DNA of 64,000 nucleotides from Albifimbria verrucaria (lineage: Eukaryota > Ascomycota > Sordariomycetes > Hypocreales > Stachybotryaceae), in assembly GCA_020081605.1 (NCBI GenBank), contig JAHREC010000013.1, positions 1,488,001-1,552,000 on the forward strand, read 5' to 3'. The position numbers and the translations under genes are program-made. Shown one piece after another: positions 1 through 64,000 of this stretch; the stretch's first letter is position 1; each line of letters starts with the position of its first letter. The notes under the pieces were generated by a model. The model made no database searches. It saw nothing but the letters and a program-made list of their open reading frames with translations, and was not told where the DNA came from.

Positions 1-474
1 CCTAATCAAGCCCTGCGACAGACCGAGAGTCTTTATACTTTACTTCCGCAACCTTGTTATCCGAAACCAGGAACTGCTAGTAGAAAGACCGTGATTCACG
101 CGACCTCGGCCCAGGCCTCAACCACTACACAGCCAACGCTGCAACATCTCCATCTCCTCACACTCTCCCCTAACAAAGCTCACAATCACGGAGGCACTAC
201 AAGGATATGGTCTCATATCACAGACCATCTCCTATAAATTCGTTGTTCTTTCGGCATCGAGACTCATCCTTCGAATATGTCTGTATGTGCTCTGCCTGAT
301 ACCTTGTCGGCCTGAACGTTCCAGAGCGGCAGCCTTGGCCAAGATTGGAAACAACGATGACCGTACCTTCCTCAAGTCATACATCACCTTACTTGTCTCA
401 ACTTTCCTGACCGACTTTTATCATTTTCACCACTTTGCAAGCTTCTATTACCTGATCTAGGCTCAACCTCAGCT
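1..474. other. upstream region of the first gene
   Basis: No gene is visible. The stretch lies directly before the first start codon and is likely promoter and 5' leader. It has no long open frame and no strong repeat. Confidence 0.5.
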
Positions 475-2375
475 ATGGCTTCTACTTGTCCGCCCCAACA
501 CACCCCAGGTGTTTCCACGCCATCTACCCTCCAAGAGGAGACGCCCTCCAGCCAAGATGCTCTCTCCAGCACCACGATACACGAAGAAGATAGCCAATTC
601 ACTGAACAAGATCCCTCGACCCCAGAGCAATATGGCCTAGAGATCAGGGATTTTCCAGCCGCCCGCACCACCCCACCGGTGTTTTCTAAACACACAACTT
701 GGACAGCCACTACGTTCGCCATGGCCAAGTGCGACTGCTGTGAGCTCCAGCGCCGACTCATGATCCAATGTTGCAATAAATGCAGCTTCTCTATCTGCCG
801 CGATTGCTACAACGAAAGGAAGCTTCAGGCCAACAAGCTTCATGAGATGGATCACACTGTTAAGTGGGAAGTCGACGGGGACCAGAAATCAAAGGCCTAC
901 ATGAAGACGAAATCCTCTCGAGCTACACGCAGTAACCCCGAGGTAGAGGCGGAAGAGGTCGGATAGCCAAGTCTCGGGCACCTAGGGGTCGTGGACGGGG
1001 AAGGGTCGTGGTGGTTCACGGCTTCGACATGTTTCGCTGGTTGAAGGCTCATCACCCGAGTCAACTGTCGACAGTCCTATGTCAGACATCGGTCTGACAA
1101 GCGATAACTTCGAGGAGGATGAGTCGGCCACCCCAATCGAGAAAGACTCACATGCCACTTACTCAGGGACTGGCCAAGATTGTCATGTCCGTATCAGAGA
1201 CGAGGATGAGGATCTCACAAACAACTACGATGATAGATATGCTGCAGCCATCCTGGCTGGGCTGCCTCACGCAACCACTCCTACCTATCAGATTCCACAA
1301 GCCCCGCCGCCTACCGTTCTCCGTTACAATGGCCTCCAGTATGGTCTCCTGGACCACAACGGCCACTTTATTTCGACACCTCATCCTCGATTGCCTTGGT
1401 CTAGATCAATAGGGCCGCCGCCAAGAAGTGAGGCTCCTGGTACTTTGAGTTCTACCCCGAGAATTAGAAGATTCCAGGCTCAGCATGGCTCGAATCAAGA
1501 AGCTGGGCAAACAAACTGCCATCCCTCTCACTCCCTCAGCCCCAGCACATGATGGAAGCAACTACTATTTCCCCGACACAACAGAAACGTATACAGATAA
1601 CACTGATGTGGAAACAGACAATTACTTCAAGAGCTTATCGGACCCTGAAGAATATGGAAAGACCAACAGAAAATCACCAGGTCGCCGTGCACCTGTAATT
1701 CGGCCGAGCCCACAACGCTTCAACCCCTATTCGCGGCCTCAACCACATAGCCGTTCTACAAGAGCTCCTCAAACTGATAAACAGCCCATTACGGTTTCAT
1801 CTAATGCCAAGGTTGTATTACCAGACAGCAACCCCAACACAACAGGACAGTGGGAGTATGACAGTAAAGACAAGCATGATGCCACAGAAAGCCACAATAT
1901 CATGAAGAGACCATCTTTAAGTAACCCAGTTCTTGAACATCATGGAACACAAGAATCCGCCCTGACCAGCACGGGGTCAACGGGCCAGAATGAACAAGAA
2001 CTCATGAATAGAAAATCCTCACTTACACCCCAACAGCCAATACGGCACCCTGTTAATATCCAAGAGCTAAGTCGTAATCTCCAGCTTGCCGCCCAAGGAG
2101 CACATGAAGCGTATCCAGAGATATCTCTTGACCAATGCCTATGTGACGAGGTCGCTTGGTCCTGGAATAACGGCACCATCCACAGCATCGCTGCGTCCAC
2201 ACAAGACCACAGCACAGAGCCTTCTCTTGCTGCGTTCAACGTCGCACTTGCTGCTACCTACTACGCCTGTACAAATCTCCGTCTTGACGAACAAAATTTA
2301 GCGCGGGACTGGTTGTATGCGCTGGAGCAAAGTCTGAAGAAAGAAGACAATGAGACGGTAGGACAAACTGCCTGA
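475..2375 (+). CDS. ZZ-like zinc finger / RGG-rich protein, unknown function
   Basis: I do not recognise a named family. The N-terminal part (about residues 80-140) has a cysteine-rich module: CDCC, then CCNKC, then CRDC, then HEMDH. This CxxC/CxxC/CxxC/HxxxH order resembles a short ZZ-type zinc finger, which usually binds proteins or histone tails. It is followed by a basic Arg-Gly-rich stretch, a short aromatic patch (WYFEFYP) and a long polar, Ser/Pro/Thr-rich disordered tail with an alanine-rich helical end. The gene is read in several frames that join cleanly if one base is restored at each of C936-939, G997-1000, near G1430 and C1455-1458, so I treat it as one intact gene and not as three ORFs. 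Nuclear or RNA-associated location is only inferred from the RGG and zinc-finger parts. The start at 475 is the first ATG of the open frame. Convergent with eIF3d downstream. Confidence 0.6.
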
Positions 2376-2773
2376 TGCATTTTTGTTACACGAGTCTGGC
2401 AGACTTTAGACGAGGGTAAGCCACTTTGCGAGTCTTTGAAATGCTGGGCAATTGGGAAACTTGTTGGGATGAGCATACTTGATACACGGTTACTTGTGAT
2501 TGGACAATGGAGGTTGCGTAGCTTGGATGGAATTGATGAGGCATTCGAATGTCTCCGTGCGTTAGGAACTTATGTTAGAGTCACTTGAGGTCATCTCAAC
2601 GTTCAGCTGAATGCAACAACAAATCATTCCTATACATAAACCTGACATGATGTGACATGATACTCGACGTTCACTCTTCCGTATCATTATATCATCGAAG
2701 CTGGTAAAGTGTCTACAAAAAGGTCATGATCCACTACATCTATCTTGCTCCTTTTTTTCGCCGTTCCACCCGT
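2376..2773. other. convergent intergenic gap
   Basis: About 400 bases between two genes that end towards each other. It should hold the two 3' UTRs. No open frame or repeat stands out. Confidence 0.5.
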
Positions 2774-4661
2774 CTACTCGTTAGCCTCATCCTGCTCTTG
2801 GATGGGCTCATCGTCCTGCTCGTCGTCGTCCTCGAAGCTGCCGGCGGGCACGCCGTACAGGCGGAGGATGGACTTGTTGGGGTCCTTGACGAGGACGTAC
2901 TTGCCCTCCTCGCGGTTGAGGATCATGTCGGCGATTGTTCGCACGATACCCCAACCGTTGGAGAGGGACAGGTTCATCTGGTTGGCGAAGTCGCGAGGCT
3001 TCCAGCCAATGACGCCCAGAATGACGTGCTTATCGTTAGAGCGGGGTTCACACGGGAGACGAAACTAGAAAGGCCAAGTTAGTCAATCTGGGAACGAGGA
3101 AACGATTATCAGTGGACGTGTACGCACCCAAGCTTCATGACGTCGGACTTGGACAGAATGCTCTGCACCGTCCAGCGGGCCAGCTTGCAGCTGTTGTTCT
3201 TCATCTCGGTGGCCACGACGGCACCACGCTGGGTGACCAGCTTGCTGCGCCAGTCCAGAGCACCGCCGCTTCCTGGGCCTTGCTGTCGAACTCGTTGAGG
3301 GCCTTGATGGTCATGAGCTGATCATCACCGCTGATGGCGTTCTTCTGAACGGCATCGATCTCGGTACGCACGATGAGGTAGACGGGCTCCTCGTCGTTGG
3401 TAGAAAGATCGAATCTTCGGTACTTGTAGGCCTTGCTGGCGGGGATCGGTGTCCTCCGAGGCGTTGTAGAAGGGGTTGGCGTTGGCCATGGTGACCTGGG
3501 CAGACTGGCTCTCGTTAACAACCTGGTTGGCGAAGTTGTGGTTGATGTAGGTGGCCTCCTCGGCAAGTGCAGCGGGTTGGTTGATAGTGTCCTTGCCACC
3601 GTCAGCGGCATCGAGAGGAGCATCAGCGGCATTTTCGTTGACGGTGACCATGTCGAGGGTGGCGTTGTCACGCTTGTCAAGGAAGATCTTGTTGCCCTGG
3701 CGGACGATGACAATGTCCCAGGGGTAGACCGAGCGGGTAGAGCACATGAGCATGGAGAGAATGCTGTCCGTGGCGAAGATGGTGGCCTCGTCCTTCTCGG
3801 CGTACTCCTGGATGATGGGGTCCGAAGAGGTGGTGACGTTGTAGGCAGCACGGTCAATGGCCTGGAGCTTCTTCTCGGCACCCTTGACAGGAGGCTTGTC
3901 GTAGGAGCGGTCGTAGTAGTACAGGAAGCCGTAGTCGTCGAGGTCCTCACCCTCGTCAGCGTCCAAGTTCAGCTTGGCCAGACGGTTGAAGTCAATCTCC
4001 TCGACCAGGTTCCAGTCAGCCTTGATGTTGATGCTGGCATCGCGGTTGCGAGTAGGCTTGTCATAGTCCTTCCAGCCGAAGCGACGGCCGCGACCAGCAG
4101 CGTTGCCGCGGCCACGGTCGTAGCCACCGTAGCCCTGGCGGGAACCGGGGCCGGTACGTTGCAGCGCGCCTCCACGACCACCACGGGCATCGCCCCGTCC
4201 ACCACGCTGGCCACGGCCACGGGTGAAGACGGCACCACGGCCGTATCTCGACTTGGTGGTATCTCGGGTGTTGCTGACGACGGAGAAGGATGACTCGTCC
4301 TCGGCAACGGGGCGTTGAAGGTGATGGCGTGGCTGGCGCCGTAGACTTGTTGATCTGGTAGAAGAGTACATGTTAGACTGGATGGAGCCTAAGACAGATA
4401 TGGCTTCCGGGGTATAAAGCCAAACAAGAGGAAAAAAGAAAACTGCCTACCTCTGTAGTTACGGTTGTACTGCGTACGTCCTCCACGCTCGCGATCCTTG
4501 CCCTCTGCGGTCCAGTCGGCCATACGGCCCAGCTTATCACCCTTGGAGAAGGGCGCATAGGGCACACCGTCAAGGGTGGTCTCGGTAGTAACTGCGGGGC
4601 CCCAGCCGTCGCCGGGAGGGCAGGCCTCGCAGACCTGGATGTAGTCGAGCGAGTCGGCCAT
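2774..4661 (-). CDS. eIF3d: translation initiation factor eIF3 subunit D
   Basis: Subunit d of the cytoplasmic eIF3 complex, which brings mRNA to the 40S ribosome; in animals eIF3d also binds some mRNA caps. The N-terminus starts [22 protein letters not shown]. An intron (donor GTAGGC near 4451, acceptor near 4354) precedes a segment containing [15 protein letters not shown]. Then follow an RG/RGG-rich basic region (RNA binding) and the long conserved core with [22 protein letters not shown] and [11 protein letters not shown] second intron lies at about 3065-3127 and joins MKLG to FVSRVNP. The C-terminus is acidic, as in the family. Apparent frameshifts near 4310, 3450 and 3270 each lie in a C or G run and are repaired by adding one base (two at 3450); the conserved protein continues across each, so I regard them as sequence errors. 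The length, about 570 residues, fits the family. Confidence 0.95.
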
Positions 4662-5312
4662 TTTCGCGGTGATGTTGGGATGTCTGGGTTGTAGCGAGGA
4701 GGCAGAGGCCTAGGCTGTGCAGCTGCTCCAGACAGAAATTTGGATTCCACGTCGAATTTGTGGTGGGGGTGGGGCAAGCGCATTTCTACCGAAAATCATG
4801 AGAGGAGGTACAGAGTACATTGTGCTGCCAGCCAATAATTCCAAGCCCCGCGTCTGCCAGCTGGCGCCAGCTGGCAGGCCGTCCACATCCACCCACTATA
4901 TCTCGTCTTCATATCAATACCATCTCCATATACCACCTTGAATTCACCTGTCACGGTGACAACGGAGCATAAGTTCGGTGTTTTTGAGAATACAGTCGTG
5001 ATCCTGCCTCTATACAATTTGAATAAATCATGTTCGTCTGCCTGAGAAACCTGGTCGACCAACTTCTGCTGTTAATGCCATCGCCTGTAAAATACTTAGG
5101 CAATATAAATCTCCTCATCAGGCAGTGGACCAGATAAATCTTCAAATCGTTGAATGTGAGTCTATTCATGTGCTTTAGAATTCTCATTAGGAGCCATGAT
5201 TTAGACTATCCGAACTCCCTGGCTTCATCGCCCCCGAAATATTACTCCTATTGGTATCACATATCCCATCCTACGCCTAATTCTGGGTGTCAAGTTACCA
5301 CATCATCCATCA
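4662..5312. promoter_or_regulatory. eIF3d upstream region
   Basis: Lies between the eIF3d start codon and the 3' end of the bZIP gene, which is transcribed the same way. It should contain the eIF3d promoter and the bZIP 3' UTR. A CCAAT pentamer is visible near 4832 and a perfect 24-bp palindrome at 4854-4877. No gene is seen. Confidence 0.5.
4854..4877. repeat. perfect 24-bp palindrome
   Basis: The 12-base arm CTGCCAGCTGGC is followed directly by its exact reverse complement with no spacer. It lies about 190 bases before the eIF3d start codon, beside a CCAAT box. It could be a double site for a dimeric factor or a cruciform-forming element; function is inferred only from position. Confidence 0.8.
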
Positions 5313-6737
5313 TTAACCCTGGGCAGAGAGAACGCCCTCGACGGCGTCGCGGACCTCAAATTCTTCCATCACGGCTCCAAATCTAACGCGAAAGGGTTAG
5401 CCAACAGAAACTTGGTATGCTCCCACCCGCCTACTTACCCGTAACATCTCACTTTACGACCCAGTTCCTCAGCAATTCTGAGAAGGTCGGCCTGTTGGAG
5501 ATCGTAAAACCTCTCATGCCCTAGGATCATGCTCCAGGCCATGACAGGGGTTATTTCGCCGTCGAGGTTGAGCCTCTTGCTCAAATCCATTAGAATGGAC
5601 AGATTAGCCTTGCTGAGCTCCCAGGTTTGCTGCGGGACTGGCCCGTCGTCATGGACGACTTGCGTATGACCGAACGGAATCTCCGGCGTCAGCTTGTCGA
5701 ATGGCTGAGGAGGACAGGTCGCCATGAGCGCGTGACCGCATGGCTCGCCGCCTTCGTTGGCAGCTCTGTCTAACAGGAACGGCATGTGTGCCATGCATGG
5801 CTTCTCGAGACTACACGAACCCTCGATCAAATCGCAATTGTTAGCCAAGCCCGACCATCTCATGCATCGTTCTGCAATCGGATTCCCTCGCGGGGTGCAG
5901 TGTGTTGACTTCACTGCTGGGGAGGTGAAAGATAAGCCTTCGAGGAGGAGTGATCGTACGTTAAAACGAAGTCAATGCCGGCTTGCTCGGCATCCACACC
6001 TGCCCGATCCGCCGCCTGCTGTGCTGCCCGCTGAGCCGCCAGTGTAGCACTGCATGGCTGAAATCGAGTCATGGGCCGCCGCTCTGATGAATGGGTGGGG
6101 ACGCAATGGAAGGGGCCGTCGATTGCGAGGTCAGCCCTGGCGTGAGGGGTTACTGGGCGCAGAGCCTTGGCTGTAGCCAGAAACACTGCCAGCACCACTG
6201 AGGTGACCTGCCGCATCGTCCGTAATCGACGGTCCCGGGAAGGGGATTCCGTGATGCCTTAAGGCTTCCCGAAGCTGCCTGTTCTCGTGGGCCAGGTGAT
6301 CCTGGGATTGGGAAACTGTTGTGTAGACTTCCTTGAGTCTGAGGACCTCGTCTTCTAAAGCCTTGATATACAGTTCTTTCCGTTCCCGGTGCGTTCTAGG
6401 ACCCCGGCCAGGGTCGGGTTAGTAGGTGTCGATGCTAAGAAAATAGATGGCCTACCGCTGCGCCTGTCGGTTGAGCTCCTGCCTGCGTGTTAGGGCGGGC
6501 TTGCTATCTGGCTTGGGGCCACGCCTTTTGGGAGGATTGCCATCTGATGCGAGACGTCAGCGCTGAACAGGGCCACCGCTTGGTGAGAGCGGGTGCGACC
6601 ACAGGCTTACCGCGAGCAGTGGTCCTCTTATCCGCCAACGACTTGAGAACATCGAGACTCAGAGGTGACTGCTCCTTGTCTGGATCAGTCGCGTCAGGCG
6701 AGGCAGACGAGCACTTGGAGAAGGCCTTTCCCGACAT
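5313..6737 (-). CDS. bZIP transcription factor
   Basis: Nuclear DNA-binding regulator. Exon 1 starts MSGKAFSKCSS and is spliced to an exon with KRRGPKPDSKPALTRRQELN. The basic region NRQAQR is interrupted by a short intron (GTAGGC...CCTAG) and continues THRERKELYIKALEDEVLRL, followed by leucine-zipper-like heptads. A Ser/Gly-rich middle part follows, then GIDFVLT, spliced (donor GTACGATC, acceptor near 5807) to LEKPCMAHM, a Cys-containing conserved segment, and a C-terminal block with LDGEITPVMAW. The last intron, 5383-5438, joins RCYG to FGAVMEEFEVRDAVEG before the stop at 5313. This C-terminal block is typical of a Pezizomycotina bZIP family that I cannot tie to a named gene. The middle part changes frame at least twice between 6060 and 6170, again near C/G runs. 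Confidence 0.85.
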
Positions 6738-7517
6738 GGAATCGGCCGAGGTTGTGCGTCGGGTTGAGAAAAGGTGAGGACAATTGGGTGAGGTGAGTCG
6801 TTTGGCGTGTAAACGTGTCTAGGCTCCTTGCTGTGTTAGATATATGCCCGCTTCCTCCCAGAGCACCACCGAAGACCGCCAATTGGCGAGGGACGAGTCA
6901 AGCGATGGGTTCGAGATCGGGAGAGGCCCACCTTGTTGAGGGTTCTACTGTACGAATGCGTCCAAGGTGCTACGGATGGATGTCGTGAATGGCCAAAGCT
7001 TCAGTATAGAGACGAGCCCCGCTGATGGACGCCGTGGCTGTGCGACAATGGCGACACGCTAAGCAGAGGCCGGGACAGGCGGATGCTCGCAAAAAAGGCG
7101 AAGAAGATGGCAAGAGGTGAAGGCGGAGAGGAGCAGGTATGACGGATGAATGGATGAATGGGATGGGACGGGATGAATTAGTCTGCAGAATCACGGGTAA
7201 CAGCAGCAATCAGGGAAAATGGCGGGGTCAAGTTAAGCAGAGCAGAGCAGGAGCCCACGCAATAAATAAATAGACTCCAAGGTAGGCAGGCAGTCAAGAC
7301 GAGACAAGAAAGAGGCAAGGAGCTTAAAGGTTAGAGCTGACAGCACAAGCCACGACCACGGTGCGTGTGCGTGCGGCGCCAGTGACAAGGGAATGGATGA
7401 CAATTAACCTGCGAAAAAACCAACAGCAGCGTGCAAAGTCTCTCTTTTTCAACTGGGGCCCCCACACCGTCCGATGACCAACATAAGCCCAAAGAGAGAG
7501 AGTGTGTATGCGAGACA

Positions 7518-7580
7518 AAGCGAAGCAGAGCAGAGCAGAGCATAGCATAGCATAGTATAGCATAGCAAAGCAAAGCACAA
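7518..7580. repeat. degenerate AGCAN pentanucleotide repeat
   Basis: Runs of the 5-base unit AGCAG, then AGCAT, then AGCAA follow one another in phase. A smaller AGCAG cluster lies near 7235-7250. It looks like a short satellite that changes unit type along its length. It creates spurious Leu/Cys/Ala-rich open frames on the minus strand. Confidence 0.85.
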
Positions 7581-7599
7581 CAAGATCGAGTGCGCAGAA

Positions 7600-7645
7600 G
7601 CCCTCCTTTTCTTTTCTTTTTTTTCTTTTTCCCTTCCCCTTGCTG
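7600..7645 (+). repeat. pyrimidine tract
   Basis: An almost pure C/T stretch. Such tracts are common in promoters of filamentous fungi, but the nearest plus-strand start codon is 3 kb away, so a role is unproven. Confidence 0.7.
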
Positions 7646-10600
7646 GTGGCTGCGTTGCGTTGCCGCCCCTATCCCCGCAGTGGTGTTCTTGCTGTGCAGT
7701 GTTATCGACGTGCGGTCGTGGACCATTGGCTACTCGTGCCTGGCATGTCCAGGCAGTGGCTTGATAGCGCTGCATCATGTCCACGACCCTTTAGCTCACA
7801 CGGCCCAAAAGGGCTCATGCGACCATCGTTCAGTAGAGCCTCTTAGGCTTCCGATGATCCTGTGTCATCGACAAATCCGCATCATATGGACGGACGCCTT
7901 TCACGCATGTCGTCATGGAATTCCGCGCTGACCCATTTGTTCGTCGTACTGAGCCACCATTTTAGCGCTGTTCAGTAGGCTGGAGCGGAGCGGACGGAAA
8001 AGGAACGACAAGGGAACTATCACATCCAGGGCCCTTCCAGGCCTGAATATGCGACACATTCTGGCGACGTTACCGGCACGGCAGAACAGCTCGATCCCCA
8101 CGCGCCCACCCACAGCCCAGCCCGCACGGCCAGGACCCTTTGCCGCACCCTTTCCGAATCTTCGCCTTGTACATCCATCGAGATCAGAAAACTTCACCTC
8201 ACGGGTGGAAGCCGATCCATGGCCGGGTCATTTTCCGGCCGCTGGAGGCCATCGTATCAACTTGTCACGTAGGCCAGGGACTTCCGTCTACCTTGCCCTG
8301 GAAGCGTACAGGCTTCCATCCTTGCTAGTAATGGAAGTTCCGCGGAGTCTTTTCCTACAGGCACGCTGGGTGGATTTCATGCCTGTAATAAGCCTCAGTT
8401 GGGAAGCATTTATTAGTCCAGGCCTAAATACAACCCTCTCGTACCTTGCCCTCGCAGCCTGTCCTGTCCCAGCACAAAGCGTGCTAGAGCGTGAGACTGG
8501 GGGCCCGACTTGGAGAAGTTACTCGTTGCGTATTCCTTGAACAAATGCCGTGCCGATGAACATGGTCGAGGCGGTAGCCGCCAATGCCGCTCTCCGGTAA
8601 TCTAGAATTTGACTGGTGTGGCACGCCTAAGATTGGTTGTACCGGCCGCTTCAGCGAGTGGCCCTTGTTTCATCACCTTACAAGATAAAAGCCACCATGT
8701 GGTGCAGACGATCGACATGTTCTGAGCGGTCTCTGGGCCGCCGCTTGCATTCGAGACCTGAATCTGTTGATCTGATGCTTGAGACCCTTGACACACAGTG
8801 CATGCCATCTTCAGTATGTCGAGCATTGAAATGCTGTTGATGTTCCTATGTCAGGGCAACCGGCACTGAGAGAGGGCTCTGTGGTGCCCAGTCCCATATG
8901 CTTCCTCTCTCGATACGAACAAGACAAAAGCACCAGACCTTCTCTACGATCTGGTTCGTTTCCTTCATCTTTGCTGCACTCTACACGATGGTACTCAGAT
9001 GCAAAAAGGGCGGTGGGTACGAAGTAGTAAGCAGGCCCATTGTGGAAAGGCAGTGAAGAGTAAGTAGTAGGAGTCTAGACGTTGTGGGTCGGATGAGCTG
9101 GCACGGTGCTCGATGACTGCAGTCAGACATGCGCTTGTGCGATTGGCCGCCACGATACGGCGTGGAATGATCCGCAACGGAAGGCCAGGACGCTAGGCAA
9201 CGTAGTCGAGTGGTTGAAGAGTATCGTCAATGCGAGACGACTGCCATGCTGCCAGAAGCTCGCGTCTAATGAGCCCAATGCGGAGCACGGCGATGCTGTT
9301 CATGGAGCCAAGGACTGCGTCATGGTCCCTACTTACCTAGATACCTATCTACGATGTTCTCTCATTATTAAGCAGGACTTCAGCAACATGACCTTTGCGC
9401 GACAAAAAGGCATTTGTCTCACCCGCCATGTTCATAGTAAGCGAGGGGTCTTGGGCGGGAGAGTGGAGCTGGTTTGAGTAAGTTGCATGGGAAACAGAGC
9501 GAAACATGCGCTCGCCGGCCCTGACTGGGAATTTATTGCATCGTCGTATCTCCGAGAGACCGTTGAGATGCTCCGAAGAGTTTGAGAGGCAGAGTAAGGA
9601 AGAGGCGAGGCAAAGATGTCGATCCGATGCTGGGCTTTTACTGTCCTTGCTGTAACTTTATTTCCCCAAAACTCATTGGGCACGCCCTGCTCTGGCCGAG
9701 CGAGTCCTTGCCCGGACGTGGTGGGACCTTCAATGCTCGAGATAACCAAAGCATGGATGGTTTCATCAGGACAGTCTGAGGTTGCAGTGCTTGTATTGAT
9801 GGTACGATGAGTTGGATGTTAACACCCCATTTATCCCCGTCCGAGCAAGGCAGTCGATATAGGCACGAATTGGCAGGCCTAAGGAAGGAGGGAGGAAGCC
9901 TGGTAAGAAAAGCGCAGCTCTGCCAGGCGTGTTTACATGCTGTAAGGAAAATGGGGCGCCCGTATCCCCGCGAGACATGCTGCGACGATTGATAAAGAAG
10001 GAGGTGCAAATGCCATACCAGAGAAAGTAGTCACAGTCAGTCTCAAGGTGAGTGAGGCGCAAGGTGGTAAATCGTTGCGCCGACGCATGACCAGTCAATT
10101 GCCGTGTCCAAATCCTTTAGAGGTGCTAGCAGGGGAAACGCAGCCCTGCCATTGGTTCCTACCGCCGTTTTCCCGCTTAATGACCACTGTGAGGAAACGC
10201 GAACTCTCAACCATCGTGAGGCAAGCAGCTCTCTGCCCTGAACTCGCCCTCGCTAACCCTCGAGTCTGCTGCCGTCATTGCTGCTGTTGTCCGAAGCATA
10301 GCCCGAGTTTGCGAGCCTGCCCTCACTGCCCGCCGTCCCGGGACGCCCGATCGAGCGGTGTTCCCCGCCCGTGGACGAGCCTCTGCGCTTCCTCCACTCG
10401 CTCGAGCACCCAATCCAAACCTCATGCGTTCTCCCTCACGATCCGGCTTCGACGCTCTTCAACTTCAGCGGGTACCAGTACAAAGGCCCTCGCCAGTCAT
10501 GTCTCCAAGTCTTCTCGGGTTCTAGTTCTGGCGGCCTTGCCCAGAGCCTCCGAGTCTATTCAGACACAGTATTCTACCTGCTTTCCTGTTAACACCAGTC

Positions 10601-10675
10601 GAACTCTACCCACCGATTCTACGACGACGCGGTACAGACGATTTCGCAATAACGGTGTGACTTTTTCTCGCCGAC

Positions 10676-13600
10676 ATGGAGCCGCCTCCGCCTCCTGCAC
10701 CCTTGGTGTCCCCGGCGCTGTCCTCGCTGCGGGCCCAGCACGGCAATGCTATGGAACGATCTCTAAGCCAGGACATCCGAGAAGAGCGCGAGGAACTCCG
10801 TGAGGCTGCAGAACAGACGCTCAATGCGCTCATGGACCTCAACCTCGATGGTACAATCAAATGGGTCAGCCCGTCATGGGCCGACGTTGTCGGCAGCGAC
10901 ATCACTTCCGTTGAGGGCAAGCACATATCCGAGCTGATTGTCAGCGAGCCAACCACTATCTTTACCGATGTTATCGAATCGATGAAAACAGACGACTCCA
11001 AGAGCCATCGAGTTCGTTTTGCTATGCACTTAGGCCCGCTGTCGAAACTCCGTTCTATCGCCGAGGACGATACTCCTGTTGCCTCCGATCACCAACCGGA
11101 AACCATTGACCTGGAAGCTCAGGGCATCATGGTTTACGATAGTACGTCGGGCGGAGAGAGCCATGTAAGATAAAACCCCTTTGTTGGTTGATTTGTGGTT
11201 CTTGTGTACTGACAATATCCTAGACCATGTGGATGCTTCGCCCTTGGACCGCTCCCCAGGAGATCCAGATTGACCTTCCTGGTCTCATCGTTGACTCCCT
11301 TGGCTCAGGAGCAGAGGTCCTCGCCAGTTATCTGACCCAACTTGCGGAAACGGCGGGTGAAGACATAGAACAGTACCCTCCACCACCCCCAGTACTCTGC
11401 CGCATCTGTGAACGCCAAATAACCCCTTGGTGGTTTGAAAAACACACCGACCTGTGTCTCCAGGAGCACCGGGCTGAGATGGATGTTCAGATGGCGCAAG
11501 AAAACCTCATTGAGCATCGTCACGCTATTGTTAGGGTTCTTGATGCGCTAGAAGCTCGCAAGAGTCGCTCCATGACCGGTGAACAGCCGACGGTGCCCAT
11601 GGCTGAGTACAAGGGCCTACCCATTGGCCCACCACCCTCGACACAATCTTCTCCTGGTACCTCTTTTTCCCGATCGAGGGAGCGTTCCGGTGGTTTTGGG
11701 CACGCTAGGGCCTGCTCCTTCGCCATCCGACGACCTCAAGCTAGGATTGTCGAGTTGCTGATGGACTTGTGTGACACTGCTATAGAAATTAGCACGCCGG
11801 CACTCAAGGACTCCTCGCCGCAACACGGTTCTGGCGAGCTGCGCACACAGTCGCCCCAATCCGAGTCACGGATTTCCCAAGTCATCCAATGGCAATCTCC
11901 GAGTACCAATACTTTGGAGCAGGAACAAGGATTGGCTCTTCTTTGTTCGGATACCGAGAAGGTTGCACGAGCAAAGGTCGATGCAGTCTTTCGCCATCGC
12001 CGAATTATCGAATATGCGGAACGTATTCGCATTGAATTTGCCGTTATGGTACAGGATTGCATCGATGAAGCCATGAGGAAAGCGGCTCGCATCGCTGCGG
12101 GCAGGCTTAGTGATTCTACGGAGGAGGAAGAAGAAGAGGTAATAGAGGGCATGGAGGGCATGCCAGAGTATGGGCCAGAACCAGAAGAAAGAGCATATGA
12201 GGACCAAGGGCAGTCTCATCACGCTCCAGATCAGCCATATGGCTCATCATTCACAAGTCCCTCCGCCTTGGCTGCTGCCCTTCGGCAAGTTGATCTAGCA
12301 GGAGGACGCAGGCGCTCTCGTCCGTCATCCTTGGTAGGATCTACGAGGTCTAGTAGCCCGAAAGAGTGTCCCACACCACGATCGCATTTTGGTGCTCCTG
12401 GACAGCCCACGGGCCCACCTCGAAGGGAATCGTCATCCCTGGCATTTGAGAGTGATGCCGGTGATAGTGAAGGAAGCATACGATCATCATCTGTGGCCTC
12501 GAGAAATGCAACACGGACAGATTCGCCGATATCCGAATTCGGTGATTTGAGGCGAGCTGCTAGTGCCCGGCAACATCACCGACGTAGTCTCATTCTCCCC
12601 GGCACTTCGTCTCCGCGACGTCAGGAGTCCCCTTCGCGTTCGACACAGCCATCGTCTCCGCTCAGAATTAAGCCTCGAGGATTCCCACTATCCTCGGAAG
12701 GCATGACTTCCCAGAGGCCTCACCCATGCTGCCTGGCAGCGACTTTGGCTCACCAGCTGCCGTGGCTTCCCGCCACCACAGACGCCAATCGTCGGTAGCT
12801 ATCTCTGACTTCGTGATGAAGCCTCCACCTTCCCCACGTCTCAGTGCTAGCCAGGCTCCTCCCCAAGCACGGCCCACACAGCCCTCGATCAAAGATTTCG
12901 AGATCATCAAACCGATTAGTAAGGGTGCTTTTGGAAGCGTCTACTTGTCAAAGAAGAAATCAACGGGTGAATATTTTGCCATTAAGGTGCTGAAGAAGGC
13001 CGACATGGTTGCCAAGAATCAAGTCGGAAATGTCAAGGCGGAGCGAGCTATCATGATGTGGCAAGGGCAGAGCGAATTTGTTGCCAAGCTCTACTGGACA
13101 TTCTCGAGCAAAGACTATCTATACCTGGTTATGGAATATCTCAACGGAGGTGATTGTGCCTCTCTCATCAAGGTACTAGGAGGGCTTCCAGAGGAATGGG
13201 TGAAGAAGTATCTTGGAGAAGTTGTTTTGGGCGTTGAGCACCTCCACAGCCGGGGAATCATTCATCGAGACTTGAAACCAGACAACCTTTTGATTGATCA
13301 GAAAGGCCACTTGAAACTCACGGATTTCGGTCTTTCGCGAATGGGTTTAGTAGGTCGTCAGAAGCGTGCCCTCGACAGTGAAAACACAGATACGACACCA
13401 GATTTGCTCAATCAAGGACCTTTTGCACGTTCAACGTCTATGGCGTCGTCGCGGTCCACCTCATTGGATTTACATGGCCACTCTCATTCACCCGGCACAA
13501 CACCTCTGATACCTTCAGAAACTAGCAATCTTGGGCAACCTTCGTACTTCAATCTAGGTTCAATGCAGGCGGAACCCCGACGCATTTCTAGCAGCCATCG

Positions 13601-16481
13601 CAGCGATAGTGGGGAAGCGAGACTCTTACTCATATGCTTGGGGCTTTCTCCTCAACGATTTAGATCCAGGCTCCCAGTCTGCTAAGTATCCCTGGAGGAG
13701 GAAGCTGTGGCTCAAGGATCTCCAGATTTCTTAGCGACACAAATGGGCTCCAGAATGAGCAATGATAACCACAACCGAAACTCTTTACCTCCTTCGAATA
13801 TGATGCCGCCGCCAATGGCACTTTTCGACCCTGAGGATACAAACCGTCGATTTGTTGGAACCCCGACTACCTTGCGCCAGAGACCATCAAGGGTGATAAA
13901 CAAGACGAGACCAGCGATTGGTGGTCAGTTGGTTGTATCATGTTTGAATTCTTGTATGGGTTTCCACCCTTCCATGCTGGAGAGGCAGAACAAGTGTTCG
14001 AGAATATCCTTGCACGAAAGATACAGTGGCCCGACGATGCAGATTGTGAGCCAGTTTCCGATGAGGCCAAGGATTTGATTAACAAGTTGCTCTGTATGGA
14101 ACCGCCATTTAGGCTGGGCTCAAACCGCGATGAGAAATTCGCGTCGGGTGGAGAAGAAATCCGGAGCCATTCTTGGTTCCACGGTGTGAACTGGGATACT
14201 CTACTTGAGGATGAAGCTCAGTTCGTTCCCCAGCCTGAAAACCCAGAAGACACAGAGTATTTTGATGCACGTGGCGCAGTTCTTCAGTCGTTTGCGGAGG
14301 AAATGGAAGACCAGATGTCACCACAGTCTTCAACAGCTGGCTCTGACTATCCTGAACGACCCCATGATGCGTTATCCAAGGTTCGCTCGCAGGTGAATTC
14401 GCTCAACAGGAAATTGATGCCTCTTCACATACCACCTCATGTTCGAGACTTAAAATCGAGGAGACTGAGCGAGCCCGTGCCTCCAGATGACTTTGGGTCG
14501 TTTGCGTTCAAAAACCTGCCTGTACTCGAGAAGGCCAACAAAGACGTTATCCAGAAGCTACGGGCGGAGGCATTGGCAGCGCAATGCAAGCCACCCTCCC
14601 TTAGTACAGGAGCCAATCCTGTGTCACCGGCTCCTTCTCTGGAAGGAAGCCCAGTCATGTCAAATCCTGTCCAAAGAACGATATCGAACGCAAAGGCTGC
14701 GAATCGACCCCAGTCGCCGTCAGGCCTGAGTCATGCCAACTCATCTCCAAGTCGCATCTCCCAGCCCTCATCTCCATTGTTAGTCTCATTCGTTGCTGGC
14801 CAAGGTGCCGAGGGAAGGAGAAAAGCATCAAGCAATTCATCTAGCCTGTCACACCAGTCAAGTGTTTCTCTACAGCCAAGTTCTGCTTTCGAGATCCCCA
14901 AGGTACCTCCTAGCCTGCAGAAGGCCGCAACATCGGTTGCTGCATCTCCTGTCAAAGGCCGGGGCGCTGCACCACCTCCGCTTGCCCTCTCACCTCAGAA
15001 AGCGATTGCGACACCACGCCAAGCGAGCAACTCATCGACGAGCCGTTCCAGGTCATTGACTGTCGGATCACAGGAGGGAAGCCCCGTGACCTCGGAGATT
15101 TTGCAGCACCATCGCAACCGCAGAAGTCAAGTCTTTGATATGTCACCCTCTTCGTCTGATAATGAGGAGAAAAGCACAATGCTCTTTTACGAGTACAACG
15201 CCGGCGTCAAAGTTCACGGCGTCTATCGCAGATAGCGTTTGATGGCGGCCCTACTTTTCGTCCCCTAGACGTCCTCATCTGTGAAGATCACCCCGTATCC
15301 CGCATGGTGATGGAGAAGCTCTTGGAGAAGCTTCGATGCCGTACAATTTCCGTGCCAAATGGATCGGAGGCAGTTCGGTATTCTATGAGCGAAATCAAAT
15401 TCGACGTCATCTTCCTTGAATACAGGCTCCCTCAAATCAATGGAGCTGATGTCGCAAGGATGATCCGAGAGACGAAAAATGCCAACTCACATACCCCGAT
15501 CGTTGCCATCACCGCCTACTTGAAGGAGCTCCAGGCACCACATTACTTTGACTCTTTGATTGAAAAGCCAATCAGCTCATCCAAATTGACGGAGGTGCTG
15601 CGTAGCCTGTGCCAATGGAGGCCAGAGTCCCCGGCCATCCCAGCCCGATTCCTATCCCGCACCCGATGCCTTCAGGCCTTCGGAAAGCCAACCACCGGTT
15701 CGACGATAGCCCAACATCTAGTGTCTCACTTTTCGCATTACGCCATGGGTCCTCTATTTTATCAAGCCGAGAGGACTCTATCACATCGAGTATGTTTGGA
15801 GACTCGGAGTCCGCGACAACAGATGATATTCCTATGATAGTATCCCGCAAGGCAACGGGCGAATGGGATGAAGGTGGACTGGGAATCACGGAAGCGGACA
15901 TTCTTAGTGGCCTGGAAGGGTCAAGCAAACCAATTCCGCAGCTTGTGGCGCAGCAGTCAGCGCCTGCTCAGATGGAGCACGCGCCACGATCCCTGGACAA
16001 ACTCAAGAACAAGCGGGAGGGATTGGAAAAGCAAACGCCAGAAAGTACGGAGTCTGCTGACGACGAAGACGAGGAATTAGAACAAGGGTGGGAGAAGCAG
16101 CAGCAGGTTGGACGAGGAAGCAAATCAATGCTCAACAAACCTGTGCTGCCTAGCTCGAAGCTGGGCATCGAGATGATGCGAGCCAACAGCCATGACAGCG
16201 TCACACTGGGCTCTGAGAGCACCCCAGAGGCCGTCACGCAGGTAGCAACAACGCCACTGGAGGAGATGAGCACGGCTCTGCTAGGAATCGAGGCTTTTGG
16301 GAAGACGGCGCAGACACCGCCCGAGACCAAGTCACGAAGTGTGGAGGCAACCCCTCGACCAACAGTAGGGGTTCGATCTGATAGCAGACAAGGTGGCCGG
16401 GAACAGGACAGGGTAGGCGGGGATGAAGAACGAGACGAAGAGGCTACCCCCGACCGTTGGGGCGACGAGAATGAATCTTAG
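10676..16481 (+). CDS. RIM15: RIM15-type protein kinase with PAS and receiver domains
   Basis: Orthologue of yeast Rim15 / S. pombe Cek1, an AGC (Greatwall-like) kinase acting below TOR, PKA and Sch9 in starvation and quiescence. Order: PAS-like domain (LDGTIKWVSPSWADVVG); intron 11165-11223 joining ESH to TMWMLRP; zinc-finger-like CRICERQITPWWFEKHTDLC; helical segment; Ser-rich linker; kinase with KGAFGSVYL, FAIKVLKK, HRDLKPDNLL and DFGLSR; a long insert between DFG and the GTPDYLAPE motif, typical of Rim15/Greatwall; DWWSVGCIMFEFLYGFPPF; AGC tail; C-terminal receiver (VLICEDHPVSRM, TPIVAITAY, EKPISSSK). The receiver has Glu (FLEYRLP) where the phospho-acceptor Asp is expected. At least six -1 shifts (near 12700, 13650, 13864, 15175 and 15630 among others) are repaired by one base each, mostly in C/G runs. 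Start 10676 gives the family's expected N-terminus, though an earlier start is possible. Confidence 0.93.
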
Positions 16482-19045
16482 TGGTGGAGAATGATAAGCA
16501 TATTTTCTTTTGTCTCAAATTTCTTTTGTCTGGAAGGAAAGCGTGGCGTTTCAGAGGGGCTCGAGATGAGGGTGTGGAGATTCAAAGCTGGATGGCACAG
16601 GCCTAGGCTACGGTGTGTTAGCCCGACCCAAAGAGACGAGAGTATGGCAATACGGATCTTGGGAATAGCGGTGGAGGAAGAGGAGGGGAGGGCATGTGAG
16701 GCGAGGTGAGGCGAGGCGAAGAGAGCTGGAACTCGAGATTTCACAGTGGGGAGTTTGAACTTGAACTGGAACGGGAATAAGTCGAACAAGGTGGTTTCGG
16801 TACGGGCGAGCGAGCAGCAGCAGCGAGCATACCTACGTTAGCTACCTATCTTGCGCGTCTCTCTACATTGGGGGTTTCAATGTACCATACATGGTTTTAG
16901 CTGTACGACATATACACAACTACGGCTTCGAAAGGTTACTCACGGGACACCAGACACCCCATGTTTTTCGCTTTACTTTAGACCGGGAGCGTAGATGGAG
17001 TCGCATATTGCAATGGTTCGATGGAGAAGAGCCCCGTAGGGGTTCTGGGCCTGGACCCGGAGATGGCTTTGCCAGTAAGGATAAAGCAGGAGGGCGAGGT
17101 GAGGCTATAGTAGTGCAGTGGACCATGGGATGGAAATTGGGGCCGGAAGAGATCACTAACGCATGACCGGAAAAGAGATGCATGCTTGATTTGTGATTGC
17201 CAGTGATATGCAGGTGCAGGTCGACACGGGAGGGACGAGACAGGTCTGAAAGAGGAGGGTGCCAACGGGATTTTTGGGATTGGGTGGATGGATCGTCGGT
17301 GCTGTGGGCTGACGAGAAGGTTTAAAGCCGGCGGTAAAGACGTTGGAGAGGCTCGAGTCAGCTAGTGCCTGGGACGATGGCTGCACAACATGCATATTTT
17401 TTTTCATCTTTCTCTTCACGTCTCTTGTCATGTCTCGTGTCGGAGGAGGTTGTGGAGCACAGGGTCCCCTCCTTTGCGGTCGGTGTGTCGTCTGAGGCCA
17501 GGCGAAGAGGCACGCGAGCAATTTCCTTCTGGGACAAGGCGGTTTCTGTACCGGGAGAATCGCCTCGCCAAGGAAGATTCCGCAGCAACTACCGGGGGCG
17601 CGATGTCATTGAATCCACAGTGACTTGTGTTGGTAGGTTTTTTTCTTCCATTGCTGGCACACGACCAAATAATGGTGGCTAGGAACGGGGAGAACAACGA
17701 TGATGACATTAAGAGGAAAAAAAGAAACCAGGGCAAAAGGATATTTAGGATAGACAGGAACGTGAGCATGCTGACAGACCCGATTGGCCTCGTGTTTTCT
17801 TGGTCCGGCCGTTCCTTAATGAAAAGACCAAGGAAGGCAACTTGGTGCATGACGAAGAGGAAGAGAACGGACAATGTACAGTACAAAGCAACGAGTGAGT
17901 GGAGGTACGTGCCGCACCGTCGGTGGTGTCGTCACGTTTCCGGGTGGAGCAGCGACGGTGCCGTCTCATCCGATGGCATGTAGTTCATGTACTGTATGCT
18001 TTGAATTTTGCAAGGCGGCAAGACAAGCAGTACAGGACTTTGGCTCCTTCCCCCAGTGCTGCTCTTTCTCTTTTGTTTTCTCTCCCCGGCCCCGGCAAGG
18101 AAGGAGGAGGCTTCCCTCGGTCAAGGAATAAGGTCTAGTTGACGTACATTGAACCAGATGACGATGCAAAATGACCGTACATCATTCATGCTGCAGGTGC
18201 ATCATGCACAACGTTAACCGTCCACCTTCCTTCCTTCCCTCCTTCGCCGCCGGTACGCCGAGCATAACCCGAATCCATGCATCCTCAGCCAACCCTTTTT
18301 CTTCTTTTGCCTTGAATAAAAGCGCATTCACGCTACGCGGCCGGTTATATCCTCCACTCTAACGCTGACCGAGTTATGCCTTTCCCGGAAGCTCTGGCCC
18401 GCCGCCGTCTCGCGTTTTCCTTCACATCCACACCCCATGCGCCACCACCTCCCACGTCCCTCCCTGGTGGTGATGGGCGATGGGGATCTCCTAGCTCGTT
18501 CCCACTACCCATCATACAGTGGCGGACCCTTTCCTCGACGGGTCCCTCGGTCCAGCCTTGAGTCGCTCTCGACCATGCGTTCGAGCACGCTGCTCAAGGC
18601 GCTGGTCTGACTGGTCCGTCTCGAAGCTTTTCGTCCCTTCTAGTTCCCGCATTTGCTCGACCATCTCGGTCGTCGAAAGCAGTCTAACTTTTGGTGGGTT
18701 CCGTGGTAGAGAATATAATAAAGAAATGCTCAAGCTCCAACGGCAACCTTCTCAAGGTCTCAGTCCCATCTGTTTCTTTCCTCGAACAGCCTCCCAACTT
18801 CCCTTCATCAGGGTTGTTTTGTTCGAAAAAGTTGGTCACTCGTCCAGCTGGCCACGACCTTGAGACACACCCGCCGTCACTTGGTCAACCTTGTTTTTGG
18901 CGCTTGTACCTCTTCCGGCCACCCTTCTGCTCGTGGTGCAGGAGACCCTGAACACGGAACGATTTCCCTCCACATTAAGCTTTTAGTTTAACTGGTTGGA
19001 TCCAAGCTGCCAGATCAGATCTCCTATCGCTCCCCGTCATCCGCA
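16482..19045. other. intergenic region between RIM15 and the MFS gene
   Basis: About 2.6 kb. It should hold the RIM15 3' UTR and the promoter of the transporter. The last 800 bases are pyrimidine-rich on the plus strand, as expected of a fungal promoter. No convincing gene. Confidence 0.5.
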
Positions 19046-21111
19046 ATGGCATCCGAGCCACAGAGCATGCCGAGCCCCGTGATACCGGGCCAGATCCCCG
19101 TACCACACGGGCCCGGCGGTCATCACGTCGACGATTACCCTGACCAGACTGCCGACCTGGTTGAGCGTCGCATCTTCAGCCATGTCACTCGTCCCGACGA
19201 CTCGTACACCCCGAAGGTGTGTACTGGGCCGATTTGCCCTGGAGCAAGCGCCTCAGCTTCGTCACCAATGTCGATCGCCAGGCTGCCGCCCAGGAACTGC
19301 AGACCATCGGCCAGATGATTCGCAAGGACCCTCTCTCCCCATCTCCTGGTACTTCCGTCACGCCGTCATTCCTGGTGCCGGTCTCGGACTTGAGGGCTAC
19401 GTTCTCTTCTCCATTGGCAACCTTGAGCCGCTCTTCAAGCAGGTTTGGCCCGAGTGTTGGGGCAGCAGCCACGAGGTTTGCAGCAAGAACTGGGTTGCCA
19501 GTGTCACCTACTTGGAAATCATTGGTATCATGGTTGGCCAGGTTGTCGTCGGTGTAAGTTTAACAGTTTTCCATTTTGGATTCAGAGAAGATCGAGCTAA
19601 CATTTGGCGATGCTAGGTTATTGGTGATTGGGTTGGTCGTCGTTGGGGTCTTATCCAAGATGCTCTCATCATGTTTATCGGTCTGCTTATGCTGACGGCC
19701 AGCTGGGGTCTGACTCTCCAAGGCTGGGTTATCTGCTATGCCTGGTCTCTGTTCTTCTACAGTCTTGGTGTTGGAGGCGAGTATCCCATTACCGCCACGT
19801 CTTCGCTCGAAAGCGCCGTTACTGCTGGCAAGCTCTCCACCCGAGAGGACCGTCTTCACCGTGGCCGTCGTGTCACCATGGCTTTCCTCATGCAGGGCTG
19901 GGGCCAGTTTGTCAACCAGGTCATCCTCATCGTCCTTCTTGTCATCTTCAACAGTGGCAGCGGTTCTCCTCCGTACAGCCAGTCAGCGGCTCAGTTTGCC
20001 TTCCGTCTGTCCTTCGCCTTTCCTGCTATCGGAACCCTCTGGCTCGTCTACTACAGAACTTGGAAGATGCCCCAGGCCTCTAAGCAGCTGCAGAATGCCA
20101 AGCGCAAGTCCAACGTTACTGGATACGACGTCACCGCTCTTCGATACTGCTTCAGCCACTTCGGTGGTCGTCTTCTTGCTACTGCTGGCACTTGGTTCTG
20201 CAACGACGTGTTCTTCTACGGCAACAAGCTCTTCCAGGGCCAGTTCATCAAGGTCATCTACAACAACCCCGACTCCATCCTGACCACGTGGTCTTGGAAT
20301 CTGGTCAACATCACCGTCTCCTGGTTGGATACTACCTTGCCAGTCTTCTCATCGACAACAAATTTTATGGCCGAAAGCTGATGCAGCAGGTTGGCTTCTT
20401 CATGTGCTTCCTGATGTTCGTCATCCCTGCTTTCAAGTACGAGTACTACACCAGCCCTGCCGGTATCCATGCCTTCCAGGCCATGTACTTCATCTCGTCC
20501 TTTTTCAACCAGTTTGGTCCCAACTCTGTCACCTTCCTCGTGGCTGGTGAGGTTTTCCCACGCCCGTCCGTGCCACCGCCCACGGTTTCGCTGCCTGCAT
20601 GGGTAAGGCTGGCGCTCTGCTCGCTGCTGTCCTCTACAACTACATCGATGACCAGACCAAGTTCTACGTTGTTCCTTGGTTCGGTCTCGCCGGCATGCTT
20701 CTTACCTGGCTTTTCCTCCCCGACACCACTGGTCTTGATCTGAAGGAACAGGAGCGCCGCTGGCAGTACATCCGTCGCGGTGCCGAGCAGGACTACCACG
20801 GTGTCGCCATCAACCCTAAGCACTTGAGTCTGTGGGAGCGCATGCGTGGCCTTGGAAAGGCTTACGACCCTGAGCTTGACTGGAAGTCCAAGATCGACGA
20901 CATGCGCGCCGAGTGGGAGGCCGTCCAGGCTGACCGCGGTCCTAAGGAGACTGAGCACGGCATGCCCGATGATGGCGAGTTCTCTCCAGAGATTCACGAC
21001 TACTTCAAGCGCTCCAGTCCCAAGCCCTATAATAACAATGACAATGGCGTCCTCGCCAACTCAGAAAAAGAAAAGGTGCCTTCGGAAAACTCGGAGTCTT
21101 TGAAGATTTAG
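19046..21111 (+). CDS. MFS transporter, phosphate/organophosphate-permease-like
   Basis: Membrane permease with about 12 predicted membrane spans and a large hydrophilic N-terminus. Visible features: YWADLPWSKRLSF before the first span; VIGDWVGRRWGL, the MFS loop-2 type motif; GVGGEYPITATSSLESA, resembling the glycine-rich signature of PHS-type phosphate permeases; and a charged tail after LPDTTGLDLKEQERRW. One intron (about 19556-19617, GTAAGT to GCTAG) splits VVVG and VIGD. Frame is lost four times, at C19209-19212, C19337-19340, G20327-20328 and C20557-20559; adding one base at each gives one continuous protein of about 660 residues. Substrate is unknown: phosphate, glycerophospho-compounds or another organic anion are possible from the family resemblance. 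Confidence 0.85.
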
Positions 21112-21553
21112 TATGAAATAGTGTTTATTTTGAGAGCCTGGATTGCAATACAGCGCGTAACGATTCCCAAATACCAATATATTAGTTTTTGACAATATAT
21201 ATATCTTTACCGAACAGATTAAAATGTGTCACTGTGAGAAAACGTCGTATCAGAAGATTCCTGCAAAATGGATATATATAACATTATTTGTTTCGAAACA
21301 AGTCTCTGAATCCTAGCTACATAATTGTCAACTCCAGAACGTCCATGCATCGTTGCGATTTCCCATCTCGTCAAAACGCCGATATCCAACAGCGTACAAT
21401 ATACTCGGGAATACGGCAAGACCCACCGCTTTCTAGAGAAAAAACACACATTCGTCTCCCCATCCAATGCCCTGGATAGATTTCCCTCGTGTACATAAAA
21501 TCATAATCCATAACATCCCCACCCCTTTCTCCTCCTGCTATCCTTGCCGCTTC
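21112..21553. other. convergent intergenic gap
   Basis: About 440 AT-rich bases between two convergent genes, likely both 3' UTRs. It includes an ATAT-rich stretch near 21175-21205. No gene. Confidence 0.5.
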
Positions 21554-24500
21554 TTACAAGCGGTCGTCCAAATCCATGACGTCCTCTCGTAGGAGTCCAC
21601 GTGGGATGCGCGCCGTCCCGAGCCGATAATACTGGCGTCATTCGCCCTACCTGGTGTTCCGGGACCAGTTTCTCCGTGGCGTCGTTGCTGTTGCTGTGGT
21701 TGTTGCTGAGCCCTCAGCCCGGTCGGGACAATAACGTTGAGAACACAGTCGTCTCAGGTGCTCGTAAAAGTCCTGGGGAGATGCAAAACGGCCGTGGCAG
21801 ATAGAGCACTTAGGAGCATCGCCACCTGCGCCTCCAAGCAGGCTGTCGCCGATAATCGGGGTTGGCACCACCTTGCGGCTGTTGGGGGCGTCTGTTCGAC
21901 TTGATGGACTGCGGTGAGGTGACGCTTGAAAACGTCGGCCCTGTTGAAGGTCTTTTCGTGTGGTGTGCCAGATCCATGGCAGAACGGACAGACCATAGTG
22001 CCCTTGTAATGGGTCAACGCATGGCGATTTTTGTCGTATTTGCGTGCGAAGCCTTTAACATGATACTCGCACGACTCAATGGGGCATTTCTCTGGGCGTT
22101 CCTCTTGATGCGTGAGCATGTGGGCGGCCAGGTCCTTGAACACCCGGCCGCAGTCCGGATGGGGACAACGATTGCGGTTTTCTGCGGTGCGTGTTCCGGT
22201 GCTGTTGTGTCCGCCTGCGCTCCAAGATGTATCGGATGGTGATGAGAAGGCTGCGCCCGATTCTGGCGGACCCATCTTGACACTGTCAAACACCAATGCG
22301 CGGTCGCCGCTAAAATCAGGTGGCATTTCGTCTGGTGGCTTCATGTCATCATCTTCATCACCACTAGAGGAATCATTACCCAAAGCGTCAATAGGCTGGC
22401 GCACCTCACGCATCCAATCTTTAAGGATCGTCATGGGTGGCCAGTCTCCGCTTGCCTTGCCGCTTCGGTGAGGGTTGAAATGAGCTCGACGAAGATGCGC
22501 GGCGGCGTTGTAATACGCTCCGTAGCGCTTCTGCGTCATACAGGCTTTACATTTCGATAACGGAACCACAGGCTGTGGGGAGGACGGTCCAAGAGCATCC
22601 GGCTCGTTGCAAATCCATCGCTTTACCAATGGCGCATGTTTGGCGTCGGTGTGTCGACGGAGCTCGTGTTCACCACGAAACCCTTCGGGGTTCTCATTGC
22701 ATTTGCCGCAGAAAACTCGCCGTAGAGGTGGCCTCTGGTAAGCGGGCTTAAATCTCGAGGGACTCATAGGCGAGCCTGATGAGTAGCTTGGAGAGCCAAT
22801 ATATGTCGGAGCTTCAGCCACGGTGTGTCTTCGTAGACGACCCTGATCAACTGATGGGGAGGATGGCCGTCTGGTGATTGGTACGTTCTGCTTATGTAGA
22901 GTATCGCTGTCATGGCGATCTACGCCTAGGCCCTGCATATTGATCAGAGATTGTAAGCCAGGCACAGAGCGTCGTGGGCCATGAGCGGATTTAAGAGCAG
23001 ACGGTAGTTGTAGTGGTTCCGCTCCCGTTACAGTTGACTTCTGTTGGTTAATGAAACCATTGAAGCTGAGCCCATCATGCTTAGCCTGTCCCAATTCCAT
23101 CATAAAGTCTGTAGTAGTCGAGTAGACTCGCCCAAACCAAGTTGTTGACTGAATTCGTCCGGACCATGTGTCTCGACGAATAACTCGATTAGTATCCGCA
23201 ACCATTGAGGCTTCATCGTGCGGAAGATGGGCCAAATCTCCATCAAGTAGCATGGGACCAGATGCAGCGAACAGCTGTACGAGGGCTTTGTATCCGCTGT
23301 GCATTGAGAATTCGGGAGACTTTTTGATATAGATATGGTGTTGGTGCCTTGACCGGTCGTTAAGTGTAGCGGAACATATGTCGACGAGAATCGTTCTAAC
23401 CGCGCTGAAGATGCAAAGAGCATAGAATGCAGCTAACCACTCCTTTAGTTGCAGCGATGATCGCTTTATCAGTATTTTCTCAAAACATTGCAGAAATCGT
23501 GTCATGCACTCATGCAGCAAACGTGTGTGCTCGTCAATGTCCGCATCTTCTAGGGGTATCAATCGTGAAATATCATCTAGTATAATTGCTGGTTCCGGAA
23601 GCAGAATGGCATAGAATGTAACTTCTCGAAGGAGCACTTTCGCGTAATATAAAACAGGGTATATCGCCTCTTCCGCTTCGCGATTTGTTGAGAGGTGCTT
23701 TGTGACACCTATCAGCTCGAATAAATTATAGAATGTGTTGGATGTGTTCCAACTGCAGGCCAAAGCGCATAGAATAGGTGGTGAAAGGTTTATCTCGTTT
23801 GGTTCAAACTCGGATGCTCTGCTACGGATATAATTTCCCGAGTCGAGATAGCCGGACAACCAAAACCCATCTTGAAAATCAAGATTGGCACGAACTGTCC
23901 CGGTGATATGGCTGAATGACGGAAGTGCCTTCTGAAGAACCTCGTTCAGGCCTCGTCGTTGCGCAAGCGGAGAAGCTGTCAGGGTTCTTGTCTGTCTAGG
24001 GATAAGGGCCCTATATCAGTCAGCAAGCCATACATGTGCTCTAAAAGTTTTCTTAATCACCTGGAAGAAAGACATCAACGAGCGATGTTATGGGGCCCCG
24101 ACAGCAACCCAGTGGCCTTAGAAAGTCATCTGGGCCTGGAACCAGCCCCTGAGCAGTTGAAGCATGGTTGATTCGTATCACACTGGACTGCGGTTAGATT
24201 ATGTTGGTAGGATTCACTTAAATCTATCTGCTTACCTCCGCTTTTGAAATCCTACACCGTAGACAAGGATCTTTGTTTTGGAACAAATTGAGTTCTCCTA
24301 TCGACTCAAGTCGAGGTTGACCAGCTCGGCTTCTCTTCAATGGCGGAAGCAGCGGGTCGACCTCGGGGTCCGCTGCGAGACCTTGGGTAGTTCCCGAACG
24401 GGTGCTACCAAACGTATAATTCTTGAAGGGATCCTTTGGATCTCCTGATTGCGTAGGGACGACGAGCGGAGGAAGACTAGATGTTAAGGCGGGCGGGGAA

Positions 24501-25304
24501 GCTGGATGGAGACAGCCGGACGCGGAACAGTGGCGAGACCATCTAAGAGGGACGAAGAAGGTTGCGTCGGGAATGGAGCAGGGAGTACTGGAGACGTGAT
24601 GTTGGGTTGCTCAGTTTTCGATGACGAGATATGTGCGGTAGCATGGCGGTCTCGGTCGGCCTTGGTCGCAAACCCATAGATATAATGTATACACCGCTCA
24701 TCCCAGCACTTGGCCGTTGACGCGACCAGATTTCCTGGCTCACCCCGACTATCACTGTCTCGAGAGCGCCGACTGCTGATGATCAAGTCATGATGGTCAA
24801 TGTGGTTTTCCAGCCACGGGCCGAGGCCACCCGGCGCGGAAGCGAAATAGCGGCGGAGAGGTCCATGAACATCCACATCTGGGCCCTTAGGTTAGCTAGC
24901 CGAAGCGGCGGTCTGCGCGGGAAGAGTGGGTGTGACCTACTCTGCTGGGCGCAGATAAACTCGAGGCACTCGCATCGGTGCTGCACCGCGCGGGCTTCCT
25001 CGGCCTCGGATAACACTGGAACATGGAGGTTGAGATCTTGGAGCAGCCACAAGTTAGCACAGACTCTGCTGGACACCGGGCGGGAGCAGGCGAGACAAAA
25101 GACCAACATACCGTTGCGATCCACTATGTCTTCGAGAATGCGCAGCTTGGCCCGGAGGTGGTCGAGCTCGCGGCGCGAGTCGAAGCCATGCTTTGCGGCG
25201 ACCAAAGCAGCCAACCTCGCCTGGATGCCGGCCTGCTGCTCGAGCAGCTGGCGAATGGCCAGGTCGAGGTCGTGATCCGGGCCAGCTTCGGGACCAGACG
25301 ACAT
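21554..25304 (-). CDS. C2H2 zinc-finger regulator with Zn-cluster-like motif
   Basis: Probable nuclear regulator. The N-terminus (from MSSGPEAGPD) is a predicted coiled coil (LRAKLRILEDIVDRNG), followed through two small introns (donors near 25110 and 24950) by SEAEEARAVQHRCECLEF and by KCWDERCIHYIYGF. After a Pro/Ser-rich linker come LLPPLKRSRAGQPRLESIG and CLRC-x6-C-x5-C-x2-C, split by an intron; the second half begins CDTNQPCFNC. This resembles most of a Zn2Cys6 cluster. Another intron near 24000 leads to an alpha-helical middle domain, then to several C2H2-type fingers (CGKCNENPEGF...H, CKACMTQ...H, CPHPDCGRVFKDLAAH, CPIESCEYHVKGF, CPFCHGSG, CSICHGRFASPQDFYEH) and a Gln-rich tail ending DLDDRL. 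Frame changes near 24495, 21890 and 21745 sit by C/G runs. No ATG exists at the start of the long 3' frame, supporting fusion to the upstream exons. Confidence 0.8.
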
Positions 25305-28300
25305 GGCTCACTCAACGCCCAGAGTCGCAGGACATGATGCAGGCCGGAGTTGTCGATTCGAGTCGCTTAGTTCATGGCTCAGACGAATCTGCAGGAGCCG
25401 TTTTTGGGGAGAGGAATAATGATCTGAACTGGGCGGACTTGAAACTGGCGCGTGCGTCGTTTGCTGCCTCTTGTTTTGCTTGGCCAATCCTTGCGTATCG
25501 TCCGTTTTGTAAGCTGTGCGTGCGTCTTGTTATGAGGGTAAAGAGTTGGTTCGTCTGGTGTGGCAGACAAGTCCGTGCTGTCGTGGGGTGCTTTAACGTT
25601 GCAGCTTGAATCAACGGGATGTTTTATAAAAAGAAAAAAGGACCCTGGGCCTGCTTCTTTTCCGTCTTACGTTTCCGTCATCTTCTTCTCTCTCGCTCTC
25701 TCGATGGACGCCCCTCCCGTTTGCTGCCACCCTTCGTCGAAAAAGTGCGGCTCGTTGGTTTTATGGATCGGTTTGGCGGTTGATGCCAAGTGGGGCAGGG
25801 GCTCGGCAGGTGGCCAAGGCCAAGTACGTACCGCGAGCTCCCGGGCCTTTTGGCAGTTGCCAGCTGCCTGGGCGTGTACCTGCCGTGAGCAATGCGAGAT
25901 GCTACGGTACGCGGAGGAGGACCGGGAAGGTGAGTCGACGTCTGGACTGGGCACTGTATTTCGCAAACCCGCATGCTGGAGGACTCACAGTGTGTACAAA
26001 TGCTAGCCAGGTACCGGAGCTCCGGGCCTGTGGTACTCGCCTAACCAGCATCCGGTCGCTTCCTGATAGGGAAGGTGGGCACATCTACGCCCAGTGTGGT
26101 CTGTGCTGTTCAACGGTCTTGTTCCCGGCAAGCAGTGGACAAAAAAAAAAAAGGACTCCCGTCCACGACCAATCTTGTTTAATTCGTCGTCTGATATTCG
26201 ACTCCGTGCTACGCGCACTCGAAGCTGGCCAGCATCTTCATCTTTCACGGACAATGAAGCGTGCGAAGCCACAATAAACCGAGGTGGATTGGCGTGATTG
26301 CGGTAATATAAAATGAATAAAATGTAATCCCACTGAATCAGGGTCTGAACCTGCAGAATAAGCATATTTGGATTCCCATCATCATCCTTCTCGCTTGCTC
26401 CTGATTACCTATACCGTGTCAAACAAGACCAACTCTCCATATCTCTCCCTCTCTCCCCAACCTTCTTGGCCTCCTGGGAAATTCTTCCTGTCTCATTGCC
26501 TATTTTTATTGTCCACCGCGTGCCCAGCTTCGGGCCCCATCAGCACGTACCACTCATTCAGCAACCCAGCAGCCTCGATCCCCATCCACCCAGAAGCTGG
26601 TTCCCTCTGCGAGCGAGCACTCTTGGTCCGGCAAATCGCATGCAATGCGAGAGCTCGCCTCCCATCAGCCACCGCGATTCGATCCGGGCTCTCTCTCTAA
26701 TTGCACACGCCCTCTCTCCTCTTCCTCTGCCTCTCTCTTCCCTTCCTCGCCCTTTGCTCCCCGCCCTCCACCCTCCTCCACCCTCCACCCTCCCACCCCC
26801 AGCTTCCTCGCCTTGACCCAGCCACCACCCTCCACGGCTAGCAACTGAATTCCTCTTCACCAGGTCTCTCCCGAATCAGATCGGGTCAAATGAGATCAGA
26901 TCAGGTCATTCTGAATCTTCGTGGCGCCCGCATACTCTGGAGCCCGCGACTTGGATACGACCCCGTGCGGTTTCGCCAATGCCATGGAATGCTCAACGGC
27001 GTTGCCATGGCGCAAACCCCACTCGCCATCCTGACCATATCTCAGACACCTCGCTGCCTATCCATCCCTCACCTTGAAGTCACCCGGGCTTTTCGCTGCT
27101 TCTCCCCTCCCACCCCGGAAGCTTCTGCAGTAACGTAAGGCGAGGAGGTCAGGTAACATCGCTCACATCTCCTCGTGAAATGACAGTCTACGCGAGCCAT
27201 TCAGCGGGGCCTTCAGCTCTCCCTACAGCAAGGCGTCGTCGAAGCGGCGCAAAAAGCACCGAGAAGGTCTAGGTCTGGGTCTCAACTCCAACCCTACCTT
27301 GCTAGCTTGCGCAGTCGCATTTCTGCAGACATGGCTGCCGATACCACCCTGCCTTTTCCTCATAGGGCTCTCGTCGCTTACGTGAACACCAGCCTTCGCT
27401 GCATTGTCCTCAAATGGCTGGTCTAGCGCTGTGATGCTCACAACTCGCTCGCACAGCACCCGCGCCCATCCAACCCATCTCCCTGCGACCCTCGTCACCG
27501 CTTCTCGGCCAGCCCAGGGGTGCGCAAGGGTGCACGAAACAAGAAGCAGCCTGGGGTCACTCGCCTCTCTGCCACTCTCTTTCGGCCGCCCGCCCACCCT
27601 CCGGAGCTTTGGGCGCCCTAACCTGCTTGGTCGACCCGCACACGCTGTGGGACACGGGACCTTGGGGCAACGGGAGCGCGCCGTTATTTCCAAACACGTG
27701 GGTCGGTGCAGACTTTCCTAGACTCGAGATAAGGTGCAGGAAAAGCTCATGAAATGTGTTGACCCTACCGAGCTGTGCCCTATGTACGAGGCCCGAAACG
27801 TCCTGCCTCTAATTAATCGCCTACTTCTCCTGCTTCTTTCGCACTTTTCAGCCAAGGCCTTTGCCCTGTCATCACCTGTCAATGAGTGGGCGAACCATAC
27901 TTTTCTTTTTGGTCTTTCTCAGAGTGAGGCCGAGATTGCGATAGGAAATTACACAGCACCGCGACCGGACGTAGGACATTCGTGGCGAAGCCCATGTAAG
28001 GGCCTGTGTTATATGGGAAGGGAGCCAGGAGGTACACCAAGGTCGGTCTTCGATCTTTCAACTTGCTGCATTTGACGCCGCCAATAGCTCGTGACTTTGC
28101 TGCAAATTATTTTTTTCTTCCTGTCTTCTTTCTTTTTATTCGAGCCAAAATATTATTGTAGGATTTCATCTTGCGCCGTGTAGGTGGCATCATGGCCTTG
28201 ACCTACTCTATCTGAAGCACCTCGTCTAACCAAAGGTTACTCTCACACTCCCCTCCCTGCCCTGGCGGATGGCCTGCATCCCTGCGTCGCCGTTCTATAG

Positions 28301-28568
28301 GTTGGCGGCCCAGCTCTGGTTTGCTTCCCATGTCTTCCTCTCTCTTTTCTTTCCCTTTGTGTATGCGTGTGACAGGATGCCGCTCTCCGCTCTATGTACA
28401 CATGTAGGAGGAAGAATAGTGTGCCAAGCTTGAGTGTCGCGTCGGGGATGGTCCAGATTCCCCACCATCATCGTCCTGCCCCGCCATTCAAGTCCGTCCC
28501 GCCGTCTATTAATGCATTTGGTGCCCAGACCTGAAGCAACGTTGCCCGGCCTTTCATGCTACTAGTCT
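25305..28568. other. intergenic region, no gene recognised
   Basis: About 3.3 kb. It should contain the promoter of the zinc-finger gene at its left end and the ethanolamine kinase 3' UTR at its right end. A strongly CT-rich block lies at about 26370-26840. Short open frames here lack any recognisable family or codon pattern. Confidence 0.45.
26440..26830 (+). repeat. CT-rich low-complexity block
   Basis: Plus strand is dominated by C and T, with CTCTCC and CCACCCTCC runs. In fungi such blocks often mark promoters or 5' leaders of plus-strand genes, but no plus-strand coding region follows within 2 kb, so a non-coding or unrecognised transcript is possible. Confidence 0.7.
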
Positions 28569-29816
28569 TCATTCGTTTTGCGCCCACCTCTTCTCTCGCA
28601 GCGGCATCTCCTTGCCGGCTGCCGCTCGGCTTCCATCCTCCTCTGCCTTGTAGGCCCAGTATTCGCCCAGCCGCTCCTCGGCGTATGAGGCGTAGTCAAA
28701 GTCGATCTTGGAAATCTGGGCCTGGATCAGTGCCCAGATTCCCCAATAGAAGCCGGGAACCCTCGGTATATATCCACCTCCTCCACAAGCTTGCGTTCTT
28801 CTTCCTCTAGGTCGGCGGTTTCCCCCTCAGCTTAAAGTATGCGGCGACATATTCGTGAATGAAAGCCTTTCGCTGAGGGCGAGTGGGAAGCACCGAGTGG
28901 TCGCACTCATAGCCAGCCCATTCCGCAAAGTGATTCGCAACGTCAAACGCCGCAGGGAAGGCGTGCCGTACTCGTAATCTATGAAGCTCACGGTTGGCGC
29001 AGAGTTACCCCTGCACCGTCCTTGTGCATGATAATGTTGGCACTGAGCAAGTCACAGTGGGCAAAGACAAGCTGCGAAATTGATTAGCACATGCTCTGAC
29101 GCCGATTGGTAAGCTCAGCAACTCATACCCCGTTCTGTCCAAGGCCTGGACGCTGGCTCAGTCGCTGTATCATCTCCTCCAGCTCCTCTTCCAGCTGGTC
29201 CCGTCTTTGGCGCTGGGACTCTGTGTCTGTGGGGAGGGCAAGAACCCACTTCCGCATGGTAGTCCACACGTTTGGTGTTAGTTTACCGGGAATTGCCTGG
29301 GGATGGTTGGCATGGGATGCGCCGTTCTCATGACCGTTGGACTGCTTGGAGTCGGGCAGGCAAGGCACCGTCGCGTGCCACTGCGCAAGGTGTCGGGCCA
29401 CAGCGGTCATGATGGCGGGGTCCCTGAGATCTTCGGGGTGGGCGACGGTGCCGCTGATGTAGCGGTACAGCATGCCGTTCTCGAAGCGGGCAAGCAACGC
29501 CGGGGCCAGGCCATACTTCATGAGCAGCTCGTGGTTGGCGGCTTCGCGCTCGCGGTCTATCAGGATATCGGTGCAGTTGCCATAGGCGCGCAGGAGAACG
29601 GCGTCTCGATCGATGTCGGCTTTAGAGAGGCCCGGGCGGCGGTTGACCGCCTTGAGCAAGGTGTTGGTGATGCCATCGGTGAAACGGATCAGATCGACGT
29701 ATTGCTCGTCATCCCGCCACTGCGGTAATAAAGTGTAGATGATGTTCAGCGCCGACGCTTGCGAGTCATTGCTATCGTAGGTGAGGGAAGGAAGCGAACG
29801 TGGGCATGGTTGCCAT
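28569..29816 (-). CDS. EKI1: ethanolamine kinase (choline/ethanolamine kinase family)
   Basis: Phosphorylates ethanolamine with ATP, the first step of the CDP-ethanolamine (Kennedy) route to phosphatidylethanolamine; cytosolic. The N-terminus reads MATMPTFASFPLTYDSNDSQ once one C is added near 29785. Family motifs follow: RFTDGITNTLLKAVN (nucleotide-binding loop region), LLRAYG, ANHELLMKYGLAP, the Brenner motif HCDLLSANII and IDYEYG (metal binding). An intron at about 29071-29130 (GTATGAG...CGCAG) separates GQNG from LVFAHCD. The C-terminal part ends REKRWAQNE before the stop at 28569. Four more one-base gaps in C or G runs (near 29010, 28965, 28830 and 28755) must be filled to keep the frame; the family sequence continues across all of them. 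Divergent from NPR3. Confidence 0.93.
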
Positions 29817-31975
29817 TCGTAGCTGGGAGCGTCATGATTGCGGTAAGAGATGTGGGCGGTTCTGTAAAATGGAACGAGCTGATGAAAGGAAGAAGCGAGG
29901 TAGAGAGGTTATTAGGGCGTCGACATTGCCTGTCGTCAGGATTTGGAGAGATCGTCGGGGTCTAAGATGTCAGAGGACAGACAGGGTCAGTACGAGAAGC
30001 CACGATGTGTACGCGCGGCGCTTGTAAACCGGGGATGTCGTGAAGGTAATGAATATGACGAAGGATTTCGAGGCTGACAGATACAGATGGATGGAGGTTC
30101 AGGGGAAGGCATGTAGTTGGTAATACTCACACGACAAGTTACCAAGTCGAGGGGTTTGTGGGCGAGGAGTGGGCCAGTGAAAGGGAACTCCGAGGCCATG
30201 TGAAAGCGGCAAGCAACAGACTGTCGGCTAAGCTACCTAACCTAAGTAATGGCGTTCGTCCCCATGCTGGCTGCGCGGCGTGCGGTCTGGACAGCGGACC
30301 CTTGCTCGTAAAACAAGCAATGGCGAGCAAATCCGCTATTGTCTATTTTGGCGGAGACGAGGCATGGCAAGGGAAATAATGCAAAGGGCGAGGGAAAGGG
30401 GGCTACTTGCTTGACGGGCTCGTGTTACCAACCTACCTGCACATGGCAAGTCCTCCGTCTCCATAGCGCAAGCGCACGAGATTTGCTAAGTTTGGCCGTC
30501 TGGCTTTAGCGCCAGTGGTAGTAGCACAGGCGCCGCAACTAAGTCGGGCACCAGGCACCATCTTGCCGTGGAAAAGGAAGAAAGGAAAACACAAAAAAAA
30601 AAAAAAAGGTGAAACCCGGTTTGGGACAAACCTTTAGATCTGCCAAGAAAAGAGACGTGCCCATTAAGCAGCCCAGAACCAACTGGTTACCCTCGTGGAC
30701 AAGCCTCATGGGCCAAGGCAAAGCTGAGCACAGAAACAATCGCTGGTTGTCTGAAACGGGCAGCAGAGTCGAGGGTGCCAAGATGCACTACAAGACGGTA
30801 TTCTTTTATTAGGGTTCCGCAGGTGCCTTTCAGGGACCTACAAGGCTACAGCCGCCATGTGCTAGCGAGGCGGCACCCTGCTTTGCCCTGCCTTACAGTA
30901 CCTGCGCAGGTACAGCAGGTACAGCAGGTACAGTGGGTTGGTACAGCAGAAGTAGTTAAGTTAGTAGATACATGCATGGCCTTGATGGCCCAACCAGCCT
31001 GAACAAGTACCTGCCCAACGCACGGCAGGTACAGTACAGGGAGGTACCAACATATACCAACATACGAACCTCACAACCAAATTGCCCTCCCGGGCCCCTC
31101 CAGATTCGATGCTCGAATTGTCCCTAATGGCTTGTTGTGGGATACGTCCAAATTTGGCTCCACAGCCATGGTCAGGTCTAGGCTCTTTGGCTGGAGTCAG
31201 GCCAAAGGAGCTCTCGATTCAGGGGGCCCTTGTTGGCCGCGACTCAACAGCTGCGGCGCGGGAATACGGGTATCATGCGCGCATGCGTAAAATGGTCCTA
31301 TAACAAAGTTCCTTCCTAATTCATCCAGGTCCGAGGCGTGGGCAGGGCTGCGGCTGCAAAGATCATCTCTGTGCGGGGTGGCCTCTGTCTGTTTCTGTGC
31401 CTCGCTCACACCTTTGTTTCTTTCCTGGATGTAACTTGTTGAATTTCATTTTGTGTATTTTTTTGGTTGGTTGGGGATGCCTGCACGGCAAAGTGCTTAT
31501 CCATTCCAGACCCATCACTCAAATCCCATGCGCTCACCTCAGCAAGCTCAATGAATCGTGGTTCGGCCGGAGCGTTGGTTTGAAAACCTCACCGCTCATA
31601 CGGCTCGTATTGATCTCCAGCACAGCCTGTCATCCGTCTGATTACGACTTTTGCACATCTACATGCATGCAACTGCAACTGAGACAGCGTCTTCGACGTC
31701 GGTTATTTTTATTTTTATTTTTTTGGGTTTCGCGCATGAACTCCAGTAAATGTAACCGTGGCGGCGGTGCCAGAGTACCTGATTACGTAATGCACCAACT
31801 ACAGCTTGCTGGTGCTCTTGGCTCCATCTGCCCATGCGCGTATCCAGCTTCATGTCGTATCTGCTCGCTCCCATTGACACTAAACTACGCCCACCCCGGC
31901 CTGACAGGCTGATTGCTAGACTCGCAGACTCAGCGTCGCAATATGTGAAACGGGTTCGTCCCCGGCGCCGTTGCT
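29817..31975. promoter_or_regulatory. divergent region between EKI1 and NPR3
   Basis: About 2.2 kb that must contain the promoters of both genes. It holds a run of about 16 A near 30592-30607 and a cluster of GGTAC palindromes (30898-31056). No gene recognised. Confidence 0.5.
30898..31056. repeat. cluster of GGTAC-type palindromes and direct repeats
   Basis: Starts with the perfect 16-bp palindrome GTACCTGCGCAGGTAC (30898-30913), followed by direct AGCAGGTAC copies. A hairpin follows whose arms GTACCTGCC (31007-31015) and GGCAGGTAC (31024-31032) enclose 8 bases. Similar GGTACC palindromes occur near 38881, 42602 and 43945, always outside genes. Confidence 0.75.
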
Positions 31976-34142
31976 ATGTCGTGCGTCAACAGCGACAACC
32001 TCCTAGCTGTCGCCCTCATCATCAATCGCTCCCGTGACGGCCCAGCTTTCGTCTTTCATTACCCTCCCGATGTCAACCCAGTGAATAAGGCTCCCAGGCA
32101 GCCAGAATCCGGTGACCTGGGGATATCCTGCTAGAGCGCCTGTCCCAACCCGCTGGCCAGGACCTTGCCGATGCAGAGCCGCACAAGCACCGGGGCCATG
32201 ACGACCATAACGAGTCCGGTTCTCGGGCTTGTCCGTGGGAGAATGTTGCCGGGTTCCCCACCCGGGACTTGGCCGGCATTCTTACTCCAGCTCGATCGTA
32301 CCATAGGAAGCTGTTCCAGCTGTCCTTAGACCCCTTTACTGCGTCTCTTATCCTATCCACGTGCCAGAGAACGGCCGTTGGAAGAAGACGAAGAAGGCCA
32401 ACAAATCCAAGACCGCCAAGTCTGCAGATGAACGGACTGGCTCAAACGAAGCTGATCAGTCCGCTTCTAAGACAACGGACTCATCCAAAGAACAAGAAAC
32501 TAAGAAGGAAGATGGCGATGAGGAAAAGCGAGCCTCAATGACCATGTTCAATCTCGTCTTCTTCTTGAACCCTAAAGAGAACGAAGTCAAGGAAGTGGTT
32601 GATTCGCTCTATGACAATATCCTGAAAAAGGTCAACAAGGCCTACAAGTATAGCCAACAGCACAGCGACTTTGTCTGGAAGGAATCCAAGAGGATATTGG
32701 CCGCCAAGGATAGAGCTAGGGAAGAGCGTGAGTACAAACTACTCTCGATAATCACCCTTACCGCTGACGAACTGCTTAGAGAAGAAAATGTATGACCTCT
32801 GGGGCGAAATTCTGCAGAACTCCTCCCTGGCCGCCTCTGTTCATGATATTTATGAGGCCGTCTCGCAAAACAAGATTGCAACTCTCCACCTTGATACTGC
32901 CGGAGGCTGCAGTCTCCCCATCCGTTCAAATCCCCGTCCCATTCTATCTCTCAGATCTGCCCGCAGAGGATTCGAGGGATCAGCGTGGCCTTTGGTTGAC
33001 AACGGCCAATACCTTTGTTAACCAAGACGCTCTTGAGGAACCGGGCTTCCTCGACCGCAACTTTGCCCTTCTCTTAATCGACGACGAAAAGAAGATTGTG
33101 GCCGAACTTCAGGCGGACAGAGATGCTACTGTCTTGCCGCTCGTGGAATTTGTCAGGCTGTCCAAGCCGACAACCTCGTATGTACATTCATGAACTAGTT
33201 GAGCAACGTTTATGAGGTTAACACGGTTCTATAGGTTCTATCAACTCGGCCAGAGTAACGTCCTGACCTTGAGTCAAGTGCGTAAATATGCTCAGCATTT
33301 TATCTTTTGGCGTCGTGCCATCGCCATTCCACCTCTGCATGCGCGCGACATTTACATTGTGTCTCCCAACTGTGATCTCGCCCGCCTACCGCTGGATTCT
33401 CTAGAGTGGCAGAGGACTTTCCCAATTGCTCCACCATTGCCGGCTTTTCTCACCGAATTGTCCACAACCCCAGATCTTACAAGAGTCATTGCCCAAGTAA
33501 GGCTTATCGGCCACTCTGGTTGCAGATGCTGGCTTGGTTGATGGCCCGTGGCTGGGTCACTCAGTTATGCACCTTTGCATATGTCGTTGTCTGGCCGGAA
33601 ATCCTTTACGAAGTTGACTATGAGATCGAAGCCGAGGAGCTTGGCACCGCTGCCGAGGACTCGACCGAGTCTCAGAACCGCAGCGAAGACGAGCCCCCAA
33701 ACCCGAATCTCCCGAGTCTCCGGGGACCAGGGTAGAGACACCATCCACTGCAGAGCGCGCTGCCGAAATGGCCCGCCTCGAGCGTATTGCTCAGCGCGCT
33801 CACCGTGCTGCCGCTGATAAAGCTACGGCGCATACCCGTAAGGCCGTCCCCGTCGCCACGGCACACCCCTCTGTCAACACGTCCCCACATCTTGCCGGCC
33901 TTACACCACATATTATCCTCGACGCCAAAAAGGCCACCGCCAAGGAGTCACGGTACCTATCAGCCATCGGGCGCCGCTTCGCCGATGACAAGCACAAGCG
34001 TGCCTGGCATCTAATGTGCAAGTACTTCGATGGACGATCAGCCCTTGAGAGAATAGCACTGCAAGAGGATATGAAACGGAAGGAAGTCTGGAGCCTGCTC
34101 ACAAGCATGAACGAATATCTTTTGTGTGTTAGGCATTGGTGA
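31976..34142 (+). CDS. NPR3: NPR3, nitrogen permease regulator 3 (SEACIT/GATOR1)
   Basis: Subunit of the vacuolar-membrane Npr2-Npr3-Iml1 complex (SEACIT, GATOR1 in animals), which inhibits TORC1 when amino acids are short. The N-terminus reads LLAVALIINRSRDGP then FVFHYPP, the usual start of the family. After a Lys/Glu-rich linker come MTMFNLVFFLNP (longin-like domain), then introns at about 32728-32780 (GTGAGT...CTTAG) and about 33180-33233. Further conserved parts are YDLWGEILQNSSLA, RGLWLTTANTF, FALLLIDDEKKI, FWRRAIAIPPLHARD, a Glu-rich linker, and a C-terminal winged-helix-like end with WHLMCKYFDGRSALERIA. One-base gaps near 32120, 32335, 32900, 33425 and 33715, mainly in C/G runs, break the frame; the family reading continues across them. 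Confidence 0.92.
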
Positions 34143-34992
34143 GATAGATCAGGTGGCACAATCTTCGTATTGCGTGAGTCAAAGACTCAGACATTATAAA
34201 TCATATGGTTCACACTGAGAGCAGCACCAAGGTTCAAATAAGGCTGGTGTATTGTGCGCATCTGGTATCTGAAAAGAATAGCAAACAATATAGACTAATG
34301 AATACTACAATGCAAACCCAATGCCTGATGCTGGCATGACCAAGAAAGAGCTACCCGCAAACCGACAATAGGAGAAAAGCCATTATCCACTCCCGCCACC
34401 ACAAGACAGCCAGCTAAAAGCACTGTTGGAAAAGCAAAGAAAAGACAGAAAAAGAACTCCCCGTATAATAGCGATGAGCAAACGTTGAGCATGACAAGGA
34501 GAGGTCTTTCAAGAGCCTCGAGGTATCGCAAGGAAATCTGATGATGCAACCAAAACATGACCTAATAGTAGAAAGAAGGAGAAAGAAGGGGGAAAGAAAG
34601 AAAAAGACAAGAAACAGGGAAAGACAGAGCCCTGTAAAAGCAACCACTCCCCATCTGCGCTGTGTATATATGAACCATTGTATGAAGCCATGCCGAAACC
34701 GAAATAATGCCATGCCTGACTTGCCGCCGTCTCTGTCACTCCCCAGTGGTCTCTACCAAAGGAGAAGGGGAAGCCATCCAATGAAACACGCGCGTGCGCC
34801 TCTGAGGGTAAACAAGACCTGCCCTCCCAAGATGATTGCAGCTAAACAGACCACCGACAACAAAAATAACGACGCCTCAGGGAATGCATGATACCGAGAA
34901 AGGGGAGTACGCCGGTTGCGACAACCGTGTAGAGAAATGTGAATGACGGAGAGCGTTCAGCTTAGGAGAAAGGGAGGAATAAGCATACGGGC
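34143..34992. other. convergent intergenic gap
   Basis: About 850 bases between convergent NPR3 and the bHLH gene, probably long 3' UTRs. A purine-rich stretch lies at about 34560-34630. No gene. Confidence 0.5.
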
Positions 34993-36608
34993 CTACTGCG
35001 TGAGGTCCATGTCATACTCATCCTCTTCCTTAAAGTTAAGAGAAGCATGGCCGCTTCCATCATCATCTGGGTCGTGCCAGAACTGAGCGGTGTCGTTGAG
35101 GTCTCCGCTGATGACACCGTTTCCGTTAGGCTCGGGAGTGATGCCAATAGAGTCAAGTGTCGAGCCCATGCCGTTGGTGCTGCTAAGCGAGTCGCCACGG
35201 TAATCAGTGTGATGCGGCACACGCAGGCCAGAGCCAGAAGTACGGGAGTATGAGAACTCTCCTGTCTCGTTCTTGGCAATGGCATCCATGAGCTCTGACT
35301 GCATGCGTCGCTCATCCTCAGTAAACTCGAAAGGGAAATGGCCGCCCAGCTCGGCGATTGTGTTCATAAGCTCCTCTTGCTGTTGAAGCTTGAGGTGTAA
35401 CAACCACATGAGGTCGCGAGTCCAGCTCACGGCACCATTGAGGATGTCACCCTTGTTGGGACCCTTGTCCTTGTCTTCGATGGGCAGACCAGTGGTGATG
35501 TTGCCTGCGTTGCTACCAGCAGCTCTACGAGCGCCGGGGCCAGCAAGACCAGAGGTGGCTTGGGAGGGGCTGGAGATACCGGTCAGGGTAGGTGACAAAG
35601 GTGTGCCGTTCTGGATCAGTTTCCGGAGCTTCTCGTCCTCAAGTCGGTGGGTGGGGACAAGTCGGCTGAGGTCCTGGATACGTTCATTGATGTTGTCACG
35701 GCGACGACGCTCAACAAGGTTGTGCGACTCTCGGCGTCTCTTTCGCTTCATCTCTTGGGACGAAACGGCATTGGTGTTGACGCCAAGCTTAGCAGGCATG
35801 GAAGTGCCGCCCTTCATCATGACTTCGTTGATGGGTACCATGCCCTGCTGCATGGGAGAAGAGAAACCAGAATTGTAAGAGGCGGGGATGCTACCGGTTG
35901 GGGTGTTCATCCATTGTCCGGATGGCGACTTCTCGTGGCCGCCAGCAGTTCTGATGGGCTGTGGGCCAAAACCTGGGGATTCCTGCGATCCCAGGGACAG
36001 ACCGTGCATCGTGTTGCTCTTGGGAGTCATCGGAGTGCGGGTGCTAGAGGCCTTTCGTTGCATCTGCTGCGACATGCGCGCTCTTGCCTTGGCGTTCAGG
36101 TAGTTGGCATCGTTACCGTCAGCGCCCATATCAGCGCCTGCAAGAGGAGAGCCCGAGTATGACAAGGGGAGTGTAGCGAGGTGCCGAGCGAGTGACCATT
36201 CGGCATCTGGCGGAACTGGGTATTGAAGCCAGTAGCGTATGGGCTCTGGATAGGGTCGCCATCGGGAGTGTTGGAGTAGCCGTTTAATTGTGAGGGGTCG
36301 ATCTGAAGGCCAGAAGCGCCGCGGTGCGACGGGTATGTGCCGTGGGAAAAGGCCATGTTCATGCCGCTGTAGTCCTGACCGTGCATGCCAGACTGGGCGT
36401 CGCCAGAACCGGCAAGGCCATCGAGCAGCTCATCGTCTCCAAAGACGGCGGAGCCGCTGGAGAAGCCGTTGTTCGCATTGCCGTGGTTAGAGGCAAAGTT
36501 GTTGTTGGAGAAGGAGGGAGAGTAGCCACTTGACATGGCGAGGTCGTTGGGGTCGATGCTGCCGCCGTGTTGGGCGGAGCCAAATTGATTGAAGCCGTGC
36601 TGGGCCAT
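34993..36608 (-). CDS. bHLH transcription factor
   Basis: Nuclear regulator. The N-terminal half (from MAQHGFNQFG) is Ser/Gly/Asn-rich and likely disordered. The basic region and helix 1 read RRESHNLVERRRRDNINERI; the His, Glu and Arg positions are those of E-box (CACGTG) binders. The loop is very long (about 65 residues, Pro/Ser/Gly-rich) before helix 2, which contains KGDILNGAVSWTRDLMWLL, followed by a Gln-rich zipper-like segment (KLQQQEELMNTI) and FPFEFTEDERRMQSEL. The C-terminus is acidic (FKEEDEYDMDLTQ), possibly activating. One base is missing near 36160 (a C run, HSP to LSYSGSP), otherwise the gene is intronless as read. The extended loop is shared with filamentous-fungal bHLH proteins; I cannot assign a specific orthologue. 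Confidence 0.88.
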
Positions 36609-37190
36609 GTTTGAGGAGTTGAGGGACCGAGGCAGAAGGTAGTGCGTGGTCGAGTTGCGGTGACGATGTCTTGGAGGCGCCGCAAGGGCCGAGATGATCA
36701 AGGTTTGGTAGTGTGGAGCAGTGCGAGAAATAGATGCGTCGTCGAATGTGCTAAGAGCACATGGAGAAGATAAAAGTCGTTTGCGGCCTATTTGCTGGAG
36801 GAGGGTTAGCCTCTGATGGGAAGAAGGAGGCGGGCGCACCAGAAGCGCTACGCTATGCGACCGATAATCGATGACCGAACGGTGCGATAACGAAGGGCCC
36901 AGTCTTGGGATGGGGAAACGTGGCAGATGGGGCGCCGACAAGAGAGGGGGCGACAAACCTCTGCAAGACGCACGAAAGGGCTATTTGCGACACGATGCTA
37001 CCTTGAGGCCATCTATGATGGTTGCGATGCGAGGGCGATGGCGATGGCGGGTAGCGAGGCGGGCAATTAATGCGACGTCGGAGGGGTTGATGGTGAGGGA
37101 GGAGAAGAAGTGGAGTTCGAACTGTTGGTGAGAAAAAGGCGGCGAGGGCGGGTTCAGTTCAGGTCAGCTCAGGCCAGGGACCAGGCGGTG

Positions 37191-37215
37191 ACGGTGCGGT
37201 GCGGTGCGGTGCGGT
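37191..37215. repeat. GGTGC pentamer repeat
   Basis: About five direct copies of GGTGC (read GCGGT in another phase). It is followed at 37220-37255 by a CAGTTC/CAGTCC repeat. Simple tandem repeat in non-coding DNA. Confidence 0.8.
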
Positions 37216-37478
37216 ACAGTTCGGTTCCAGTCCCAGTTCCAGTTCCAGTCCAGACTAAGTCGGTTCTCAAGCCGTTGGCGTGCACGAGCAGTAAAAATAA
37301 GCGGTGGAACAAGTGTGGCCGTTTCTCCTAGGCTGTTTGGTCTGGTTAGCGATAGGTTGTTGGGCCAAGCTAGACTCCGCACTTTGGCGTGGACGGTCAA
37401 GGTTTGAGAAAGCAGGCAGACAGGCCAGTAATGTAGGGTTGGTTTGTGAAGAAATGAGGAGGTAAATGGCCGAGACGA

Positions 37479-37512
37479 AGAAGGAGGAGGAGGAGGAGGA
37501 GGAGGAAGAGGA
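37479..37512. repeat. GGA/GAG trinucleotide repeat
   Basis: A nearly pure GGA microsatellite with flanking AAG-rich sequence, in the long upstream region of the bHLH gene. Confidence 0.85.
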
Positions 37513-40500
37513 GTAGGGAGAAGAAGAAGACAGACAGATGGATGGGCGGACGGAGGGAACGGAAAGAAAGAAAGCGAGGGGTTATTCAGGTAAGGCAAGG
37601 CATGCGGAATGACAAGCGAGGAACAACAGGAGGATGCTCACCCGAAGGAATCGTAGCAAATGGTGGCTCGACTGTAAGCCGTTGCGGCACTGTAAGACGC
37701 CGCACCACGAGCAGAGAGGTGGGAGGGATGGATGGGTGGATGGATGGAGACGGGGTATAGTAGAGACTGTATGTATGTGATGTAGCACACAGTAAAGTAA
37801 TCACCCGCGTCGCAGTTGATAGGTCAACTTTGGAGCGCGCCCAAGAGGGTGTGTCGCTTTTATACCAAGTGATGATGGCCAAGGTATGATTGATTGACTG
37901 ATTGCTGCTGCCTTCTTTTGCGCGGAGTGTGGCTTTGTAGGACTGCTGCTGCTAGGCTCAAGTACATTTACCTGGTGCCGGAGACGAGTGAGTAATGCGA
38001 CCGTAACAGGAGGCAGGCCGAGCGAGCAAAGTAGACGACGGGGTTGTGGTGGTGGCGGACGAGGCGGACAAGCCCAGGTCTCTAGGCTGGTGAGGCTGGG
38101 TGGTTGAGATTGGGTGGCTTGCTGATGCAGGCTACCACGGCGAGGAAGAAAGAGAGGGAGATATACCAGGGATGGCGATGAAATGGGAGAAGAGGACAGA
38201 AGGCTAGGTAAATAGCTCCGAGTTTGTTCACAATAGGTCGGCAGGCTGACTGGTGGCTATCTCCCGCTGAGCGCGTGTTCCAGAAAGCCGATGATGGGTG
38301 AGGGTTGGAATGGCTGGTGGAGCGTCGTAGATCTATCGATTCCTCTGCGCGGACTGAGACGCTAAAGTGTACAGATCAGGTATCTGGACGGCAAACTGAC
38401 TGGCTCCCAAGAATAGCTTGCTTCTCCGGTCGTCTCTGCAGTGGCAGGGGTGCGTGGGACGGACGAGGGGCCACGGCTGACGCGGTAAATAAATGTAGAT
38501 GGATGACTACTCCGGCGACGATTCCAAACCCGAGATGACCGTGTGCGCTGCCTAGCGATGACGAAAGCGTTCCTATCTCTTCCGATGATGCGCGCGCGTG
38601 CGTGTGTCCTATTGAAATTTTTGTTGGAGTTGCCTCGAGGCAGAATGGAAAAAGAAGAGGTACCTTGTAGCGAGGCGACGAGGCTGGGTTGGTTAAGTGA
38701 GGTGTTGGGAAAGTAAGTTACTTGGCATATGCTGCGTGTAAGTCGGTGGTTGTTGGTTGGCTGGTTGGCTAGCTGGCTAGCTGGTCGTCCAACAAGAGAT
38801 GGTAGTGGCTCGGCTCCGAACAGCTATGGCTATGGCTTGCTTGTCCCTTTGAAACTACAGCACCTGTCATGCACTGCCTAGGTACCTAGGATTTGGATCA
38901 TGAAACTGTCAGGGCGCAGGTCGGTCGGTCGCTTGGTTGGCTGGTCGGGTTGGCTGGGCTTGCTTGCTTGCAGGTGATGATGTGGAATGACAAAACGTTC
39001 ACCGTCAGGCATCACCTGTAAGGTACGCGAGGGACGCTCTTTTATACTTGCTGCAGGCATGGCTAAAAATACGGGATCATATGGCAACGGATACTCGCTG
39101 TCGCCTGACTAGGGCCACACGTTCACCCATTTTCTCATTGTCTACGTCTGCCTCTAGGTTTCCATTTCCCTTGGAGGTGCTAACACTGTCTACGTTCCCA
39201 CCCATCGGCATGTGTCCGCCATGGATGAATGAGGAGGACGGGTGGTTACTGAGCGTAGTGCTGATAGTGGGTAATGCCATCCCATCCTTTCTTAGACGGG
39301 CTCGTTCTCATCGCGCACCCATCCCGCCCAGCCAGCCATCCCGGCCTGGAGGGGTGTCGTGATCCGTACTTGAGACACCAGGCCCAACCTCCTGGATTGA
39401 CTTCGCGCCGCCATCGCGTTCCGTCATGACATCGGTACCCCCGCGCCATTCCAGCCTGTCATGGGGTTGCGTGCCCTGCGCTTCTTCGTCCTTGGAAGTT
39501 GGCCATTCGTGTCCACGCGGGCCGCCATAGGGCTTAACCTTGACATGGCTTAGCCTGCCTCGCCATGGGAAAGCCAACTGTGGGATTAGGGATACGGGAA
39601 CAAACCAACTTTATCGACCGACTAAGGCGCCTGGCCTGGCCAAGATGGATCGCCTTTGCATCCGCTGCCGAACCTCACACCGCCTCGTTAATCTTTCCGG
39701 CCGTCGGTTGGTTGTCGTCGTCCTTCAGACAGCCCAGGGAACCCTGGTATCGCGTTTCGTTTGATGAACCGACTTGCTGGACTCCCGCCCGCTGCCGCTC
39801 ACATGCAGTTGGACGGCCCTGTCGTCCTCCCCCTCCAGGACGAGTACGTGAAAAGACATGTAAGACCTTTGGCTTGTTCGAACCTCCTCCCCACTCTTCC
39901 TCCCACGTTTTCCTACTCGTCTGCCGGTCCTTGCTTGCTGCATGGGAAGGCGACGAAGCAGGAGTAACGTTAGCCGGGGCTTCTCACTCATACACACACA
40001 CACACGGTATATCAAATAGGCAATAGATAACATACAGTGTAAATAATTCAACCGACCGAAGACACCCCTTTTCCGGCAGCGCTCTCTTCTCTCTACCTTG
40101 GGGCCCCCTCTTCCTCCCGTAGTGGGCAAAGAGACATGCATGACCCTCCATGATGGGCCTCACGACCCTCCCCTCCCTCTCAGAAGGTGAGCCTCTCCAT
40201 GGTGGGGGCAGCCCTTCACCTCTCCAGTGGGCGTTGGTGCTACCCACAGTAGCACTGAGCCCCAGAGCTGCCAATCATGTGGCCCCTTCACAAGGTAACG
40301 GGACTGGGTTTAGGGTGGGCTTCCACCCACACCCCTGTCGCCTTGCGCCTAAACCTCGAGCCAAGCTTGCCGAATCGTAACCTCCAACCTCACCTTGCGA
40401 CGACACTCGAGCTAAACCGCCTTGCATCCCTACCCTCCTCGACACCAACTCTCCGCCGCCGGCGCCGAACCTCCTCCTCCAGCTATCTTGCTCGTCGCCT

Positions 40501-40914
40501 CTGCGTGCTCGTCCATTTCTGTGCGGTACGCGCGGTCCTCATCTAATCCGAGTCGCCCGTCCCCTGCCTTTGTCTCTGCCTCTATCTGCCAGTTTCCTGG
40601 CGAAACGGGCGCCTGGTAAGCCCGTCTGCCTCCTCCGTCGTATCCCTTCTACACACCCCTTCTCTGCGTGGTTGCGTACACCAAGCCGTTCTCAAGCCTC
40701 TACGTCTGCCCATATGACTGACTGTGTCCTTAGTGGAGCTTCCTTTTACCTTTCGAAGCCCCCGTCTCTGCTCAGCTCCCCTTCGGCAAAAACACACCCC
40801 TTCCTTCCACCCATCGAGACGAGACGAACCCCGTTCTGTCTCCCGATCTGCAGCCAACCCGTCCGTTCCATCGTCGATCGCGTCCGTTCCCACAAGCGGG
40901 CAGATAGCAGCAAC

Positions 40915-41913
40915 ATGGCGTCCAACGCGTTCAGGGACTCCATCGGCTCTCTGGGTTGGGGCCGTCGCGAGGAGGAACCCGTCAACACCCAACCCGCCGG
41001 CTTCCTCTCCTCCATTCAGAACCTCAACCCCTTCCAAGGCAGTCGCGGATACGTGCGCCTCCCAACCACTGAGGGCAGCGCCGGCGCTCCACTGCCCGCC
41101 CCAAGTCGTCGCGAGGAGGAGGAGGGCTGGTTTGTCTGTAAGTTGGAAATCCTGATGGCATTGTGCAGTCTTCCGATGCACGGCACCCTGCAGCGGGACA
41201 TGTGCATCACGCTTTAGCCTGTGCTCTAAGAATCTGCATGTGATGCAGATGCCGTTTCTTGTAGGGTGGGAAAGTGGCTAACTTGCGTCGCAGTGAGCCG
41301 GTGGGATCGTTTGTTGATCTTCGCGGCCTGCAACCTTGCCGCCCTCGCCTGTTTCGTCATCTGCTTCACTCTCTTTCCGGTTCTTTCCTTGAGACCGCGA
41401 AAGTTTGTAATCCTGTAAGTCCGCCATCGCATTCTATCTTTCCCACCCTTCCTCCCTGGCCCAGGGAACCCTGTCCATGATGGCGATGCCACCTCCGCCG
41501 AGCCACCGCCCCGTATCCCCTCCTGTGACGCGATTTCATGCCTTGGATTAACATGATTTAGGTGGAGCGTTGGGTCTCTTCTCTTCCTGGCCTCTTTCGC
41601 TGCGGTCATGGGTCCTATGAACTACGTCTATCATCTCCTCTCTACGCCAAGGTTGCCTTTCACCGGAGCCTACTTCGGTTCCATTATCCTCACGCTCGTC
41701 TTTGCCCTCAAGGTATGCTCCCGATCGCCAAGTCTGCCTTCGGTCTCTAACTTGCACCAGCTTCATAGCACCCTCCTTACACTTGTGGCCGCCTTGATCC
41801 AGCTAGGCTGCCTTGCCTGGTACATGGTCAGCTACTTCCCTATGGGCTCGACAGGTCTGCGCATGGCGACGACCTTTGGGGCCAGGCAAGCGGCCGCGTG
41901 GATTTCGGGCTAA
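40915..41913 (+). CDS. SFT2: SFT2-family vesicle transport protein
   Basis: Small Golgi membrane protein of the Sft2/Got1 family, involved in fusion of endosome-derived vesicles with the Golgi. Four exons: 40915-41137, 41294-41414, 41562-41712 and 41761-41913. Each intron has a GTAAGT or GTATGC donor and a CAG or TAG acceptor, and the joined frame is open throughout. The cytosolic N-terminus contains NPFQGSRGYVRLP; it is followed by SRWDRLLIFAACNLAALACF (span 1), FVICFTLFPVL, LWSVGSLLFLASFAAV (span 2), GAYFGSIILTLVFALK (span 3) and STLLTLVAALIQLGCLAWYM (span 4). The end FPMGSTGLRMATTFGARQAA is characteristic of the family. No frameshift is needed here. Length is about 215 residues, as expected. 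Confidence 0.95.
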
Positions 41914-43711
41914 GCCACGGAAGATGGCAGCCCTGTGTATGTTGTAACTTGATGCCACGAGATTGTACGTGAGTAACCGTCTAGCCCTGTAGCCTACCTT
42001 GTTTGTAAGACCTGGTTTGGAGAATATCTTGGGCGCATTAGGCGTCATGTTGTTTTCGGTGTATATTATCAGCAGGCCGACTTGACGCGGAGCCAAAGCA
42101 CCGCCTTGTCCTCAAAAGAATATTATGAGTCACTGGATAATGTGCTTCACTTGGAGCTTCCTTGTCATCGCAAGTGTACATTGCCTTGTTATCATGCGAG
42201 TCGCGGGACTCGAGGACGCATGTGCCTCGTGACAACCCCAGCGTCCCGTTTGGCAGGGAAGAAACGTTGCGTCTCCCCACCTCCCAATCTGTGCCATGAT
42301 CGATTTCGCACGGCTCTTTTTGAAACAGGCGCATTTTGTGTTCAGTTTTGGCAAGGGGCCACCTAGTGGTTGAGGACGACGAGAATCCTACGTTTCTTGT
42401 AAGTGGATGTAGGCTCCAAAGCAGGGCTGCGCATGATTCAGACTACAGTAACCTCAAAGTTGCTAAATGTCTGCCGTCACTCCTTTTACGAATCACGAAT
42501 CACATATCGAGTTCAGTACATCTTGTTTAGCCTGTATGTCGCGAACCCCATTTGGCATTTCACGAACTCGGAGTAATGTATGGACCGATAGCAGCTAGGT
42601 AGGTACCTTAGGTAACAGAAAAAAGATGTTGATGTGTAACCAATCCAACTGCCTTTGGAAATGCCTTACGGTTGGTTCATTCAATATGTGATTGCCTTAG
42701 CTAGATATAGACACCAAAGCCAGGGACTGTTAGTCCCAAATGAATAAAATATCCTTCTACGTAGGATTTATCAATTTACAACAGTGGTATATGATAGGAG
42801 GAAAGCGGTTTTGCGACTCTCCCATGTTTCTGTCAACCAATTTACAGGGTATATCCAAATACTGGCGCACATGGTCCGCTTCGCCATAGCTTCTCCGTCA
42901 ACATGACGCAACAATGAGAGTGCGCGACAATTAAACTCCACGCGTCGCGAGAGCTGAGGAGGCTATGCATCGCCACCTGGATATTGCAGCCTTACAGCAC
43001 ACTATTAAGAGCCCTGCGCTATGGGTTCTTGGCAGATAGGCAGGCCATCGCTCAGCTTCCTCTCAGTGTTGGTGGAGATGCTGGCGTGCCAGACATTTAT
43101 TCTACTTAGCTTCGAGATAGCTATTTACCGCGATTTGCATATTCGCGTAACTTCAACTATAATTCCATGGTTCCTCCATTTAGCAGTTTCCGAAACCAAG
43201 CCCAAATTTACGAGCCCATCTGCATTACAGTTGATTGATACTGGCAGTTGCTAGTCATGGGCACGCGTTGTAAGCAAAACATGATTCTGAACCTAACGCC
43301 GGGGTAAGCATTTCGCAGATGCCCAGTCGCAATAACATCAGATCCCCGCAGCTTCTCTTGTATCAAGCCTCAATATAAACGTCACTTTCCCTCATTATTT
43401 TGACAGTAAAAGAGGAAAATAAACACTACCTAAATATGCTAAGGGTTTGTTCCAGTTGATTGGCTAGGTAGTAGTGCCAGTATTTCATTAGTCCAAGTTA
43501 CGTACGGCTCAGCTACTGTATGTGTCTCATGCATTATCTGACGCAAGTAACTGCAGAATTAACTTGGTGGGTGTACCAAGGCATCACTGGGGTATTCTAG
43601 GGTCTCTACAGACTCTGAAGCCGGATGTTGGAGAGCACGTTGGAAGTAAATTATTGTGGCGCGGTGAGCCAAGGTATATATATAGTAATATCAAATTGCC
43701 ACCCAACAATT
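41914..43711. other. gene-poor region before the tRNA gene
   Basis: No gene recognised. AT content rises from about 42400 onward and stop codons are frequent in all frames. A GGTACC-centred palindromic stretch lies near 42598-42615. Confidence 0.5.
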
Positions 43712-43737
43712 GGTGTGGTGTCCGAGTGGTTAAGGAG

Positions 43738-43798
43738 GTAAGCATCATATCCAGTCCTGCGAAGTCACAAGTTCGATCACTAACAACCTACCTATCAG
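43738..43798 (+). other. ectopic insert in tRNA-Ser, spliceosomal-intron-like
   Basis: 61 bases between tRNA positions 26 and 27. It begins GTAAGC, has ACTAAC (43779-43784) with the presumed branch A 15 bases before the end, and ends ACCTATCAG. This matches the donor, branch point and acceptor of spliceosomal introns elsewhere in this window. The boundary can slide by one base because of a shared G. It also contains GTTCGATCAC, weakly resembling a B box. Confidence 0.75.
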
Positions 43799-43809
43799 TT
43801 TGACTTGAA

Positions 43810-43864
43810 ATGCCTCAGTACCTCAGGATCTTCGGATCGTGAAATTGAGAAAATACTTCATGTT
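43810..43864 (+). other. canonical-position tRNA intron
   Basis: 55 bases directly after A37, the standard site cut by the eukaryotic tRNA splicing endonuclease. Removal restores a seven-base anticodon loop closed by TTTGA/TCAAA. It contains an internal hairpin (GATC-TTCG-GATC, about 43828-43839). Confidence 0.8.
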
Positions 43865-43914
43865 ATCAAATGGGTTCGCCCGCGCAGGTTCGAATCCTGT
43901 CCACACCGCCATTC

Positions 43915-43920
43915 TTTTTT
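43915..43920 (+). terminator. Pol III terminator of tRNA-Ser
   Basis: Six T in a row, seven bases after the tRNA 3' end, the usual RNA polymerase III stop signal. Confidence 0.8.
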
Positions 43921-45203
43921 GCTGTCGAGTTGGATTATTCCTTAGGTACCTTTCGCCGTAAACACTGGGCGTGGGTAGTGAATCCCTCAGTAGGCGAGTG
44001 AAGTATGGAATACGCCTGGTTTGTCCTTTTTGTGAAGTGGGGCACTCACAAAGGTCTTATCCGGTTAAGCTTATCCTCGGTGACCAATCATGACACACAC
44101 ACAAAATGACCAAGGCGCTGAAGGACGAACTAGAGACAACTTCAATGTTGATTCAACAGTCAATTACCTACCTGTATATACTCAGGAGGTCTCTGAAATA
44201 CGTACAATAAAGGAGAGGCAGATTAAATAATTAGATAAGCCCAATAGATCAGGCAAAGTCACTCAGTCAGTACAAAGAGCGCCAGGAACACTACAGCCTA
44301 CATTGTGATAGGAGCGCCGTATAAGCGAAGCGCCTCTGCAGCGCTTGTAAGATCCTGCCAGGGCAAGCTCTAAGATACAGTACTTGGAAGGTTTGGACTC
44401 TCCCTGTCGACAATTATGTAGTTGAATCTCGTTTCTTCTTAGTTTTGTCTGCTTCTCTCTTCTGCATGTCACTCAGAAGTGACCCCAAGTGTTATCGAGA
44501 TTCTCTACATTGTCCAAATATCAATATCAACTCCAAAGGGCTACGGACCAGTGATGGAAGGCCAGTTCAGGCCGTCTGTATTATTTCTCTACTAATTTAC
44601 CCTGCTGGAACTGATGGGAGATGTTAGATACGTCCACTGCATGCGTTTAATATTATTGCCTCTGCTGTGAACTAAGACGCGTAGACATTTCACATCTGAG
44701 GACGGGCCGATGGCCACCAAAGTACTTGCAGGAATCATCTGTACCTCTCATTAAATACATATGACATAGTGGTGATTAAATGCGTTAGCTGTGTTCCTTC
44801 GAGGTTTCTCATAAAGTGGGCTTTGTCAGAATAATTCTTGATTAGTGCTCCCAGGAAGCTGAGGCATAGATACTATTTGGATTAAGAACCTCGTTTCTCA
44901 GCTTACAGGCCACATTGAATAGTGTTATACGAACTCATTTTTGAATTTTCGAATGTAAAGTGAATCAAGGGCCATAACATTGTTAGTATGAATCACGGAT
45001 TCCAACAGCTACTGATATCCATTCACAACTTGTCCTTCCTCGATAGTTTTATTGAGTTCCTCTCTCTAAACGTATATATAATGCATTACAATTATTCTCG
45101 ATATACCATTAGCATTATTGCAACTTACATTCTATCTTCAAAAACGCACTGTCTTACCTCTATTCCTGTCCACTCAACTCCCAATCAGTAAAGCCTATCC
45201 ATA
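43921..45203. other. AT-rich region without recognised genes
   Basis: No conserved coding sequence. AT-rich, with many short stops. The right end may hold the promoter of the small open frame at 45204. Confidence 0.5.
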
Positions 45204-45638
45204 ATGCCAGGACTTATCACAGGCTACGAAATTACCCATAAGGATCAACTCCTAGATCTGGTGATCCTTGGATGGGCAACAGATGAACTCAGCAGGGTCG
45301 CCACAAACGTACCTGTCGATAGCATATTGGTGACGGAAATATGGGGTTCCAACACAATCGTCTTTCGAGATATGTTACCTGGCCCTGGATTCGCTTACCG
45401 ACTGGCTCGTATGAAAGCGGCTGAACTTGCAGGGATAGGTACCTCTGATATTAATGAGGATAACCATGTGCACTATTTAATGCCTGACAGGGATAGGTTG
45501 AATAACATGATTGGGGCTGTTCGAATGAACATGGAAGCCTTAACAGGCTCTGGTGATATTGACAGTGGATCTGTTGGCTCTACGGATGTTGGCGACGGGG
45601 TTGTTGACAACGGAGATGTTAGCTCAGGTTCCAACTGA
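45204..45638 (+). CDS. hypothetical protein, 144 residues
   Basis: I do not recognise this protein. It is an uninterrupted frame with a soluble, mixed composition in the first 110 residues (LLDLVILGWATDELSRVA, then DSILVTEIWG) and a low-complexity acidic Gly/Ser/Asp/Val tail made of imperfect GD-type units. No signal peptide or membrane span is seen. It stands alone in an AT-rich, gene-poor stretch, with a TATATA element about 130 bases before the ATG. It could be a real orphan gene or a chance frame; the balanced composition of its first part favours a gene. Confidence 0.4.
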   Translation: MPGLITGYEITHKDQLLDLVILGWATDELSRVATNVPVDSILVTEIWGSNTIVFRDMLPGPGFAYRLARMKAAELAGIGTSDINEDNHVHYLMPDRDRLNNMIGAVRMNMEALTGSGDIDSGSVGSTDVGDGVVDNGDVSSGSN

Positions 45639-47317
45639 CAGCCGACCGTCTACATGCTAGGGCTAAAGTACGAACTCGGTTTAGATAGTGCTTCAATACA
45701 TTGCGCTGGTAACGCCGCAGATATATCACTTCCTTATTCTATCATTCATGGATCTGTGAAACCTTGCAACTCCTGGTGTAGCACGCAACTGCTGTCGATA
45801 CTTGTGATAAGTTTTTAACCTGGTACTTTGATAACTATTAAAATCGTTCAAACTCCAAAAACTATCTACGTGGATGCCAAGGTGAGCTCAGATGCCTTAG
45901 AGAGGTGACAGACCATAGGCGCCGCTGCTAGCTGACTCTCATTCATTGCGTGCACTGGTAATGCAAGCTCTGTTTCGGGCGTCTGGTTTGTCTTTAACTC
46001 CAATCTCGGCTGAATTTGGATTTAAAAAAACCCCCAAGATGGCCTGTTGTAACTTTTTTTCTTTCCTTCTCAACATCAACATTCCGCGAGTATCGCCGAC
46101 TTCTATTGCTTCTTCCCACCTACAATTCCATGCGTAATCAAATCGTTATTTCTGTCATCATTATCTAGGCTAATGTCAATAAATTCGATCCTATATCATA
46201 GTTCTTGGCATTGACATATCGTGTTTAAATACTTGTTTTCTACACCATGCTTCACTAATATTGATGCACCATCGCATTCCTGACCTCACCTAGACTCTCT
46301 CGTCATTTTCTACACATTTGGTTTTCGGTATTTGGAGCTCTTCTAACGAGTGTGACCATGACTGGTTACATTCCCTACATTTAAGAGTAAATGTTATTCT
46401 CCTTTACTACTAAAATTAGTTTCTAACTTCTTCAGCAACTTACGCCTCACTATAGTAAGCCTTATCTACAACACACCGACCGACCTTTTATTAATTACTA
46501 AATCCTATGCTTTAACTTTTAGTCTAAAACAATTGAGCCCGTATGTATCAAGATTACGTGTTAACACGTCACTATGCACCTGACTGGCTGTTGCTAGAAA
46601 CAGCCCCTTGGTCGTTCGGCCTCGGGGCAGAAGACCAGTAAGCCCTAAGAAGGAGAAGAAGAAGCAATGTCCCCATTGCAACAAATGGGGTATTCAAAGA
46701 CTAGAATTGCTAGGAGAAACGTAAGTAATTAGTCCTTTTAGAGGTACGTACACAGCCAATAACTTGGTAGCGAGGCCGGTGCTGGTCGTGAGATAGGACA
46801 GCATTACTGTGCCTATGGGTAGCATGCATCGTTCTGCCCGCGAGTGTAGTAGTGTCGTCCACAGGCATGTTTATGCGTGAGAAGGGATCCCTTCGCTACG
46901 TAAGTATCATTTTTATGCTGTTCTCCTCGCTCAGACTCAAGGCTTACAATATAGCATAGCCTACGACGGCACTGGTGACGATCTAGACCATGGGGCCCGC
47001 CAAGGGCAAGAAGACCAAGAAGAAGAAAGAGAAGGCCAACAAGAAACCCGCCTACGGAGCTCCAGACCAAAATCTGATTGAGTCTAATATTTTTTTCTGT
47101 CTTCTTCTTCTCCTCCTTCTTTTTTTTTTTTGTATAGAAAATTCTTTATTACATTGCTTTTGTTTTGTTTGGTGATTATGTAATGTAAGTGAAGCGTTCG
47201 TTCATGACCCCTTACGTGAACGTAGCTCACCGGGTACTTATCGAGTACCTGGTGGAGCTACCAATCGCAGCAGATAGCTCCTCCAGCATCATATGCGGAT
47301 GCGCGCGTCTCATTGCC
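45639..47317. other. AT-rich region before RIC1
   Basis: Mostly non-coding. A lysine-rich frame with CPHC near 46655-46680 and a second lysine-rich start near 46990 (MGPAKGKKTKKKKEK) could be remnants or exons of a small gene, but no consistent splice pattern joins them. A T-rich run lies at about 47100-47130. The RIC1 promoter should be at the right end. Confidence 0.45.
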
Positions 47318-50300
47318 ATGTATTGGCCTATAGGCACTCCGCATGTCTATGCTACCAGCAGTCAATCCTCGGGCTTCAAATTGTTTCATTCTCATGATGG
47401 CCTGACGAGTTCTTCAGATACCCAGTTGCCCAGACAGGACGACGATGACCTCCCACCCCCGCCTACGCCGCTGACTCCCATAACCCCAGCGACTCCCGCG
47501 ACTCCTGCCATACGATCTGTGGACGATGCCGACTATTACCCAGAAGTGGAAGATGAGGAAGAACCCCGTGCCTCTCTCTCGGGATCAATTCCGACACGTG
47601 ATCCCATCCTGGCGCTTCGCGTGTCTCGCAGTGGTCAGCTATTCGCCGTAATCACTGCGACCTCATTCACGATTTGGCAGACAAAAGTAGGGTCATGTTC
47701 GCTGCTGTCTCCTGCTCTTTTCTCTAACCCTCGCAGCCTACCGTCGTTCTCGCTGTTGTCGTCCGCTCCGATTCCTCAGTTCAGCTCTATGGCGAGAATG
47801 TCGACCTCCTCCTCAGACCCGACTCGGCAATCCTGGTTGTCCGTACCTCGCAAGGATATCTCATCACCTACTCTATAGCCACCGATGCCGAGTCCCGCGT
47901 ATACAAACCATACTTCACAGACTACCACAATGTCCAGCGACGAAGACAGAGCCTGGTCTCCGGCTTATCTACACTTGCGCCCGACCAATTCCTCTGGGGA
48001 CCTGGAGAAGGATCAGGCGTTCGAGATGTGAGCGTTCGTTTCCGAATGGTGATCAAGGTGGATGCGGGAATCGAGTGCGCGCTTGCACTCGACGATGAAT
48101 TGGTAGTGGCTACTCGAAAACCGGCTGCCGTACAGTGTATCCGTTGGACTCCCGACAGCAGTGGAAGCCAGACGCGAACAGAGATTGTTAGTCGCATGGG
48201 ATGGATTGAGAAAAAGGCCTATATCACCGAGATGACGCATGACCGACCGATGAACCTGGCTACTTGGGTTACAAGCGACGGTCGAGCATACGCGGTCCAG
48301 CGACACCGGCAACACGGCGAGGCCCCGTGGAAGCGGACGCGAAGCGCTTGTTCAAAGGACACTGCTTTCATGTGCCCACAAATGCAGGCGATGAAGCTGT
48401 ACGGGCTCTAGTTAACGCTCGTTTCTCGCTGATTGCCGTTGCCTGCAAGGATGGCTCCATCCGTGTCTATTCTGTCAAGGACTACGCTGGAAATATTACA
48501 CCATCTCACACGCACACTCTCCCAGTCTCTGCATCCTCCGCCGGAGCCTTTACCAATCTGAGCTACTCACCGGATGGATATTGCTTGTTTGCTGGCTTCG
48601 AGAAAGGTTGGTCAACCTGGAGTATGTTTGGCAAGTTGGGAAGCAGTAGTTTCTTCGCTGATGCCAACTTGTCGGCGAGCAACGGTGAAGAATGGCTATC
48701 CGGCGTCAGCAATGCTTCATGGGTCAGTGGGGAGCCGAGATTTTGATTACTGGACTCAAGCATGAGGCTGTTTGGTCACTGGAAATGGCCAAGAGCGCAG
48801 TTACCGGGTGCTATAACGAGGCTAACATTTTCCGAACCGTACTACAAACGCCAACAAGCGCCATGGTCTATCGTGGATACGACTTGCCGGATCTAACGAG
48901 CATCTCGGCCGAACCCTTCTTATGGCATACTGCAAAGATCCCTCAACCTACCTCCTTAACCAATGGCCGATTCGGCAAACTGTTATATCATCTGACGGAC
49001 GCTATGTTGCGGTGGCGGGTCGACGAGGCCTAGCTCATTACAGCGTCAATAGCGGCCGCTGGAAGACCTTTGCCAACGAGGTCATGGAAAACGAGTTCCA
49101 AGTACGTGGTGGAATGTGCTGGTATCAACATATCCTTGTGGCTGCCGTGGAATGCAATGGGGCGTACGAACTCCGTCTCTACTCCCGAGAGGCTGCCCTC
49201 GACTCGTCTGTGGTTCTGCACACGGAGACAATCCCGGCTCCCGTCGTTCTGGTGACGATCTCGAACGAAGACTCTTTGCTTGTGTACACGTACGAAAACC
49301 TTCTCTACCACTTTGTCTTCACTTCCTACAACGGAGCAATCCGGCTTATGCAAGTGGGCCAGATCGCCTTCCACGGGATTGTAAGATCTCCGGCGCGAGT
49401 ACGCGGGCTCAGCTGGGTCTTACCAGAGGAGCAACTCGTGAATGGTGATCCATCGCAGGATGTTGCCACCGCGTCAGTCATTTTCCTGGTGGACGGCAAG
49501 CTCGTCCTGTTACGCCCATCGCTCAACGAGGAAGGTCGTTTGAAGTACGATATGCGTGTCATTGCGCAAAATGTGGAGTATCATGCTATCATGAGAGGCC
49601 AGCCTTCACTAAACACATCTCGACAGCCCGAGGAACCTGTAAGCTCACGCGGATCGGGTCCACTAGAGAACTCATTATGGATTTTCGATGGAATGGACAT
49701 GAAAACATGGGCTGACATCAACGAGGTCCTTGAGCCAGGATCTGGTGATGGCACTCGGGAGGTGCCAGTTCCTATCTCAATCCCTGTCGATTTCTACCCT
49801 CTCTCTATCATTCTTGAAAAAGGCATTTTGCTCGGAGTTGAATCCGATTTAGTCCAGCGGCGTGATGTGAATTTCTCCTTCTTCCATTTTGCGATTCGGG
49901 TAAGTAAGGACGGTTCATGTCTTTTTAACATGACTAACACATCATAGACACATCTCGTTCTCGCAGACGTCCTACGGTTCTACCTTCGCCAGAACAAGAA
50001 GGCTGAAGCTGCGGCCGTAGCTCAGCAGTATCGGGACTTGGAGTACTTCGCACACGGTCTGGAAGTGCTACTTCATCGAGTGTTGGACGAAGAGGTGGAT
50101 ACATGCCCGAAACCAGAAGACGCTGTCTTACCAAGGGTGCTCTCATTACTGTCATCATTTAAGGAGTATCTCGACATTGTGGTACAGTGCACTCGAAAAA
50201 CCGAAGTACGGCAGTGGCAGACTCTATTCGCATACCTTCCGCCAGCGCAGGAACTGTTTGAAGAATCTTTGCAGCGAGGTTCCCTCAAGACTGCTGGAGG

Positions 50301-50652
50301 GTATCTTATCATCCTACATACTCTGCAAGAGCTGGAGTCATCTACTGAGCAGTCGGTTCGACTTTTGGGAAGGGCGATGAAAGAAGGGGATTGGGAGTTG
50401 TGTAAGGAACTTGCTCGATTCTTGGCTGCTGTAGACGATACAGGAGAGGTCCTCCAAGAAGCCATGAGGATGGCCAACATACCAGTAGCAAGCAGCAGTG
50501 ACAGCATTGCTGGTCGTTTAGCAGTACCATCTTTGAGGCCGGCGAATGGAAACGGCAAAGCAGGTACTGGGGACGACGAAAGCGCAGAGTCGGACGCGCG
50601 ATCAGCCAGTGACGCCGCGAGTATAAGCTCAACAGTGAGCCCGTCTGGCTAG
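47318..50652 (+). CDS. RIC1: RIC1, subunit of the Ypt6/Rab6 exchange factor
   Basis: With Rgp1 forms the Golgi guanine nucleotide exchange factor for Ypt6 (Rab6), needed for endosome-to-Golgi retrieval. The start MYWPIGTPHVYA is the family N-terminus. A WD40-like beta-propeller follows (LALRVSRSGQLFAVITATSF, VQCIRWTPDSSGSQ, CFHVPTNAGDEAVRALVNAR, SYSPDGYCLFAGFEKGW, VISSDGRYVAVAGRRGLAHY), then the RIC1 domain (THLVLADVLRFYLRQNKKAE, then LEYFAHGLEVLLHRVLDEE). The first intron starts near 47688 (donor GTAGGG) and ends near 47738; the last is at about 49900-49948 (GTAAGT...CATAG). One-base gaps near 48323, 48725 and 48943, each in a G or C run, break the frame. The C-terminus is Ser/Asp-rich. Length, a little over 1,050 residues, fits the family. 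Confidence 0.93.
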
Positions 50653-51155
50653 GCTGGAGGAAGACGGCTCGCAGACAACTGGCTAATGGAGATATAATTC
50701 GAGTGGCTCAGGGTTCTGGCTATAGATATCTAGAGAAGGGTTTATGCGACGGCGCAATGGCTACTGATTATTTGATAAAAAATCTACATACATTCATGAG
50801 TAATTTTTATGAGGTTTAAGGGTTCAATTAAATCCGTTGCAGCGGTCGAGCCTGTTCCATACAAGAGAGGATTGCCTCTTCATTTCCTGGTGGTTCAAAT
50901 GGAATGAGACAATTGAGATAAGGGAGGGATTAGCGCCAGTCACGTTATCGCAAGGCCCCAACTCTCGCAAGGCTCCTTCAACCCCACCATCCTGCAGTTG
51001 CAAACAAACCACCATCCACTCCATTATCAGCACCCGCCCGAATAATCCATCCCACACGGGCACCAGCCGAGCCCAGCTGATTATGACCGGCCCCGCGTCT
51101 TGACCAACTCCATCACATACACCAGGCGACCTCTCTCTCAGCACCAGAGCACACC
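50653..51155. other. RIC1 3' UTR and CK2 beta promoter
   Basis: About 500 bases between two plus-strand genes. AT-rich on the left (RIC1 3' end), C-rich on the right (before the CK2 beta start). No gene. Confidence 0.5.
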
Positions 51156-52105
51156 ATGGATGACTACGTCAGCGAGTCGGACAGCGACTACACCAGCTAT
51201 TGGCGGGACTGGGTAAGGGCAGCAACGCACCCGCCGGCCTCCGTCGCGCCGGCGGCATTGGGTTCAAGGGCTAACGGGCGCGCTGGCAGTTCATCTCCTC
51301 GAGGGGCAACGAGTACTTCTGCGAGGTCGACGAGGACTATCTGACCGACCGCTTCAACCTGACGGGCCTCAACACGGAGGTGCAGTACTATCAATATGCC
51401 TTGGACTTGGTGACGGATGTGTTCGACCTGGACTGCGACGATGAGATGCGCGAGACGATCGAGAAGTCTGCTCGGCATCTGTACGGCCTGGTCCACGCCC
51501 GATACATCGTCACAACTCGCGGGCTGACCAAGATGGTATGTTGCGTCCAGTCTTTCCCGCCCGCTCTACGGGGTCCCTCTATCGCCTGGCTTTCATGAAC
51601 AGCCTACTGACTCTGCTCTGTCCACAGCTTGACAAATATAAGAAGGCCGAGTTTGGAAAATGTCCACGAGTCAACTGCCACTCTCACCCCTCCTCCCCAT
51701 GGGCCTCTCCGACATCCCCAACTTGAAGCCTGTCAAACTCTACTGCGCCCGCTGCGAGGACATCTACAACCCCAAGTCATCGCGCCACGCCGCCATCGAC
51801 GGCGCCTACTTCGGCACCTCGTTCCACAACATCATATTCCAGGTCTACCCGGCGCTGATACCCCCAAGAGCGTCGACCGCTACGTGCCCCGTGTCTACGG
51901 CTTCAAGGTCCACGCCTCGGCCGCCCTGGTGCGGTGGCAGAACGCCAAGAGGGACGACATGCGCAGGCGGCTGCGCAAGCTCGAGATAGAGACGGGCTTC
52001 CGGGACGAGGAGGGCGACGAGGAGGATGAAGAGGAAGAGGAAGAGGAGGAGCTGGAGCCACCCGCCGGCGGTGAGAGGATGGTAGTCGCCGAGGGCAACA
52101 TCTGA
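51156..52105 (+). CDS. CKB1: casein kinase 2 regulatory (beta) subunit
   Basis: Regulatory subunit that dimerises and holds two CK2 catalytic subunits. Exon 1 encodes MDDYVSESDSDYTSYWRDW with the N-terminal acidic serine cluster; intron 51213-51289 (branch CTAAC) joins it to FISSRGNEYFCEVDEDYL. A second intron (GTATGTT near 51536 to CCACAG near 51627) follows RGLTKM. Then LDKYKKAEFGKCPRVNC and KLYCARCEDIYNPKS supply the zinc-finger cysteines of the dimer interface, and IDGAYFGTSFHN, RVYGFKVH form the core. The C-terminus is a long Glu/Asp run. Two apparent one-base gaps in C runs, near 51692 and 51863, break the frame. The intron positions and motifs are otherwise consistent with the family. 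Confidence 0.94.
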
Positions 52106-52620
52106 GAGAGGGACTAATGCGCGTGGAGAGGCAAAGAGACATGATAGGCATCTGTTATGTGTGGTGAACGGACGGCGGAAACAAGGGCAGCCGCTTACAC
52201 GTTGCTCTATCCTTACTTTAGCAGCATTTGGTCGGTACACTTTTGTCTACGAGGAGCTTTGTGGAAACGGCGTTAGAAGGAGGACAAATTCCAAAACGGC
52301 ACCAAACACTGGAAACAGACATGACTCCGGCATTCGGCGGATGAGGGTCGGTGAGCGAGTTGTGTTTAATTAATACAGCAATTTAAAACCAAGTACGCCG
52401 CCCAATCACCCCGCAAGGTGTTTTATGTTTCCAGCTGTGTGTGTGTCATGCGATTGCGATCGTCATCATTCATCCCTTCTAAGTCCCAGAGTTGGCCATT
52501 CTCGTTGCGGCCGTAAAACCCAAACCCAATGCCATGATCCGCTATTTACACAACAGGGGCGCGAGTAAAAAGAAAGAAAAAAGGGCTAAAGACAAATTTT
52601 ACAGCAGAAGTACTGTACAG
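52106..52620. other. convergent intergenic gap
   Basis: About 500 bases between the convergent CK2 beta and PAP2 genes, probably 3' UTRs. No gene. Confidence 0.5.
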
Positions 52621-54007
52621 TTAGAACCGGTTGTGAACCGGCTGAGACTCCATAGTCTGCATTTCTACGTCATTCGCTGTTACGTTGACACCATATCCCA
52701 TCGTGCCGTTTCTCTGTGTCACGTAGTTATCCTGAGTATAGGGCCCCGGTAACTCGTATCAGCGCTATGCCCAAAGTCCTGAAGCCTTCCAGCCTCAGCA
52801 AGGTTTTCTTTGTCACCAGCATAGCCCAGTCGACCAACACCGGCCCAAAAGCTCTGGCGTCACTGCGAGGACCCCAAGCCCAGCCAGCGCCCTCTCTGAT
52901 GGGAAGGTGATAGTATCGGAAGCTGTATATGGCGGTGATGGTGCCCATGATGAAACCAAAAGAATATCAAAGCCGTGGTGTCTGAAGTCGAACCATCGCG
53001 AGGAAGCGATGAATACGGCAAGACAGAACGGAGCTAGGGTGATGGCCAGTAGGTAGATGGGCGGTGCGGCAGCCTGTAGACGAAGGGACTGGATACTAGA
53101 GTTGTGCCTGGAATTGCGCTCGTCTGCCTTTTCGTGGGTCGGTGATGATGAGTAGGAGCGACCGTCAGCCATGTTGAGTGCACGGTTGGGTTCGTAAGGA
53201 TCGGCCGCTGAGGAGCGTTGACGCGAAGGGAATGCCACTAGTGATTCGGCAGAAGTGCTTCCAGGAACAACGAACGGGATGGTGACAGCAAATTTGCTGG
53301 CGAGGAATAGAGAAAGATAGATGAGGCCGGCGGCAGCGGACGACGAATGACCGCTTGGGTAGCTACGGAAGCCATCGTCGAGCTTATGGCGGTCTGTCTG
53401 CTGGCAGATATCGGCCGAGTAGAGCTGGAACAGAGGGAGTTCAGCAGACACTCCGCCCACAACGTACTTGGCCGCGTTTTCGACATCGGGCTGGCAGCGA
53501 GATAGCAGATCGGGTCGTGGCTTTCCAAACATGTTCTTCATGCCGTTGGTGAAGAACCAAGCAGACACAAGAGATAGCAGAAGGCCCAACCAGCCAACGT
53601 GGAGCTCCCATAGCTTGCGCTTCCAGATGAGTGACCGAGGCGTGTCCTTAGGGACTGTAGCTCCGGGGACGAAGACGAGGGCGACAATGGCGACGACAAC
53701 GATAGGGATGGCGGCGTTGAAGGTGAGCAGCATCCATGGGGGACAGTCTCATGTTCGGTGAATGGAAATCTGTGAGTTAACGCATTAGCCTCGCGATTGA
53801 GAAGACGCTTTGGGAGCCTGCGCGCGGGAAAACTGACGAAATGTTGGGGTCTTTCAGAGAGAATGGTCGTTTGTTAGGTTCTATCTCGCCCAGCACGGCG
53901 CTACCACCTCCAATGGCGAGAAGGAGAACCCAATCGAAGATGTATGAGAGCAAGGTACGGACTGGGAGCCGCCCGCCAAACAATTTTGAACCAGCTGAGT
54001 CGGCCAT
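52621..54007 (-). CDS. PAP2-type lipid phosphate phosphatase (DPP1/LPP1-like)
   Basis: Membrane enzyme that removes phosphate from phosphatidate, diacylglycerol pyrophosphate or lysophosphatidate. Start MADSAGSKLF; the first membrane span is LLSYIFDWVLLLAIGG. An intron (about 53765-53836, GTCAGT...CACAG) joins NIS to FPFTEHETVPPW. The three PAP2 catalytic motifs are visible: KNMFGKPRPD (motif 1), SYPSGHSSSAA (motif 2) and SRWFDFRHHGFD (motif 3, with the catalytic His). About six spans in total, with a Ser-rich cytosolic loop inserted between motifs 2 and 3. The family's C-terminal part continues in shifted frame (GFIMGTITAIYSFRYYHLP, then RGPYTQDNYV) to the stop at 52621. Frame changes near 53737, 52955, 52855 and 52742 lie mostly in C/G runs. 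Confidence 0.92.
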
Positions 54008-56621
54008 CTTTTGGTAGGTCCTCATGGTTCAACGTGGAGGCGGGAGAGAAGAATGGGGAGGGCGCGGTAGAAGAATGGAGCTGGACAGGAGATGACCAGG
54101 TGGAAGACGTAGCGCCAGGAGGCAAGCCAAGACGGAGGTGTGGAGGACGGAATGCGTCTACATTCCCCCTCAGGCAGAGAGTGATGATGAGACAACTCCA
54201 CCTTGGGTTGGCGATGCCGGTGTGTGAAGCTAAGGAAGGCTAGGCGAAGGAGACTGCGGTGGAAGGGCCAGGAGCTGGAAAAGGGACGAGAGGCAGATGA
54301 CACAGCCAAGCCTAGGAAGAAACGGTGCGCAGGCTTGCGTCACAGGGTGTCGAGGTTGGAGTTTCTAGTGGGAGCCGGCGCGCTGGAACGCGGCTAGCGG
54401 TTGACTGGTGTTTGCGGAGGTGAAGGGGAATGAATGGAACGAGTTAAAAAGAAGCGAAAGAGAGTTCCGGGGCATCACAGACAAAGTTTAGGAAGGAAAG
54501 AAGATGATGTGGGGAGGAAGGAAGGAAGCTAAGAATAAAAGTCGGTAGCAGAGACGTCTCGACGGTTGTTTTAATCTGCGGTTTCTTGATTCACCCACCC
54601 ACACGCACACCAAACCGAACCGAACCAACCTTAACCACACCCACGCACCACACACCGAGCGATATGGGCCATTACTCGTATCCCACGTACGCGCGAGACC
54701 CTTTGAAACCCAGGACCAGGTGCGCTACGACAAGGGGGCTGTGCCAGACCGGCGAAGCAGGACGAAGGCAAAACGCCGTTTGGGGAATTGCTCGCGTGCC
54801 CCGGTTTTATTTCCTTGGCAGCCCATCATGTCAACCTTACCTGGCGGGAACCTGACGTGTAGCGGTAGCGCTTGGTGGACAGAGATTGCTTTTGTCAAGG
54901 GCGATCTTTTGCCTCGCTGCTATGCTGTGTTGGGTTCTATTTTTGAGCCGTGCCTGTGCTTGTGCCTGCGCTGCGCCTGTGTTGCGGAGGAGAAGCCATC
55001 GTAGATTGCGTGTCTGGCCGCGCTACCAACACACCTTTGTCTCACCCGTCTTCTTGCCTTGGCTGGTCCGTAAGACTCCTTCAGCAACTTGTGTGCGCAT
55101 TGCAAGCCCGGCCATGACAGCGCTTATTTCCCTGGAGATGAGGACGCATGGATTAAAGTGCCCGACAGGGCAGGTAAGCTCTGGTTCTGGCACGCCAAGC
55201 TCACCTTGCCCTGACCGCACGTACGCGCGCGCGCTCTCAGCTCCCACGGGGCAGACAGCACTCTCTCCTCCCAATCACGCACCGCCCAGCGTATATTGGT
55301 ATATATTGAGAGTACCCCTCACCCTCTCGCAGCGTAAACGCCTGGGCTCCCGGCAGTCTCGGACTCGGCACCGCAAATTTGCTTGCCGTCCGTCTTACGT
55401 GGCTCCGGGTGGCTGTGCCAAACGCCGGGCAGTCCATTCCAGAAATGGCTTAGCGGCGGTGATCTCATAGTTTTAAGCTCAGCAGGGGTTCTGCTTTCGG
55501 TTTGACGTTGGCCAGGTCCAGGTCGAAGCCAGCCAAGTCCCTTGCCATGCCCGTCCCGTCGCCGAGATACATCCCATTCACCACGTCCCGGGCCTCCGCG
55601 GACACGCTGCTCTGCACAATGCACAACCTCCCACGCTGTCCTCCTCACTCACGCTGCCGAGAGCCATGTGCTGAGCCAGTCGGCAATCAGCTCCCGGCTT
55701 TGCTTTTGTTCCTAGCCCCACACACCCCCATGCGCATGACGATCAACTGTTTATCGATCCTACTGTCACTGGCCGACATGGGAGCCAGCAAGCGGTAAGC
55801 GAAACATGAAGAACCCTGGGTCACATCAGTTGTATCCGAGCTATACATACGAAAAATATGACGCAAAATTTCACGGAATGGTTTTCATTAATTAGATTAA
55901 ACTTGGAATAGTCAACCTATATTTCCCTACAATACTATGGCATTGTTCTCATATTGTCTTCCTTATTCTGGCATTTGATCCGATATAAATCCGCATGTTT
56001 ACATAGTGCTCACCCTGATCGCTCCGTCTTGCAGTCTCCATTGACCATAATACAAGAGTATATGACGTTCAATATCATACATACTATTCATTGATATCAT
56101 CTTTGCTTAGCTAACACTGTTTCCTACATCAGCATGTACGCAACGTATACCACCACACCCATCAAATTTCCTATGCAGCAATCTGACACATAGCTGTCGC
56201 CACCGCTCTCGTAAGTCATCTCCCCATTTTATTGGATCTAGAAACCCCTTCAACTTCCACCTCAGCGCCTACGAAGATCGTCTCTCCGTGGTTTCCGCCT
56301 AAGTGAGCCCAAGGACCCATGCTCTGGTATTTGTAATGCCTGCCCCAGGCTCTCGACCGGTGCTGAAGCCGCTTGCGCATTACTGTCACCAATACCAAGT
56401 GATACCCTCTTAGGCTTCCGGCTCAAGGATTGTTCAGTCGGAGATGCCCGTTTTACCCTTTTTGTATCGTCCTGATACTGCTCTGCGTCGATGTCTAATA
56501 AGCCAAAGGGTCGTCCATGACTGGTTGACATTGGTGTCTCGTCAAGGTTAACATTTCGCATAGAACACGTGACATCTCCTCAGCAGATATGTTCAGGGAA
56601 TGACTGGTTTGTGAAAGTTCC
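54008..56621. other. intergenic region between PAP2 and NACHT genes
   Basis: About 2.6 kb. The left part should be the PAP2 promoter; the right part is the downstream region of the NACHT gene. A minus-strand frame at 56262-56561 with two basic NLS-like patches (KRVKR, RKPKR) may be a C-terminal exon of the NACHT gene. AT-rich from about 55840 to 56210. No independent gene recognised. Confidence 0.45.
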
Positions 56622-59600
56622 TCACCCTCTCTTCATTCCGTTGATGCTGCATCCATTGATCTTCCATTTGTTGACGTTTCCTTTTTGTTCTTCAATCTGT
56701 TGTATTCTCATCCGTCGATGCTCCATCCGTCGATGCTTCATCCATTTTTGTTGGCGTTTGCTTTTGTGTTGTTCAATCTTTTCTAGTATTTCCATCTGTT
56801 GTGATTTCATCTGTTGGAATTCCATCCATTGATGTTCCATTTGTTGGAGTTCCCTTTCGTGTTCTTCAATCTCTTCTAGTATTTCCACCCGCTGCAATTC
56901 CATCTGTTGCAATTCCATCCCTTGATGCTCCATCCGTTGACGCTCAATTCGTTGATCTTCCATTTGTTGGAGTTTCCTTTTGTGTTTTTCAATCTCTCGT
57001 AGCAATTCCATCCGTTGATGCTCCATCCGCTGGTGCTCTATCCGTTGATGCTCCATCCGTTGATGCTCTATCCGTTGGTGCTCTATCCGTTGATGCTCCA
57101 TCCGTTGATCTTCCAATTCTTCATCGAATTCCTCCACTATTACAGCGTCGAATGATGTTCCAGTGTTTCTAGGACATCCCGAAGGAGTAACCACTTTAGA
57201 AAAGTCGTGATTGTGCAATTTCTCCGCTGTCTGCCAGTACGAACCCATCATGACCTTGGCTGATAAATCAGCTGGACGAGATGCTCTGTCATCAAGTCTA
57301 GGCTGCACGATTGGTGAAACAAACTTTGAGTGATGATGAGCTACTTCGATAGGAACATACGATCTTGGCCTCAGATGTACGATGGGCTCTGTACCACCAA
57401 TCGAAGGAGGCGTGATGAATTTACGTGCTGCAGACCACTTTGAGGTGCTCTTCGTGAGCTTCCTCTCAAGAACTTGAGACGTCTGCGGAAGAAACTCCCC
57501 GAAGGCCTCTCTCACACGAGAGCCCATTGCAGAATTTCTATTCACCCTAGGGTTCGCGTTGTGCCGCACAAACGAATCCACGATGAGCGCCCATAATTCC
57601 AAGGCTCTTTTTCTGTCTGATATGGTGGCATCATTGGCCACGGTGATGGCTTCGCTAAGAACGATTTCAAAAGGTGTAACGCCAACAAAACTCTTATTTG
57701 GGTCGGCACCTGTCTCGAGGAGGAAGTTCACAAACGAAAGCCGTGGAGTTCTGTGGCCTACCCATTCGCATAGCCCAGCATGCTGCTTGTAGTCTCGCAC
57801 CACATGAAAGAGACATTGGTGCTTGTCTGGCTTGTCTCCTGTGTCGTGTGGTAGAGCTGCGCGAATGGTTTCCAGCATATACAGAGGCATCTGATAATCC
57901 ATGGCGAGGTCTGCAAGCGTGCTTGCGCCCGCTGCGAGGCGGCTACCTATTGTCCAGTGTTGACTTCGGGCCAGTGCGCTATCTTGAGTCTTCAGGCCCA
58001 TTTGGTCTCTGGAACATTGTGTTTTCTCCATGACAATCTCATCAATCAACCCCAGAAGTCGAGTCTGTGGTTCGCCACGCGCCCGTTCCACATCTGCTGC
58101 CAACGTCAGGGACCTATCGATTAGCTCCCAGAACTGCGTTTTGCTTTGCTCATCGATGGGACCAGGAAATGTTTTGAGTGACATGATACTAGAATGAAAT
58201 AATGAAGAAAACGGACAGAATGGTTCTTTGGTTCCTGAGTTTATCTTTCGAACCATTACTTTGCTTTCGAAGAAATCCCTGGCAGTTCGGTGAAGATATG
58301 AGATTTTGACATCGTGGAATGCCCTACCCTGCTGTGGACATTCAAACCTTCGCTAGTTTCCTCAGGAGATATGTCAGAGCCAGAGTGAGTTCCATCTCGT
58401 ACCTCGGCCATTTGGGACATTCGAGAAGATGGGTGAGGTTGTGTGCTGTGGACCCACGGGTTGCTTTCTTGAGAAGTTGGTATCTCCAAAAGTCCCTTGC
58501 ATCGACTATTCAACCGTCGCTTCGTAGTGAGATGACGTTCGTTCTTTTCCTCCACCTCCAAGGCAATGTTGGGTCTGCTGAGGGCCGCTAGGTAATCGTC
58601 TTCATCAGAAAAAGAAAGCTCCAGGACTGTTAGCGAGCCCTTCGCAACGCGTGCTAGCTGGAGAAATTGACACGCATGCTCGTAGTAGAAGTCTTCTATA
58701 GAGCCGAATATTTTCTCGTAAAACATTTCCAAGTCTGGGGTACCGTGTCCAATCGTCGCTGCAAATCCGACATGCGATCATGGTTCCTCAGCCCACTGAC
58801 AAGCGACTTTGTCGCCAATTCAACCCATAGAAACACTCCTGCTGCCCTTGTGGCCACTGCCTCGATCAAAGTTACCTCACGGGCAGGCTCACGCCGTACC
58901 ATCTCTTTGAAATGGTTATTTGCTCGAAACTGCGCTGCTGTGAACCGTACAATGTCAGGGTAGGTAAGAAGATGTAGTTGCAGGTTGGGCTTGCAGTGAA
59001 AGGCATCTTCGAAGACAACCCATGGCCGGCTCGCTAGGCAGGCCTTCACATTCGGGTTGGCAACGGTTTCGGCAAATATGTGCACCAGCATCTCGTGATC
59101 TCCGTCAAACTCATCGAGACCGTCGACAAAGAGGCAGAGCTTGAATGAGTCTTCGCTAAGCTTTAATACTGTCTTAAAAGCCTGTAGCAGCTCCCAGTCA
59201 GCAAAAGGCCGTGTGTTCTTTCCAAGATTTGAGGCAATGCGCATCCGTTCAGGAAAGGCATCCGAAACGAGCTCGGGCCTCTCCGTGAGAATATCGTAAA
59301 GAAGAGATCGAAGAAGGCCAACTTGAGACATTTGTGCCACGCTTCCAGAGTTCCAGAAGTAAAATTTTGCAACCACCAGAGGCATAGATCCTGCCCACTT
59401 CCTCAAGCAATCCATTGTTCTGGCGTTGCTGGTCAAGTATTTGACAAGTGTCGATTTGCCAGATCCAGCCTTTCCAGTGATCCAATAGACATCCTCATCG
59501 GACTCGAGCCAGTCTGACATGCTAGACCACTTCGCCTCCGTATTGGTAGTCGAATTATGAGACTCAAACACCCATTGGAAAGTGTCAATATGTGCTTGTG

Positions 59601-60510
59601 TTATACGAAATTCTCGCTCTCCTTTGTCATCAAAGTACAAGTTGGCGATGATATCCTCAGTATGTTGCTTGATCCAAGTTGACTGACCCCATTCAGTCAA
59701 TTTGTTCGAGAACTCTAATGCGCTATTTGCGCCGCATCTTTGATTTTCTCTGTCATGAGTTTGGATGTCTCTGGCTAGTACAGTTAATTGTCTTGCCCAG
59801 GCCCTAACATCTCCAGGCTTATGAGCGTTCTGAATACTATTTAGCGACTTATTCGAGTTGAGAAGCAGAGAGAAACGCGTCTGCTGTCTTGGATCAAACG
59901 CTGTCAGTATAGCTATTCAGATAAAGCCTGTTATACTGGCTCACCTCATGGCAACTAAGAGACATGTATCAAGGGTTGCACGATAGTTTTCCAGTTGAGC
60001 TCTAAGATCGTTGATGCGACTTTGGCCATAGATGCTCTTGAATGCTTGTCGCATGCTCTTCCATTTGCTTCTTCTTCCGTTATAACGTAGGCTCTCTAGA
60101 GCCTCTGTAAGTTCACATGCCACCCTGAAGCATCCCTTGTTAATGACACGGAGTATCACATCCGTCCTGTCGTCGGCCCGTGTAAGATTGACATGATCCT
60201 TCTTTCGAAGAATACCTTCGAGTTCCTCTTCACCTGAGCCCGATCGCAGTGCATAGTCCAAGCGATTCTGCAAACCCGATGAATCAAAGACGTTCCCCGC
60301 TTGCCGTGTCAATGGCTTCGATTGAAGGTCACTCTCGAGTTGCCTGCTCAGTTCATTCAGGCATGCAGCAGTAATAGCCACATCAGCGTAATCAATCAAC
60401 AAGCCATCTCTAGATGTGTGTATCTGCCGTCCTTTTGAAACGAGCTTCACAGCAAATTCGAGAAACTGTAGGGCATTACCAGCCAAGGCTACAGCTGAGA
60501 GCGGCTCCAT
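56622..60510 (-). CDS. STAND NTPase: N-terminal effector-like domain, NACHT, ANK-like part, coiled-coil repeat tail
   Basis: Fungal NLR-like protein; relatives act in self/non-self recognition and programmed cell death. The N-terminal domain (MEPLSAVALAGNALQFLEFA) is the helical type often found before NACHT. An intron of about 50-70 bases near 59885-59940 leads to LYFDDKGEREFRI and the NACHT core: Walker A GKAGSGKST, Walker B LCLFVDGLDEFDGD and sensor CLASRPW. Then come the winged-helix part (YYEHACQFLQLARV, RRLNSRCKGLLE), YLHRTARDFFE, an ankyrin-like unit (FVNFLLETGADPNKSFVGVTPFE) and a tail made of repeated five-residue QRMEH/QRIEH units, predicted to be a coiled coil. Two frame changes, near 58720 and between 58300 and 58480, occur in otherwise conserved sequence. 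At 58256 a stop and an ATG overlap, but the downstream frame already carries the conserved YLHRT motif, so this is one gene. A 3' exon at 56262-56561 is possible. Confidence 0.82.
56640..57115 (-). repeat. 15-bp coding minisatellite in the NACHT gene tail
   Basis: On the plus strand, units such as TCCGTTGATGCTCCA follow each other in phase, strongest at about 57010-57110. The rest of the tract contains diverged copies (HQRIEHQ, LQQMELQ types) in higher-order blocks separated by EIEKHKR/EIEEHER spacers. Every length change by one unit keeps the reading frame. Confidence 0.85.
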
Positions 60511-61169
60511 GAGAGCGCTAAGAGCATGAACTCAGCGAATAGGTGCTGAGACCGTCTATTGGTAGCAGCGCCCAAGGAAACGAAAGCACAGAGTTAATGT
60601 CAGTAAGAGTTAGCCAGTTCTGTTCCAAGGAATATAGTCGGCTTCAGAGTAAGTAAAGCGACGCAAGAATGCAGATTACGACATATACCAAGCTGTAGCT
60701 ATAGTGCCTGCTACTCTGCCTTGGGCAAAGTTGGAGGGCAGCAACAGTGAGGCTTGCACAGCCGCATTTCATTCGGTCAAACCAATCACCTCTTCTTCTA
60801 CCCATCACGCGTTGTCGCATACAGGAGAGAGCATAGTGGTGTGCCACGGTCTCACACGATTGGCCCGAGGTAGGTATCATGCTCTAAATACAGGTTACTT
60901 AATCCAGGTTGTGCAACATCGAAGCATATTGAACTACAAGAGCTCTAGCTCGTGGTAGAGACTATTGCATTCTATCAAATGCAACGCCGCGACCTCGTTT
61001 AACCTTGTCACAGCACGACTTCGCAATTCAGGAGACTTCGTGGCTCTATATTACCCCATGCCACCACATGGCTCGTCTATAGCGTCACATATAATACAAC
61101 GTCGGCTAGAAATACACTCGGGGCTAGGAGCCATAGATACATCGCTTGAAGTGTCCTCATCGGCCGTGT
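60511..61169. promoter_or_regulatory. NACHT gene upstream region and RML2 3' region
   Basis: About 660 bases between two genes transcribed leftwards. Likely holds the promoter of the NACHT gene and the 3' UTR of RML2. No gene. Confidence 0.5.
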
Positions 61170-62420
61170 TTACTCCTTTGAAGACTTCTTGTCGCGCCGC
61201 TTGCCGTGGTTGCGCGGCCTGGGCGTTACCACCCACTTGTTGACGTTGTGCGTGCGTCGGGTCTTGTAACCGCTCTTGGTCTGTTTGGGTGTCAGTTGCT
61301 GCTCGGAATGATACCATGAATGAAAAAGCACTTACGGGCTTGCTCCAAGGTGTCACAGGGTGACGGTTACTCTTCGACTTACCACGACCACCACCGTGAG
61401 GGTGGTCCACTGCAGTCGGGATTAGTAAATATCCAAAGGTCAACTAGAATGATTTTGCTTACCTCTGTTCATGGCAACACCACGGACGGTGGGTCGGATG
61501 TTCAGCCATCGGCTTCGACCAGCCTTACCGAGCTGTCGGTAGTGGTGGTGCACGTTGCTGGCCACACCAATGGTAGCGCAAGCATTCTTGCTAACACGAC
61601 GCACCTCTCCGCTCTGCAGTCGAACCTCGACGTACTTTCCAACCATGACCTTGGTACCATCGTCTCGGGTCTCCTCGTTCTTGTTGACAACGACGGCGGA
61701 AGTTCCAGCACTGCGGCAGAAGACCGCACCTCGGTCTGGTGAGGATCCGACGCAGAAGACGGTGGTTCCCACAGGAATCATGTGCATAGGCAGACAATTA
61801 CCCTTGAAGGCAGTCTTGGCGGCCAAGATACCCGGATCGATGATACCACCCATGCTGTCGAGAAGATCCTGAGGAATACCTGCGCGGTAGCTGTGTACAA
61901 CATCACCAGCACGTAGGCCGTCGGCGGCGATGATGTACGTCTTCCGGCCAGTTGCCTTTTCCGTCAACAGGGCAATGTGTGCACTTCGACCAGGATCATA
62001 TTCGATGCGCTCTACCAAATGGGCACCCGGGCGTCGTCGTTCGAAATCAATCGCACGCAGTCTTCGCTTGGCACCACCTCCGCGGTGACGAACAGTGATT
62101 CGTCCGTAAACGTTTCGTCCACCCTTGCCATGACCCTTCTTGGGGATGGTCAACGGCAGATAGGGTCTACCTCGCCAAAGATGGTCGTTAATGGGTCGCC
62201 GCAAATGTCTCACACCGGGCGTGCGAGGCTTGTAGGTTCGGATGATGGCAGACTGGGCACCGGATTTCTGGATGCTACTGCTCGCGTCGCCTCCCAAGCT
62301 CTTGGGAGCCGTAGCCGACGTCTTTGCCGCGCTGGCATATCCACGGAAAAGGGTGGGTGTCGAGTTGAAGAATTGGAAGCCCCTGCGAACCGCAGACAGC
62401 TGCAGTCGTTGTTGCAACAT
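61170..62420 (-). CDS. RML2: mitochondrial large-subunit ribosomal protein uL2m (RML2)
   Basis: Mitochondrial counterpart of bacterial L2, a core protein near the peptidyl transferase centre. The N-terminus ([18 protein letters not shown]) is Arg-rich and amphipathic, as a mitochondrial targeting peptide should be. The body carries L2 motifs: [28 protein letters not shown]-type ([11 protein letters not shown]), [32 protein letters not shown], the histidine-containing [22 protein letters not shown] and the end [18 protein letters not shown]. Two introns near the 3' end (about 61412-61462 and 61279-61335) join MNR to the PHGGG exon and KP to TKSG. Stop at 61170 after a Lys-rich end. No frameshift is needed. 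Length about 380 residues, normal for the family. Confidence 0.96.
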
Positions 62421-63964
62421 GATTTGTCTGTCGGAAGGACTCGAATGTCGATTAGGGTCTCGGGATGGTTCGGATTTGTAGGGTGGAAAAGCTCTCCTGA
62501 AAGTGATGGAGGAGAGGCCGCAGCGAAAGCGCAGCAGACCGAGATGGCCCGTAAGTGCTGATGAGGAACTTCAGCTTCAAATAAGTAGCTCAATTCCAAA
62601 AGAGCCCTCGGCAGCGGCCCGACGACAAGTTCAATCGCCAGGTGCAGTGAGATATGCTCAACGCTCGCTCGCGCCAGCAGTTGGTTGGTGTAGTCGCACG
62701 ACCTGGCTTTGGAAATTTCAACGGAGCGTTGGAGAACGTTTTACCGAGAGAGAGACAGAAAGAGAGCTAGGCTAGGGATCGGCCTCACAAGCCACAGCAT
62801 CAGCCACAGTGTCCAGGACAAGCAAGGCCCCAGGGACCCCATATGTGGCTGGTGAGGTCAGCTCGCGGTGCGCGACGAGCCACATGGTACGTGCACGAGT
62901 GCGCGCCAAATGGTTGCCCCAGGCCGAGGCAGCGCAACCAATCAAGCAGCCGTTGCTCCGTGGTTGCCAGTGTTGACGCAGGGCTAGAGCGAAGCCATTG
63001 GCCGGTACGTACCCTTCCGTCGCGCAGGTCGACCACTTCGCGTTCTGTGAGGAGCTTTGTCTGAGCTCCACGTCCCTGGGATCCAACCTCTTCAACGCTT
63101 GAGATCATATTTCGCTCTCTGCTTTCCTGTTTCTCTTGTTTTTCCACAATCAACAACATCATCACTCCTCTCCCTCTCTTCCAATTTTCCAGTTTTCCGC
63201 CCTTTTAGGCCCTCAGCTTATCCACCAGCCCGTCTGTCAAAGAGTCATTCTCTATCCGCCTACACTACACAGAGAGCGCGCGCCCAACTTGTCGCCCTCC
63301 GGCACCCGACAAGCACCGCCGCCGCACCACGACCCGCCGTCGCGTACTGACTGTGACTGCACTGGGACCGCCAGGCCCTCAATCTCGTCTAATTCTGAGC
63401 TACTTACTCAGAGACTGCGGAAGTGGGACAAACGCCTGCTGACGTAGCAACGGGCATCGCGACCCGCGACAGAAACCAAAAGGTACGTACCCAGCCGTGT
63501 CTGATCCACTCCACGTCCCTCCCTGCCACTGCTCCGCTCCTCAAAACACTTCCCATCGCCCTCACGACAGACCTCTTCCAACATAAACATCTCGCCTCTC
63601 ACCTTGTACTTTCCTTTCCCTGGTCGCTCCGCCTTTTATACCCTTCCTCATCCCGCAATACGAGTCCTCCATGGTGGTCATCTAACGCGTCAATTCAGTT
63701 CTTAACGACATCTCCCCAGAGACAACATTCCAATCGCGGTCTCGGTCTTGGATACCCGCCAGTCTCTTCGCTACCCAGAGGTAAATTGGCTTCCTCCCCA
63801 TTTGATATCATTATCTCGGCCCGTTGCTCCTTTGCTTCCCGGCCAGCTCTCCTTCTCCTGCGTCTTCGCCAACTTTTCAACGCGTCTTGTTCTCCTGCTG
63901 ACTCTTCCATCAGCAAATTCTCTACCACCAGTCACCTCGAGCTACGGCTACCAGATAACTCAAG
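62421..63964. promoter_or_regulatory. divergent promoter region, RML2 and the next gene
   Basis: About 1.5 kb. The right part (63130-63960) is CT-rich and looks like a promoter and long 5' leader for the plus-strand gene starting at 63965. No gene recognised. Confidence 0.5.
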
Positions 63965-64000
63965 ATGCCTCCCGTGAGTAACCATGACGCGTTTTCACCC
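63965..64000 (+). CDS. start of a gene cut by the window end
   Basis: AAG-ATG-CCT-CCC is followed directly by GTGAGT, a good splice donor, so the first coding exon would have only three codons (MPP). Such tiny first exons are common in fungal ribosomal-protein and other highly expressed genes. Product unknown. The preceding long CT-rich leader supports the call. Confidence 0.45.
   Translation, partial: MPPVSNHDAFSP

Follow-up and report, generated by a model that had tools for sequence, protein, structure and literature searches.

Splicing of tRNAs and splicing of mRNAs are treated as separate pathways. Spliceosomal introns are also found in fungal rRNA genes. Among the small structured RNAs, U3 and U6 are described as the only ones known to be often interrupted (PMC5832005). 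The introns of fungal U3 genes resemble the case reported here in being spliceosomal introns within a structured non-coding RNA, but the U3 cases given in that source involve no tRNA (PMC5832005). U6 genes with an intron have been described from fungi (PMC10484740, PMC5832005); a review on Trichoderma lists a U6 promoter with the first intron (PMC9518982), and for the U6 introns of Schizosaccharomyces a match to the B box is named in the title of Frendewey 1990, cited in PMC10484740. The fungal U6 intron, with a B box inside it reported for Schizosaccharomyces (Frendewey 1990, Canzler 2016), combines the signals GT...CTRAY...AG with an intronic B-box-like sequence in a Pol III gene. The introns described here have the same features, but their host is a tRNA gene with a B box of its own, their position is 26/27 and an intron at position 37/38 is sometimes present in addition.

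According to the paper on tRNAscan-SE 2.0, a eukaryotic tRNA gene has no more than one intron (PMC8450103), and non-canonical introns in eukaryotes are supposed to be rare, with nucleomorphs and Cyanidioschyzon merolae as the cases cited (PMC4090602). In C. merolae and in the nucleomorphs of cryptophytes, tRNA introns occur outside position 37/38 and some genes possess two or three introns (PMC4090602, PMC3978253), which is what they have in common with the genes reported here. As described in these sources, such introns are BHB motif-containing substrates of the tRNA endonuclease or are removed by an unknown mechanism, and they come without spliceosomal signals, whereas in the present case these signals are strong and a strict BHB motif is absent. 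A literature search covering titles, the beginnings of abstracts and phrases, mostly in journals outside subscription, did not turn up any paper on spliceosomal introns in tRNA genes.

The DNA analysed here, from here on called the window, is a stretch of 64,000 nt from the ascomycete Albifimbria verrucaria. Among the named proteins within the best 120 of 7464 matches, the mitochondrial uL2 encoded in this genome comes nearest to that of Stachybotrys elegans, of the Hypocreales (80%), and an unnamed protein from JGI reaches 86%, which suggests a hypocrealean fungus. It contains a tRNA-Ser(UGA) gene with two inserts. We consider it likely that the 61-nt insert of this gene is a U2-type spliceosomal intron at position 26/27 of a Pol III tRNA gene, which would also bring along a substitute B box. 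If true, splicing capacity would be directly linked to decoding and tRNA supply, the spliceosome would gain a Pol III substrate beyond U6, and a natural system would be available to test intron gain, e.g. by reverse splicing.

Anatomy of the tRNA-Ser(UGA) gene in the window

The gene, termed SerA, extends from position 43712 to position 43908 of the window, with all its elements on the plus strand. Excision of both inserts joins the segments 43712-43737, 43799-43809 and 43865-43908 into a perfect class II tRNA of 81 nt, in which all stems are paired and which is called Ser(tga) by ARAGORN. The acceptor stem reads GGTGTGG/CCACACC, the anticodon stem TTTGA/TCAAA, and G73 is present. Exon 1 (43712-43737) provides the 5′ strand of the acceptor stem and the D arm with the A box, and ends at G26. 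It is followed by the ectopic intron of 61 nt at position 26/27 (43738-43798), which starts with GTAAGC, ends with CAG and contains the candidate branch site ACTAAC at 43779-43784, with the branch A at 43783, 15 nt before the intron end. The boundary of this insert can slide by 0, -1 or -2 with the product unchanged. Exon 2, TTTGACTTGAA (43799-43809), contributes the 5′ strand of the anticodon stem and the anticodon UGA. The second intron, 55 nt in length (43810-43864), was placed by ARAGORN at the canonical position 37/38 once the first insert had been removed. Exon 3 (43865-43908) comprises the 3′ strand of the anticodon stem, the variable arm, the T arm, the 3′ strand of the acceptor stem and G73. 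The normal T-loop B box, GTTCGAATC, is located at 43888-43896, 169 nt from the A box, and a run of six T residues at 43915-43920 constitutes the Pol III terminator.

The preliminary description had given this two-insert structure with its coordinates, the class II product with G73 and the T6 run, the canonical placement of the 55-nt insert and the signals GTAAGC, ACTAAC and CAG in the 61-nt insert between positions 26 and 27; this observation was confirmed, and its coordinates are exact. Three elements go beyond it. A candidate TBP site, TATATATATA, lies upstream at 43675-43684, about -37 to -28 relative to the tRNA 5′ end; a B-box-like sequence with a putative promoter function, GTTCGATCA, is found within the 61-nt intron at 43771-43779, 52 nt from the start of the A box; and the genome contains three more tRNA genes with an insert at position 26/27.

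In the intact window, ARAGORN found 0 genes and Rfam gave 0 matches at gathering scores, and with its intron option ARAGORN misnamed SerA as SeC(tca). If the present reading is true, such genes can be overlooked or wrongly named by tRNA finders, as was the case with SerA. The longest mechanical ORF between 41.5 and 46.5 kb of the window comprises 144 aa only; therefore, no protein-coding host gene is evident around SerA.

Further genes with an insert at position 26/27

Genes with an insert at position 26/27 recur in this genome, and their exons bear marks of selection. When the mature tRNA was used as a BLAST query against the genome, a second tRNA-Ser(UGA) gene, SerB, was identified on contig C41; its insert at 26/27 has 50 nt and its intron at 37/38 has 31 nt. 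The mature sequences of SerA and SerB differ at 9 of 81 positions, and six of these represent three acceptor pairs changed on both sides, while standard pairs make up 23 of 23 stem pairs in both. Because of these three compensatory changes, both genes look selected as tRNAs. Each yields a complete cloverleaf after excision and has the A box, B box and T-run of a Pol III gene, as expected of a functional tRNA-Ser gene. The similarity between their 37/38 introns (p = 0.58), 5′ flanks (p = 0.73) and 3′ flanks (p = 0.11) was not above that of shuffled sequences. Their 26/27 introns have ATCCAG, the core AGTCACAAGTTCGA (43763-43776 in SerA and identical in SerB) and ACTAAC in common, and 0 of 3000 shuffles scored as high.

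Regarding an intact tRNA-Ser(UGA) gene elsewhere in the genome, which the preliminary description had named as part of what would speak against its proposal, the sole other copy found, SerB, has the same 26/27 insert. No third Ser(UGA) gene was detected in the genome by searches with the D arm (19 places with at most one mismatch) or with the variable and T arms (19 places with at most three mismatches). The other tRNA-Ser genes seen were 10 with the anticodon AGA and three with CGA, all without intron, and five with GCU and a 37/38 intron; one intronless Ser(gct) was called at locus L027. This census is a lower bound for Ser(UGA) genes and for inserts because the Rfam tRNA search scored 63 of 1591 candidates; of these 63, 30 were delivered as loci and a further 20 were fetched.

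On contig C4, two tRNA-Ile(AAU) genes that neighbour each other, termed Ile1 and Ile2, bear inserts of 54 and 55 nt exactly at position 26/27, both reading GTATGT...ACTAATT...CCAG. Together with a gene of their subfamily that lies at a distance of about 1 kb and lacks introns, they form a cluster on the minus strand (locus L003, G000:C4:889234-892307). The mature sequences of Ile1 and Ile2 are identical and their introns have diverged; the best-aligned parts of the introns are the 5′ site, the surroundings of a TCGA motif, the branch site and the 3′ end, with GTATGT and ACTAATT kept. The D arm of the main Ile(AAU) family occurs at 12 further places. Six of these were fetched, and all were Ile(aat) according to ARAGORN; four are intronless, two possess a short insert at 37/38 (L167 and L168, about a dozen bases), and a 26/27 insert was found in none of the six. 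Since Ile(AAU) genes without a 26/27 insert exist, Ile1 and Ile2 could be dispensable.

Outside the tRNA genes, the U6 snRNA gene, the one match over the cut-off with 47 of 3037 candidates scored, is interrupted within its ACAGAGA region (ACAG/AGA). The insert, GTTAGT...ACTGAC...CAG, is a spliceosomal-type intron of 75 nt with GGTTCGAATTC before the branch site (locus L086, G000:C22:312639-312713, minus strand). The SRP RNA showed no intron-like gap (273 nt versus 293 model positions).

The genome was also scanned for a D arm with an adjoining 5′ splice site. The patterns, designed such that the known genes would be included, covered D loops with 13 or 14 nt from A14 to position 26; they matched at 33 and 11 places (44 in total). 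The raw patterns are not enriched, because their backward controls gave more places, 64 and 50. A paired D stem was present at five of the 44 places, four of which are SerA, SerB, Ile1 and Ile2, and inspection of the fifth (L178) revealed no tRNA around it; hence, it takes the D-stem test to set the four genes apart. The exact D-arm patterns had no match in viral contigs or prokaryote genomes.

Splicing signals and removal of the inserts

The inserts at position 26/27 of SerA, SerB, Ile1 and Ile2 all read GT...CTRAY...CAG. All four begin with GT and end with AG in one of the equivalent registers, and the A of the CTRAY branch site is located 15, 10, 12 and 11 nt before the end, respectively. 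Ranked by the frequencies given for Fusarium (PMC5677156), the 5′ sites GTATGT and GTAAGC are third and fourth among the 256 GTNNNN sequences. The 5′ site of SerB, GTTGGT, is poor by the same frequencies (log2-odds -1.41, rank 54 of 256; PMC5677156) and is the weakest point of the spliceosomal reading. To estimate chance, 61-nt segments of the window were placed at the SerA site, and in 4 of 300,000 draws some equivalent register combined GT and YAG ends with CTRAY at 9-18 nt from the end and a G at +5. The chance is 1.3 × 10⁻⁵ to 3.3 × 10⁻⁵ per insert, with criteria chosen after seeing the genes; the draws, made with replacement, used the approximately 64,000 start points of one 64-kb window.

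From the sequence we infer removal by the spliceosome, an order of the two splicing events and a promoter role of the intron. The spliceosome would cut the 26/27 intron from the pre-tRNA, and the tRNA endonuclease and ligase would excise the 55-nt intron at 37/38 in the usual way. In sequence, the same arrangement is found in SerB, Ile1 and Ile2 and, as an intron with a candidate B box, in U6. The preliminary description had proposed a spliceosomal intron, or an element mimicking one, in a Pol III gene, and SerB, the signals in Ile1 and Ile2 and the intron of U6 support it. A one-off mimic is unlikely because signals of the same kind stand at the same position in two Ile(AAU) genes and U6 has a spliceosomal-type intron.

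Alternatively, the 26/27 inserts could be ectopic tRNA introns of the archaeal or red-algal type, removed by the tRNA endonuclease and ligase, with GT, CTRAY and AG present by accident. We regard this as unlikely. Introns of this kind have been described in Cyanidioschyzon and in nucleomorphs (PMC4090602, PMC3978253), and relaxed forms of the BHB motif occur. When bulge sizes and cut points were left free, SerA and SerB each reached 11 of 12 pairs in the best of three registers, a score that was also reached by 12 of 1000 shuffles in a single register, but the best relaxed forms of the two genes are unlike each other in bulge sizes and cut points. A strict BHB motif is absent at position 26/27 in all four genes, though this test is weak because two canonical introns of Ser(GCU) genes, used as controls, fail likewise (2 of 4 central and 0 of 4 inner pairs). 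Whichever equivalent register is taken, the central helix at 26/27 has 1-3 of 4 pairs; the outer helix has at most 3 of 4 pairs, whereas in the four 37/38 introns tested it corresponds to the anticodon stem and is fully paired (4 of 4). An accidental origin of the splice signals is also at odds with their low chance per insert. The evidence from the splice signals is stronger than that from the relaxed BHB forms for the endonuclease.

It is improbable, too, that the insert-bearing genes are dead copies, from which the inserts are never removed, with UCA codons read by tRNA-Ser(IGA). Insertions into the D or T arm of eukaryotic tRNA genes are mostly supposed to mark pseudogenes (PMC4090602), but decay of this kind is hard to reconcile with the three compensatory acceptor pairs between SerA and SerB, with the 23 of 23 stem pairs kept in both, with identical Ile exons flanking diverged introns and with an A box, a T-loop B box and a T-run in 4 of 4 genes. 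Other genes could take over in principle, given at least 10 Ser(AGA) genes and, for Ile(AAU), the gene without a 26/27 insert in the cluster and all six fetched genes of the main family; an insert-free Ser(UGA) gene, however, was not found by the genome BLAST or by the searches with the D arm and with the variable and T arms.

The intronic TCGA box, the origin of the introns and the surroundings of SerA

In all five introns, the four from tRNA genes and the one from U6, the branch A is 10-15 nt from the intron end and a TCGA motif starts 6-14 nt before the branch motif. Among 20 mRNA-like introns predicted ab initio by codon score, a noisy set of which some are probably false, TCGA was found at most 25 nt before the branch motif in one, and in 0 of 8 at a stricter cut. 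In shuffles, the chance of such a TCGA is 0.05-0.11 per intron, and within the Ser pair and within the Ile pair the introns are not independent cases. The distance from the A box start to the intronic TCGA box is 52, 47, 43 and 44 nt in SerA, SerB, Ile1 and Ile2, respectively, and that to the T-loop B box is 169, 134, 100 and 101 nt. In intronless controls, the spacing from A to B box is 53 nt in a Ser(CGA) gene and 46 nt in an Ile gene. The B-box consensus is GWTCRANNC, and all of its nine bases are matched only by the intronic box of SerB. By its likeness to the U6 introns of Schizosaccharomyces, the intronic TCGA box is probably a substitute B box. Located at approximately the normal distance from the A box, it would probably help TFIIIC to recognise a gene with its own B box displaced far downstream.

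One may go further and see in the insert mainly a promoter element, an extra B box, with splice-like ends that are secondary or coincidental and with removal by an unknown activity. Although the TCGA box lies 43-52 nt from the A box in all four genes and is contained in the conserved core of the Ser pair, we give this very little credence, as it leaves unexplained the GT, the branch site and the CAG in 4 of 4 genes as well as the retention of GTATGT and ACTAATT in the otherwise diverged Ile introns. An artefact of assembly or sequencing can practically be dismissed, since the analysis is based on one assembly but the inserts reside in four genes on three contigs and the introns are distinct.

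Coming back to spliceosomal introns, we tentatively suggest, as a possibility to which we would not yet commit ourselves, that tRNA genes of this fungus have been colonised at position 26/27 by a class of promoter-carrying spliceosomal introns, perhaps through reverse splicing into Pol III transcripts, the route proposed for U6. Each molecule of tRNA-Ser(UGA) would then need both the spliceosome and the tRNA endonuclease.

Three ideas about the origin and spread of these introns were considered and not adopted. Fungal introner-like elements are likewise short spliceosomal introns, gained in parallel (PMC4457414). They differ from the present case in that the introns of SerA and U6 each matched only themselves, with no near-identical copies, in a search of low sensitivity that missed the related intron of SerB. 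For a wider family of introns with a B box, the pattern GTTCGA..CTRAC..CAG was not enriched, with 68 places versus 154 in the backward control. Among the 61 places examined (from 57 fetched stretches and the three known loci; the unfetched ones repeat or overlap fetched sequence), five had an A-box-like sequence upstream, and only SerA, SerB and U6 look like Pol III genes. Evidence for one common origin of the Ser, Ile and U6 introns is suggestive only: three of eight between-family pairs had p < 0.05, uncorrected (SerB-U6, 0.003; Ile1-U6, 0.012; SerA-Ile2, 0.021), when compared with shuffles preserving the 5′ site, the branch site and the 3′ end. The remaining pairs gave 0.45 (SerA-U6), 0.24 (Ile2-U6), 0.63 (SerA-Ile1), 0.38 (SerB-Ile1) and 0.095 (SerB-Ile2). 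With TCGA preserved as well, p was 0.025 for SerB-U6 and 0.017 for Ile1-U6, and a cruder similarity test gave 0.0005 for SerB-U6 and 0.27 for SerA-U6.

Within the window, SerA is housed in an AT-richer stretch (42001-48000) with a GC content of 0.44-0.47, versus 0.51-0.58 in most 2-kb steps; the region from 56 to 60 kb is likewise low (0.48). Downstream of SerA, an exon for the second beta-propeller of RIC1 is located at 48922-49947 on the plus strand. On the minus strand, the ORF at 56622-58256 has no Pfam match and encodes, in the C-terminal part, a large number of QRMEHQ-like repeats in tandem, and the ORF at 58696-59700 has matches to NPHP3_N and AAA_16, with NACHT below the cut-off, and resembles a fragment of an NLR-like gene.
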